Part shown: positions 1 through 47,905 of the stretch, piece by piece
Numbering within the stretch: the first letter of the stretch is position 1
Layout: every line of letters starts with the position of its first letter
From: Vicinamibacteria bacterium
GTDB taxonomy: Bacteria; Acidobacteriota; Vicinamibacteria; Fen-336
DNA length: 47,905 nt
Assembly (NCBI GenBank): GCA_016934575.1
Contig: JAFGSN010000017.1
Location: 1 to 47,905 of the forward strand
Reading direction: 5' to 3'
Translations under genes and position numbers: made by a program
Notes under the pieces: model-generated
What the model saw: only the letters and a program-made list of their open reading frames with translations
What the model was told of the DNA's origin: nothing
The model's database searches: none

Positions 1-308
1 ACTGGTGGGTCACGTTCCAAATTACGAACACTGGCAGCCTTGTTATCGAAAGCGTGGATATGCACGTTGTGAACCGCAACACCAGCGTCAACTACTATGG
101 ACCGGGCTGGACCAACTCGCACTTCAGCCCCATTCCTTCCGGCAATACCGGCGAAAACGTGCCGGTCGGGAGCAACAGGTACATCAAGTTCCCGCTCACC
201 GGCGATCCGCCTCCCGGTACGCCGTGCCGGGCCACCTTCAAGTTCTATAGCCAGAATGGTCTGAGTGGCGTCAGCGTGACAAAGACGGTGAACTTCACTC
301 TCTCGTAA
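1..308 (+). CDS. 3' end of a secreted/surface protein (5' truncated by window)
   Basis: The frame is open from base 3 and ends at TAA 306-308, giving the last 101 residues of a protein whose start lies outside the window. The fragment is rich in Ser, Thr, Asn, Gly and aromatics (for example TFQITNTGSLVIESV and KFPLTGDPPPG). That looks like a beta-sandwich or Ig-like C-terminal domain of an exported protein, with no transmembrane segment. No family is recognised. A strong hairpin plus T-run follows 20 bases after the stop, so this is the last gene of its transcript. The frame is well supported by the terminator and by protein-like composition; the function is unknown. Confidence 0.6.
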   Translation, partial: WWVTFQITNTGSLVIESVDMHVVNRNTSVNYYGPGWTNSHFSPIPSGNTGENVPVGSNRYIKFPLTGDPPPGTPCRATFKFYSQNGLSGVSVTKTVNFTLS

Positions 309-327
309 TCGGTCCTGTGAACTCGCA

Positions 328-363
328 AGTCCCCGCCAGCATGCTGGCGGGGACTGCTCTTTT
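328..363 (+). terminator. Intrinsic terminator made of a perfect 28-bp palindrome
   Basis: Bases 328-341 (AGTCCCCGCCAGCA) and 342-355 are exact reverse complements, so the whole 28 bp is a perfect palindrome. It is followed by GCTCTTTTC (T-run 360-363). As RNA it forms a long GC-rich hairpin and a short U-tract, right after the stop codon of the upstream gene. The alternative is a site linked to the transposase relic that begins about 12 bases further on. Confidence 0.7.
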
Positions 364-367
364 CTCC

Positions 368-829
368 GGGTGTGTCGCAACGACCATCCACCGCATCTGG
401 CGCAAGAATGACTTGCAGCCATACCGCACGACTACTTTCAAGTTCAGCAAGGATCCCGCCTTCGAGCAGAAGATCGCCGACATCGTTGGTCTTTACCTCG
501 ATCCACCGGAGAAGGCCTTCGTGCTCTGCGTAGACGAGAAATCCCAGATCCAGGCCCTGAATCGGACTCAGCCGATACTTCCGTTACAGCCAGGCCTTCC
601 GGCCCGGATGACCCATGACTACAAATGTAATGGGACGACGCGCCCGTTCGCGGCCCTGGAGCGAGCGATCAAGTACCCGGCTAACTAGAACGAGAACGCC
701 CGACCATTCCACTGGACGAAGTCGGCACGCCAGATCAAACGCGACATCAACCGTGTTCGAGATACTTACGGAACTGGACACTCATCAGCGCTCTTCTCGG
801 CTATTGTCAACTTTCGTTATCTGCCGTAA
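368..829 (+). pseudogene. IS630-family transposase relic (internally deleted)
   Basis: The plus-strand frame from 368 reads like an IS630-type DDE transposase: VATTIHRIWRKNDLQPYR, then the first catalytic Asp region VDEKSQIQALNRTQP, then NGTTRPFAAL. It then jumps to a C-terminal segment (LERAIKYPAN, stop TAG 686-688, NENARPFHWTKSARQI, ending near RDTYGTGH) in the same frame. The N-terminal HTH part and the middle of the DDE domain, with the second Asp and the Glu, are missing. An internal deletion of roughly 100 or more codons plus a nonsense codon therefore makes it inactive. The frame finally stops at TAA 827-829. No terminal inverted repeats were found. Recognition rests on recalled family motifs. 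Confidence 0.75.
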
Positions 830-832
830 AGT
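804..832 (+). promoter_or_regulatory. Sigma70-like promoter for the membrane protein gene at 918
   Basis: TTGTCA (804-809), 17-base spacer, TAAAGT (827-832). Spacing is ideal and both hexamers are close to consensus. The expected transcript start is near 839, leaving a leader of about 80 bases. The -10 overlaps the final stop codon of the transposase relic, so relic DNA may now serve as promoter sequence. Confidence 0.5.
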
Positions 833-917
833 CGTCGAGACATTGCGGTGCGCCGTCATCGTCGAGCGCCGTTCATCCATCGCTGCGTTTCTATGCAAGA
901 CAAACCGGAGTGACACG

Positions 918-2246
918 ATGAAAAACATGTCGTTTCTGCGGATCACGAGCGAGACTCCAGGGCAGGCCGTTGTCATGGAAGGAACGAGGCCCGAGGTTTC
1001 CAGGACGGCGATCCTGGAGCTCGCGATCGCCTTGACCCTGATCGTCGTCGGCTATTTCTGGATGGGGCCGTCGTATTGGGATCGATGGCCGGACGTTGGT
1101 CCCGACTCATCGTTCATTCGGATGGGAGCGGTCGTGTTTCTGCTCGTGTTTCTCGGCGCCCTTCTGCACGCCTGCTATCTAATAATGAGAGCGCGCGCCA
1201 TCCTGAGCCTCGCCGTCGATTCGTCCGCGAGCTCCATGCATGTCGTCGAGTGCGGCGTCTTCGGATGGATGCGCCGCGAGTGGCGGATCGCATTGAGCGA
1301 TCTCGCCGGCGCCACGCTTTGGGCGGAGTTGATGCAGGAACGAAAGGAGGATGCCCTTCTCAGGCTGACGCTCGCCGTCACTGACAAGAACGGCGCCCAT
1401 CCCCATGAAATTCAAATCTCCGTTCTGGGCGTGAATCGCTCCGAAGAGGTCGCCGATTTGGCTTTCCGCCTGGGCGCCGCCGCCTGTTTTCGAGCACATC
1501 GCGTTGTTCGAAACGACGCGTTCAACGTCGAGATCGCGCTCACGAAGGGAGAAGAAAACGGAGACTCGCCGTTGCCCGTATTGAACGAACGCGCGCAGTA
1601 CGCCCAGGACATCGTCTGCGCGGCCGCGCGCTCCGCCGTGGCCGAGGAGCGGATCGCGCCCTTCGATCCGAAGACGCTCACGGGGCCGTTCCGCGCCGTT
1701 GCCTGGGAGCCGGGCCGCCGCGTTCGCTTGCATCGGCGTCCTGGTCCAGGCCTGATCGGCGGAGCGCTGTTTGTGCTGATCGCCGCGGGCTTTTTCGCCA
1801 TGGCCTATGGCGGCGCCGTGAACGCCGACGTTCCCGAGGAGGCATGGATCGGCGCCCTGTTGTTCGGCTTATTCGGAGCGTCTCTTTTGGGATACGGACT
1901 GTGGCTGGCGCACGCCGCTCTTCCCTGCGACGTGGTTTTCGACTGGGATCGCAGGACGATTCTCGTTCGACGGCGCCTGCGCCGCACAACGATTCACTTT
2001 GCGACCGTCGAGGCGCTCGAGATGCGATCGCAGGCCGAAACGCGCACGTCGAAGAACAACCGGAGAAACACGTATTGGCGATGCTGCCTGACGGTCCGGC
2101 ACAGAGCGCTCGAGGTCGATGGCTCGAATCAAACGGACCTGGCGGAAAGCGCGGAGTTCGAGAACCCCGCGGATCCACAGCGTCAGATGCTGCCGCTCGT
2201 CACGGATCTCGCGAACGCCATGAATGTCAAGCGGCTCGTGGCCTGA
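918..2246 (+). CDS. Hypothetical polytopic membrane protein, 442 aa
   Basis: ATG 918 is chosen because GGAG (907-910) sits 7 bases upstream; the frame is open further 5' but that part overlaps the transposase relic. The protein shows two hydrophobic segments near the N-terminus (about residues 33-50 and 70-95) and a second pair around residues 280-340. Long soluble stretches lie between and after them, and an Arg-rich segment precedes the C-terminal part (RRTTIHFATVEALEMRSQ). The architecture (TM pair, soluble domain, TM pair, PH-like basic tail) resembles DUF3592-type or bacterial PH-domain membrane proteins, but I cannot assign a family. It converges with the gene ending at 2360. No enzymatic motif is visible. 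Confidence 0.75.
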   Translation: MKNMSFLRITSETPGQAVVMEGTRPEVSRTAILELAIALTLIVVGYFWMGPSYWDRWPDVGPDSSFIRMGAVVFLLVFLGALLHACYLIMRARAILSLAVDSSASSMHVVECGVFGWMRREWRIALSDLAGATLWAELMQERKEDALLRLTLAVTDKNGAHPHEIQISVLGVNRSEEVADLAFRLGAAACFRAHRVVRNDAFNVEIALTKGEENGDSPLPVLNERAQYAQDIVCAAARSAVAEERIAPFDPKTLTGPFRAVAWEPGRRVRLHRRPGPGLIGGALFVLIAAGFFAMAYGGAVNADVPEEAWIGALLFGLFGASLLGYGLWLAHAALPCDVVFDWDRRTILVRRRLRRTTIHFATVEALEMRSQAETRTSKNNRRNTYWRCCLTVRHRALEVDGSNQTDLAESAEFENPADPQRQMLPLVTDLANAMNVKRLVA

Positions 2247-2359
2247 AGCGCTGTCGCTTGCCGTGTTCCTTGCGGAACAGGCGCAGGCCGTCATTGGTCC
2301 GTCGTCTTGGCGCGAAAAGTGGAACCATGAATCCTCTCATTCCTTGGCCGTAGACGCGT

Positions 2360-3526
2360 TCACTTTCTGCTCGGCCTGCGGTCGACGGGCCCTGTTCGCA
2401 TGCGAAAGGCCGACATCTCTTGCACCTGATCGCCGAAAGAGCGCGATCTTTGCCTTTGCGCGAGCTCCACATAGGTGATCTGCTGCCATCCGACCACGTG
2501 ATGGAAATTCACCGGCCTTTCCTCGCTCAGACTCTTCTTCAGTAGCGCGAGCCAGTCGGATGATTTTGGTGAATCCTTGCGAAGAAAATAGACTGCGGCC
2601 AAGTGACAAAAGCTGATTTCGAACCGGCCTTTGTCCTGTTGTTCAACTATTTCTCCGACGATATTGTTCTGCTCCTCTGCAATGGCGACATCATCCTCGA
2701 TGTTCCTCGGCCCCAAAACCACGGGTCCAGTTGTCGACGCTAAATCATCCGCGATGAATGAACTGGCGGGAAGATGCCCTCGTCCAAGATTCTGATGCCG
2801 CGATCGACGCTCGGAAGCCTGTGCGATCCACTCAAAGAAACCCGTACCCAGGAAGTCGTAATAGGGCTTGAGAGGCGTTTCGCTTATAAGGCCGAAAAAA
2901 TCCCTGAATTCCTTTGCCGCCGACATGATCTCCGGGCCGATCGCGGATCGACCGGCGCCGAACTGGGGCATCAGTACGTCATAGACTTCATAAAGCTGGG
3001 CCAGATTCTGATAGTACAGCTCCAACGTGAGCCCCTCGGGCAATCCATGGGTCCCGACGATCTCATCCGCACGGTGAAGTTGGCTGAAATCCTTCGATGT
3101 AACCGCGCGCAGCTCATCGAACGTGCCATCGGCCCGAAGGCTGAGCAGGTAATGGGGCGTAAAGATCTTCGAGGACTGTCGTGGGATCGCCCGCGCCGGA
3201 TAGTAGAAGAACAGAACATAAAGCCCCTCCTTACGCATGAGTGGCACGGGCAACGATTGGCGGCTTTGCTCGCCGACAATCTCCATGGTCTTGATACGAG
3301 CCAGCTCGACGAGGTCCGCGGTCGTCATGATGGATCGTCGTCCCGTCTGGGACACAACCCGGCTCTCTTCGCCTCGGACGTATTTCCGTCCGTCTTGCTG
3401 CAACGCGGCAGCAGCGTCATATGAGAAAACGCAAGTGACGGCCGCAAGCGAGAGGATGAAGACATTTGAGCCGGCCTTGACGGCGCGCGCCAGAACGCGA
3501 ACATCATTTCGAGTTCTTCGAGACAT
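2360..3526 (-). CDS. Hypothetical exported protein, 388 aa
   Basis: Start ATG 3526 is preceded by GGAGG with a 5-base spacer, a strong ribosome site that rules out the 9-codon upstream extension. The N-terminus (MSRRTRNDVRV, then hydrophobic residues about 20-38, VFILSLAAVTCVFSYDAAAA) is a signal peptide or anchor. The rest is soluble and mixed alpha/beta, with many aromatics (GLYVLFFYYPARAIP, LTLELYYQNLAQLYEVYDVL). No catalytic motif or known domain is recognised. Base composition matches its neighbours. It is probably a periplasmic or cell-surface protein transcribed alone; the downstream neighbour converges on it. Confidence 0.7.
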   Translation of the reverse strand: MSRRTRNDVRVLARAVKAGSNVFILSLAAVTCVFSYDAAAALQQDGRKYVRGEESRVVSQTGRRSIMTTADLVELARIKTMEIVGEQSRQSLPVPLMRKEGLYVLFFYYPARAIPRQSSKIFTPHYLLSLRADGTFDELRAVTSKDFSQLHRADEIVGTHGLPEGLTLELYYQNLAQLYEVYDVLMPQFGAGRSAIGPEIMSAAKEFRDFFGLISETPLKPYYDFLGTGFFEWIAQASERRSRHQNLGRGHLPASSFIADDLASTTGPVVLGPRNIEDDVAIAEEQNNIVGEIVEQQDKGRFEISFCHLAAVYFLRKDSPKSSDWLALLKKSLSEERPVNFHHVVGWQQITYVELAQRQRSRSFGDQVQEMSAFRMRTGPVDRRPSRK

Positions 3527-3899
3527 CCTGTCCTCCGGATATTTCACAGCCAAATCGTTTCGGTCATTGCGATTAGACCGTCGTACATCCCTGAAAGTTC
3601 CAGATGGAAGCCGGCCGGGTGCACATTATCAAGACTGTGTTTGCTGGCCGCCAAACAACGCGAGGCGGCTCGCCCCAGAACGAGCGCTTCCTCGGGCTAG
3701 AGATGCAAAGTCCGTACGGTCATGCAATGCGTCTGTGCGCTCGGGCGCGCGCCGAGGGAGCTAGCGCAAGCGCCGAGATCCGCATGCCATGTGTCGTGAT
3801 CCGTCAATTCGCCGTGAATAGTCGGTTGCGAGACGTCACGGCAGACAATCGGGCGACCGGCGACTGGACTGGACGACTCATTGCGTCGCCACGCTACGA
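3527..3899. other. Intergenic stretch without a supported gene
   Basis: 373 bases between the start of the exported-protein gene (3526, minus) and the end of the lipoprotein gene (3900, minus). Short open frames occur on both strands but lack ribosome sites and protein-like composition. The promoter for the gene starting at 3526 must lie here; no convincing -35/-10 pair was identified. Confidence 0.5.
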
Positions 3900-4376
3900 T
3901 CAGAAGGTCGCCGGACGGCACGTTTGTCCGTATTTCTTGCGCAAGTGGTAGGAGCTCGAGATGATGTGGTAGTCTTCGGATAATTCGTTGCTGTCCTTGA
4001 CGCTGAGCATGGCCCAAGAGTCAAACCAGCCTTGAGCGGCCTGCAAGGGCGGTTGCGCGTTGATTTTAGCGATCAGGCCTTGCTGAAAGTCGTCAGGCTT
4101 GACGACCACAGGCGGCATCCCGGAAAAATCGAACCATTCCGGATGCTCGTTCTGAACTTCGTCGATGGCCAGAAGAACGGCTTTCTCGAAAAGCGGAATG
4201 GTCTCGGTGCAATAAGCCGCGCCTGGAGCCGGAGGAACGTAGGGCGTCGGCGTCGGCATCGGCGACGGCGTCGCTGTCGACGTCGGACAGACCGGGCAAA
4301 CCGGGCACGATTGGCTCTTGCATCCAGCGAGCGCGGCCGAAACAAGCAAGCACGATACCAGAGTTATCCTCGACAT
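3900..4376 (-). CDS. Small lipoprotein with Pro/Thr linker, 158 aa
   Basis: ATG 4376 has GGGAG about 10 bases upstream; a longer start is possible but less well supported. Residues 1-19 (MSRITLVSCLLVSAALAGC) form a lipoprotein signal with an ALAGC lipobox and Cys19 as the lipidated residue. This is followed by Cys-containing SCPVCPVCPT and a Pro/Thr-rich linker (TPSPMPTPTPYVPPAP). The globular remainder has two Cys (AAYCTET and GQTCRP near the C-terminus) that could form a disulfide. No family is recognised. The linker suggests a domain held away from the membrane in the periplasm or at the outer surface. Confidence 0.75.
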   Translation of the reverse strand: MSRITLVSCLLVSAALAGCKSQSCPVCPVCPTSTATPSPMPTPTPYVPPAPGAAYCTETIPLFEKAVLLAIDEVQNEHPEWFDFSGMPPVVVKPDDFQQGLIAKINAQPPLQAAQGWFDSWAMLSVKDSNELSEDYHIISSSYHLRKKYGQTCRPATF

Positions 4377-4603
4377 CAACGACGCTCTCCCTTTATTCAG
4401 ACGCGCTTTCCGCATTCACAAACGATCTGGATTCCTGCCGCGTTTCGCGCGGCAAGGAGAATTGAATCGCCTTCAAAAGCACCGCGTAGCCGGCGCTGGG
4501 AGGCGCTCGTCCATTTGTCTCCACCCCACACGCCTTTTCGCCGGAACAGACTACGATATGAAGCGGAAGGCTGTCAAACGGTTTCGGCGGTTTTCATTCC
4601 CGC

Positions 4604-4632
4604 ATCCCCCGCTTGCGCTAGGCGAGGGGGAT
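4604..4632 (-). terminator. Hairpin just downstream of the marC-like gene
   Basis: On the minus strand ATCCCCC pairs with GGGGGAT, with an inner CGC/GCG pair set and a one-base bulge, starting 8 bases after the stop of the MarC-family gene. There is no clear U-tract after it, so it may be a weak or factor-assisted terminator or an mRNA-end stabiliser. Confidence 0.35.
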
Positions 4633-4639
4633 CGAGGCG

Positions 4640-5239
4640 TCACTGACCGATCACGAACAGCTCTTTGATGCCCGACGTGAGGAAATGTACGCCGATCGCA
4701 GCGATGAATATCTGGAGGATGCGCGAGAGCGCGGCCGTTCCGTAGCGACCGAGCAACCGGGCCAATTGGGAAGACATGCGCAGGATGACCCAGGTTGTGG
4801 CGAAAACGACGGCGATGCACGTCACGACCACGACGAGACCGTCGCGATTGAGGATGAGGATGCCGGTCACGACCGCTCCTGGTCCGACCAGCAACGGAAT
4901 GGCCAACGGCACGATGCTGAGCTCCATGATGTCTTTGCCCGACATGTGTTGCGAGATCGATCCGTGCAGAATGATGTTGCGAACGGCGATGGCGGTCAGC
5001 AGTATGCCTCCGGCGATCTTGAACTCGGCCAGCGTGATATGAAAAACGGACTCCATGATCCACTGTCCGAAGACGGTCAACGCCAAGAGCGCGAGAAAAC
5101 CCGCGCCGGCCGCGAGATCGTGCATCTTGCGCCTGGTGCAAGCATCGTAGTTCTGGCCAAGCTCCACGACGATGGGCAGGTTGCCGATGGGATTCACGAT
5201 GGCGAAAAGGGCAAAGAAAGACTTCATCCATTCCTCCAC
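4640..5239 (-). CDS. MarC family integral membrane protein (UPF0056)
   Basis: The protein has the family hallmark LFAIVNPIGNLPI near the N-terminus and about six transmembrane segments. Further typical features are the GLVVVV, AVVFATTWVIL and GRYGTAALSRI blocks and a C-terminal AIGVHFLTSGIKELF, which is characteristic of MarC/YchE/YhgN proteins. The length of about 199 aa is normal. Two starts are possible: GTG 5239, with GGGGAGG 5 bases upstream, and ATG 5227, with GGAGG 5 bases upstream. The first is used here. The physiological role of the family is unresolved; MarC itself proved not to be a multiple-antibiotic-resistance determinant. It is transcribed divergently from the secreted-protein gene at 5589 and followed by a hairpin. 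Confidence 0.9.
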   Translation of the reverse strand: MEEWMKSFFALFAIVNPIGNLPIVVELGQNYDACTRRKMHDLAAGAGFLALLALTVFGQWIMESVFHITLAEFKIAGGILLTAIAVRNIILHGSISQHMSGKDIMELSIVPLAIPLLVGPGAVVTGILILNRDGLVVVVTCIAVVFATTWVILRMSSQLARLLGRYGTAALSRILQIFIAAIGVHFLTSGIKELFVIGQ

Positions 5240-5588
5240 GGCAACCTCCCCCGATCCGGCGTCATACACGGCCGGTTTGGCGCGTAACGCGTCATGCGGT
5301 CATAGTCTATCGGATTCCCTTTTCATAACGGACGGACACATGGGAAATGAGCGGCGACACCCGCCGAAATCACCGGCGGCTGGAGCGGCTTGGGGAAATC
5401 GCGAGTCGGCCGCGGTTCATTCGTGGCGCAAAGCAAATCCCGCGCGGATCATCCCATTCGACGGTCGGTTAACGGGCAAATGTGCGATATTGGCCGCGCA
5501 CGAGTCACGATAGTGCGAGATACTAACAAGAGCATGCGTCACTGACATGAAGCGAGCGGCGGTCATTGACGACGGGGAGGTGGACGAC
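5240..5588. other. Divergent intergenic region
   Basis: 349 bases between the marC-like gene (minus) and the secreted-protein gene (plus). They must contain both promoters. Weak -10-like motifs are visible (TAGACT-like on the minus strand near 5305; TACTAA on the plus strand near 5521) but without good -35 partners. No gene or RNA is recognised. Confidence 0.4.
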
Positions 5589-6782
5589 ATGAGTGAGCGG
5601 ACGAATGCGTGCGCGAGAGCCGGGCTCGCGTTTCTTGTCGCGGGCTTCTTGATGTGCGATCCGGCTTCGACGCAGTTCATCGACGAGTTCGGCGGACCGG
5701 CCATTCACAAAGACTGGACGCACTTCACGGGCGACGGGTCGGCCGCCATCGATTTCCAGCAGAGCGACGGTTACGGGACGATGCTGGTGGACGGCGTCAG
5801 GGATCGGGACAACATCTGGTGGGCGCTCATCAAACGCGACGTGGCGTCGTCCCTCGATCTCAAGCGTCTCGGCGAGCCCGGCCACGAGCTGCGCCTCGAA
5901 GCGCGCGTCCGCATCCATGAAGCGCCCCGTCGCGTGCACCTTTCCGCGAACACGCAGAAGACCACCGATTACCACGAACACCTAAGGGAGTTCGACATCA
6001 TCGACGCGACGGGCTGGCACACGATCAGCATGACAACGCGCGGCTTTCGCGCCGAGCCGGGCGACGAGGTGAACGTGCAGTTCGCGATCACGGATTGGGG
6101 ATTGGGGAAGTATCAAGCGGATGTGGACTACTACAAGGTCGACGTTGTTGACACGGCGTCAGTCGGGCCCGACAAGGGCGAACCGCAGCAGTACCATCCG
6201 CCCGTCCCGGATCTCGGCGCGCTCTCCGAGAAGGTGCGCGTGGCCCAGGACAGCACAGTGAGCTTGCAGTACCGGGACGTGAATCTGAACGACTGGTTCA
6301 CCGCGGACAACGGCCGGAAGGCGACGGCGCTAACGGTGAACGGCGCGCAGATCGTCATCCTGCGCTGGGACCTGCGAGCATACGCGGGCCAGCGCGCGGC
6401 CGGCGCGGGCGTGCTGGAGCTTTCGACGCACTCGGTCGCGCGCGCGATCGTCGAGCCGGAGGAACTGGGACAGGTGCGTGTGACGGAGATCCTGGGCGGC
6501 GATCCCGACTGGGATCAGCGGACCGTGACGCTGGACAGCCTGTTACAGGGACAGCCACTGGACGCGGTGCTCAACCCACAGATGATCATCGACGAGAGAG
6601 TGGCGGAGGGGCGGGGCGTAAAGACGCTTGCCAGCATCTCGCGGCCGGTGCTTCAGCGGTTGCTGGACGGCCGGACTCTCGGCCTGGCGATCCGGCCGCT
6701 GGGCCCGATCGACGCCACGTTCTATTCGTCGGAGCACGAAGGCGGCAGCCGCGCCGCGACGCTGCACTTCAACTTGCAGTAG
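5589..6782 (+). CDS. Secreted protein with beta-sandwich domains, 397 aa
   Basis: ATG 5589 is preceded by GGGGAGG 8 bases upstream. A signal peptide (MSERTNACARAGLAFLVAGFLM) leads into FIDEFGG. Residues about 25-200 look like a concanavalin- or laminin-like beta-sandwich (FDIIDATGWHTISMTTRGF, VNVQFAITDWGLGKYQADVDYYKVDVVD). Residues about 225-395 resemble the DNRLRE/CBM96-type structural domain: VSLQYRDVNLND, then IVILRWDLRAY, then GAGVLELST, then LGQVRVTEILGGDPDWDQ. Such domains are found in extracellular carbohydrate-binding or polysaccharide-active proteins, but no catalytic domain is visible. Domain naming is by pattern only; a role in binding surface polymers is inference. Confidence 0.7.
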   Translation: MSERTNACARAGLAFLVAGFLMCDPASTQFIDEFGGPAIHKDWTHFTGDGSAAIDFQQSDGYGTMLVDGVRDRDNIWWALIKRDVASSLDLKRLGEPGHELRLEARVRIHEAPRRVHLSANTQKTTDYHEHLREFDIIDATGWHTISMTTRGFRAEPGDEVNVQFAITDWGLGKYQADVDYYKVDVVDTASVGPDKGEPQQYHPPVPDLGALSEKVRVAQDSTVSLQYRDVNLNDWFTADNGRKATALTVNGAQIVILRWDLRAYAGQRAAGAGVLELSTHSVARAIVEPEELGQVRVTEILGGDPDWDQRTVTLDSLLQGQPLDAVLNPQMIIDERVAEGRGVKTLASISRPVLQRLLDGRTLGLAIRPLGPIDATFYSSEHEGGSRAATLHFNLQ

Positions 6783-6817
6783 CAGCGGCCTCCCACGCTA
6801 GTCTCCGATCCCGCCTC

Positions 6818-7786
6818 CTAAACCGCAATATCCTCAAACAGAATGGAAGAGTGATAGCGGTCGCCGGCGTCGGGAAGGATAACGACGATCAGCTTGCCCC
6901 TGTTCTCCGGACGCGAAGCCACCTTCACCGCCGCCGCCGTCGCCGCGCCGCATGAGATCCCGCCGGAGACGCCCTCTTCTTTATGGAGGCGTTGCGCGAA
7001 CTCAATGGCCTCGTCGTTCGTCACGGCTTGCGTTTCGTCGACGAGACTCATGTCGAGCACGTCGGGCTTGAAGCCCGCGCCGATTCCCTGAATCTTGTGC
7101 GGCCCGGGCCTGGGCGTCTCGCCCCTCATGATCGCCGCGAGCACGGGCGACGCGGCCGGCTCGACAGCGACGCTCCAGAGCGGCCGCTTCTTTTCCTGCT
7201 TGATATAACGAGCCACGCCCGTGATCGTGCCGCCTGTGCCGACGCCCGAGACGAGGATGTCGACCATGCCGCCGGTGTCGTTCCAGATCTCGGGTCCGGT
7301 GGTCCTGAAATGAATCTCGGGATTGGCCGGATTCTTGAACTGCTGCGGGATCCAGTATCTCTTCGGATCTGAAGCCGCGATCTCCTCGGCCTTGTTAATG
7401 GCGCCGGACATGCCCTTGGCGCCCTCGGTGAGCACAAGTTCGGCGCCAAACGCCTTGAGCAACCTGCGGCGCTCGAGCGACATGGTCTCCGGCATGGTCA
7501 GGATTAGCGGATAATCGCGCGAAGCGGCGACAAACGCCAGCGCAATGCCGGTGTTGCCGCTCGTGGGCTCGACGATCGTCTTGTGGCGCGAGCCCCGCTT
7601 GAGAATGCCGTCGCGCTCGGCGGCCCATATCATCGAGGCCCCGATACGGCACTTGACCGAGTACGACGGATTGCGTCCTTCGATCTTGGCGACGATCATC
7701 GCGGGCAGACCGGCGGCGATGCGATTGAGACGCACCAGCGGCGTGCCTCCGATGCTCAGCGAGTTGTCGTCGAATATCCTGGCCAT
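6818..7786 (-). CDS. cysK: Cysteine synthase A (O-acetylserine sulfhydrylase)
   Basis: A PLP-dependent enzyme that makes L-cysteine from O-acetyl-L-serine and sulfide in the cytoplasm, the last step of sulfate assimilation. The 322-aa protein aligns end to end with E. coli CysK from memory: [26 protein letters not shown] with PLP-binding Lys45; the substrate loop TSGNTG (75-80); the phosphate-binding glycine loop [12 protein letters not shown]; and [15 protein letters not shown]. Start ATG 7786 has AGGAGGAGGA 4 bases upstream. Expression is probably controlled by a Cys-codon leader peptide and terminator 29-170 bases upstream (separate entries). It converges with the secreted-protein gene, with a gap of only 35 bases. 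Confidence 0.96.
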
Positions 7787-7814
7787 GGCATCCTCCTCCT
7801 TTCACTCCCCGCGG

Positions 7815-7853
7815 AAAAGCGAAAAGGCCCGGAAGCGTGCCTCCCGAGCCCTT
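7815..7853 (-). terminator. Intrinsic terminator (attenuator) in the cysK leader
   Basis: On the minus strand GGCUCGGGAG (7850-7841) pairs with CUUCCGGGCC (7835-7826) over 10 bp (two G-U pairs) with loop GCACG. It is followed by UUUU-CGC-UUUU (7825-7815), and an AAG just 5' can extend the stem into the U-run. It lies between the leader ORF and the cysK ribosome site, so it should stop transcription before cysK unless prevented. The leader contains CCCGGGC (7917-7911), which can pair with GCUCGGG of the 5' arm as a possible antiterminator. Confidence 0.75.
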
Positions 7854-7886
7854 GATCGTCGCGTCCGACGTGCCGTCAAGCGACGG

Positions 7887-7952
7887 TCATGAACGCGGAC
7901 TCTCGCCTGCCCGGGCGCGGCGACAACAGATGCAGACAAACTCCACGTTCAT
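7887..7952 (-). CDS. Cys-rich leader peptide for cysK attenuation, 21 aa
   Basis: A short frame ATG 7952 to TGA 7889-7887 encodes a peptide beginning MNVEFVCICCRRARAG. Cys codons are at positions 7, 9 and 10 (TGC-ATC-TGT-TGT) and basic residues follow. Three Cys in four codons directly upstream of a terminator and the cysteine synthase gene is the arrangement expected of an attenuation leader, in which the ribosome slows when Cys-tRNA is scarce. The promoter 5' of it predicts a transcript beginning at or next to the ATG (leaderless). A GTG three codons in, with AGGGA 6 bases upstream, is an alternative start. Cys-codon leaderless uORFs upstream of sulfur genes are known in actinobacteria; this one is inferred from sequence only. 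Confidence 0.7.
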   Translation of the reverse strand: MNVEFVCICCRRARAGESPRS

Positions 7953-7958
7953 TCCCTG

Positions 7959-7988
7959 CTCATATCCGGTACGCCGCCAGATCGTCAA
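7959..7988 (-). promoter_or_regulatory. Promoter for the cysK leader
   Basis: Minus strand TTGACG (7988-7983), 18-base spacer, TATGAG (7964-7959). The expected start point, about 7 bases after the -10, coincides with the leader-peptide ATG at 7952. Confidence 0.55.
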
Positions 7989-8056
7989 ACGGATGAGCTC
8001 AAACAGAAGCGAGAACAGATCGCGCAATCATCCGCGGCAAAGACGAACACGCCCAC

Positions 8057-10102
8057 TTATTCCTTGAGCCACTGATCGAGCCAGGCGATGACCGTCTCGT
8101 GCCACAGCTTGGAGTTGGCAGGCTGCAGCACCCAGTGGTTCTCGTCGGGGAAGTAAAGCAGCTTGGAGGGTACGCCTAGGCGCTGCAGGGCGGTGAAGGT
8201 GGAGATGCCCTGCGTGTCCGCCACGCGATAATCCCTGGCGCCGTGCACAACGAGCGTGGGCGTCTTCCAGTTCTTCACCCCATCGATCGGGTTGTGGCGC
8301 GAATAACCGCTCGGGTTCTCCCAGGGCGTGCCGCCATGATCCCATTCGGGGAACCACAGCTCTTCGGTGTCGTAATAGGCCATCCGCTCGTCGAGGTTGC
8401 CGTCGTGAACCACGAAACAGCGAAAACGGTCCGTGCGACCGGCCATCCAGTTGATCATGAAGCCGCCATAAGAGGCCCCCAACGCGCCGGCGCGCGAACC
8501 GTCGAGAAAGGACCACCTGGCGAGCGCGAAATCGAGCCCTTTTATCAAATCCTCGTACGGGGCGCCGCCCCAGTCGTCATTGATGGAGTCGGTAAAGGCC
8601 TGTCCGTAGCCGGTCGAACCATGGAAATTGATCATCAGCGCCGCGTAGCCGGCCCCGGCATAGGCCTGGGGATTCCAGCGGTAATGGAAGTTGTTGCCGA
8701 AAGAGCCCTGCGGTCCGCCGTGAACCAACATGGCCACGGGGTAGCTCTTCGCCGGATCGAAATCGACGGGTCGAACGAGATAGCCCTCCACGATCTCGCC
8801 CCGGGCGCCAGCGAAGCTGAATCTCTCGGGCGTTCCCAGGCGGGTCTGGGCAAGCCGCTCGTCATTGATGTGCGTGATGCGCCGCGTATCCCGGCCGTCT
8901 CGGGCCACGCTGTAGATCTCCGTTGGACCAAGCAGCGAGTTGAGTCCATGAACGATCCGATCCCCGGTCGCTGGCTGCGGATCGACCACAGTGCCTTCGC
9001 CCACGACAATCCGTGTGACGCCCGAAGCGAGATCGATAGCAAACAGAGCGCGCTGGCCGAGGTGGTCGGCCGTCGACAAGATTTCCTTGCCGTCGGCCGT
9101 CCAGGCGATCGTCGAAGGGGATCGATCGCCGCGCGGCGTTCGATCGGCCATGAGATCGTAGGCGCGCTCCACGCCGCTCACCCAGTCGCGCACGATGATT
9201 CGGTGGCGGTCGGCTTCATAACCGGCCCGGCTCATCGCCAGATAGGCAAGCTTCGTCCCGTCGGGCGAGAAGAGCGGTTGCGTGTCAGCGGCCGGATTGC
9301 TTGTCAGGCGCCTGGGCGCCGCCGAGCCGTCAACCGGCACGGTAAAGAGATCGAAGTTGGTGGACCAAGCCTCGATTCGACCGACATCCTTGGCGGCAAA
9401 GACGACGGTCTGTCCGTCAGGCGACACGGTGAACTCCTCTGCGCCGCCAAACGGGCGCGACGGGCAGTCGGCGTCCATCCCGCCCATCAGGTCATGCATC
9501 GCGCCGGTCGTCAGATCAAAGGTGAACAGGTGCGAGCGCGTACCGTCCTTCCAGGCGTCCCAGTGTCGAACGAAGAGACGGTCATAGATGCGTCCCGTGG
9601 CCTTGGCCGTCGCGCGTGCATCGAGGGTCGCTTGCGTCTGCTCGATGGATCGGCCCGGGAACACGCTCACCGCCAGGATCAGTCGCCGTCCGTCCGGGGA
9701 AACCTGGAAGGTCTCGACGTCGCGGGCCAGCCGTGTCACGTGCACGGCCTCGCCGCCGTCAACAGCGATACGCCACACCTGAGAGCCGCCGGAGCGCGCG
9801 CCGAGGAAGTAAAGCAGACGGCCGTCCGGGGCCCAGGCCGGCTGCCAGTCGTTGGACTCGTGCGTCGTCAGACGCCGCAAGTCCTTGCCGTCAAGATTCA
9901 CGAGGTAGACGTCCGTCTCTCCTCGATTGTTCTCGATGTCGGTCGTACGCAGCGAAAAGGCCGCCCGTATCCCGTCCGGCGAGACGCGCACGTCGGCGAT
10001 GCGCCGCATCGCCAACATATCGTCGATCGAGAACGAGCGTGGAGCGGCCGGGGTGAGCGAGCTCGAGAGCAACAGCGCGACAAGCCATAACAGATAGCGC
10101 AT
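8057..10102 (-). CDS. S9 family peptidase (prolyl oligopeptidase/acylaminoacyl-peptidase type)
   Basis: A 681-aa exported serine peptidase. It starts with a signal peptide (MRYLLWLVALLLSSSLTPAAP). Residues about 25-410 form a seven-bladed WD40-like/TolB-like beta-propeller with repeated PDG motifs (VSPDGIRAAFS, WAPDGRLLYFLG, VSPDGRRLILAV, FSPDGTKLAYLA). Residues about 425-681 form the alpha/beta hydrolase domain. The catalytic triad is visible as Ser544 (GASYGG), Asp624 (HGARDYRV) and His656 (DENHWV). GGAGG lies about 10 bases before the ATG. It probably trims oligopeptides in the periplasm. Neighbouring genes give no substrate clue; it is transcribed singly or with the GNAT-nitrilase gene 188 bases upstream. 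Confidence 0.93.
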   Translation of the reverse strand: MRYLLWLVALLLSSSLTPAAPRSFSIDDMLAMRRIADVRVSPDGIRAAFSLRTTDIENNRGETDVYLVNLDGKDLRRLTTHESNDWQPAWAPDGRLLYFLGARSGGSQVWRIAVDGGEAVHVTRLARDVETFQVSPDGRRLILAVSVFPGRSIEQTQATLDARATAKATGRIYDRLFVRHWDAWKDGTRSHLFTFDLTTGAMHDLMGGMDADCPSRPFGGAEEFTVSPDGQTVVFAAKDVGRIEAWSTNFDLFTVPVDGSAAPRRLTSNPAADTQPLFSPDGTKLAYLAMSRAGYEADRHRIIVRDWVSGVERAYDLMADRTPRGDRSPSTIAWTADGKEILSTADHLGQRALFAIDLASGVTRIVVGEGTVVDPQPATGDRIVHGLNSLLGPTEIYSVARDGRDTRRITHINDERLAQTRLGTPERFSFAGARGEIVEGYLVRPVDFDPAKSYPVAMLVHGGPQGSFGNNFHYRWNPQAYAGAGYAALMINFHGSTGYGQAFTDSINDDWGGAPYEDLIKGLDFALARWSFLDGSRAGALGASYGGFMINWMAGRTDRFRCFVVHDGNLDERMAYYDTEELWFPEWDHGGTPWENPSGYSRHNPIDGVKNWKTPTLVVHGARDYRVADTQGISTFTALQRLGVPSKLLYFPDENHWVLQPANSKLWHETVIAWLDQWLKE

Positions 10103-10290
10103 GATTCCTATACCTCCGACGTGATCTTACCGTGCCGGCCGGCTGCCGGCGCCTTATCTTTACCGAAGTTGACGAAAAAGGCGCGCGTCCCTAGTGTGTC
10201 GGCGTCATGGAGGCGACCTGAAAAGGCCGCGCTCCAGCGCGAACTGGCCAAGCGAGCGGAAAGCAACGCGACGCCGACAGGCCCATGAAT

Positions 10291-11886
10291 CTATAGCTTT
10301 CCATCCGTGTCGCGCGAGTCTCCATGGACCCCCACCGTGCGAATCACGTCGCCGTCGCGGTAGCGCAGGGCGTAGATTTCTTGACGGCGGTCCATCCAGT
10401 TGCGAACCGTCCCTTGCCGGCGATGGCGCCAGAGCAGTTCCAGATCCAGGTCGTCGACGATGACCGTCTCGATGTTTGGCGTGCAAAGCGCCATGATTCC
10501 GTCGCGGTCGAAGGGAATATCGGAGGGTGCGAAGATGCCGGATTGGGCATAGTGGATGTCGGCGTTATCGACGAACGGCAGGTTGCCCACGCATCCCGCC
10601 ACCGCGGCATAGACGTGGTTCTCGATGCAACGCGCCTGAGCGCAATAGCGCACGCGCAGATATGCATAACGCTCGTCGGTATTGAAGGGAACGAAAAGAA
10701 TACGCGCGCCCTTGTCGGCGGCGATCCGTGCCAGCTCGGGAAACTCGATGTCGTAACAGACCAGGATCGCGATGCGGCCACAGTCGGTGTTGAAGACCTC
10801 GAGCCGGTCGCCGGTCGACACGCCCCACCAACGCTGCTCGTTGGGGGTGACGTGGAGCTTGTACTGCCGCTCCAGCGTTCCGTCGCGACGGAAGAGAAAG
10901 GCCACGTTGTATAGCTTGTCGTTCTCGACCAGGAAGTGCGAGCCGCCGATGACGTTGATGTTGTATCCAATGGCAAGTTGCGAGAAGCGCTCCAGGTAGG
11001 AATCGGTGTAATCGGACAACCGCCGCACGGCGAGACCCGGGCGCGGGGCCTTCACGATCGACAGCAACTGCGTCGTGATCAGCTCCGGAAAAAGAATGAA
11101 GTCGCACTTGTAGTCGGCGGCCACGTCCACGAAGTACTCGCACTGTCGGGCGAACTCCTCGAAGCTCTCCACGCTTCGCATCTGATATTGAACGACGCAG
11201 ATTCGCACGGGAGCGATCCGGCGCATCAACGTCTTGCTCCGCGGGACGTGATCGAGATTGGTCCATTCGAGGAAAGTGGCGAATCCGCGCGAATCGCTGT
11301 CCGCGGGAAAATAGTCGGGAATGAGCGCCTTGAGCACGAATCCATTCGCGGTTTGCGTCGTGAGAACCGGATCGACGAGCGTCTTGTTCATCACCTTTTC
11401 TACGTACTCACGCGCGCACATCTCCGCCGCGTGTCGTCCATAGCCGGGGATACGACCTCCGATAATGATCCGCGCCAGATTCCGCTCCCGGGCAATTTGT
11501 TTGCGAGCGTCATAGAGACGTCGTGACAGCCGGAGGCCGCGGAGCTCGGGATCGACCATGATCTCGATGCCGTAGAGCGTATCGCCTTCGAGATCGTGAT
11601 TGCGAATGTATCCGTCGTCGGAGATCTGCTTCCAGTTGTGCCATTCGGAGTGTTGTGAAAAGTCGACGATCAGGCTGCTCGATGAGGCCACGAGTCGCCC
11701 TTCATAGTCGACGCCAAGCTGGCCCTCGGGAAAGATCCGGAGCTGACTCTCGAACTGCTCGCGCGACCAAGGGCGCATCCCCGGGAAACACTGCAACTGC
11801 ATCCGCATGACAGCGTCCAGATCCGCCGACTTGAGCGTGCGAAGGACGATCTTGTGCTCGAACTCCTTGAGATCCATATCCGCCAT
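10291..11886 (-). CDS. GNAT acetyltransferase-carbon/nitrogen hydrolase fusion
   Basis: A 531-aa two-domain protein. Residues about 12-190 are a GNAT N-acetyltransferase domain ([20 protein letters not shown] has the acetyl-CoA loop character). Residues about 225-500 are a nitrilase-superfamily amidohydrolase with the full catalytic set: Glu268 (FPELIT), Lys343 (YKLHVTP) and Cys377 (CYDIEFPE). The same fusion is known from Bacillus YhcX-type proteins, whose substrate is unknown. Start ATG 11886 has GGAGG 5 bases upstream. The gene is divergent from the mlaE operon. Acetylation and amide hydrolysis acting on one small molecule is a plausible inference only. Confidence 0.93.
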
Positions 11887-12030
11887 GGCGCCCTCCTCGG
11901 TTCTTGCCGTCAGGGCATTCTAGAACGTCTTTCCTCGGGGCATCCGGACGGAGAAAGCGCCGTCCTTCCGCGGAAAGGACATGATCCGGATCGCGTTGGT
12001 CCTCGTCGGAGGTAAACTGAAGCCGGCACG

Positions 12031-13158
12031 ATGAGCGCGCAAAGCGGACCTCCCACCTTCGAGATCCAGGATGACGCCCAGGGCCGACGCATCGCCGTCC
12101 TGGGCGGCGATTGGAGCTTGCGGAGCCTGCGGCGTCGCCACCGCGGATTGGCGCTCGATCTCTCGCGGGCGGCTCAAGAGCCGGATCGAGAGTGGGACCT
12201 CCGTGAGATCGACCGCCTCGACGCCGCCGGAGCGGTCCTGTTATTCCGCTCCTGGGGACGCGCTCTGCCGGGTCGTATTCATCTCCGAGAGCAACACGCC
12301 GCGCTTTTCGATCGACTTGGAGAAGCGCCGAGACTGGAGCCTGCCGCGCGATACGCCTTCGGAGACGGCATCGCCGCGCTGGGCGCGCGCAGCTTCGACT
12401 TCGTGATGCATCTGGCCAGCGTCGTGACTCTCCTCGGGCGATTATCGCTGGATTTCGTTTCTTTATTGCCGCGTCCCGGTCGAGCGCCCTGGCGTGAGAT
12501 CTCCGCCGGCATCTATCGTGCCGGCGTGACGGCGCTTCCGATCACGGCGCTTGTCGGCTTTCTCATCGGCATCGTGGTGAGCTATCTCTCGGCGCAGCAG
12601 TTGCGCGCGTTCGGCGCCAACATCTTCATCGTGAATCTGCTCGGGATCAGCGTTCTCCGGGAGCTCGGGCCGCTTCTGGCCGCGATCCTCGTGGCGGGCC
12701 GATCCGGTTCGTCCATGACGGCCCAGATCGGCGTCATGCGCCTGACGCAAGAGCTCGACGCTCTTTCCGCCATGGGCATCTCGTACAGCCAGCGGCTCGT
12801 CATGCCGCGCGTTGTATCACTGAGTCTGGCGCTTCCGTTGCTCGTTCTGTGGACCGACGCTCTGGCCCTCTGGGGCGGAATACTGGCGGCCGAGCACGCG
12901 CTGGGGATCGGGCCGCAACTTTTCCTGCTCAAGCTTCCCGACGCCGTGCCGGTCGCGAATCTATGGCTCGGCGTCGGAAAGGGCGCCGTTTTCGGCTTCC
13001 TGATCGCCCTCACCGCCTGTCACTTCGGGCTGAAGATCGAACCGGACACCAAGAGCCTGGGCCAGTACACGACGCGCTCGGTCGTCGCGTCCATCACGCT
13101 CGTCATCCTGGCCGACGCGGTATTCGCGATTCTCACGTCACACGCGGGGCTGACATGA
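12031..13158 (+). CDS. mlaE: MlaE-type lipid ABC transporter permease with N-terminal STAS domain
   Basis: Inner-membrane permease of an MCE lipid transport system. Residues about 10-105 form a STAS/MlaB-like domain (IAVLGGDWSL, then WDLREIDRLDAAGAVLLFRSW). Residues about 125-370 are the MlaE/YrbE permease. Its signature RELGPLLAAILVAGRSGSSM starts near residue 210 and continues with AQIGVMRLTQELDALSAMG. In E. coli, MlaB and MlaE are separate proteins; here they are fused, a form also seen in other bacteria. No good ribosome site is seen at ATG 12031. The stop overlaps the mlaF start (ATGA), so translation is probably coupled. First gene of mlaE-mlaF-mlaD-auxiliary lipoprotein. Confidence 0.93.
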   Translation: MSAQSGPPTFEIQDDAQGRRIAVLGGDWSLRSLRRRHRGLALDLSRAAQEPDREWDLREIDRLDAAGAVLLFRSWGRALPGRIHLREQHAALFDRLGEAPRLEPAARYAFGDGIAALGARSFDFVMHLASVVTLLGRLSLDFVSLLPRPGRAPWREISAGIYRAGVTALPITALVGFLIGIVVSYLSAQQLRAFGANIFIVNLLGISVLRELGPLLAAILVAGRSGSSMTAQIGVMRLTQELDALSAMGISYSQRLVMPRVVSLSLALPLLVLWTDALALWGGILAAEHALGIGPQLFLLKLPDAVPVANLWLGVGKGAVFGFLIALTACHFGLKIEPDTKSLGQYTTRSVVASITLVILADAVFAILTSHAGLT

Positions 13159-13913
13159 CGGACGCGGTGGTGGTCGCCGAGCAGGTATGCACGCGCATCG
13201 ACGGACGCGTCATCAACCGCGACATCGATCTCTCCGTGCGTCGGGGAGAAATCCTCGCGTTGATCGGCGGATCGGGCGCCGGCAAAACGACGCTGCTGCG
13301 AACGCTCATCGGTCTCCGCAGGCCGAACGCCGGGCGCGTGAGGATCTTCGGCCGGGATCTTTATCGCGCCGATGCAGCGACACAACGCGTCATACGACAG
13401 CGGTGGGGCGTGCTTTTCCAGGGAGGCGCGCTCTTCTCGGCCTTGTCGGTTTTCGAAAACGTCGCGCTCCCGCTCCGAGAAACGCGCTTGCTGGACGACG
13501 CCTCCATCACGGACGTGGTGATGCTCAAGCTGGCTCAGGTCGGCCTCGATCCGAAAGACGCCCCGAAGCTGCCGGCGCAGCTTTCGGGCGGCATGGTCAA
13601 GCGGGCGGCCCTGGCGCGCTCGCTCGTGCTCGATCCGGAGCTTCTGTTTCTCGACGAACCAACTTCCGGCCTCGACCCGTTATCGGCCGCCGCGTTCCAG
13701 TCTCTGCTGACGTCGCTGAGACAAGATTTGAGGCTCACGGTCGTCATGGTGACTCACGATCTGGACACCTTGACCGTGCTTAGTGATCGCGTGGCCGCCT
13801 TGGCCGAACAACGGCTCGTCGCTATCGGTCCGCTGTCAGAGATCCGAGAGATCGATCACCCGTTCCTGCGTGAATACTTCTCGAGCGAGCGCGGCCGCCA
13901 GCCGTCTCCTTGA
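13155..13913 (+). CDS. mlaF: MlaF-type lipid ABC transporter ATPase
   Basis: Cytoplasmic ATPase powering the MlaE permease. The 252-aa protein has Walker A GGSGAGKTT (38-46), Q-loop Gln89, signature LSGGM (143-147), Walker B with catalytic Glu (LFLDEPTSGLDP, Asp167-Glu168) and H-loop His201. The LSGGMVKR variant is typical of MlaF rather than generic ABC ATPases (LSGGQ). ATG 13155 overlaps the mlaE stop by ATGA. The C-terminal HPFLREYFSSERG is a usual MlaF tail. A 98-base gap separates it from mlaD. Confidence 0.94.
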   Translation: MTDAVVVAEQVCTRIDGRVINRDIDLSVRRGEILALIGGSGAGKTTLLRTLIGLRRPNAGRVRIFGRDLYRADAATQRVIRQRWGVLFQGGALFSALSVFENVALPLRETRLLDDASITDVVMLKLAQVGLDPKDAPKLPAQLSGGMVKRAALARSLVLDPELLFLDEPTSGLDPLSAAAFQSLLTSLRQDLRLTVVMVTHDLDTLTVLSDRVAALAEQRLVAIGPLSEIREIDHPFLREYFSSERGRQPSP

Positions 13914-14011
13914 CGCCATATGGAGCCACGAAGAAACCACGCGGCTGTAAGCGCACGGCATCAACATGACCGGCTCGAAAAAGCGACGTTCATACCGAAC
14001 GGAGAGGACTC

Positions 14012-14953
14012 ATGGAGAATCGATCCCACGCCCTGATCGCCGGCTTGTTCACGATCGTATTCGGCGTCGGACTCGTGGCGACGGGCCTGTGGATGAGTCG
14101 GCGCGGCCGTGAGCCGCTCGCTCCATACGTCCTCGTGTCTCGCACCTCTGTCGGAGGGTTGAATCCCCAGGCGCCCGTTCGCTATCGCGGCGTGGAAGTG
14201 GGCAAGGTCGCGAACATACGCTTCGACTCCGAACAGCTCGGCACGATTCTCATCGACGTGACCGTCGGCACGAGCGTTCCGGTGACAACCGAGACCTTCG
14301 CGCGCCTCGGATTTCAGGGAGTGACGGGCCTGGCGTACGTCGAGCTCGACGACGAGGGCCGACAGGGCCAGCCGCTGACAACGAGCCGGCTGCGGCCCGC
14401 TCGCATCGAGACTCGACCTTCGGTGTTGCAGGAGTTCGGAGACGCCGGCCAGTTGCTCCTCGTGCGCGTCAACGAAATCGCGCAACGTCTGAATTTCTTG
14501 CTTAATGAAGAAAACCAGGTGCGCCTGTCCAACACGCTCAAAAGCATAGAGGAGCTGACACGGCGCTTTGTCTCGTTCCAGGAGCGCCTGGTGCCGACGG
14601 TCGATCGCGTGCCGCGTCTCGCGGAAAGGACGGACACGTTGCTCGCCGAGAGCAGCGAGCTGATGGCCGAGCTGCGCGAAGTGACGCGCCTGCTGAAAGA
14701 GCAGATGGCCGTCGTCGAGCGCTTCGGACGCGGCGTGGATCGGGCGAACGCCGTTGCATCAGACCTCCATACGCGGACGCTGCCCGATATGTCGCGGCTC
14801 CTCGTTCGACTCTCGCGGGCCGCCGAAACCCTGGATCGCGCTCTCGAGTCGCAGGCTCACGAGCCGCAGAGCCTGCTCTTCGGCGCTCCGCCGCCCGAGC
14901 CCGGTCCGGGCGAGACGGGCTTCTCCGTCCCCGATCAAGGAGAACGACGATGA
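14012..14953 (+). CDS. mlaD: MlaD-family MCE substrate-binding protein
   Basis: A periplasmic, membrane-anchored lipid-binding subunit. It has a single TM at residues about 8-28 (LIAGLFTIVFGVGLVATGLWM) and an MCE domain at about 38-120 (VSRTSVGGLNPQAPVRYRGV, VGKVANIRF, GFQGVTGLAYVEL). A long alpha-helical/coiled-coil tail follows (about 145-290), then a Pro/Gly-rich end. At 313 aa it is longer than E. coli MlaD (about 183 aa), because the helical tail is like the tunnel-forming helices of PqiB/LetB-type or mycobacterial MCE proteins. GGAGAGGACTC precedes ATG 14012. Its stop overlaps the next start (ATGA). Confidence 0.93.
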   Translation: MENRSHALIAGLFTIVFGVGLVATGLWMSRRGREPLAPYVLVSRTSVGGLNPQAPVRYRGVEVGKVANIRFDSEQLGTILIDVTVGTSVPVTTETFARLGFQGVTGLAYVELDDEGRQGQPLTTSRLRPARIETRPSVLQEFGDAGQLLLVRVNEIAQRLNFLLNEENQVRLSNTLKSIEELTRRFVSFQERLVPTVDRVPRLAERTDTLLAESSELMAELREVTRLLKEQMAVVERFGRGVDRANAVASDLHTRTLPDMSRLLVRLSRAAETLDRALESQAHEPQSLLFGAPPPEPGPGETGFSVPDQGERR

Positions 14954-15639
14954 AATCCTTTCTGTTCTTCGCCGCGACAATGACGGCTTTGACGGCATGC
15001 TCGCTGCGGCCCGCGCCACGGCCTCCAGTGGCGCGCTACGACCTGGGAGACGCGCGCTTCTCCGAGTCGCCCGCGAAACAGCTCCCGTTCGTCTTCGTGG
15101 TTCACGAGCCAAGCGCAGCGGCCTGGCTCGATACGCGCGACATGCACTACCGCCTCGAATACGAGGACGGCTCTCGAATCCGTCGCTACGCCGGCAGCCG
15201 CTGGGCCGTCTCGCCGCTCCAGCTCCTCGGCGACCTGCTCCGCCGACGTCTGGCGCTTTTCGCCGAAAAGGGCGCCGCCGTGCCGGACTATGGGATCGAG
15301 GCGGACTACTGGCTGCGCCCGACAATCGACGAGTTCTCTCAGGTGTTCGACACTCCGAGCGCCAGTCGGGGAGTGGTCGCGCTGCGCGTGGTTCTGCTCA
15401 AGGGTCGCAACCGATCGTTCCATGCCCAAAAGTCGTTTCGCGTCGAGGCGCCCGCGCCCACTCCGGACGCGCACGGCGGCGTCATCGCCTTGCGAACGGC
15501 GAGCGCGCAAGCATGCGAAGCGATCGTGTCTTGGGTTGCGGAGGAAACGGCGCTCGCGAGCGGAGCCGTACGCGCTCGACCTGCTCGCTCGCTCTTGACG
15601 GCAAGTGGCCGCCGACCTGGCACGACGCCTTGTCGGTGA
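14950..15639 (+). CDS. ABC-type transport auxiliary lipoprotein (PqiC/LptE-like), altered C-terminus
   Basis: Outer-membrane lipoprotein partner of the MCE transporter. It has a signal peptide with lipobox LTAC (Cys17), then YDLGDARF, which is typical of the ABC_trans_aux family (YxLG), and beta-strand segments such as DMHYRLEYEDGSRIRRYAGSRW trimmed into a PqiC-like fold. ATG 14950 overlaps the mlaD stop. The family-like part ends near residue 200 (ACEAIVSWVAEE). The last roughly 30 residues (ARPARSLLTASGRRPG) are Arg-rich and unlike the family, and they are encoded over DNA that reads as a GNAT fragment in another frame. A deletion or fusion has probably replaced the native stop. Confidence 0.82.
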   Translation: MKSFLFFAATMTALTACSLRPAPRPPVARYDLGDARFSESPAKQLPFVFVVHEPSAAAWLDTRDMHYRLEYEDGSRIRRYAGSRWAVSPLQLLGDLLRRRLALFAEKGAAVPDYGIEADYWLRPTIDEFSQVFDTPSASRGVVALRVVLLKGRNRSFHAQKSFRVEAPAPTPDAHGGVIALRTASAQACEAIVSWVAEETALASGAVRARPARSLLTASGRRPGTTPCR

Positions 15640-15773
15640 CCTTTGGACAGGGCCTGGCTGTCATCCGGTCGGACCAATGCCCGTATTTCGTGGATGCCGC
15701 CAACACCGCGGTGGCCGCGGCAGCCAAAGCGGGCGTCAAGAGCCGGATCGTCGAACCCACAAGAAAGCATTGA
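15594..15773 (+). pseudogene. Fragment of a YoaP-like GNAT acetyltransferase C-terminal region
   Basis: In the frame +2 relative to the lipoprotein gene, the segment reads DGKWPPTWHDALSVTFGQGL, then AVIRSDQCPYFVDAANTAV, AAAAKAGVKSRIVEP and a stop at 15773. The QCPY core followed by an amphipathic helix and a basic strand is the pattern seen in C-terminal parts of YoaP-type GNAT proteins. The N-terminal acetyltransferase domain and the sequence after SRIVE are absent, so this is a short remnant between the mla operon and the methyltransferase. Recognition is from memory of the motif; confidence is moderate. Confidence 0.45.
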
Positions 15774-15777
15774 GCTC

Positions 15778-16587
15778 ATGATGAAAGCACGTGTGCCGGA
15801 AACCTATGTTTTTCCTTCAACAGATGCCGAGGCGCAGAGGCTGGAGCTCCAGGGCTCCAAGCTCTACGGTGGCGCGAGCTTCCTAGATGCTTTCCTGGCT
15901 CGCAACCCGCGCGAAGTCCTCGACGTCGGTTGCGGTGGCGGCTGCTTCACGCGCCACGTCGCGGAAGCGCTGCCTTCCGCCAGCGTCACGGGTCTGGATA
16001 TCGATGAGCCGAGGATCGCCTATGCGCGATCACACAGCAGCGATAAGAACATCCGTTTCGAACCAGGGGACATGGCGAGCATGCCATTTCCGAGCGACTC
16101 GTTCGAGCTGGTCTTTTGCCGATTCGCGTTGGTCCAAAAACAGAATCCCACGGCAGCCGTCCGAGAAATGGCGCGGGTGGTGCGACCCGGGGGCGTCCTC
16201 GTCGCCTACGACATGATCCACGAAGGAGTCTGGTTCGTGCCCAATCGTCCGGCGTTTGGAGCGGCTCTGCGAGCGGTCGTCCGGATGCTTCGCGAGCGCG
16301 GCGCCGAGCCGAACCAGGGGCTTTATCTGACGGCCTGGATGCGGCACGCGGGCCTCAACGATATCTCGGTGCGAGTGATCGCTCACCACGCTTTGGCTAC
16401 CGAGGAGCTGTACGACGCGCACCGAAACAACTGGATGGCGACCTTTCGACACCTCGGCGATGGGCCCGATCGATTGCTCGACGCGGAGACGGTGGCGGCT
16501 GCGCTCGCAGATCTCGAAAGGGTCTCGGGCGATGAGCTCTTGGTCGAGACGACGGTCCTCGCATGGGGGAAGAAACCTCGACCGTAA
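15778..16587 (+). CDS. Class I SAM-dependent methyltransferase
   Basis: A 269-aa protein with a Rossmann SAM-binding fold: motif I VLDVGCGGG (about 48-56), acidic residue of motif II GLDIDEPRI, motif III region FEPGDMASMPFPSDSFELVFC and post-motif VVRPGGVLVAYDM. The N-terminal STDAEAQRLELQGSKLYGG is common in ubiquinone/menaquinone-biosynthesis-type (UbiE-like) and natural-product methyltransferases. The substrate is not predictable. Start ATG 15778 (or the adjacent ATG 15781) follows the GNAT remnant stop within 5 bases, with only weak GAGC as ribosome site. A longer frame 5' overlaps the remnant and is not favoured. Confidence 0.88.
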   Translation: MMKARVPETYVFPSTDAEAQRLELQGSKLYGGASFLDAFLARNPREVLDVGCGGGCFTRHVAEALPSASVTGLDIDEPRIAYARSHSSDKNIRFEPGDMASMPFPSDSFELVFCRFALVQKQNPTAAVREMARVVRPGGVLVAYDMIHEGVWFVPNRPAFGAALRAVVRMLRERGAEPNQGLYLTAWMRHAGLNDISVRVIAHHALATEELYDAHRNNWMATFRHLGDGPDRLLDAETVAAALADLERVSGDELLVETTVLAWGKKPRP

Positions 16588-16705
16588 TGAGCATATGCTG
16601 CCATCCTGCGAGCTGGGCGCGGTCTTGGCATTGACGGCCGGGCGCTTCGCCGTCGGAACGCGGCTGTTTGGCCGCTAGCATCAGAGGGTGTAAAGGAGGT
16701 ATCCG

Positions 16706-17074
16706 TTGACGACGAGCCAAAGCACCATCGACTTCATTCTCGATCAGCTCTCGGGTCTGCCGCGCGTCCGAGCGCGCAAGATGTTCGGCGAGTATGCGCT
16801 GTACTGCGACGAGAAGGTCGTTGCTCTGGTGTGCGACAACCAACTCTTCGTCAAGATCACACCCCAAGGCAAGGCGCTGATCGGGGAACGATATTTAGAG
16901 GGCGAAGCGTATCCAGGGGCAAAGCCGTCCATGGTGATCGGCGCCGAGGAAATCGATGACGGCGAGCGCCTGTGCGACCTCATTCGGATCACGGCGCAAG
17001 CGCTGCCCGCGCCCAAGCAAAGGCATTCCAAGAAGGCGCGGCCTCAAGGCGGCAGAACACGTCGCCAAACATGA
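16706..17074 (+). CDS. TfoX N-terminal domain protein
   Basis: A 122-aa cytoplasmic protein with the TfoX_N fold: DFILDQLSGLPRVRARKMFG, then GEYALYCDEKVVALVCDNQLF and VKITPQGKALI (about residues 8-60), ending in a basic Lys/Arg tail (KQRHSKKARPQGGRTRRQT). Proteins with only this domain are widespread; TfoX itself is a competence regulator in gamma-proteobacteria, but that role cannot be carried over. The start is TTG 16706, supported by a near-perfect ribosome site AAAGGAGGT 5 bases upstream. No in-frame ATG lies nearby. Confidence 0.88.
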   Translation: MTTSQSTIDFILDQLSGLPRVRARKMFGEYALYCDEKVVALVCDNQLFVKITPQGKALIGERYLEGEAYPGAKPSMVIGAEEIDDGERLCDLIRITAQALPAPKQRHSKKARPQGGRTRRQT

Positions 17075-17140
17075 AAACAAGCTTGGCTCATGGAAAACAG
17101 AGCGCTATTCATCGCTGACGCCAGGGAAGGAAGCGCGTTA

Positions 17141-18832
17141 TCAGAGCGTGAACACCTCGTCCGGCTCGCTCGGTCCGACGAGAAGGATCACGCTCACCGC
17201 GGCCCGCCCGTTCTCGAGTCGAATCAGGATCTCATCGCCTCCCGACTCGGGATAGTGGTAGCGACGGCGAATACGGAACGACGGCGATATCGGACACCGC
17301 GTGATGGGAGGATCCGCGGTCCAGAAAGTGCGCTCTTCGATCGTCAAGGATCCGCGACCCCGACCGATGACGCGAAGCTGTAGTTCCCGCATCAGAGCGG
17401 CTCTCGGAACGCGTATGAACAGCCCGTCGCCCGGACGTTCGAGAATCAAACGGCCGCCTTCGGTCCGAGCCGCCCCGAGGAGATGAACGTCTGAAAGGGT
17501 GGCCTCGACTCCGGAAAGCTCCGGTCCGCCGGCGCCGAACACGACACGGGAACCCTGTTTTCCAAGGATCACCAGACGATGCTCACGATAAGCGATCCGA
17601 CCATCGTGAGGAACGGGAACGTTCAGAATGACGACTCTTTCACGAATCCATCGGAGTAGCGGACTCGCCTTGATGCTCCAGTTATGAGCGGGTCCAGGCC
17701 GATCGACAGAGGCTTCGCTACGTCTCTGGGCGCCGCCGAAGGCGCCGATCAGTTGAATCGAGCAAGAAAGCGCCGCCAGCAACCATCCCAGGCGGGGCCA
17801 TCCCAGCAAACCGTCGGGCAGAAAGAAGAACAGGAGGGGCAACGCGGCCGTCATGCCAAGGAAGCCCCATGAGTTTCCGTCCAGGCCGGAGCCCAGGCAT
17901 CCCATCACCAGACAGTGCATGAACGCGGCGCCGCCGAGGGTCAAGGCCCGGAATCGTTCCCCACCCCGGAAAGCGCGGACCACGCCGAGACCGGCGACGA
18001 GCGTCACGGATGCAAAGAACAAAACGCCTCCGGAGGGCGACAGCAGAAGCGCGGCGTGCCCTGCGCCGCAGGCGAGGCTCGCGAATGGCGAATGCGAATG
18101 AGTGAACAGGACGAGCGCCAGGACCGCGCCTGGCAAACCCCAAAGAATGAAGGTCAATATCTGCCTCGGGAACTGGGCCAGCACGCCGACGGCGACGACG
18201 GCCACAAGGATGGCCGTCAGCGGATCCGCCACAAGAGTCAATGACAGCGGCAGGGCCATCCGACCCGCCCACCGTGGATTCGCTTCCGCATCGGACAGCC
18301 CGAACAACACGATGCACAGGAAGAATAAGGTCAGGGAATGCCGCGTCAAACCAAGGCCGAGGGCGGCGACCGAGGAGCACAGAGCAAAAACAAGCGCGGC
18401 CCGGAAAGCCGCGGTCTCTCCGTGACGGCGCGCAATCGCCAAGACGAGAAACGCCGCCGCCGAGCCGGCGAGAAATGCGGCGAGAAGTTTTCCGACGAGC
18501 TCGGCGAGCAGGGAATCTAGATGGAAAAAGATCCGCGCCAGGGCAAGCAACGGCACGAGGCCATAGCTGGCGAGCCAAGGCGTCGCCGGACGGCCTTGGC
18601 CCGACGCGGCCGGCATTTCTCGCTGTTCATCAAGGTCGAATGCTCCATCGAGCAAGACGCTCATCGCGGCCTGAGCGACGACTTGCGCCTCGCGCCCTGG
18701 CACGGCGCGTCCGTTGGCCAGAAGCGCGAAGAAAACGAGCACGCCCGTGGCGAAGGCGGCGCTCCACGAATGCCGCGGCGGAGGGGCGTAAACCTCGCCG
18801 GCGAATTCGTATTGAGGAGATCGACCGCCCAT
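17141..18832 (-). CDS. Polytopic membrane protein, GT-C glycosyltransferase-like, 563 aa
   Basis: About 9-11 hydrophobic segments span residues 25-375. They are followed by a soluble beta-rich domain (about 400-560) with motifs like HRLVILGKQGSRVVFGAGG and LQLRVIGRGRGSLTIEERTFW. The N-terminal loop after TM1 (REAQVVAQAAMSVLLDGAFDLDE) resembles the first periplasmic loop of GT-C-type mannosyl- or arabinosyltransferases, where the catalytic acidic residues lie. Function not assigned. A perfect -10 TATAAT lies on the minus strand at 18882-18877, predicting a leader of about 35-40 bases, though the -35 is poor. The gene is divergent from trkA and converges with the TfoX-like gene. Confidence 0.8.
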   Translation of the reverse strand: MGGRSPQYEFAGEVYAPPPRHSWSAAFATGVLVFFALLANGRAVPGREAQVVAQAAMSVLLDGAFDLDEQREMPAASGQGRPATPWLASYGLVPLLALARIFFHLDSLLAELVGKLLAAFLAGSAAAFLVLAIARRHGETAAFRAALVFALCSSVAALGLGLTRHSLTLFFLCIVLFGLSDAEANPRWAGRMALPLSLTLVADPLTAILVAVVAVGVLAQFPRQILTFILWGLPGAVLALVLFTHSHSPFASLACGAGHAALLLSPSGGVLFFASVTLVAGLGVVRAFRGGERFRALTLGGAAFMHCLVMGCLGSGLDGNSWGFLGMTAALPLLFFFLPDGLLGWPRLGWLLAALSCSIQLIGAFGGAQRRSEASVDRPGPAHNWSIKASPLLRWIRERVVILNVPVPHDGRIAYREHRLVILGKQGSRVVFGAGGPELSGVEATLSDVHLLGAARTEGGRLILERPGDGLFIRVPRAALMRELQLRVIGRGRGSLTIEERTFWTADPPITRCPISPSFRIRRRYHYPESGGDEILIRLENGRAAVSVILLVGPSEPDEVFTL

Positions 18833-18876
18833 ATCGCCGATCTTTCCGATCCGATCAGGGCCACACGACCCTGCGA

Positions 18877-18882
18877 ATTATA
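18877..18882 (-). promoter_or_regulatory. -10 element of the GT-C-like gene at 18832
   Basis: Perfect TATAAT on the minus strand, 44 bases before the start codon. The sequence 17 bases upstream (GCCTGG) is a poor -35, so activator dependence is possible. Confidence 0.35.
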
Positions 18883-18951
18883 GCGCCTCCGGCCGGGCCC
18901 CAGGCCCGCCCCGCCCACAAACACCGCTATCCGTGCTAGTTTCATTCCGAA

Positions 18952-20328
18952 ATGCGTATCCTCATCGCGGGCGGAGGACAGGTCGCGGAACTGATCGCAC
19001 GGAGGCTCATCCGCGAAGGCAACGACGTCACGATCGTCGACGCCGACGCCGATCGCTGTCGGCAGCTTGAATCCCTGCTCGACGCGCAAATCATGCAGGG
19101 CAACGCCGCTCGAGTCCTCACGTTGCGCCGCGCCGGCGTCTCCGCCTGCGAGCTGTTCATCGCCGTCACGGACTCCGACGAGATCAACGTGCTCTCCTGC
19201 TTGATCGCGCAGACGGAATCGCGGGCGCGGGTGAAGGTCGCGCGCCTACGCACGCACGAGGTCAAAGAATGGCGTCGACTTCTCGATCAGTCGGGCGTCA
19301 AGATCGACCTCATCATTCATCCCGAGACCGATATCGCCGAGCGTATCTTGCGCGTGATACGCCTGCCGGGCGTTTCGGACATCGTGGATTTCGCCGACGG
19401 CGAGGTGCGTCTGTTCGGCATGAACATCGAGAAGGGGGATCGTCTGGCGAACAAGACGCTCCACGAGTTGCACGAGCAGGGCGCGCCGCGCCACTCGCTC
19501 GTCGTCCTCGTCTTCCGCGGCCAACAGGTCATCATTCCGCGCGGCAACGACGCCCTCAGAGACGGCGACCAGATCTACGTCGTGGCGACGCGCAATAGCT
19601 TTGAAAGCACGATGGAGTTCATGGGCCTGCGCAGTCAACGCGAGCTGAAACGCGCGTTCATCGTCGGCGGCAAGCAGATCGGCATCGAGATCGCCAAACG
19701 TCTGGCGGTCCAGGGCGTAAACGTAAGACTGATCGAGCGCGACGCCGCTCGTTGCGAAAAAATCGCGGGACTGCTGGAAAAAAGCGTGGTGATCAACGGC
19801 GACGGGCGCAATCAAGCCCTGCTCGAAGAGCAGAACGTCGGCGAGGCCGACGCCTTTCTCACTCTGACCAACGACGACGAGGACAACATCATCACCTCGC
19901 TTCTGGCGCGTCGTCTGGGCGCCAGGAAGATCGTGGCTCTCATCAATCGGCCGGATTACCTGCCGCTGGCGCAACGGCTGGGCGTCAACACGACGGTCAG
20001 CCCACGGCTCGTGGCCGCCGATCGCATTCTGCGCTTCGTTCGCAAGGGCTGGGTGCTCTCGGTGACCACCTTCCGGCAGGAGGAAGCCGAGGCCATCGAG
20101 CTGATCGCCGGTGAACGGACCAAGTACGTCGGGAAAAAACTGCGCGACATCCGCTTCCCGCGCGGAGCGATCGTCGGCGCCATTGCGCGTTCGGACGGCG
20201 AAGTCATCGTTCCGCGCGGCGAGGAGACGATTCGGCCGGGCGACCGCGTGATCTTCTTCGCGCTCGAGAGCGTCGTGCCCAAACTCGAATCGGCCTTCCT
20301 GGCCGACCCGGCCAGGGTTCGATCGTGA
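18952..20328 (+). CDS. trkA: Trk K+ transport system NAD-binding regulatory subunit
   Basis: A cytoplasmic gating subunit for K+ uptake through TrkH. The 458-aa protein has two tandem RCK units, each with a nucleotide-binding domain (TrkA_N; ILIAGGGQVAELIARRL at 3-19 with VDADADRC, and FIVGGKQIGIEIAKRL near 235 with LIERDAARC) followed by a TrkA_C domain. Length and layout match E. coli TrkA (458 aa). GTG 20325 of trkH overlaps the trkA stop, so the two are translationally coupled. The start codon lies 10 bases after a TGC-TAGTTT extended -10-like element. Confidence 0.96.
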   Translation: MRILIAGGGQVAELIARRLIREGNDVTIVDADADRCRQLESLLDAQIMQGNAARVLTLRRAGVSACELFIAVTDSDEINVLSCLIAQTESRARVKVARLRTHEVKEWRRLLDQSGVKIDLIIHPETDIAERILRVIRLPGVSDIVDFADGEVRLFGMNIEKGDRLANKTLHELHEQGAPRHSLVVLVFRGQQVIIPRGNDALRDGDQIYVVATRNSFESTMEFMGLRSQRELKRAFIVGGKQIGIEIAKRLAVQGVNVRLIERDAARCEKIAGLLEKSVVINGDGRNQALLEEQNVGEADAFLTLTNDDEDNIITSLLARRLGARKIVALINRPDYLPLAQRLGVNTTVSPRLVAADRILRFVRKGWVLSVTTFRQEEAEAIELIAGERTKYVGKKLRDIRFPRGAIVGAIARSDGEVIVPRGEETIRPGDRVIFFALESVVPKLESAFLADPARVRS

Positions 20329-21776
20329 TCCGATTCGCGACTCTGGCGCAACTGATCGGCCAGTTCTTGCTCGCGCTGTGCGCCGCGATGCTGCTCCCGT
20401 TGATATACGGTTGGGCGACGGACTCGCCAGGCGCCACTTTTTTCCTCCAGGCCCTGGTTCTCACGCTGGCGCCGGCCCTCTGCCTCTCGCTCCTGATTCC
20501 ACGCACGCGGCGCAATCTCAGCCAACGCGATGGATTGTTGCTCGTCGTGGCGGCCTGGTTCGCGGTTTCCGCGTTCGGTTGCCTGCCCCTCTATTTCTCA
20601 CCGTACTTCTCAAGCTTCACCGACGCCTTCTTCGAAACCGTCTCCGGTTTCACAACCACCGGCGCGACGGTGCTGGCCGACGTGGAAGTGCTGCCCCCTC
20701 CGGTTCAACTATGGCGATGCTTCACGCATTGGCTGGGGGGCATGGGCATTGTTCTGCTGGGAATCGCCATTCTGCCGCTCGTCGGCCATGGAGGAATGCA
20801 GCTCTACCGCGCGGAGTTCTCCGGGGCCAAGTCCGAAAAGCTCCGGCCCCGTGTCGTCGAGACGGCGACGGCCTTGTGGAAGATCTACGTCGCCTTGACT
20901 CTGGCGCAGTATCTTGCGTTGCGCCTCGCCGGCATGAGCGCCTTCGACGCGCTCTGTCACACGTTCGCGACGCTGGGAACGGGAGGTTTTTCCAGTCGAA
21001 CGGCGAGCATCGCGGCCTACGACTCGGCGCTCGTGGAAGCCGTCATCATCGTCTTCATGCTCCTGGCCGGCGTCAGCTTCATTCAACATCACCGTCTCTT
21101 TGTCGAACGTCGTGTTTGGCCCATTCTAAAAGACGTCGAAGTGCGCTGTTACTTCGCCTTGATCTCGATCACGACGGCCATCGTGACAGCCTCGCTCGTC
21201 TGGCACTCGGGATACGGCATGGGCCGCGCCGTCCGATCCGCCCTGTTTCAGGTCTCGTCCATTCTGACGACAACGGGTTTCGTCACGGACGACTACGAGG
21301 CCTGGCACCCCTTGCCGCAAGCGATCTTGCTGACGCTGATGTGCCTTGGCGGCTGCACGGGCTCCACGGCGGGAGGATTGAAGCTGGCGCGCGTCATCCT
21401 CCTGGCGCGCGTCGTCGACCGTGAGTTCAAGCGCATGGTGGAGCGCCACGGCGTTTTCGCGGTGCGTCTGGGAAGAGAAGTCATCGCCGAGTCCACGATC
21501 CAGAGCCTGCTCAATCTCATTTATCTCGTGCTCGTCGTCAACTTCGCATCGATTCTCTTGCTGGCCGCGCTGGGCATCGACGTTTTGACCGCGATCGCCG
21601 CCGTCGTCGCCTGCATGTTCAACATCGGTCCCGGATTGGGCGGCGTGGGCCCTCTCGACAACTACGGCTTCATGCCCGCCATGGCCAAGTGGATCCTTTG
21701 CGGTTGCATGATCGCCGGTCGCCTGGAGTTCTACACCCTGCTCGTGATTCTGACTCCTTCTTTTTGGCGACGGTAG
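20325..21776 (+). CDS. trkH: Trk K+ transport system membrane subunit
   Basis: A K+-translocating channel-like subunit in the inner membrane. The 483-aa protein has four pore-loop repeats visible as SGFTTTGAT (107-115), ATLGTGGFSSRT (215-226), SSILTTTGFVTDD (311-323) and FNIGPGLGGVGP (432-443), with the intramembrane loop GGCTGSTAGGLK (342-353). Hydrophobic helices flank each. It starts at GTG 20325, overlapping the trkA stop. TrkH alone of the Trk family pairs with TrkA-type RCK proteins, as seen here. It converges with a glycosyltransferase-like gene after a 117-base gap that holds no recognised feature. Confidence 0.96.
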   Translation: MIRFATLAQLIGQFLLALCAAMLLPLIYGWATDSPGATFFLQALVLTLAPALCLSLLIPRTRRNLSQRDGLLLVVAAWFAVSAFGCLPLYFSPYFSSFTDAFFETVSGFTTTGATVLADVEVLPPPVQLWRCFTHWLGGMGIVLLGIAILPLVGHGGMQLYRAEFSGAKSEKLRPRVVETATALWKIYVALTLAQYLALRLAGMSAFDALCHTFATLGTGGFSSRTASIAAYDSALVEAVIIVFMLLAGVSFIQHHRLFVERRVWPILKDVEVRCYFALISITTAIVTASLVWHSGYGMGRAVRSALFQVSSILTTTGFVTDDYEAWHPLPQAILLTLMCLGGCTGSTAGGLKLARVILLARVVDREFKRMVERHGVFAVRLGREVIAESTIQSLLNLIYLVLVVNFASILLLAALGIDVLTAIAAVVACMFNIGPGLGGVGPLDNYGFMPAMAKWILCGCMIAGRLEFYTLLVILTPSFWRR

Positions 21777-21893
21777 TCGCGTCCGGATTGAGACTCATAT
21801 CAAACGGATCGCAATAGAGATTCTTATACGGAAGACATTCCTTGTCTGACAATGATAAATAGCTTGTTCGGGCGTCAATCCCTCCGCTGAAAC

Positions 21894-23639
21894 CTACTGA
21901 ATCCCCGACACATGACGCCTTTCCCGGTTCACGGCGACATCAAACACCACAAGCCAACGATCTTTATAGATCGGCGCGCCGTATACGAGGCGATACTCTT
22001 GAATCCATCGCGCCGCCACGCCCCGGGATTGGGGAGGTTCGGCGCCGAGCTCTTTCTCGACGGCCCGATGAAAAACGACGTATCGAACGCCGCGCTCGCG
22101 TAGAGCGCCGTGATCGCCCACGTGCACGAAATTCCGGAAACGAAACCGCCCGCGTGGCCCTTCATCCGGCAGCTCGCCGGGCCGCGGTAAGAAATAGCGG
22201 CGCGTGCGATCCCGTTTACCGACGAATCCGAGCAGCATCCACTGCCGATGAATGCGTTGATAGCAGGGAAAGGCGCTGGGCCGCATGAACAACCAGGGGG
22301 CTTCAGCAATCGTCAGGCTTCCGGGCGGGCTTGATCGCAGCTTTTTGTAGAACGGGGACAACTCATGAGCGCACGTCGTCGCGGCGGGTTCATCGAAATC
22401 GACCTGATGGAAAGCATCATGGTTCGTCCAGTTGTTGGGCCGATAATGAATTTTGGGAAGAGGACCGCGGACGAAAAGGATCATGCAAAACGCCGCCGCG
22501 AGCGTCGACTTTGGCACGACGGGCCACAGTCGATGGAGACGTTCGCCCAACAAAGCGAGCGCCAGGGCGACTGGGATCAGCAGGACGGGAAGGATGAAAA
22601 GACAGTAACGGGCGAACACAATCGGCATGTTCACCGACACAGGACGAGCAATGAAGGGAACCACAAAAGTCGCAACCACAAGAACGCCGAAATAGAGGAC
22701 AAATTGTCGTTGCTCACGCCACATCATCAGAGCGCCGACACCGGCCAGGCAGATCAATACCAGCGCGAAGAGACTGTTGGCGCCAAGAAGAATCCGGGCG
22801 GCGCCAAGAATCGTCGTCAACGTCGGCGCGTCAAGCCCGGCCTTGCGTATCAACCATGAACCGCTGATCGCCATTGGTGGCCCGAAAACGCATACGAATC
22901 CCGTCAAAAGCGCCAACGCCAGGCGCAAAAGGTCGCCCAGGGATCTGTTTTTGGCGGACCGACCGCCTGTCGCAAGATGCGCGACCATGCCATAGGCCAA
23001 AGGCACGCAAGCCGCCGCGATGACGCTCAGATGCAAGAAGGGCCCGATCACGGCGCTGGTTACGTAGAAAAGCGCCCACCGACGACCGCCATGAATCCAC
23101 CAGCGGTAAAAGGCCACGGAACCCATGAACGCGACGAGAAGAGCCGCGCTGTACGGCCTGGCAAAACGGCTGAAGTAAACATGGAAGGGCGAGATCGCAA
23201 GCAACCAGGCCAGAACATGGCTTGGCGTTCGCCCGATCCAGGGACGCACTAAACACGGAATCGCAATGAGTGCCGCCGCTCCGCACAAAAGCGCCGGCGC
23301 GCGATACCAAACCTCGGAAAGACCGACCGTGTCGGCGATGACGCGTTGATAGACGGCCCAGGGAATGGAGTAGGAGGTCCAGGAAAAGTTGGTCAGGAGC
23401 CGGCCATAATCGAAACGCACGATGTCGTGCAACGAGTGCCACTCGTCGCCCTGAGGTATCTGTCGCAGGAGTTGATCCGTCCGAAGAACCACGCCGGCAA
23501 AGACCGCCAGCCAGAGCCCGACATTCGAGCTCACGGCGCGCGTCGTCGCACGCGCGAATGAATCGCACGCACGACGCGTATTCTCAAGGGTTTTAGACAA
23601 CAGCATAGACAACATCCAGGATCGAAGGCGAGAGATCAC
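21894..23639 (-). CDS. Polytopic membrane protein, GT39/PMT-like glycosyltransferase
   Basis: A protein of about 581 aa with roughly 10-12 TM segments between residues 40 and 390, then a soluble C-terminal domain. The first external loop contains QIPQGDEWHSLHDIVRFDYG (acidic Asp-Glu in a GDE motif), and the next segments include ISPFHVYFSRFARPY. These match the dolichyl- or undecaprenyl-phosphate-sugar-dependent GT-C family (GT39/GT83-like, PMT_2). Such enzymes transfer sugars to lipids or proteins on the periplasmic side; the substrate is unknown. The start is uncertain: GTG 23639, ATG 23615 or ATG 23606, none with a good ribosome site. An in-frame TGA (23663-23661) lies 7 codons upstream of the GTG. 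A promoter is seen at 23827-23855. Confidence 0.82.
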   Translation of the reverse strand: MISRLRSWMLSMLLSKTLENTRRACDSFARATTRAVSSNVGLWLAVFAGVVLRTDQLLRQIPQGDEWHSLHDIVRFDYGRLLTNFSWTSYSIPWAVYQRVIADTVGLSEVWYRAPALLCGAAALIAIPCLVRPWIGRTPSHVLAWLLAISPFHVYFSRFARPYSAALLVAFMGSVAFYRWWIHGGRRWALFYVTSAVIGPFLHLSVIAAACVPLAYGMVAHLATGGRSAKNRSLGDLLRLALALLTGFVCVFGPPMAISGSWLIRKAGLDAPTLTTILGAARILLGANSLFALVLICLAGVGALMMWREQRQFVLYFGVLVVATFVVPFIARPVSVNMPIVFARYCLFILPVLLIPVALALALLGERLHRLWPVVPKSTLAAAFCMILFVRGPLPKIHYRPNNWTNHDAFHQVDFDEPAATTCAHELSPFYKKLRSSPPGSLTIAEAPWLFMRPSAFPCYQRIHRQWMLLGFVGKRDRTRRYFLPRPGELPDEGPRGRFRFRNFVHVGDHGALRERGVRYVVFHRAVEKELGAEPPQSRGVAARWIQEYRLVYGAPIYKDRWLVVFDVAVNRERRHVSGIQ

Positions 23640-23826
23640 GCTTGGGATGGCGGCGGCGCTTCACGGCTCGATTCCCTCCATGCCGGCCGGGAGAAAAGAA
23701 GCGGCCCATCCCCTGGGCGCTCCATCCGCTGGGCTGACGCCGACGTGATAGGCCACGAAAGTCGCCCACATGCAAACAATCAATGCGCCTCTAGCCTTTG
23801 TCAGATGTGGCGGGCTGGAGCGACGG

Positions 23827-23855
23827 AGTATATACAAACCCCGGGCGCGTGTCGA
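23827..23855 (-). promoter_or_regulatory. Sigma70-like promoter upstream of the GT39-like gene
   Basis: Minus strand TCGACA (23855-23850), 17-base spacer, TATACT (23832-23827); 5/6 matches in each hexamer. The expected start is near 23820, leaving a leader of about 180 bases before GTG 23639. A 36-codon frame ATG 23771 to TGA 23661 lies within that leader. Confidence 0.55.
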
Positions 23856-23897
23856 CTCGTTCATCCCTGACAAAGGATTTGATCGCGAGCCAATGAC

Positions 23898-25379
23898 CTA
23901 TCGCGACCGGCGCGCGGCGGTCATCTCGAGCGCGTTCAGCTCGCGGCGCGCGTCATCATGGGCGGGATGGGCCCCGATAACGGCCTTGAGCTGAACGATC
24001 GCGCGCGCGACAAGGCCCAGTTTCTTGTAGTAGAGCGCCAACCGGAATCGGAGATCGACGTCCTTGGGGTTGAGCTCGAGCGCCGTTATGAAGTGCCGCT
24101 CGGCCCGGCGCGCCAGCGTCGGATGTTGCGCTAGAGTCAGGGCCAGGAGCCGCCGGCAGGTATTGTCCCCAGGGTCGCTGTCGACGCCCTCCAGCAGAAG
24201 CGTGGCGGCGCTTTCACGATCGCCGCGGTCGATCGCCGCCCTGGCCTCGCGCGCCAGACGCAAGGCGCGGTCGTGCGCCTCGGCCGTGACCTCTGAAAAA
24301 CCGGCGGCGGTTTTCTCGAGGGAGCGATCATAGGCGGCGCGCCGATTGTCGTCGGAAAGAACGAGGTAGGCTTCACGACGCCGCAAGCGCAGAGTGCCGA
24401 TGATCGAGCCGAGCTTGGGATCACCGGCGTAATCGTTCCACTCTTCGTCCTGTTCACGCGTGAGCCGTCGATAGACGGCGTCGATTTCCTCGCACGAAGC
24501 CCCGCGCGGGATCCCGAGCATGTCGTAGTGCGTGGCGCGCGGCAGCGCCTCGTATCGTTTGATAATCTGGGCGCGAACGTCGGGCTCCTCGACGCGCAAC
24601 CCGGGATGGGTGTCGGTCATCGCCAAGCGGAACATGCCCGTGTCTTCCTCGACGACGCCGAGATCTCGCGGAGCAGCGGACTCCAGAAGCTCGACGATCC
24701 CGCCCATGAGCAAGGCGCAGATCCCTTGCGTGAGCAGCGCGCGGGGCGCCGAACGAGCCAGAATGTCGGAGATGCGCATCTCCGCGGAAGCGTCTTGAAT
24801 GATGCTCCGTTCTACCGGCGAAAAGGCGATCCGCTTGACGTCGAAAGGAGGCTGCGCCGTCACGCGCAAACGCCGCTCCGAATCGCCGAGATGCCGCTCC
24901 ATGCGTTCGGCGTCCGGAAAGACGCGCATGCCCTCGAGCAGCAACCTGCGCAAGGAGATATCGACCTGCAAATCCGCCGGGATGGGTTCCGGCGATTCCT
25001 CGAAACGGAGCGTGCCGCGCGTCCATAGAAACAGAGAGAGCACGATTTTCTGGACCTGGCGCGCCACGAGCGCGCCCAGCTCTTCTTCGTCGACCAGTCC
25101 GGCGTCGACGAGAGTCTCGCCCAGGCGTTGCTGGCGCTCAAGGCTGTGGCGATATATCGCGGCAAACTCGCTTCTTGAGATGCGGCCGAGCCGGATGAGC
25201 TGCTCTCCGAGTCGATCGTTCTCATCGCTCGAGGCGGCGAACACGATACGGCCCGCTTTCAGGAAAAGGCGCTTGGCAATGCCCGCTGAAGACGCCTCGA
25301 GGATGCCGCTGGCTTGAACGCGGTGCAGCGCAAGAATCTCCTCGGCGAGAAGGACGTGAGACAGGTCTTTTGTGGACAC
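23898..25379 (-). CDS. DUF4388-like/degenerate J-domain/TPR protein
   Basis: 493 aa. Residues about 5-150 resemble the DUF4388 (PATAN-like) domain: LHRVQASGILEASSAG, then RLFLKAGRIVFAASSDENDRLGEQL, followed by a GspE_N-like helical stretch. About 275-350 is a J-domain-like segment (THYDMLGIPRGASCEEIDAVY, then EAYLVLSDDNRRAAYDRSLE) that lacks the HPD tripeptide needed to stimulate Hsp70. About 365-485 is a TPR-type helical repeat region (LNPKDVDLRFRLALYYKKLG). This combination is typical of delta-proteobacterial and acidobacterial regulatory or scaffold proteins. The start is GTG 25379; a -10 (TAATAT) ends 5 bases before it, so the mRNA is probably leaderless. Confidence 0.85.
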   Translation of the reverse strand: MSTKDLSHVLLAEEILALHRVQASGILEASSAGIAKRLFLKAGRIVFAASSDENDRLGEQLIRLGRISRSEFAAIYRHSLERQQRLGETLVDAGLVDEEELGALVARQVQKIVLSLFLWTRGTLRFEESPEPIPADLQVDISLRRLLLEGMRVFPDAERMERHLGDSERRLRVTAQPPFDVKRIAFSPVERSIIQDASAEMRISDILARSAPRALLTQGICALLMGGIVELLESAAPRDLGVVEEDTGMFRLAMTDTHPGLRVEEPDVRAQIIKRYEALPRATHYDMLGIPRGASCEEIDAVYRRLTREQDEEWNDYAGDPKLGSIIGTLRLRRREAYLVLSDDNRRAAYDRSLEKTAAGFSEVTAEAHDRALRLAREARAAIDRGDRESAATLLLEGVDSDPGDNTCRRLLALTLAQHPTLARRAERHFITALELNPKDVDLRFRLALYYKKLGLVARAIVQLKAVIGAHPAHDDARRELNALEMTAARRSR

Positions 25380-25384
25380 GTTGG

Positions 25385-25414
25385 ATATTACCAGGCGCGT
25401 CCAGGAATTGTCAC
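25385..25414 (-). promoter_or_regulatory. Promoter giving a leaderless transcript for the DUF4388-like gene
   Basis: Minus strand GTGACA (25414-25409), 18-base spacer, TAATAT (25390-25385), then 5 bases and the GTG start at 25379. No ribosome site is present, in keeping with leaderless initiation. Confidence 0.45.
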
Positions 25415-25426
25415 ATCACTCGGACC

Positions 25427-26677
25427 TCAACGAAAGATCTGGCACCACATGCGCGGCCAGTTCAGAAACCAGATCAGGCAGGCGAGCTGTAAAGGCGCGG
25501 AAACGACCACCAGCAACCGCGCCATCTTGCCCCGGAAACCCATGCCGGCGAGCAGCATGAGAAACGGCATGAAATCCAGACTATAGCGGTAACCCGCCTG
25601 AAAATATCCGCTGCTGAAGTAGCATAAATCGTTGATGAAGATCGCAAAGACGCCCGCCCAGCATCCCCACCACGCGGCGTCGCGAGGTCGAGCCAGAGCC
25701 GCGGACAGCAGAAACGGCGAGAGCAGCAGAAAGCTGTTGCCGAAAGGATCGAAGCGAATGAATGGAAACGTCGTGGAGGGCGCCGGCGGATTCAGGAGAG
25801 CATAGAAGACATTCCGCGGCATATGCGCGAGGCTGAACAAGCCTTGTTCGAGGAACGGGCGTAAAACGTCGCCGACGCGCATGCGCTCGTATCCGAAATC
25901 AAACGGCGAGCCGAATCGAGTGAGATTGTATGCCAGAAGCAGGCCGACACATCCGGCGATCGGTCCGCCGAAGAGAGCCAGCGCACGCCAGGCACGCTCA
26001 CGCCGAAGAAGAAGCATCAAGAAAAATGGAAACGCGAATCCGAGCGGAGGCCGCGCGGCGACGGCCAAGCCCAGGAGCAATCCGCACAACCATGGGCGCC
26101 CAGGTCCGAGCGCTTCCACGATCGACGCCAGAAGGAACGTCAGCCCGCAGATCTGGCTCGTATACCACACGGTGCCGGCCGCCGAAGCGTACCAATGCGC
26201 GGTCCCGAATGCGAAAGCAAAGGTCAACCAGCCCACGGAATCGGAACGTACGCCGAGACGATCGACGCCTCTCATGAGCAGAGAACGAAGCAGAACGACG
26301 TTCAATGCGGCAAACACCGCCGTGAAAACGAGCGGATTCGCCCGCGACGAAAACAGGACCCATGGAACCAGCAATAAGGCCGGCAATGGAGGGAAAGCGA
26401 TATACCAGCGGCCGTTGTGCTCCACGAGATCATCAAGATCGCCTCGTTGATGAGAGGAGAGACGGCCATCGATCATCCATTGCGCCAGGGTGACATAGTG
26501 GCCTTGCCCCGAAAAACGCTTCATTCTCGTCCCCGACGAGAGCAGGTATGAGATCAACACCGTCGATCCCAAGACAATCGCGATCAGCGTCCGGCGTCGA
26601 TTCAATCGTGATCTCCCACGCCAACCGGGCAAAAGCTCGGCGCTGCGTGTGATCCTACTCCCCCTCGGGTCGGTCAT
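25427..26677 (-). CDS. Polytopic membrane protein, GT-C-like, 416 aa
   Basis: About 9-10 TM segments over residues 30-410 and almost no soluble tail. The loop after TM1 (GHYVTLAQWMIDGRLSSHQR) and the following GRWYIAFPPLPALLLVPWV resemble predicted mannosyl- or glucosyltransferases of the GT-C superfamily. Related loop placement is seen in the 563-aa membrane protein at 17141-18832. No ribosome site is evident at the ATG. The gene is divergent from purF, with only 71 bases between starts. Substrate unknown. Confidence 0.8.
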   Translation of the reverse strand: MTDPRGSRITRSAELLPGWRGRSRLNRRRTLIAIVLGSTVLISYLLSSGTRMKRFSGQGHYVTLAQWMIDGRLSSHQRGDLDDLVEHNGRWYIAFPPLPALLLVPWVLFSSRANPLVFTAVFAALNVVLLRSLLMRGVDRLGVRSDSVGWLTFAFAFGTAHWYASAAGTVWYTSQICGLTFLLASIVEALGPGRPWLCGLLLGLAVAARPPLGFAFPFFLMLLLRRERAWRALALFGGPIAGCVGLLLAYNLTRFGSPFDFGYERMRVGDVLRPFLEQGLFSLAHMPRNVFYALLNPPAPSTTFPFIRFDPFGNSFLLLSPFLLSAALARPRDAAWWGCWAGVFAIFINDLCYFSSGYFQAGYRYSLDFMPFLMLLAGMGFRGKMARLLVVVSAPLQLACLIWFLNWPRMWCQIFR

Positions 26678-26748
26678 GAAACGATTTTCACTGTGAGCAT
26701 TCGCGATTCAAAACGGCTCGGATCCGCTATGATTCCATTGAGAACGCC

Positions 26749-28170
26749 ATGATTCCACGTTCGTCGAGCGATCGCTTTCACGACCATTGCGGCGTCTTCG
26801 GCGTCTTCGGTCATGCCGAGGCCGCGCATCTCGTCTATCTGGGTCTCTATGCGCTTCAACACCGCGGCCAGGAGTCGGCCGGGATCGTGTCGAGCGACGG
26901 CGCGCGACTGTCAATCGAAAAGGGAATGGGCCTGGTCAACGATGTCTTCGACGAGGCGCGACTCGCGGCTCTGCCAGGCACGGCGGCCATCGGTCATGTG
27001 CGTTATTCAACCGTGGGGTCATCGCTGTCCGTCAACGCCCAACCCCTTCTGATCGATTGCCATAGAGGATCGATCGCTTTATGCCACAACGGCAACCTTG
27101 TCAACGCCAATGCCCTGCGGAGAGATCTCGAATCCCACGGTTCGATTTTTCAGTCCTCGTCCGACACGGAGGTGATCCTGCACCTATACGCGCGCAGTCA
27201 ACACCGGCGTCTCGAGGAGGCCGTCGCCGCGAGTCTGTCCGATGTCATGGGCGCGTTCTCTCTGCTGTTTCTGACGCCGGAAAAGATGGTGGCCGCGCGC
27301 GATCCCTCGGGCTTTCGACCCCTTTCCATCGGACGCCTCGGGGAATCGGTGATCCTATCGTCGGAGACGTGCGCTCTCGACCTCATCGGCGCCGAGTTCG
27401 TCCGCGACGTCGAGCCCGGCGAGATCCTCGTCGTGAGCGCGGACGGAACGCTCTCTTTACATCCTTTTCCACAACAACGGCCGAGTCACTGCGTTTTTGA
27501 GCACGTCTACTTCGCGCGACCGGACAGCGTCGTCTTCGGGAACAACGTCCTTGAAACGCGCCTGCGTTTGGGGCGACTTCTGGCGCGCGAAGCGCCCGCG
27601 GCGGCGGATATCGTCGTGCCGGTACCCGACAGCGGAATCGGAGCCGCGCTGGGATACGCCGAAGAGAGCGGCCTGCCCTTCGTGTGGGGCTTGATTCGGA
27701 ATCATTATATCGGTCGCACGTTCATCGAGCCGAAGCAGTCCATTCGCTCTTTTGGCGTCAAGATCAAGCTCAATCCCGTGCGCGCCGCGCTCAAGGGCAA
27801 AAGCGTGGTCTTGATCGACGATTCGATCGTGCGCGGGACGACCTCGAAAAAGATCGTCGCCATGGTGCGCGCCGCCGGCGCGCGCGAGGTTCACATGCGT
27901 ATCAGCAGCCCGCCCACGATCGGCCCCTGCTATTACGGCATCGACACGCCGCTTCAAAGCGAGCTGATCGCGGCGAATCAGACGGTCGAAGAGATTGGCC
28001 GATTCATCGGGGTGAACAGTCTCGGCTACGTCTCGCTCGACGCCCTGTTTTCAGCCGTCGGCGATCCCCGGGGGGCGCTCCACTGTCATGCCTGCTTCTC
28101 GGGGCGTTACCCGGTCGAGGCGGGCCGGAACGAGGGGCCGTTGATCCCCTTCGAGAAACAGCGCGATTGA
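26749..28170 (+). CDS. purF: Amidophosphoribosyltransferase (Fe-S type)
   Basis: First committed step of purine synthesis (PRPP + glutamine to 5-phosphoribosylamine). The 473-aa protein carries a 13-residue propeptide before the N-terminal nucleophile Cys14 (DHCGVFGVFG) and a glutaminase domain (LQHRGQESAGI, HVRYSTVGSS, LCHNGNLVNA). The PRPP loop is VVLIDDSIVRGTTSKK. All four cysteines that bind [4Fe-4S] in the Bacillus enzyme are kept: HCVFEHVYF, GPCYYGID, and the pair in LHCHACFSG. Together with the propeptide they indicate an Fe-S maturing, oxygen-sensitive form. The start codon has no strong ribosome site; TATGAT lies 16 bases upstream. First gene of a plus-strand run with the PfkB kinase. 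Confidence 0.97.
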   Translation: MIPRSSSDRFHDHCGVFGVFGHAEAAHLVYLGLYALQHRGQESAGIVSSDGARLSIEKGMGLVNDVFDEARLAALPGTAAIGHVRYSTVGSSLSVNAQPLLIDCHRGSIALCHNGNLVNANALRRDLESHGSIFQSSSDTEVILHLYARSQHRRLEEAVAASLSDVMGAFSLLFLTPEKMVAARDPSGFRPLSIGRLGESVILSSETCALDLIGAEFVRDVEPGEILVVSADGTLSLHPFPQQRPSHCVFEHVYFARPDSVVFGNNVLETRLRLGRLLAREAPAAADIVVPVPDSGIGAALGYAEESGLPFVWGLIRNHYIGRTFIEPKQSIRSFGVKIKLNPVRAALKGKSVVLIDDSIVRGTTSKKIVAMVRAAGAREVHMRISSPPTIGPCYYGIDTPLQSELIAANQTVEEIGRFIGVNSLGYVSLDALFSAVGDPRGALHCHACFSGRYPVEAGRNEGPLIPFEKQRD

Positions 28171-28173
28171 TTG

Positions 28174-29034
28174 ATGGCGCGATTGCTGGCGATCGGTCAT
28201 GTGACCCGGGACCTCCTCGGTCATCGCGAATCATTGGGAGGCTCCGCCGCCTACGCGGCCGCCTGCGCGCACAAGCTTGGCTGGCAGACGGCCGTCCTGA
28301 CCTCCGCCGGACCGGATTTCGATCCGAGCGCCGACCTTCCCGGCGTCACGGTCTTTCGCCGCCTGTCGCCTTGCACGACGAGATTCAAGAACGTCTACGA
28401 CGAGAACGGCTGCCGGCGTCAAGTCCTCCTCGCGCGCGCGGAGGACATCTGCATCGATCCGCTTCCCGATGAATGGCGCGATCCGGACGTTCTGCTGCTC
28501 TGTCCCGTCGCCTCGGAAATAGCCGGGGCTTTCACGCGCTCATTCGCCGCGGCCGTCGTGGGCGCAACGGGCCAGGGATGGTTGCGTGGATTCGCACCCG
28601 ACGGCCTCGTACGACGTCTTGATTTCATCCATTCCGCCGAATGCCTGGAAGGCGTCCATGCTCTGTTTCTTTCCCACGAAGATCTTCCGGATGCCGATAC
28701 GCGCGCCGCGCTTTTCCTGAAATTTGCTCCCATCGTGATTCTGACGCGGGGGTGGAAGGGTCTCTCGCTCTTGACGCGCGATGCGGCGCATATATTGCCC
28801 GCCCTCCCACGTAGCGAAGTCGATCCGACCGGAGCCGGGGATGTCTTTGCCGCGGCCTTTCTCGTCGGATACCATGAAACAGGCGATCTCCTCGAAGCGG
28901 CCGCTTTCGGCGCCTGCGCCGCCTCGTGCGTGGTCGAGGGCTGGGGATTGTCGGCGATCGGCGCTCGCGCCGAGATCGAACGGCGCATGAAGCAGTATGC
29001 GCGATTGATCGAAGAGGGAGACTGGGAGGAGTAA
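28174..29034 (+). CDS. PfkB-family sugar/nucleoside kinase
   Basis: A 286-aa ribokinase-like kinase. It has N-terminal GHVTRDLLG and the glycine pair LGGSAAYAAACAHKLGWQ, and the C-terminal PfkB signature DPTGAGDVFAAAF (217-229) with the anion hole GAG and catalytic Asp223. ATG 28174 lies 3 bases after the purF stop (a TTG at 28171 is an alternative), so it is co-transcribed with purF. The substrate is not evident. Position after purF and a short PfkB fold point to a nucleoside or sugar-nucleoside kinase, but that is inference. Confidence 0.88.
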   Translation: MARLLAIGHVTRDLLGHRESLGGSAAYAAACAHKLGWQTAVLTSAGPDFDPSADLPGVTVFRRLSPCTTRFKNVYDENGCRRQVLLARAEDICIDPLPDEWRDPDVLLLCPVASEIAGAFTRSFAAAVVGATGQGWLRGFAPDGLVRRLDFIHSAECLEGVHALFLSHEDLPDADTRAALFLKFAPIVILTRGWKGLSLLTRDAAHILPALPRSEVDPTGAGDVFAAAFLVGYHETGDLLEAAAFGACAASCVVEGWGLSAIGARAEIERRMKQYARLIEEGDWEE

Positions 29035-29042
29035 GCGGCGAT

Positions 29043-29774
29043 ATGAACCCGAACGCCGATCCGCGCCAGTCTCGCAGAAGACGCGTTCTCGTCGTCGAGG
29101 ACGAGGAGGAAGTCAGGATTCTCGTCGGTAGAATTCTCCAGTCGGCCGGTCACATCGTCGACATGGTCTCGGAAGGAGCCGCGGCCCTTCGAAGAATCAA
29201 GACCGAGCCGCCTGATCTCATCATTCTCGACATCATGATGCCCGGCATCGACGGCTGGACGATTCTCGAACAACTGCGAAAGATGTCCGGCGCCCCGCCG
29301 ATCGTTGTGCTCACGGGCCTTGATGACGCCGACAGCTTTCGAAAAGGCATCGGCGGCGGCGGAACGGCGTACGTGATCAAACCCTTTCGTTTTCATGAGC
29401 TTCTGGCAACCTGTCAGCGCGCGCTCCTGACCGCGAGTCAATCGCGCGAGGTCGTGGTCGAAAGGCGGCGCCAGACGCGCAGGATGCTGATCGTCGAGGT
29501 CAGCGTCCTTTCGCGAGAAAACCGCCCCTTCGCGCTGGGCGAGCTGCTCAACCTCAGCTTGAACGGCGCGTGCATCGAGCTCGGCATACCTCTCGACGTC
29601 GGTGAGCGAGTTCGCGTGTCTTTCAACATCCCGCGCGGCCAAAGCCCGCATCTAGAGGGCGACGTGCGCTGGCGTCGCGAAACGGCGCGCGGCGTCATGC
29701 ACGGCCTTGCTTTCGTGCACGTCTCTCCACAGGACGGAGAGTATCTGAGGGAGCTGCTGCCCGCACGCGAGTGA
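29043..29774 (+). CDS. Response regulator receiver-PilZ fusion
   Basis: 243 aa. Residues 14-130 are a receiver domain with acidic pocket Glu19-Asp20, phospho-acceptor Asp63 (LIILDIMMPGIDG), switch Thr91 (VVLTGLDD) and Lys113 (VIKPFRF). Residues about 140-240 are a PilZ c-di-GMP-binding domain with an Arg-rich entry (ERRRQTRRM) and the NLSLNG motif ([D/N]xSxxG). It should therefore combine a phosphorelay input with c-di-GMP sensing. No histidine kinase is adjacent. The stop TGA lies just upstream of ftsE, with a possible overlapping GTG. Confidence 0.88.
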   Translation: MNPNADPRQSRRRRVLVVEDEEEVRILVGRILQSAGHIVDMVSEGAAALRRIKTEPPDLIILDIMMPGIDGWTILEQLRKMSGAPPIVVLTGLDDADSFRKGIGGGGTAYVIKPFRFHELLATCQRALLTASQSREVVVERRRQTRRMLIVEVSVLSRENRPFALGELLNLSLNGACIELGIPLDVGERVRVSFNIPRGQSPHLEGDVRWRRETARGVMHGLAFVHVSPQDGEYLRELLPARE

Positions 29775-29797
29775 GGAGACAGAAGACCAGGGCGAGA

Positions 29798-30454
29798 ATG
29801 ATCCAGGCTTTTCACGTCTACAAACAGTACGATCGTGAGTCTTGCGCGCTTTCCGACGTCACCGTTCATGTGAACAAGGGCGAATTTTGTTTTCTTACCG
29901 GACCTTCCGGCGCCGGAAAGACGACCTTTCTCAAACTCGTTTTTCGCGAGGAGCTGCCGTCACAGGGCCAGATCATCGTCGGCGGACGCAACGTGACCGC
30001 CATACCGGACGGCCAGATTCCGCTGCTGCGGCGCTCGATTGGCGTGGTCTTTCAAGACTTCAAGCTCCTCAAGCGCAGGACGATTCTCGAGAACGTCGCC
30101 TTCGTGCTCAAAATATTGACCGTATCCTCGAAGGAGCAGAAACGCCGCGCCTTTACCGCGCTCAAGTCCGTGGGACTGCATCACAAGATGCACGCTTATC
30201 CTCTCCAGCTTTCGGGCGGCGAGCAGCAGCGAGTCGCCATTGCCCGCGCGTTGATCAACGATCCCATGTTGCTGCTCGCGGACGAACCGACCGGCAATCT
30301 TGATCCCGACATGACCATGGAAATCATGACTCTTTTCCAAGAAGTCAACTCCCGCGGAACAACGGTTCTCGTCGCCACGCATGATCGAGAGATGATTCAA
30401 CGCTTGGGCAAACGCGTGATCGCGCTTGAAAAAGGACGCGTTGTGACCGAGTGA
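29798..30454 (+). CDS. ftsE: Cell division ATP-binding protein FtsE
   Basis: ABC ATPase that, with FtsX, controls peptidoglycan hydrolases at the septum. The 218-aa protein has Walker A GPSGAGKT (35-42), Q-loop Gln86, [15 protein letters not shown] (138-152) and DEPTGNLDP (162-170). This is the FtsE-specific set with short length and no extra domain. ATG 29798 is chosen because the family begins MIxxxxVxKxY; an upstream GTG at 29771 overlapping the previous stop is less likely. AGGGCGAGA precedes the ATG. It is followed by ftsX after 37 bases. Confidence 0.95.
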
Positions 30455-30478
30455 CGACGATCGGCATGAAAGCGCCGC

Positions 30479-30484
30479 TATAAT
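30479..30484 (+). promoter_or_regulatory. -10 element giving a leaderless ftsX transcript
   Basis: Perfect TATAAT 7 bases before the ftsX ATG (CCTGACG between). The predicted transcript start coincides with the ATG. The -35 region is weak. It would allow ftsX expression independent of ftsE. Confidence 0.4.
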
Positions 30485-30491
30485 CCTGACG

Positions 30492-31385
30492 ATGGCTCTT
30501 CTACGGGCATTACGCTATTTCGTCGAAGAGGCTTTCATCAGCCTCTGGAGAAGTCGCCTGATCCACGCCGTTTCGATCGGCACGATCGCCGTCAGCCTTC
30601 TCGTGCTGGGAACGTTTCTGACCGTGGCCAGCAATCTGCACGCCGCCGTCGCCGAGTGGTCGCGCAAGATTCAGATCGTGTTGTACCTTGAAGACGGCCT
30701 TGAAGGAAGAATCCGCGAAAGTCTAGAACGCCGTCTGGCGGGCGATCCCGCCGTGGCGGGAGTCGAGCACGTCACGCAAGAGGAAGCGCTCCGACGGTTT
30801 CGCCGGCTTTTCCCGGATCTCCAGCGCTTGCCCGAGGACCTCGGGGAGAATCCTTTTCCAGCGTCGCTTGAAGTCACGGTACGCGCGGATCAGGACGCGC
30901 TCGCGAACGTGGATCGATTGGTCGTCGAGTATACTCAAGCGCCCGGCGTGGAACAGGTGCAGTACGACTCGCTCTGGATCAGGCGGCTGAACACAGCGAT
31001 CCAGCTCGTACGTTGGATCGGCGGCTTCCTCGGCGGTATTCTGGTCATCGCCAGCGTCTTCACGATATCGAACGTCATCCGACTCACGGCCTACACACGT
31101 CAAGACGAGCTGGACATCATGCGCCTGGTCGGCGCGACACGCGCCTACGTCCAAGGTCCCTTTGTCGTCGAAGGCGTGATCCAGGGCGGACTCGGCGGTT
31201 TGGCGGGCGTCGGTCTGCTCTGGTTGGCCTTCCGCATGCTCGTGGGAAGAGCGCTTGCATCATCGGATCTCCTGGGCCGCGCCGTGGTGTTCCTGCCGAT
31301 CCAACTGGCGGCGGCAATCGTGATCGGCGGCATGGTTGTCGGAATCGTGGGCAGTCTCGTGAGCCTGAGACGTATGCCAGTCTAA
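30492..31385 (+). CDS. ftsX: Cell division protein FtsX
   Basis: Four-TM permease-like partner of FtsE. The 297-aa protein has TM1 near residues 22-48 (HAVSIGTIAVSLLVLGTFLTVA) and the periplasmic ECD with the family pattern WSRKIQIVLYLEDGL, VEHVTQEEALRRFR and NPFPASLEVTV. Three C-terminal TMs (about 175-290) contain VFTISNVIRLTAYTRQDELD, followed by IMRLVGATRAYVQGPF. The ECD recruits amidase activators in other species. No Shine-Dalgarno is seen at the ATG, but a TATAAT sits 7 bases upstream. Confidence 0.95.
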   Translation: MALLRALRYFVEEAFISLWRSRLIHAVSIGTIAVSLLVLGTFLTVASNLHAAVAEWSRKIQIVLYLEDGLEGRIRESLERRLAGDPAVAGVEHVTQEEALRRFRRLFPDLQRLPEDLGENPFPASLEVTVRADQDALANVDRLVVEYTQAPGVEQVQYDSLWIRRLNTAIQLVRWIGGFLGGILVIASVFTISNVIRLTAYTRQDELDIMRLVGATRAYVQGPFVVEGVIQGGLGGLAGVGLLWLAFRMLVGRALASSDLLGRAVVFLPIQLAAAIVIGGMVVGIVGSLVSLRRMPV

Positions 31386-31431
31386 ACAGCCGCTCCGGCC
31401 GGCGCTGCGACATGACAAATCACGCCTGCGC

Positions 31432-31462
31432 TTGACCCGATCCGCCGTGAAGGCTCTATACT
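31432..31462 (+). promoter_or_regulatory. Promoter giving a leaderless transcript for the Big_5 protein
   Basis: TTGACC (31432-31437), 19-base spacer, TATACT (31457-31462), then 5 bases to ATG 31468 and 8 to ATG 31471. The predicted start point falls at the ATG pair and no ribosome site is present. Confidence 0.45.
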
Positions 31463-31467
31463 GGACC

Positions 31468-32667
31468 ATGATGCGTCTTCGCCATTACGCCTCCGTCGTC
31501 CTGGTCGTCCTGGTCGTCCTTGCAGCCGACGGGAACGCGCGCGCGCAGGATTTCGGCGACTTGTACTCACAGATCTATGGAGAGCCGATCGACGTTTCCG
31601 TCAAGGATCTGGCGTTCGGCGTCGTACCGTTCACCGGCAGGGCCGTCCGCACAAAAGGCTACGTCGAGATCGACCTCGACAGCAGCGGCGATTCCGCGAG
31701 GCGGTATTTGCTTCAGGACGAGGGTTTTCGTATTACGATCGTTCCCCGTCCCGAGGCCGCGTCCGCCTTTTCCTTTGATGGAATTTCACTGCTGGGAAAG
31801 CGCGTGGCGATCGTCGGGTTGTTCGAAACAAACACGGGAACGCAGTCCGCGATGTTCACGAACACGGGGCAACTCGAGTTCTGGCGCTGGACCGTGCTGG
31901 ACGTCGAGAAAAGGAAACTAGAAAAAGCGCAAACGGTTTCCCTGGAGGCGCTCGTCGCTCATCCCGACAAATACAGCGGCCGGGTCGTTCGACTCACGGG
32001 CGAGTTCCGCGGCCGCAACCTCTACGGCGACCTTCCGTCGCGCAGCTTCCGGCATCCCTCGGATTGGGTCGTTCGCGACGCATCCCATTCGGTATGGATA
32101 ACGGGGAAGAAACCCGAAGGCAAGGGCTGGTCGCTGAACGCGCAACGGAAACGCGATACGGGCAAATGGCTGATCATCGTCGGGCGGAGCGGCGTGCATG
32201 ATGGAATCGCCTACGTGCGCGCATCGAGCGTCTCCTTGACGTCGGCGCCACGTCGCCGACAGCCTGAGCGGAACGCGATCGCGGCGCCCGACGAACGTCC
32301 GCGCCGGCCTCCTGTCGTCGTATTCTCCCTGCCGCTCGACGGCGAGAGGGATGTGACTCCCACGACGAGCATCGCCGTGCAGTTCAGCAAGGACATGGAC
32401 CCTCACAGCTTTTCCGGACGGATTCTCGTCCGTTATGCCGGTCCGCGACGAATCGGCGACATGCCTTTCGATTACGTCCGGCTCGAGTACGACCAAGGCC
32501 GCCGCGCCCTGAGAATCGATCCCGGCGACGCTCTTCAATCGGGACGAGAAGTTGAGCTGCTCTTGCTGCCCGGCATCCGCGACAGGGAAGGCTTGGAACT
32601 GATCCCCCGCGCCGGCCGGCGCTTCGACAACGCCGTCGACGTCATTCGATATATCGTGGGCGGTTGA
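31468..32667 (+). CDS. Exported protein with a C-terminal Big_5/SbsA Ig-like domain
   Basis: 399 aa. It has a signal peptide (MMRLRHYASVVLVVLVVLAADGNARAQ trimmed at about residue 27). Residues about 30-270 contain two OB-fold-like beta modules: RITIVPRPEAASAFSFDG, and then VSLEALVAHPDKYSGRVVR, followed by LTGEFRGRNLYGDLPSRSF. Residues about 290-395 are an SbsA_Ig-like (Big_5) domain with SLPLDGERDVTPTTSIAVQF and SKDMDPHSFSGRILVRY. The Big_5 fold is usually adhesive or structural on exported proteins. The start is ATG 31468 or 31471 and the transcript is probably leaderless. Closely follows ftsX, but its own promoter suggests independent expression. Confidence 0.75.
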   Translation: MMRLRHYASVVLVVLVVLAADGNARAQDFGDLYSQIYGEPIDVSVKDLAFGVVPFTGRAVRTKGYVEIDLDSSGDSARRYLLQDEGFRITIVPRPEAASAFSFDGISLLGKRVAIVGLFETNTGTQSAMFTNTGQLEFWRWTVLDVEKRKLEKAQTVSLEALVAHPDKYSGRVVRLTGEFRGRNLYGDLPSRSFRHPSDWVVRDASHSVWITGKKPEGKGWSLNAQRKRDTGKWLIIVGRSGVHDGIAYVRASSVSLTSAPRRRQPERNAIAAPDERPRRPPVVVFSLPLDGERDVTPTTSIAVQFSKDMDPHSFSGRILVRYAGPRRIGDMPFDYVRLEYDQGRRALRIDPGDALQSGREVELLLLPGIRDREGLELIPRAGRRFDNAVDVIRYIVGG

Positions 32668-32678
32668 TCGGCGATCGA

Positions 32679-32975
32679 TCACTTCCGGCGCAAAGGCGTG
32701 CGTAACGGCGTGGGAGGCGGCCGGTCCACCACGCCCAGCAAAGGCACGACTTGCGTCGGCGCGTGCGGCAGAAACAGATATACGACGCCCGCCAGCAGCG
32801 TCAGAACAAACGCGGCGAGGAGGGCCCAGATCTGCCATGGCATGGGCCGCGATTCCAGTGAACGCCTTCGCGGCATCAATGATTGCGCGCCGTCCGGTCG
32901 CTTGGCGCCGCAGTGGCAAGCGGCGACGTAGCTCGGAACACGCCGGCGACAACGTGGGCAGATCCAAGGGGGCAT
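32679..32975 (-). CDS. Small zinc-ribbon membrane protein, 98 aa
   Basis: Residues 6-22 carry a zinc-ribbon knuckle pair (CPRC and CHCG) and residues about 46-70 a TM helix (MPWQIWALLAAFVLTLLAGVVYLFL). Basic and Pro-rich flanks follow. AGGAAG lies 8 bases before ATG 32975. It sits 12 bases after purE and is likely the last gene of the purD-purE transcript. The fold resembles the small zinc-ribbon-TM proteins of unknown function that are common in diderm bacteria. Confidence 0.7.
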   Translation of the reverse strand: MPPWICPRCRRRVPSYVAACHCGAKRPDGAQSLMPRRRSLESRPMPWQIWALLAAFVLTLLAGVVYLFLPHAPTQVVPLLGVVDRPPPTPLRTPLRRK

Positions 32976-32987
32976 GATTCGATCTTC

Positions 32988-33542
32988 CTAGCGTTTCTTC
33001 ACGTCCATACGCCCGCGCTTCCGGAAAGGCTCGGCGTCTGGAGACAGACGCCGGTTTTTCTTGAGTATGTCGCGCGCCAACCGACGACGCCGATCACGAA
33101 GCCGACGCCGTAATCGCGCATCGCCCAGCGCCAGAATCACGGCCGCCAGATGGCCGGCATTGGCGGCCCCCATGTCGCCGACGCCGACGGTGGCCACCGG
33201 AACTCCCGGGGGCATCTGAACCGTCGATAAAAGAGCGTCGAGTCCGAGCAGCGGTGAGCTGACGATCGGTATGCCGATCACGGGCAGCGTTGAATACGCG
33301 GCGAGCGCGCCCGCGAGATGTGCGGCGCCTCCCGCCGCGGCGATCAGCACGAGATAGCCCCGACGCTCGGCGCCACGCGCAAAGCGCGCCGTCTGCTCCG
33401 GGCTGCGATGAGCGGAGAGCACGCGCACATCGTAGCGCAATCCGTACTGGTCGAGAGTCCGCAGGCACTTGGCGACGACCGGCAGATCGCTCTCGCTTCC
33501 CATCAGAACGGCCACCTTGGGACGAGAACGAGCCATGGCCAT
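32988..33542 (-). CDS. purE: N5-carboxyaminoimidazole ribonucleotide mutase
   Basis: Class I PurE, converting N5-CAIR to CAIR in purine synthesis. The 184-aa protein has GSESD (15-19), catalytic His45 in [14 protein letters not shown] and VIGIPI followed by [18 protein letters not shown]. The C-terminal tail is basic and longer than in E. coli (169 aa). ATG 33542 overlaps the purD stop (ATGA), showing coupling; an in-frame ATG two codons on is an alternative. The carboxylase PurK is not in the window. Confidence 0.95.
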
Positions 33543-34852
33543 CACGCACGCGTCGCGTGCCACCGCGCCAGCGCCTTCTGACCGATATCGCGACGGTAAT
33601 GCATCCCCTCGAAAGACACCTTTTCAATGGCCAGATACACTCGCTGGATCGCCGCTTCCAGGTTGGCGCCCAGAGCCGTAACGCCTAAAACGCGTCCGCC
33701 GACAGTCACGATACGATCGTCGCGACGCGCCGTCGCGGCCTGGAAAACGATGACGTCCGGATGGCTCGCGATTTCGTCGAGCCCACGAATCCGCTTGTCG
33801 GTTTCGACGGCTTCCGGATAACCCTTGCTGGCAAGAACCACGCAAACCGACGGCTCTTTAGCCCACTCGACCTTGACGTCATCCAAATCGCCCCGCGCAA
33901 CGGCGAGAAGAAGAGGAACAATGTCCGAGCGCATACGGGGAAGCACGACCTGCGCTTCCGGATCGCCGAAGCGGGCGTTGAATTCGAGGACTTTAGGACC
34001 GCTCTCGGTCATCATCAATCCCGCATACAGCACGCCTCGGAAAGGGCGCCCCTCCGCGGCCATCCCGGCCACGGTCGGCAGCACGATTTCCTGAACGATT
34101 CTCTTGTGCGCCTCGAGCGAAAGGCTCATGGCGGGCGACACGGCCCCCATACCGCCGGTGTTCGGTCCGAGATCGCCGTCAAGCGCGCGCTTGTGATCCT
34201 GGGCCGAAGCCAACGGCACGACACGATGACCGTCCGACAAAACCATGAAGGATACTTCCTCGCCTTGGAGCAGCTCCTCCATGACGACTTTCGCGCCGGC
34301 AGAGCCGAAACGGCGTTCGGTCATCATCTCGTCCACCACGGCTCGCGCCTGGTCCGCGTTCTCGACGATCAGCGTTCCCTTGCCGGCGGCGAGGCCGTCG
34401 GCCTTGGCGACGAAGGGAAAACCGAAAGGCGCCTTTCGCGCGAATTCGTATCCCTCGGCAGCCGAGCCGCAAACAGTGAAGCGCGGCGCGGGAACCTTAT
34501 GGCGCTCCATGAACTCCCGCGCGAACGCTTTGGATCCCTCGATCTCGCCGGCGGCGCGGGTAGGACAGAAGATCGTCAACCCTCGCCTCTGGAATTCATC
34601 GGCGATGCCGAGAATCATCGGAAGCTCGGGTCCCACGACCGTCAGGTCGGCGTGTATCGTCTCCGCGAAGTCCGCGACCTCGACGATATTGGTGGCATCA
34701 ATCGGCACGCAATCGGCGATGCCGGCGACACCCGCGTTCCCGGAAGCGCAGTAGATCTCCGTGACCAGGGGGCTCTGCCGGATCTTCCAGACAAGCGCGT
34801 GTTCGCGCCCTCCGTTGCCGACAACGAGGATCTTCATCGAGCCAGCATTCAT
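33542..34852 (-). CDS. purD: Phosphoribosylamine-glycine ligase
   Basis: ATP-grasp enzyme making GAR from phosphoribosylamine, glycine and ATP. The protein has N-terminal MKILVVGNGGREHAL (residues 6-20), an ATP-grasp core (FVAKADGLAAGKGTLIV, GEEVSFMVLSDG) and the C-terminal RFGDPEAQVVLPR. At about 436 aa it is of normal size. Start ATG 34852 is chosen because its A-T-G-A overlaps the stop of an upstream 15-codon ORF with a strong ribosome site; ATG 34837 is the family-typical start. It is first in purD-purE-zinc ribbon. Confidence 0.96.
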   Translation of the reverse strand: MNAGSMKILVVGNGGREHALVWKIRQSPLVTEIYCASGNAGVAGIADCVPIDATNIVEVADFAETIHADLTVVGPELPMILGIADEFQRRGLTIFCPTRAAGEIEGSKAFAREFMERHKVPAPRFTVCGSAAEGYEFARKAPFGFPFVAKADGLAAGKGTLIVENADQARAVVDEMMTERRFGSAGAKVVMEELLQGEEVSFMVLSDGHRVVPLASAQDHKRALDGDLGPNTGGMGAVSPAMSLSLEAHKRIVQEIVLPTVAGMAAEGRPFRGVLYAGLMMTESGPKVLEFNARFGDPEAQVVLPRMRSDIVPLLLAVARGDLDDVKVEWAKEPSVCVVLASKGYPEAVETDKRIRGLDEIASHPDVIVFQAATARRDDRIVTVGGRVLGVTALGANLEAAIQRVYLAIEKVSFEGMHYRRDIGQKALARWHATRA

Positions 34853-34896
34853 TCGCAGGACATCAGCAGCGATCGACCGACGCCAAAGGCTGACAT
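34849..34896 (-). CDS. Short upstream ORF coupled to purD, 15 aa
   Basis: ATG 34896 is preceded by GAGGAGG 5 bases upstream, the best ribosome site in the region. It encodes MSAFGVGRSLLMSCE, and its stop TGA overlaps the purD ATG 34852 (ATGA). purD itself has no ribosome site, so its translation probably depends on this ORF by reinitiation. A role in purine-dependent control is possible but not shown; the codons give no clear amino-acid signal. Confidence 0.5.
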   Translation of the reverse strand: MSAFGVGRSLLMSCE

Positions 34897-34953
34897 GGGA
34901 GCCTCCTCACTGTCAACTGACTTGTCGCCATATCGCCACATGACGAGGCCCGA

Positions 34954-34975
34954 GACCTGTCATTAATTTCAGGTC
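34954..34975. promoter_or_regulatory. Inverted repeat between purD and rel
   Basis: GACCTG (34954-34959), 10 bases, CAGGTC (34970-34975): an exact 6-bp dyad with an AT-rich centre, typical of an operator. It lies between the divergent purD leader and the rel promoter. No regulator is implied by the sequence. Confidence 0.3.
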
Positions 34976-35059
34976 AGAGGTACCCGGCAGAGCCGGCCGG
35001 CGCGCCGTTTGAACGGATGATTGAGTGTCGTCGAACAAGACGAACAGGCGCGCGATCTG

Positions 35060-35088
35060 TTGACCCCTCGCCGCCGTCCCCCTAGACT
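35060..35088 (+). promoter_or_regulatory. Sigma70-like promoter of rel
   Basis: TTGACC (35060-35065), 17-base spacer, TAGACT (35083-35088): near-consensus with ideal spacing. The start is expected near 35095, giving a leader of about 18 bases before ATG 35113. Confidence 0.65.
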
Positions 35089-35112
35089 GACAGGAAGGAT
35101 GCGATACGACTC

Positions 35113-37278
35113 ATGATTCGCTTCGAGGATATCGTCGACACGGTCCAGCGTCATCACCCTGGAGCGGACCTGGAGATTGTGCGTAAGGCCTATGTTTTCT
35201 CGGCGGTGGAACATAGGGGTCAAACGCGCGCGTCAGGCGAGCCCTATCTCGTTCATCCGCTTGAAGTCGCCGCGATTCTGGCCAATCTCCGCATGGATCC
35301 CACCTGCGTCGCGGTTGGTCTTCTCCACGACGTGCTCGAGGACACGCTGACGACGCCCGACCGTCTCGCGACGCACTTCGGCACGGACGTGCTGCGTCTC
35401 GTGGAAGGCGTCACCAAGATCAGCAAGATTTCACTCGCAACGTCCGAGGAATGCGAGGCGGAGAGCTGCCGCAAGATGTTGCTCGCCATCGTGAACGACG
35501 CGCGCGTCATCCTGGTGAAGCTCGCCGATCGATTGCACAACATGAGGACGGTGCAACATCTGGCCGCGGATCGCCGCCTGAGAATCGCGCGCGAGACGAT
35601 GGACATATACGCGCCTCTGGCCGGACGGTTGGGAATGGGCAAGATCCGCAACGAGCTCGAGGATCTGGCGTTTCAGTATCTGGAGCCCGAAGCCTTCGCC
35701 GAGCTCACAGAGCGCGTCGAGGACCGGCGCCAGCGGTCGTCGACGCTCATCGAGAAGGTCTGTAAGATTCTCATGGAAAAGCTCACGGCCGCGAGCATCG
35801 AAGCGACGGTCGAGGGACGCACCAAGCGGCTCTATTCGATTTACCAGAAACTACAACGACAACGCATCGATCTCGACCGTGTTTATGATCTCGTCGCCAT
35901 CCGCGTCATCGTTCCCAGAGTAACGGACTGCTATACGACGCTCGGCATCGTTCACAGTCTGTGGCGGCCGGTGCCCGGGCGCTTCAAGGATTTCATCGCC
36001 ATGAAGCGTCCCAACGGTTACCAGTCGCTGCACTCCTCGGTGATTGGCGAAGAGGGGCAGCCCTTCGAGATACAGATACGCACGCATGAGATGCACAAGA
36101 TCGCGGAGGAGGGCATCGCCGCCCACTGGAAATACAAGGAGGGCTGGAGCGGGCCGTCCAAGGACGACGAGACTTTTGCATGGCTGCGTCATGTCCTCGA
36201 ATGGCAGAAAGACGTCGCGGATCCTCGCGAGTTCATGAGCTCGCTCAAGCTCGATCTCTACCCCGAGGAGGTCTACTGCTTCACGCCCAGGGGCGAGGTC
36301 AAGAGCCTGCCCCGCGACGCGACGCCCGTTGACTTTGCCTACGCCGTCCACACCGAGGTCGGACATCAGTGCACCGGCGCGCGCGTCAACGGGAAGATCG
36401 TCGAATTGCGCCACCGTTTGCAGAATGGAGACATCGTCGAGATCCTGACGTCGACGGGGCGCCGCCCGAGCCGCGATTGGTTGTCCTTCGTCGTCACTAA
36501 TCGCGCGCGCACCAAAATCCGCCACTATCTGAATGCCGCCTCCAAACGACAGGCTTTGGAGATCGGACGCAAACATCTCGAACGCGAGCTGCGACGCTTC
36601 GACCTCACGTTCAAGAAAGCCGGCGAAAGCGGCCGGCTCGAACGGATCGCCGAAGAGCTGGGGGCGGGCGCGAGAGTCGACGATCTTTTGGCGTCAATCG
36701 GCTACGGCAAGGTGTCGATGAGGCAGGTTCTCGGCCGCCTGGTTTCCCCTGAACGGCTCGCCGCGCGCCCCGAGGAAAAAACGCCGTCCATGGCGTCCCG
36801 TGTCAAGCGACTGCTCAAGGCGGGTGACGATCGCATTCGAGTCAAGGGAACGGACGACTTGCTGATTTATCGCGCCAAATGCTGCAATCCCATCATGGGC
36901 GAGCCGATCGTGGGTTACATCACACGCGGCCGCGGCGTTTCGGTGCACTCCGAGCAATGCCCCAACATCGTCAACTTGCTCTATGATCCTGGACGCCGCG
37001 TTGAAGTCGAGTGGGAGCAGAACGAAGCGAGCGCTTACGACGTGCAACTCACGGTAACGATCGAGGAACGCCCCAATCTTCTGGCGGGAATCACCGCGCG
37101 TCTCGCCGACATGAACGCCGAGATACGAACGGCGGAGGCTCAGATCTTCGACGATCGTACCGCGGCGATCGACTTGACCGTGAGCGTGCAGAACCTGAAG
37201 CACCTCGAACGCGTGATCGAATCCGTCAAACGCATGGGCGGCGTCATTACCATTGAACGGCAGGCGGCGACGCGTTGA
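35113..37278 (+). CDS. rel: Bifunctional (p)ppGpp synthetase/hydrolase (RelA/SpoT family)
   Basis: Stringent-response alarmone enzyme. The 721-aa protein has domains in order. An HD hydrolase domain (about 20-190) keeps the metal-binding set (HRGQTRASGEPYLVHPLEV, LLHDVLEDT), so hydrolysis is predicted active. The synthetase domain (about 235-350) has YDLVAIRVIV, then KRPNGYQSLHSSV and EIQIRTHEMHKIAEEGIAAHW. A TGS domain (about 385-445; YCFTPRGEVKSLPRDATPVD) and a ZBD/CC region (CCNPIMGEPIVGYI) follow, with a C-terminal ACT domain (about 640-720). With both active sites it is a Rel/SpoT-type enzyme. Its stop directly abuts the rpmB stop on the other strand. Confidence 0.97.
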   Translation: MIRFEDIVDTVQRHHPGADLEIVRKAYVFSAVEHRGQTRASGEPYLVHPLEVAAILANLRMDPTCVAVGLLHDVLEDTLTTPDRLATHFGTDVLRLVEGVTKISKISLATSEECEAESCRKMLLAIVNDARVILVKLADRLHNMRTVQHLAADRRLRIARETMDIYAPLAGRLGMGKIRNELEDLAFQYLEPEAFAELTERVEDRRQRSSTLIEKVCKILMEKLTAASIEATVEGRTKRLYSIYQKLQRQRIDLDRVYDLVAIRVIVPRVTDCYTTLGIVHSLWRPVPGRFKDFIAMKRPNGYQSLHSSVIGEEGQPFEIQIRTHEMHKIAEEGIAAHWKYKEGWSGPSKDDETFAWLRHVLEWQKDVADPREFMSSLKLDLYPEEVYCFTPRGEVKSLPRDATPVDFAYAVHTEVGHQCTGARVNGKIVELRHRLQNGDIVEILTSTGRRPSRDWLSFVVTNRARTKIRHYLNAASKRQALEIGRKHLERELRRFDLTFKKAGESGRLERIAEELGAGARVDDLLASIGYGKVSMRQVLGRLVSPERLAARPEEKTPSMASRVKRLLKAGDDRIRVKGTDDLLIYRAKCCNPIMGEPIVGYITRGRGVSVHSEQCPNIVNLLYDPGRRVEVEWEQNEASAYDVQLTVTIEERPNLLAGITARLADMNAEIRTAEAQIFDDRTAAIDLTVSVQNLKHLERVIESVKRMGGVITIERQAATR

Positions 37279-37500
37279 TCATGGAATCAAGCGGCGGACG
37301 GCTCCGCGCCCGGCGGGTTTGACGACACGGCCCGAACGCAAGCACCGAGTGCACACACGCAACGTGCGATGCGTCCCGTCCAGCACCACGCGCACGCGGC
37401 GGAGATTGGGATGGAATCGACGATGCGTCACGTTGTGAGCATGGCTCACACGATTGCCGAATTGAGTGCCCTTGCCACAGAGATCGCAACGCCGTGCCAT
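37279..37500 (-). CDS. rpmB: 50S ribosomal protein L28
   Basis: 73 aa. MARRCDLCGKGTQFGN, then NRVSHAHNVTHRRFHPNLRRV and RVCTRCLRSG are diagnostic of L28. Cys pairs CDLC and CTRC make it the zinc-binding (C+) form. ATG 37500 has GGAGG 4 bases upstream; the open frame 5' of it is not translated by family length. It has its own promoter (37548-37575). It converges with rel with no base between the two stop codons. Confidence 0.97.
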   Translation of the reverse strand: MARRCDLCGKGTQFGNRVSHAHNVTHRRFHPNLRRVRVVLDGTHRTLRVCTRCLRSGRVVKPAGRGAVRRLIP

Positions 37501-37547
37501 TTTGCCTCCAATGCCATCGGATCCCATGCGAGACCCGGAAAGATGAT

Positions 37548-37575
37548 ATTCTACGCAAGATGGCCCGTGGGTCAA
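37548..37575 (-). promoter_or_regulatory. Promoter of rpmB
   Basis: Minus strand TTGACC (37575-37570), 16-base spacer, TAGAAT (37553-37548). The expected start is near 37541 with a leader of about 41 bases. Confidence 0.6.
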
Positions 37576-37735
37576 CCCGATGGAATCCGGGTGCCATGGA
37601 TCCCGTTACGGTCAAGAGGTGTCTCATGGTTGGCACCATCTCGGACGTCTGATGGTTAACGTGATGAGAAGTCCAGAAAGATGTCCGTGAGCTTTTAAAA
37701 GTTCTTTCTTTGCAGGGCTTTACAGGAGAAACCCC

Positions 37736-38722
37736 ATGATCCTGAGGAATACAGCGCGTTTCATCGCGGTCGTTCTCGTCACCGTTACCCTGTCCGGGTG
37801 CTCCGTGGTTCGAGATCTTCGGGCCAAGCAGGCGTATCTGGACGGCAATAAAAAGTACACGGAAGAAAACTACAAGGATGCCATCCCCCTGTACGAGCGG
37901 GCTCTGCTTTTCAAACCCGACATGGCGGCGGCGCATTTCTATCTCGCCAGCTCGCATCTGGCGCTCTATCGGCCCGACCGACCTGGGGACGAGAACCGGT
38001 CTCACATCGAAACGGCCTTGAAGGAGTATCAGGCCACTCTCGCGCAAAACAACGGCGCGAGCGAAAGCGACAAGAAGCTCCGCCGCGATACGCTGATGGC
38101 GCTGATCTCGATTCACTCTGATGATCCCTTCAAGAGCTTCGACGATGCCCGCCGTTACGCCACGGAGCTCGTTAACGATGATCCGAACAACTTGACGAAC
38201 CTTTTCGCCATGGCGAACCTTTTCGAAAAGTTCGAGCAGATCGACGAGGCGGAGGCCACCTATAAAAAAGCGCGCGAGCTCAATCCTCAAGACGTCAAAG
38301 CCTGCAAGGCCCTGGCCGCCTTCTACAACAAGACCTACTGGAAAGGCAGCGCGCGATTCGACGATACCATGGCGATTCAGGAGCAATGCGTGGCTCTCAC
38401 GCCGGACGACCCCACGGTCTATCACACTGTCGCCGCGTTCTACTGGGACAAGGGATATCGCGACCCCATGCTCTCGGACGTCAAGAAGAGAGAATACGCA
38501 CAAAAGTGCTTGGACAATGTCACGAAAGCGCTGGAGCTCAAGTCTGATTATTTCGAGGCATGCGTCTACGAGAACCTCTGTTACCGGTTGATGGGCTACG
38601 CCACCTCGAATGCCCGGGAGCGTCAGCGGCTGTTCGACCGCGCCGACGAGATCAAGAACGAGTGCAACGAGATTCGTCGGCGGCAGCAAATCGAGCAAAA
38701 GGTCGAAGCCACGGCAGACTAA
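37736..38722 (+). CDS. TPR-repeat lipoprotein, 328 aa
   Basis: AGGAG lies 7 bases before ATG 37736. A lipoprotein signal ends at lipobox LSGC (Cys22). Residues about 30-300 hold roughly five tetratricopeptide-like helical pairs (AYLDGNKKYTEENYKDAIPL, then YERALLFKPDMAAAHFYLAS; TNLFAMANLFEKFEQIDEAE; TVYHTVAAFYWDKGYRD). The C-terminus is charged (RADEIKNECNEIRRRQQ). Such proteins are outer-membrane-anchored scaffolds. No neighbour in the same direction suggests a partner; it converges with dnaG after 9 bases. Confidence 0.85.
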   Translation: MILRNTARFIAVVLVTVTLSGCSVVRDLRAKQAYLDGNKKYTEENYKDAIPLYERALLFKPDMAAAHFYLASSHLALYRPDRPGDENRSHIETALKEYQATLAQNNGASESDKKLRRDTLMALISIHSDDPFKSFDDARRYATELVNDDPNNLTNLFAMANLFEKFEQIDEAEATYKKARELNPQDVKACKALAAFYNKTYWKGSARFDDTMAIQEQCVALTPDDPTVYHTVAAFYWDKGYRDPMLSDVKKREYAQKCLDNVTKALELKSDYFEACVYENLCYRLMGYATSNARERQRLFDRADEIKNECNEIRRRQQIEQKVEATAD

Positions 38723-38731
38723 TCGACCGGC

Positions 38732-40480
38732 TCACGGCTCCACCAGACGCCGCATCAGATCCTGCTTCGCGCGGAGGAGCGCCTCGATATCGCTCTCGGG
38801 CGCTTGATCGATCTTTCGTTGAACTTCGGCGAGACGTCGGCTCAAGGCCCGGCGGCTCAACTCCAGAACGCACTCCATGGCGCTTTGCTCGCTTGCGGGC
38901 GATTCCTCGAGGGCCAGCGCATGGAGCCGGCGGCGATCGTCATCACAGACGATCTCGCTCAAAGACGCCAGCGAGGGCTTCATGCCCTGAAGCAGCAATC
39001 GCCGCGCGGCGACGAGGATCGCGGCCGCGGGCAATCCTTCGATGTCTTCCTCGACGATTTGACGCAATGCATCGTCCACGCCTTCGCCCTGCTTCAACAA
39101 GCGGGCCAAGAGCAACCGTTCGACCGGCAGAAAATCACGGAGCTGCGGATATCTGGCGACGGGCGCGCCCTCCGAATCGAGACGGCCCGACCGCGCAGCA
39201 AGAGCAAGACGCAGCTCCTCGACCATCGCCGTCTCGTCCAGACGCCCGTGTCCTGCCAGAACGGGCAACCATGCGGCGCGCTCCACCGGGCTTTCGATCC
39301 GCGCCAGCGCCGGGAGGACGGCGTTCACGAAGGCCTTCTTGCCGGCAGGAGTGCGCACGTCGTTTTCACCGGCGGCGCGCTTCATCAACCACTCCATGTA
39401 CGGCGGCGCGGACTCAAGACTGGATCGATATGCATCCACGCCCTCGGACCGGAGATAGGTGTCCGGATCGTGACCTGCGGGAAGCTCGGCGACGCGGACG
39501 TCCAATCCCTCGGCGATGAGCGTGTCGATGCTGCGCGAAGTCGCGTTCTGTCCGGCATCGTCCTGGTCGAAGTTGACGATCACGCGGTTGACGAAACGAC
39601 GGAGCAGCCGCGCATGATGCGAGGACAACGCCGTGCCGCATGTGGCCACGGTTTCCGCCACACCGAGTTCGATCGCTCGCGCCACGTCGAGATAGCCTTC
39701 CATGATCACCGCCCGGCCGCCTTTGCGAAACGCTTCCTTGGCCCATGAAAGTCCGTAGAGCAGCCGCGCTTTCTGATAGACGTCCGTCTCGGGCGTATTC
39801 AGGTACTTCGGTTCGCTGCCGTCAAGACTTCGCGCGCCGAAGCCCACGACGCGGCCGCCTTCGTCCAAGATAGGAAAGACAGCGCGATTGCGAAAGCGAT
39901 CGTAATGTCCGCGTTTGTCTTGACGTTCCAGCACGAGTCCCGCGGCCTTCAGCAAATCCGTCGGGAACCGTCTTCCGATGTGTCCCAATAAATCGTCCCA
40001 GGCGCTCGAGGCGGCTCCAGCCCGAATGCGTTCAAGCGTCTCTTTTTTGAAGCCGCGCCCAAGAAGATACTCGCGAGCCACGCTCCCGGAGGATCGCCAA
40101 AGATTTTTCGTGAAATGACTCGCCGCCGCCTCCAAGGCCGCGAGAAGCGCCTGGCGCCGACCCGATCGCCGCTCTTCCTCTCCGCCGCTTCTCGGGACGG
40201 CAACGCCAAAACGACGTGCCACCTGCGCCACGGCCTCGGGAAAGCTGACGCGTTCGTGCAACATCACGAATCGAAAAATGTCGCCGCCCTCTCCGCATCC
40301 GAAGCAGTGAAACGCCGGGGGATCGGCACGAACATTGAACGAAGGCGTCTTCTCCTGATGAAACGGACAGAGTCCCTTCCACGAAGAGCCGGCCTTCTTG
40401 AGCGCAACATGCTCGGCGATGTACCGCACAATATCGGCCGTCCGGCGAACCTCTTCCACGAAACCGTCGGGATACGCCAT
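38732..40480 (-). CDS. dnaG: DNA primase
   Basis: Makes RNA primers at the replication fork. The 582-aa protein has an N-terminal CHC2 zinc finger with Cys38, His41, Cys59, Cys62 (GLCPFHQEKTPSF, then FHCFGCGEGGD). The primase core holds the TOPRIM acidic residues (IMEGYLDV and VNFDQDDAGQ), followed by a helical C-terminal helicase-binding domain. Start ATG 40480 overlaps the mutS2 stop (TGATG); the open frame 33 codons further 5' is not used because the family start MAYPDGFVEEVRRTADIV matches here. Length fits E. coli DnaG (581 aa). Confidence 0.97.
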   Translation of the reverse strand: MAYPDGFVEEVRRTADIVRYIAEHVALKKAGSSWKGLCPFHQEKTPSFNVRADPPAFHCFGCGEGGDIFRFVMLHERVSFPEAVAQVARRFGVAVPRSGGEEERRSGRRQALLAALEAAASHFTKNLWRSSGSVAREYLLGRGFKKETLERIRAGAASSAWDDLLGHIGRRFPTDLLKAAGLVLERQDKRGHYDRFRNRAVFPILDEGGRVVGFGARSLDGSEPKYLNTPETDVYQKARLLYGLSWAKEAFRKGGRAVIMEGYLDVARAIELGVAETVATCGTALSSHHARLLRRFVNRVIVNFDQDDAGQNATSRSIDTLIAEGLDVRVAELPAGHDPDTYLRSEGVDAYRSSLESAPPYMEWLMKRAAGENDVRTPAGKKAFVNAVLPALARIESPVERAAWLPVLAGHGRLDETAMVEELRLALAARSGRLDSEGAPVARYPQLRDFLPVERLLLARLLKQGEGVDDALRQIVEEDIEGLPAAAILVAARRLLLQGMKPSLASLSEIVCDDDRRRLHALALEESPASEQSAMECVLELSRRALSRRLAEVQRKIDQAPESDIEALLRAKQDLMRRLVEP

Positions 40481-42918
40481 CAGTCCCTCAGTACGACGAT
40501 CGAGGCGCCCGCACCGCCCTCGCTCGGGAGCGCGGCTCGGATACGCGCGACATGAGGATGGTCCGAAAGCAAGGCGCACACGGCGCGACGCAACCGACCC
40601 GTGCCATGGACCACCCGAAGCTCCACCATGTCCGCCAGAATGGCGTCGTCCAGCAGCTTGTCCAGTCTCACAAGCGCCTCCTCGACCGTGAGACCGGCGA
40701 GATTGGCCTCTCCGGGCGAATGGCGACGAACCGGCGGTTCACCTTCTCGTGTGCGCGGGCGCTGGAAGGGAGAGGATTCGATACGAGTCAGCTCTTCACG
40801 CGGAACTCGCAAGCGCTTTCCTTCGATTTCGAGTTCCGCTTCATCGGCTGAAGGCCAACCAAGAAGGGAGCCGACGACGCCGAACGTTTTCACCCGCACT
40901 CGGTCTCCGACGGAGATGCACCCGGCGGACAGCGGCTCCGAAACGGCGACTTCATCCCCGATCGCCTGATCAAGCCGAGAGAACGCGTCATGGGCCGCTC
41001 GACGCGCGCGCTGTCCGGCACGAATCGGATTTCTCGTCGTCTCGGTCGCCAGACGCAGCACAATCGCGCGAATCTCGTCGTCCGCGCATGCCAGCATCTC
41101 ATCGCGCTTTCTTCGATAACGCTCGCTCTCCTCGCGCATGTCCATGCGTCTTCGCGATTCCAGCTTTTCGATTTCACGAGCGTGTTCGGCGCGAGCCCGC
41201 GCCAGCTCTTCGCGTTCCTCCGCAAGACGAGCGCGTAGCTCGATCGTCTCTCGTTCCTGCTTCGCCATTCGCTTGAGATGATCGATCGCCTCGACCTCGC
41301 GTCGGCTCAGTCGTGATCGGGCCTCGATGAGAATCGACTCGGGCAGGCCCAACCGTTCGGCCATTTCAAAAGCAAGGCTGCGACCCTGCGCGCCATAACT
41401 GAGTCTGAAATCCGGTTTATACGTATCGGGATCGAATCCCAGGGCGGCGCAGGTCACGCCCGGAGCCGTCAAGGAAAAGGACTTGATCGCTTCATGATGC
41501 GTCGTCGCGACCACCAGCGCTCCGGCGCGGTGGAAAAACTCGATCACGCCCACGCCCAGCGCTCCGCCTTCCGACGGATCCGTGCCGGAACCCAGCTCAT
41601 CGAGCAGAACGAGAGCCGGGGACTCGAGATTTCGCGTCATCTCGATTATGGTCGTGAGATGCGCCGAGAACGTCGAAAGATCCGCGGCGATGGACTGCTC
41701 GTCGCCGATATCGGCGAAAACGGTGCGAAAGACCGGCAAAACGCTCCCCGCCGCCGCCGGAATGAAAAGACCGCTCTGGGCCATGAGCGCGAGAAGTCCG
41801 ACAGTCTTGAGCGCGACAGTCTTGCCGCCGGCGTTCGGCCCGCTGATCACGAGCACCGGCGATTCGGGCTCGATTCGAATACTAATCGGCACTGGTTCCA
41901 CCGCGGCGCGTCGTGAAACGCCCGATCCGTCCTCAAGCTCCGTGATAAGAAGCGGATGTCGCGCTTGCTCAAGCGCGATACGCAGCCCATCGCTGATTTC
42001 CGGAGCGAAAGCCCGCATGTCGCCGGCCAGAATCGCTTTCGCCTGCAGGGCATCAAGCTGCGCGAGCGTTTGGAAAGCGCGCTCGAGGTCGGGCAGACGA
42101 TCGTGAACGCGCGCGGTCAGATCCGCGAGAACGCGTGCGATCTCCCTCTGTTCCTCGTCCACCAAGGCGACGACATCGTTGTTCAGCTCCACAATACGAA
42201 GAGGCTCGACGAAAAGGCTTGCTCCGGAGCTCGATGCGCCATGAATGATGCCCGGAATCCGGGCTCGATGCTCCGACTTCACGACCAGAACGTAGCGCTC
42301 GTTGCGCGACGTGATCAGCCGCTCCTGAAGAAATCGCTCGTTGTCGCGATCGTCCAAGAATGAATCCAAGATCGCCTGCAGCGCGGAACGAGCGGCGCGT
42401 ATTCGGCGCCGAATGTCCGCCAGCCGAGGAGACGCTTCGTCGGCCACCTCGCCGTCGGGTTGAATCGCGCGACGTATGGCCGCAGCCATGTCCGTGACGT
42501 CAGGGATCCTCCCCGCCAACGACGACAGACGTGGAGCGTTCTCGCACGGCGCCAGGACACGGCGAACATGGACGGCCAGCTCGACAAGCGAGACGACGGT
42601 CATTAGCTGCGACGGATCGAGCCGGCCGCCAACGGCTCTCGCAACGCCAAACACCGCGCCGACGTCCGGAAGACTCTGATAGGGCAGGGCGCCTTCCGTT
42701 TCGAGGACACAAACGGCCTGCCTCGTCATCTCGAGAGACTCTCGAACGGATGAGACGTCATGCAGGGGCCGAGTTCGCATGACAAGTTCTCGGCCGGCGC
42801 GCGAACGCGCTCGAAGACGAAGCATCTCGAGAATGGCGTCGTACTCGAGCGAATGGAAAACGCCAGCGTCATGGGAAGACGGCGTGAATGATGGATCGCC
42901 CACTGTCATCCGTGTCAT
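40480..42918 (-). CDS. mutS2: Endonuclease MutS2
   Basis: MutS-homologue ATPase with a C-terminal Smr domain. In other bacteria it limits recombination and acts in collided-ribosome rescue. 812 aa. The N-terminal region is helical (FHSLEYDAILEMLRLRARSRAG). The ATPase has Walker A GPNAGGKTVALKT, LLDELGSGTDPSEGGAL (Walker B) and TTHHEAIK. A long coiled coil follows (RMAKQERETIELRARLAEER), then the Smr domain near the end (GLTVEEALVRLDKLLDDAI, VVHGTGRLRRAV). The classical Smr LDLRG is replaced by ANLAGLTVEEA, so the first Smr motif is altered. Start ATG 42918 or 42909 (GAGG 10 bases before the latter). Confidence 0.95.
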   Translation of the reverse strand: MTRMTVGDPSFTPSSHDAGVFHSLEYDAILEMLRLRARSRAGRELVMRTRPLHDVSSVRESLEMTRQAVCVLETEGALPYQSLPDVGAVFGVARAVGGRLDPSQLMTVVSLVELAVHVRRVLAPCENAPRLSSLAGRIPDVTDMAAAIRRAIQPDGEVADEASPRLADIRRRIRAARSALQAILDSFLDDRDNERFLQERLITSRNERYVLVVKSEHRARIPGIIHGASSSGASLFVEPLRIVELNNDVVALVDEEQREIARVLADLTARVHDRLPDLERAFQTLAQLDALQAKAILAGDMRAFAPEISDGLRIALEQARHPLLITELEDGSGVSRRAAVEPVPISIRIEPESPVLVISGPNAGGKTVALKTVGLLALMAQSGLFIPAAAGSVLPVFRTVFADIGDEQSIAADLSTFSAHLTTIIEMTRNLESPALVLLDELGSGTDPSEGGALGVGVIEFFHRAGALVVATTHHEAIKSFSLTAPGVTCAALGFDPDTYKPDFRLSYGAQGRSLAFEMAERLGLPESILIEARSRLSRREVEAIDHLKRMAKQERETIELRARLAEEREELARARAEHAREIEKLESRRRMDMREESERYRRKRDEMLACADDEIRAIVLRLATETTRNPIRAGQRARRAAHDAFSRLDQAIGDEVAVSEPLSAGCISVGDRVRVKTFGVVGSLLGWPSADEAELEIEGKRLRVPREELTRIESSPFQRPRTREGEPPVRRHSPGEANLAGLTVEEALVRLDKLLDDAILADMVELRVVHGTGRLRRAVCALLSDHPHVARIRAALPSEGGAGASIVVLRD

Positions 42919-42934
42919 ACCTCGCGCCCGTGTG

Positions 42935-43702
42935 TCAAGGAAGAGGCGACCGGTGAACGCTACGCAGAATCAGGCTGGCAAGGTATCCGGCGCCAAAGCC
43001 ATTATCGATGTTCACGACAGCTACGCCAGTTGCGCAGCTATTGAGCATCGTCAGAAGAGCGGACAGCCCTTGAAACGAGGCGCCATAGCCAACGCTGGTT
43101 GGAACAGCGATAACAGGCGCCGCCACCAATCCCGAGACCACAGACGGCAGCGCGCCCTCCATGCCCGCGACGACGACGATGACCGCCGCCTGTCGAATAC
43201 GCGGCGTTTGATCGAGCAGTCGATGCAAACCGGCGACGCCGACGTCGTAGATCCGATCAACGGCGGCGCCGTTGAACTCGGCAGTCACAGCCGCCTCCTC
43301 GGAGACCGCCATGTCGGATGTACCGGCGCACACAACGGCGGCTCTGCCGGGAAGAGCGGGCGCGGGACGGATCGTCAGGGTTATCGCCGAAGCCGCTTCA
43401 TGGAAGAGGGCCTGGGGATGAAGCTCGCGAAGGCGGTCATGGACGGCTCGATCGGCGCGAGTCACCAGCACGTTCTGCCCATGGTCGATCAGACGCCGAA
43501 CAATGGCGCAGATCTGTTCGGTGGATTTGCCCGGACCATAAACGACTTCGGCGAAACCGCGGCGTAAACCTCGATGATGGTCGATCTTAGCGAAACCGAG
43601 ATCTTCGTAGGGGAGGGTCTCCAGGCGCTGGAATGCCTCTTCCGGGGTCGTTTCCCGGTTCCAGACTCTCTTGAGCAGTGATTCGATTTCTCGCGGATCC
43701 AA
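42935..43702 (-). CDS. larB: Nickel-pincer cofactor biosynthesis protein LarB (NCAIR-mutase-like)
   Basis: LarB carboxylates nicotinic acid adenine dinucleotide in making the nickel pincer cofactor. The 255-aa protein has an N-terminal helical part (DPREIESLLKRVWNRETTPEEAF), then FAKIDHHRGLRRGFAEVVYGPGK, and a C-terminal PurE-like core (VVCAGTSDMAVSEEAAVTAE, then IVVVAGMEGALPSVVSGLVA, VIAVPTSVGYGASFQG). The start is TTG 43702: the promoter -10 covers the earlier GTG at 43744, and the family begins here. It is 16 bases ahead of mutS2, so larB-mutS2-dnaG may be one operon. larA, larC and larE are not in the window. Confidence 0.9.
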   Translation of the reverse strand: MDPREIESLLKRVWNRETTPEEAFQRLETLPYEDLGFAKIDHHRGLRRGFAEVVYGPGKSTEQICAIVRRLIDHGQNVLVTRADRAVHDRLRELHPQALFHEAASAITLTIRPAPALPGRAAVVCAGTSDMAVSEEAAVTAEFNGAAVDRIYDVGVAGLHRLLDQTPRIRQAAVIVVVAGMEGALPSVVSGLVAAPVIAVPTSVGYGASFQGLSALLTMLNSCATGVAVVNIDNGFGAGYLASLILRSVHRSPLP

Positions 43703-43742
43703 GGGCGCTTCTTTCGATTGACTTGCGACGAAGCTTCGATAC

Positions 43743-43771
43743 ACTATAAGACCGGAATCGACACGGGACAA
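43743..43771 (-). promoter_or_regulatory. Sigma70-like promoter of larB-mutS2-dnaG
   Basis: Minus strand TTGTCC (43771-43766), 17-base spacer, TATAGT (43748-43743). The expected start is near 43736, giving a leader of about 34 bases before TTG 43702. Confidence 0.6.
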
Positions 43772-43868
43772 GCCGCCTCCGGCTGTCGGAAGCGGCCATC
43801 GGTTGTCGTTAGAGGTTATCCGATTGCAGCAGCAGGCAACAGGCGCATGAAACCTCCTAAGGGATATC

Positions 43869-43897
43869 TTCGACTGGCGCGTCGATGACCGTACGAT
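43869..43897 (+). promoter_or_regulatory. Promoter of the GT2 synthase
   Basis: TTCGAC (43869-43874), 17-base spacer, TACGAT (43892-43897); start expected near 43904, about 13 bases before ATG 43917. No ribosome site is seen. Confidence 0.45.
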
Positions 43898-43916
43898 TGG
43901 AACCCATCTACACGTT

Positions 43917-45407
43917 ATGAACTTGCTCGATATCGCCATTCTGGTTTCGTACTTCCTCGTTCTGGTGATTCTCTGCGCCTTCGGCGTTCATCGATACATC
44001 ATGATTTACCTCTATTTCCGTCATCGTGACGCCAAGGCCGAACCAGTTCAGCTTCCGGTGCAACTCCCGCGCGTGACCGTTCAGTTGCCCATTTACAACG
44101 AAATGTACGTCGTCGATCGACTGCTGCGCTCGATCTGTCAGATCCGTTATCCTCGTGAGCTGCTCGAGATCCAGGTCCTTGACGATTCAACGGACGAAAC
44201 ATCCGCGATCATTCATTCCTCCGTAGAGTGGTATCGGTCCCAGGGTTACGACATTCATCACATCCATCGTGATCAACGCACGGGTTTCAAGGCCGGGGCC
44301 TTGGATGAGGGTCTCCGCACTGCCACGGGCGATTTCATCCTGATCTTCGACGCCGATTTCATCGCCTCTCCCGACTTCCTTGAAAAAACGCTGGGTCATT
44401 TCATGGATCCACGCGTCGGCATGGTCCAGGCGCGATGGGAGCACATCAATCGTGATTTTTCACTGCTCACGCAGGTCCAATCCATCCTTCTCGACGGTCA
44501 CTTCATCATGGAACACGGCGGCCGCAACCGGTCTGGACGCTTTTTCAACTTCAACGGCACCGGCGGCATCTGGCGCCGGTCCGCCATCGAGGACGCGGGC
44601 GGCTGGCAACACGATACGCTCACGGAAGACCTGGACCTGTCCTATCGCGCTCAGATGCGCGGTTGGCGTTTTGTTTACGTTCAAGACGTGGTTTCACCGG
44701 CCGAAATCCCCGTCGAGATGAACGGTTTCAAGAGCCAGCAGCATCGATGGGCCAAGGGCTCGATCCAGACCTGCATGAAGATTCTGCCGCAGATCTTGGC
44801 GTCCAACATCCCTTGGCGTCTCAAGGTAGAAGCCACTTTCCATCTGACGTCGAACTTCGCTTATCCGCTCATGGTGCTTCTTGCATTTCTGATGTTCCCG
44901 GCGATGATCGTGCGCTACAACATGGGATGGCGCGAAATGCTTCTCGTTGATGTGCCGCTATTTCTGGGCGCAACGCTTTCCGTCTGCGCCTTCTACGTGC
45001 TCAGTCAGAAAGAGATCTTCCCTGAATCGTGGAAATCGCGTCTTTTTTACCTCCCGGCGACGCTCGCCGTGGGCATCGGACTTTCGATCAACAACGCCAA
45101 GGCGGTGGTCGAAGCCCTCGTCGGCCATCAATCAGCGTTTGCTCGCACGCCCAAGTATCGCGTTGAAACGGCCGGCGATCGATGGAAACAGAAGCGTTAT
45201 TGCGGCGTCATCCCCAATCTCATTCCGCTGATCGAGCTGGCGGTCGGACTGTATTTCACGTTCGTCGCCTACTATGCCGCAACGCACGGAATCTACGGCA
45301 CGCTTCCGTTCATCGTCCTGTATCAAATGGGCTATCTCTACACGGCGTCCCTCTCCCTTTTTGAAAGCTATCTCCGTCCCTTCTTCACAAGCGAGCAAGC
45401 CGCCTAG
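43917..45407 (+). CDS. Cellulose-synthase-like GT2 family polysaccharide synthase
   Basis: 496-aa inner-membrane glycosyltransferase. It has an N-terminal TM helix (residues 6-32) and a cytosolic GT-A domain with the processive D,D,D,QxxRW set: LDDSTD, FDADF, TEDLDLSYRAQ and QQHRWAKG. About four C-terminal TM segments follow (320-490). This motif set marks processive beta-glycan synthases (cellulose-, mannan- or glucan-synthase-like, CESA_CaSu_A2 type). No BcsB, PilZ or hydrolase partner is adjacent. The sugar is unknown. A bidirectional hairpin follows at 45661-45682. Confidence 0.93.
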   Translation: MNLLDIAILVSYFLVLVILCAFGVHRYIMIYLYFRHRDAKAEPVQLPVQLPRVTVQLPIYNEMYVVDRLLRSICQIRYPRELLEIQVLDDSTDETSAIIHSSVEWYRSQGYDIHHIHRDQRTGFKAGALDEGLRTATGDFILIFDADFIASPDFLEKTLGHFMDPRVGMVQARWEHINRDFSLLTQVQSILLDGHFIMEHGGRNRSGRFFNFNGTGGIWRRSAIEDAGGWQHDTLTEDLDLSYRAQMRGWRFVYVQDVVSPAEIPVEMNGFKSQQHRWAKGSIQTCMKILPQILASNIPWRLKVEATFHLTSNFAYPLMVLLAFLMFPAMIVRYNMGWREMLLVDVPLFLGATLSVCAFYVLSQKEIFPESWKSRLFYLPATLAVGIGLSINNAKAVVEALVGHQSAFARTPKYRVETAGDRWKQKRYCGVIPNLIPLIELAVGLYFTFVAYYAATHGIYGTLPFIVLYQMGYLYTASLSLFESYLRPFFTSEQAA

Positions 45408-45742
45408 TCTCTGGCAGCGAGGATTTGATCGACTGAAACCCTTATGCCGCGCTTTCGACTCTTGTCGAAGCGCTCCCCGAGCTCCATTGCCACGCTAGCG
45501 CGTCGCGGAGATCGCCTTGCATGTGCGACTCGCGAGCCTGTCGCCTTCATCAGCGACAACATCACCCGCACTATGAAAATGAAGCTCTCAGACGTCGGCA
45601 TCTACTTTGCGCCCAGGGCGGAGGTGGAAAACTCGTCTTTGTACTCTGCCTGAAATCAAACGGGCCTCAATGACGAGGCCCGCTCAATACATCGATCGAT
45701 ACAAACGCGCGTGATGATTGCCGGCTCGAAGATCGATAGAGA
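45408..45742. other. Intergenic stretch between convergent genes
   Basis: 335 bases between the GT2 synthase (plus) and exbD (minus). The only supported feature is the hairpin at 45661-45682. Short frames on both strands (for example plus 45444-45653) have no ribosome site and no homologue I recognise. Confidence 0.5.
45652..45682 (-). terminator. Terminator of the tonB-exbB-exbD operon, also facing the GT2 gene
   Basis: CGGGCCTC (45661-45668) and GAGGCCCG (45675-45682) pair perfectly over 8 bp with loop AATGAC. On the minus strand the stem is followed by TTTGATTT (45660-45653), a usable U-rich tail; on the plus strand no U-run follows. Confidence 0.6.
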
Positions 45743-46228
45743 TCAACCCCCGGCTTCTGTCTCACACCAAACGCCGCATCCACAAAGCAGATCCTCGGAA
45801 ATGATTCCGATACGTTCCACTTCCGCGCCGCGCGCCACGTCGATGGCTTCCACGACGCGTCCATAGGGAAGATCGCCCGCCGCGCATACGAAAAACGCAG
45901 TATCGCTCTTGGCCTGAAAGAAATCGCGCAATGTGTTGTCAAGCTCGTTAAGCGATCCCACGAACTGGTTGTTCATGGTGTATGTTCCGTTCTTGTCAAT
46001 CGCGAGAACCAGCGACGACGGCGGCGGCCCCTTGATAGCGTCCGGGGCGGGAGGTTGCGGCAAAGCGATGTCCAGGCCGCTCTGCGCCAGAGGAGTCACG
46101 ACCATGAAGATGATGAGCAAAACAAGTAGCACGTCGATCATCGGCGTGATGTTGATCTCGGACATCGCCGAGGCATGCGACGGCTGCGTTGCGTCATGCG
46201 CGTGCAGGGCTTGTTTCTTTTTGGCCAT
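45743..46228 (-). CDS. exbD: ExbD/TolR family proton-channel protein (second copy)
   Basis: 161 aa. It has a cytosolic His/Ala-rich N-terminus and one TM (about 28-48) in the hallmark EINITPMIDVLLVLLIIFMV, which contains the conserved Asp of the proton path. The periplasmic domain of about 110 residues ends in LLCGCGVWCETEAGG. Three Cys within that tail (CGCGVWC) are unusual for ExbD. It lies 3 bases downstream of the other exbD. Paired with ExbB it would energise TonB. Confidence 0.93.
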   Translation of the reverse strand: MAKKKQALHAHDATQPSHASAMSEINITPMIDVLLVLLIIFMVVTPLAQSGLDIALPQPPAPDAIKGPPPSSLVLAIDKNGTYTMNNQFVGSLNELDNTLRDFFQAKSDTAFFVCAAGDLPYGRVVEAIDVARGAEVERIGIISEDLLCGCGVWCETEAGG

Positions 46229-46231
46229 GGT

Positions 46232-46702
46232 TCAGCTTCCCACCTTCTTTTCGACGATGAGCGCGATCTCCTCTGCTCCGGCGTTGCGACAGGCGCCCAT
46301 GACTTCCACGACACGACGATAGTCGAGATCGACATGCGCTTTCAGATAGACGATTTTTCCCGTGTCCGGAAGACCGTCGACCTCCTCGCGCAACGCGGGC
46401 ACGAAAACGCTCTCCAAAACGTCCCAGCGCTTCTCGGCCGAGGTCAGATTCTTTAGATCCGCCCTGGGAACTCCCTTGATGAAGGCGTCGCCCTCGTTAT
46501 TGATCGCCACGACGACGTGCTCTTTCTGCTCGTCTTTCTCCTCGCCGTAACGCGCCTGGGGCAGCTTCACGTCGACGCCCTTCTGCAGGAGCGGCGTGAC
46601 GACCATGAAGATGATCAGGAGGACGATCATGATATCGGCCATGGGCGTGACGTTGATGTCAGCCATCGCGCCCCCTTTACCGCCACCCACTTTCATCGCC
46701 AT
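46232..46702 (-). CDS. exbD: ExbD/TolR family proton-channel protein (first copy)
   Basis: 156 aa with Gly-rich N-terminus (MAMKVGGGKGGAM), then ADINVTPMADIMIVLLIIFMV (TM with conserved Asp24) and a periplasmic domain (VDVKLPQARYGEEKDEQKEH). It is more charged than the second copy and has no tail Cys. It starts 65 bases after the exbB stop. Two different ExbD copies in one operon are common in Acidobacteriota and Bacteroidota-like TonB systems. Confidence 0.93.
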   Translation of the reverse strand: MAMKVGGGKGGAMADINVTPMADIMIVLLIIFMVVTPLLQKGVDVKLPQARYGEEKDEQKEHVVVAINNEGDAFIKGVPRADLKNLTSAEKRWDVLESVFVPALREEVDGLPDTGKIVYLKAHVDLDYRRVVEVMGACRNAGAEEIALIVEKKVGS

Positions 46703-46767
46703 AGCTTCGTGATCCTCCCGATTGGGGCTGGAGATAGCCGGGACTGTCTCGAGACTCCCGCCCCGCC

Positions 46768-47448
46768 TCAGCTCGTTTGCTTGATGAAGTAGTCGAGAAG
46801 CTCGGAGCTGGAGTTGTCCATCTCGACGTTGAAGCCCTCGACCCGGCCCGCGAAATAGTTGTAGAACCAGACGCCGATAACCGCCACGATAATTCCGAAT
46901 GCGGTCGTGACGAGCGCCTCGGCGATACCCCCCGCAACCGCGGTGATCCCTCCCGAACCGGTCAGAGCCATGCCGGAGAACGCATTGATGATTCCGAACG
47001 TCGTGCCGAAAAGCCCCACGAAAGCGGCGGTGGACCCGATCGTGGCCAGTCCCGACAGGCCGCGCTTCAGATCGGCTTGATTGACGGCCGTGGCGCGTTG
47101 AATGGCGCGCTTGGCGGCGTCCACGGCGGCGTCCTTGTCTCTTGCCGTTTCACCGAGCTCTTGCTGATACTGCCACTCCTGCAACCCGACCACCAGAACC
47201 TTGGCGAGGTGGGAGTATTTCACGCCCGCGTTGCGCGAAGCGTCGATCGCTTCCCTGATCTTGCCCTGCTTGAGCAAACGCGCGACTTCGGGAGCGTATC
47301 GCCTCGACTGCTTCGTGGCCTGTGAATAGGTCCAGAAGCGCTCGATCGCGATGGCGATTGAATAGATCGACATGAAGGCCAGCACGAAAACGACTCCTTT
47401 CGCGACCCAGCCCATGTTGCCCCACATTTCCACCATACTCATCTGCAT
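46768..47448 (-). CDS. exbB: ExbB/TolQ family proton-channel protein
   Basis: 226 aa with three TM segments: about 15-37 (WVAKGVVFVLAFMSIYSIAIAI), about 133-158 (LATIGSTAAFVGLFGTTFGIIN) and about 172-200 (GIAEALVTTAFGIIVAVIGVWF). The conserved Thr and Gly blocks GLFGTTFGI and EALVTTAFG are diagnostic of MotA/TolQ/ExbB proteins. In this operon, with tonB upstream and two exbD genes downstream, it should be the ExbB part of the energy-transducing complex. Confidence 0.95.
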   Translation of the reverse strand: MQMSMVEMWGNMGWVAKGVVFVLAFMSIYSIAIAIERFWTYSQATKQSRRYAPEVARLLKQGKIREAIDASRNAGVKYSHLAKVLVVGLQEWQYQQELGETARDKDAAVDAAKRAIQRATAVNQADLKRGLSGLATIGSTAAFVGLFGTTFGIINAFSGMALTGSGGITAVAGGIAEALVTTAFGIIVAVIGVWFYNYFAGRVEGFNVEMDNSSSELLDYFIKQTS

Positions 47449-47488
47449 GTTCTGCGTCCTCCTCGTTTAGACGAGATAGCTCTCGAGA

Positions 47489-47905
47489 CTAATTCAACCT
47501 GAAATTCACGGTGACCTGCATGATGACGGGAACGGGGACGCCGTTGAGAAGAGTAGGCGTGTACACCCACTGCTTGACGGCCTCGATGGCTGCGTCGTTC
47601 AGAAGCGGAATCCCCTTGACGACTTTGACGTTTCTCACCTTGCCCTCGGGGCTGATGATGCACTCCAGGACGATGACTCCCTGCACGCGGGCCGATCGCG
47701 CGACCGGAGGATAAGCCGGCTTGACGTCCTTGAGCTTACGCGGCGCCTTGATATGTCCGCCAACTCGAACGGGCGCAATAGGCGGCGGCGCTTCGCCCAA
47801 ACCGCCGACGACGCCGCCGACGACGCCGCCGACAACGCCGCCCTCGACGCCGCCGACGACGCCGCCCTCAACGCCGAGATCCAAGCCCTGATCCGGTTGT
47901 ATCTC
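47489..47905 (-). CDS. tonB: Energy transducer TonB, C-terminal part (5' end outside the window)
   Basis: The frame runs open to the window edge (EIQPDQGLD), so the N-terminal TM is missing. The visible 138 aa begin with a Gly/Val repeat of the unit GGV(V/E), about six copies, then a Pro-rich linker (EAPPPIAPVRVGG). The TonB C-terminal domain follows with YPPVARSARVQGVIVLEC, then ISPEGKVRNVKVVKGIPLL, DAAIEAVKQWVYTP and a final VNFRLN beta-strand. It is upstream of exbB on the same strand, 40 bases before it. Confidence 0.92.
   Translation of the reverse strand, partial: EIQPDQGLDLGVEGGVVGGVEGGVVGGVVGGVVGGLGEAPPPIAPVRVGGHIKAPRKLKDVKPAYPPVARSARVQGVIVLECIISPEGKVRNVKVVKGIPLLNDAAIEAVKQWVYTPTLLNGVPVPVIMQVTVNFRLN
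47801..47874. repeat. 12-bp tandem repeat in tonB coding Gly-Gly-Val-Val
   Basis: About six copies of a 12-base unit (consensus GCCGCCGACGAC on the plus strand, with variants CAAC and CTCG) encode GGVV/GGVE on the minus strand. Tandem identity of units suggests slippage-prone length variation of the periplasmic linker of TonB. Confidence 0.7.

What the first reader, a model, noticed from the sequence alone, without database searches (positions are those of the whole stretch)
23898..25379. DUF4388-like + HPD-less J-domain + TPR in one protein
The J-like segment keeps the YDMLGIPRGAS and AYLVLSDDNRRAAYD ends but lacks HPD, so it cannot stimulate Hsp70 in the known way. Coupled with a DUF4388-like domain and TPRs, it looks like a scaffold with a repurposed J-fold.
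Basis: partly seen in the sequence, partly recalled or inferred. Interest (0 to 1): 0.5.

Follow-up and report, generated by a model that had tools for sequence, protein, structure and literature searches.

The report
Bacterial adaptor with disarmed J domain
An Acidobacteriota genome encodes an adaptor-like protein whose chaperone-partner (J) domain keeps its predicted shape but has lost the three residues needed to switch on Hsp70; relatives show the loss is old and repeated, giving a natural series for asking what disarmed J domains are for.

Summary
The gene (window 23898-25379, minus strand, 493 aa) has a true DUF4388 domain, a J segment without HPD, and TPRs. Pfam finds DnaJ above its cut-off in two halves, the HPD part missing. 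A model built from HPD-less rows is confident (pLDDT 94) and its ten best PDB matches are DnaJ/Hsp40 chains. The HPD column (here DEE) lies inside a lengthened helix II, whose basic Hsp70-facing charge is lost too.

It is not a mutant copy: it lies in a supported clade of 21 family members without HPD, and its 53%-identical ortholog also lacks HPD. The same genome holds HPD-bearing paralogs. HPD was lost at least twice in the family (three times on the best tree). Another HPD-less DUF4388-J protein is found in 29 of 35 genomes of a Myxococcota order. The segment evolves under constraint, yet two sister orthologs replaced it by a linker, and in part of the clade its J origin is unproven.

Best reading: a probably c-di-GMP-responsive adaptor whose pseudo-J serves Hsp70-independent docking or spacing. 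Partner, ligand and function are untested. A new variant of a known kind.

The parts
23898..25379 (-). Whole gene: DUF4388(MshEN-like insert) - pseudo-J - TPR protein, 493 aa, GTG start
24921..25367 (-). DUF4388 domain, residues 5-153
   Evidence: Pfam PF14332 65.4 bits, cut-off 25; place G000:C85:24921-25367
25056..25214 (-). MshEN-type c-di-GMP-binding-like four-helix insert in DUF4388, residues 56-108; motif 2 (85-108) near-canonical, motif 1 (56-79) lacks its Gln
   Evidence: NCBIfam NF053729 29 bits, below its cut-off of 38, matched at E up to 0.01 in 48 of 48 scanned members; profile hits MshE 5htl E 8.2e-14 and PilF 6f8l E 3.6e-27; four helices 57-63, 69-81, 86-92, 98-116
24324..24533 (-). 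J fold without HPD (pseudo-J), residues 283-352
   Evidence: Pfam DnaJ in two halves; AF2 model pLDDT 94; Foldseek and VIA-align J-domain matches
24441..24449 (-). HPD-equivalent triple D311-E312-E313, inside the lengthened helix II of the models
23928..24257 (-). C-terminal TPR region, residues 375-484
   Evidence: Pfam TPR models; helix pairs in the model; Foldseek TPR matches

Best explanation
The protein is an adaptor of a lineage-expanded DUF4388-J-TPR family. Its N-terminal DUF4388 carries an MshEN-type bundle that probably senses c-di-GMP (inferred from homology), its TPRs probably bind a partner (inferred), and between them sits a J domain that has been disarmed: the fold is kept (predicted with high confidence), while the HPD loop was absorbed into a longer helix II and the basic Hsp70-docking charge was lost (alignment and model). 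So it should not activate DnaK (inferred); instead the pseudo-J serves as an Hsp70-independent docking or rigid spacing module under purifying selection (inferred). The loss of HPD is shared by the whole clade and happened again elsewhere in the family (shown on the tree).
For: J fold: model from 18 rows without HPD, pLDDT 94; the ten best Foldseek rows are DnaJ/Hsp40 chains with probability 1.00; VIA-align Z up to 10.2, rmsd 1.9 over 73 residues; the profile of these 18 rows finds J domains in the PDB at 4.1e-7. Clade-wide HPD absence: 21 rows, 95/89 support, on a tree built without the J columns. Net charge of the 14 residues before the HPD column +2.5 in 22 HPD rows against -0.9 in 26 rows without HPD; -0.4 in 16 if the ten class d rows are left out (my sum). 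Segment as conserved as its neighbours between P0001 and its ortholog (52% against 58% DUF4388 and 56% TPR) and in class d (67% against 68% and 66%), with dN below dS in six of six pairs without HPD. MshEN homology; 12 GGDEF matches in the same genome. HPD-less DUF4388-J in Myxococcota: 29 of 29 matched proteins, from 29 of 35 genomes.
Against: Two sister orthologs have a linker in place of the J segment, so its role is dispensable in part of the group. In class c it is less conserved (48%) than DUF4388 (58%) and TPR (66%). In class d it is not recognisable as J: no Pfam DnaJ match in 2 of 2 tested, no J domain among the PDB hits of a class d profile, and only 46% probability against the J set; four of the six dN/dS pairs are class d, one of the other two (P0001 with its ortholog) is near dS saturation, and its counterpart L042/L060 matches DnaJ only weakly. 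No Foldseek match reached E 0.001, and VIA-align's own note says that Z under about 13 can be mere arrangement in helical bundles. Charges overlap: rows without HPD range from -3 to +2. MshEN motif 1 lacks its Gln in 51 of 51 rows and the NCBIfam match is below cut-off, so ligand binding may be weak or lost. No conserved gene neighbourhood names a partner.
Confidence: 0.55

Rival explanations
1. Relict on its way out: after HPD loss the J segment is only a folded spacer between DUF4388 and TPR, kept for stability and replaceable by any linker.
For: Sister orthologs L048 and L049 have a short acidic, Pro-rich linker in place of J; in class c and d rows the C-terminal end of J is lost, and in class d the segment is no longer recognisable as J.
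Against: dN below dS in the segment in six of six pairs without HPD; segment as conserved as the other domains in P0001/L040 and class d; 29 of 29 Myxococcota proteins keep the J-like segment without HPD.
Confidence: 0.25
2. Pam16-like regulator: the pseudo-J pairs with the HPD-bearing J of a DUF4388-J-TPR paralog (or of DnaJ) and controls when it activates Hsp70.
For: Two HPD-bearing DUF4388-J-TPR paralogs are in the same genome; yeast Pam16 has DKE in place of HPD and pairs with Pam18 (passages of PMC13254874).
Against: DUF4388-J frames with a strong DnaJ match also occur in the two genomes whose ortholog has lost the J segment (G006, G012; HPD itself was not read there), so co-occurrence does not discriminate; no interaction data.
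Confidence: 0.13
3. It still works with Hsp70 through a non-canonical face, without HPD.
For: A designed J analogue without HPD is reported to stimulate Hsc70 (passage of PMC13254874).
Against: Both known contact features, HPD and basic helix II, are lost together.
Confidence: 0.05
4. Assembly error or a lone broken copy.
For: The source is a draft genome of 247 contigs.
Against: An ortholog in another genus (G007) also lacks HPD and is 53-54% identical over the whole length; the frame is open with no stop; HPD is absent from the whole clade.
Confidence: 0.01

Closest known systems
Pseudo-J / type IV J-domain proteins (Pam16, TbPam18, DnaJB13, plasmodial type IV JDPs)
   Same: Recognisable J fold with HPD replaced (DEE here; DKE in yeast Pam16, passage; HSD in TbPam18, passage).
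   Different: The type IV examples in the passages read are eukaryotic (E. coli DjlB and DjlC, with HPE, are given there as a tolerated replacement); here a bacterial multi-domain protein with DUF4388/MshEN and TPRs, the HPD loop absorbed into helix II in the model, and repeated losses inside one family.
HPD-bearing DUF4388-J-TPR paralogs (same genome C80 and C199; L061, L063, L068 and others)
   Same: Same domain order and family.
   Different: They keep HPD and a basic helix II (+2 or more in 20 of 22 rows).
MshEN c-di-GMP receptors (MshE, PilF/PilB N-terminal domains)
   Same: Tandem RLG motifs, five-residue spacer in this protein, four helices; profile match E 8.2e-14 to MshE 5htl.
   Different: Inserted in DUF4388 rather than in a traffic ATPase; motif 1 lacks its Gln in all 51 rows.
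PATAN / DUF4388 regulators (PixE, LsiR; Myxococcus PATAN proteins)
   Same: A domain with a helical insertion. That DUF4388 and PATAN are the same domain is recalled, not tested.
   Different: The cyanobacterial ones in the passages read are joined to receiver domains; here J and TPR.

Membership tests
Canonical J-domain protein (Hsp70 co-chaperone) | J fold | tested here: met
   (prediction and sequence, no experiment)
Canonical J-domain protein (Hsp70 co-chaperone) | HPD motif in the helix II-III loop | tested here: not met
   DEE at 311-313, inside a helix in both models
Canonical J-domain protein (Hsp70 co-chaperone) | Basic helix II | tested here: not met
   net charge -1 over the 14 residues before the HPD column, against a mean of +2.5 (range 0 to +4) in 22 HPD rows
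Canonical J-domain protein (Hsp70 co-chaperone) | Stimulates Hsp70 ATPase | not testable with these tools
   needs a bench assay
Type IV / pseudo-J protein | Recognisable J domain with non-conservative replacement of HPD | tested here: met
   Definition from passages of PMC13254874
Pam16-like regulator | Stable heterodimer with an HPD J domain | not testable with these tools
   co-occurrence was examined and does not discriminate
DUF4388 (PF14332) | Score over the curated cut-off | tested here: met
   65.4 against 25 bits
MshEN c-di-GMP receptor | Homology over the 53-residue tandem-motif bundle | tested here: met
MshEN c-di-GMP receptor | All ligand-contact residues in both motifs | tested here: not met
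   motif 1 Gln24 is absent in 51 of 51 rows; motif 2 Gln is present in 46 of 51, P0001 included
MshEN c-di-GMP receptor | NCBIfam NF053729 curated cut-off | tested here: not met
   29 against 38 bits
MshEN c-di-GMP receptor | Binds c-di-GMP | not testable with these tools
   needs a binding assay
TPR protein | TPR repeats over cut-off | tested here: met
   TPR_19 25.9 against 25 bits; Foldseek TPR hits

The most novel reading that the evidence does not exclude
A bacterial counterpart of the Pam16-Pam18 pair under second-messenger control: c-di-GMP binding to the DUF4388/MshEN head of the disarmed protein decides whether its pseudo-J captures the HPD-bearing J of its paralogs, gating DnaK activity at sites chosen by the TPRs. 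The disarming arose repeatedly because the paralog family kept producing inhibitor or partner subunits from active ones.
Probability: 0.09. Interest if true: 0.8.

Novelty: new variant of a known kind. Interest (0 to 1): 0.5.

Why it matters
A 2026 review of J-domain proteins (PMC13254874, passages) says it remains enigmatic whether departures from HPD are accidents of evolution or selected for. This family offers a natural series on one scaffold, partly in one genome: HPD-bearing J, disarmed but folded J, segments at the J position that are hardly or no longer recognisable as J, and J replaced by a linker, with repeated losses and constraint on the segment after the loss. The homology of the DUF4388 insertion with the MshEN bundle also suggests a ligand for a domain of unknown function.

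Tried and rejected
A lone mutant or assembly artefact was rejected because the ortholog and the whole clade lack HPD. One single loss for all rows without HPD was rejected by the AU test (p 1.55e-110). A single origin for the core clade plus group B (L062, L082, L087, L090) was not rejected (p 0.122), so only two losses are firm and three is the best tree; the core, B and C groups were named after the first tree was seen, which the test does not allow for. A conserved operon partner was sought and not found: in the 8.1 kb fetched around the G007 ortholog (its contig ends just beyond the gene) no neighbour has a match near the gene in the window, and the two J-less orthologs share a sulfatase and a radical SAM/SPASM gene with each other, with no match in the window. 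Co-occurrence of DUF4388-J paralogs did not help to choose between readings. The whole-model Foldseek search was dominated by TPRs; no row shown matches the DUF4388 core; the PDB profile search of residues 1-239 gave MshEN-type matches and four weak chance ones.

After a recheck I tested how far the J reading reaches: of ten J-position segments without HPD, Pfam DnaJ exceeds its cut-off in L062 and L090, is weak in L041, L047, L099 and L042 (18.8, 19.6, 20.4 and 12.5 bits) and absent in L044, L101, L027 and L043; a class d profile finds no J domain in the PDB and reaches 46% probability, E 2e-4, against the J set. I therefore lowered the best explanation from 0.58 to 0.55 and raised the relict reading from 0.22 to 0.25.

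Rows dropped: from 51 family rows, 48 were used in alignment A5 (without L076, L108, L051) and 48 in the AU tests (without L076, L081, L108). L048, L049 and L108 have no full segment and were left out of the charge means. The first Myxococcota alignment used wrong domain hits for some rows and was redone. Class labels c and d and group labels B and C are my own.

Two genome-contig scans: the single-protein query found no relative; the A2 query found 13. Literature: searches (open-access PMC only; the lists shown) gave no title or abstract start that describes this architecture, an HPD-less J beside DUF4388, or DUF4388 as an MshEN carrier. Of the three papers holding both PATAN and MshEN I read passages of two, which do not link the two domains; the third I did not open.

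Full report
What is there. The ORF lies on the minus strand at 23898-25379, 493 aa, GTG start. Pfam gives DUF4388 (65.4 bits, cut-off 25), DnaJ (29.5 bits, cut-off 27.8, E 8e-7) and TPRs. The J match comes in two halves, profile positions 1-26 and 48-63, with the HPD part missing. The triple aligned with HPD is DEE, residues 311-313.

Where it comes from. The window is contig C85 of a 3.98 Mb draft genome. Genomes that the tool puts in the same family hold contigs whose lengths equal those of deposited Acidobacteria and Vicinamibacteria MAG contigs, for example 26140, 45168 and 245065 bases. So the organism is an acidobacterium, probably of class Vicinamibacteria (inferred; NCBI lineage of that class).

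Is it a J fold? A model of residues 265-361 made from 18 rows that all lack HPD has mean pLDDT 94, with one leading helix (266-277) and then helices at 284-288, 296-316, 321-342 and 344-358 (renumbered by +264). The HPD column falls inside the 296-316 helix, which leaves a short turn before the next one; the full-length model agrees (296-317 and 321-342; mean pLDDT 91, pTM 0.56, so domain placement is unsure). In Foldseek no match reached E 0.001 (best 0.0079), but the ten best rows are DnaJ/Hsp40 chains with probability 1.00, and target-normalised TM goes up to 0.82. Most of the other rows shown are titled as J-domain, DnaJ or Hsp40 proteins; some are titled only by the large complex they lie in. 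VIA-align gives Z 10.2 (rmsd 1.9, 73 residues) for a DnaJ-PKA chimera and 9.9 (rmsd 1.3, 65 residues) for C. elegans dnj-12; its note warns that helical models can reach such Z by arrangement alone. The sequence profile of the 18 rows also finds J domains in the PDB (E 4.1e-7).

Is HPD absent from the family? Not throughout, and that is the informative part. Fifty-one DUF4388-x-TPR proteins were aligned: 22 have HPD and 29 do not; three of the 29 (L048, L049, L108) have no recognisable J segment at all. On a tree built without the J columns, this protein groups with its ortholog L040 (99/95). Their sister pair is L048 and L049, with a linker in place of J (100/99 for the four). These four join 17 further rows without HPD; the 21-row clade has 95/89 support. 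L076, a long branch, joins it at 80/82. Two more groups without HPD lie among HPD-bearing rows: B (L062, L082, L087, L090) and C (L099, L100, L101). With the long or odd rows L076, L081 and L108 left out, the AU test rejects one clade of all 27 rows without HPD (p 1.55e-110), core plus C (p 1.3e-4) and B plus C (p 6e-69), but not core plus B (p 0.122). So at least two losses, three on the best tree. Since J domains have HPD ancestrally (established knowledge), and a full-length relative from outside the class (G306, kinship 'same phylum') has HPD, the changes are read as losses. Two HPD-bearing paralogs are in the same genome (C80 and C199).

How far does the J reading reach? For this protein it is firm. 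In the family Pfam DnaJ is matched at E up to 0.01 in 30 of 48 members. Ten segments without HPD were scanned alone: above cut-off in L062 and L090, weak in L041, L042, L047 and L099, none in L044, L101 and the class d rows L027 and L043. A class d profile finds no J domain in the PDB and compares with the J set at 46% probability, E 2e-4. Class d (which includes a second protein of the same genome, L027/L064 at C10) may be a J remnant or a replacement; only its position says J.

How disarmed? The 14 residues before the HPD column have a mean net charge of +2.5 (0 to +4) in 22 HPD rows and -0.9 (-3 to +2) in 26 rows without HPD; without the ten class d rows the latter is -0.4 in 16. This protein has -1 and its ortholog -3. 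Both known Hsp70 contact features are thus gone together here, while core positions stay (alignments A4 and A7).

Decay or use? Between this protein and L040 the J segment is 52% identical, DUF4388 58%, TPR 56%; in ten class d rows the segment is 67%, DUF4388 68%, TPR 66%; in four class c rows it lags (48% against 58% and 66%). Counting by Nei-Gojobori, dN is below dS in the segment in six of six pairs without HPD (ratios about 0.18 to 0.32, my division of the values); four of these pairs are class d, one row is used twice, and P0001/L040 is near saturation. In one pair (L065/L066) the segment is less constrained than TPR. This speaks for a maintained role; the linker in L048/L049 speaks against its being essential.

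The head. All 48 scanned members match the NCBI model for the MshE-related c-di-GMP motif at E up to 0.01 (this protein 29 bits, cut-off 38). A profile of residues 50-118 of 16 members finds PilF (3.6e-27), MshE 5htl (8.2e-14) and PilB in the PDB, with the next, unrelated match at 0.076. The motif of Wang et al. (PMC5013675; passages and section 6 read) is two 24-residue motifs with a five-residue spacer: motif 2 here (85-108) fits nearly fully and motif 1 (56-79) lacks its final Gln, as in 51 of 51 rows; motif 2 Gln is kept in 46 of 51. The genome has 12 GGDEF matches. c-di-GMP sensing is therefore likely but unproven.

How common? Of 193 genomes of the class, four carry this ortholog group at E below 1e-100, and G001 has a 102-residue C-terminal fragment at a contig end (57% identical). 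But the phenomenon is wider: a DUF4388 plus HPD-less J protein from a MAG of Myxococcota (L076; phylum label; Pfam DnaJ 18.5 bits, below cut-off) has a match at E up to 1e-20 in 29 of 35 genomes of its order, one each, and 29 of 29 lack HPD.

Context. The flanking genes on the same strand look like membrane proteins by sequence and have no Pfam match at 1e-5; next come a GATase (purF-like) gene, a PfkB gene and a REC-PilZ gene. No neighbourhood is shared with the G007 ortholog in the stretch fetched.

Comparison with the known. In the review PMC13254874 (passages) proteins with a recognisable J domain and a non-conservatively replaced HPD are called type IV or pseudo-JDPs, their relevance open. 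PMC11349236 (passages) reports trypanosome Pam16/18 with inactive J domains repurposed outside Hsp70. This protein meets that definition and fails the one for an active J protein. It is thus a new variant of a known kind: a bacterial pseudo-J in a DUF4388/MshEN-TPR adaptor, with repeated loss.

Noticed in passing
L076 and loci L140-L168: A DUF4388 plus HPD-less J protein, one match per genome, in 29 of 35 genomes of a Myxococcota order; the triple at the HPD column is AAD in 14 of 29.
   Followed up: partly
L008 565-2055 (G000:C225): One 497-aa frame joins a MinD/ParA-like ATPase part, a DnaJ match (28.8 bits, cut-off 27.8) without HPD and a helix-turn-helix (HTH_25).
   Followed up: no
window 28926-29774 (+): Receiver-PilZ protein two genes after the purF-like gene: another possible c-di-GMP link near the gene.
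   Followed up: no
L102 3998-6160 (G007:C3): A 720-aa protein beside the G007 ortholog joins a protein kinase domain and a C-terminal TonB domain.
   Followed up: no
L103 5321-6550 and L104 5496-6746: The two J-less orthologs each follow a sulfatase gene on the same strand and lie next to a radical SAM/SPASM gene.
   Followed up: partly
G000:C80:2127-7179: The HPD-bearing paralog lies a few kb from a GGDEF gene and a 335-aa DUF4388 frame.
   Followed up: no
G000:C10:36364-37197 (L027/L064): A second DUF4388-x-TPR protein of the genome has a well conserved class d segment at the J position that no Pfam model explains.
   Followed up: partly
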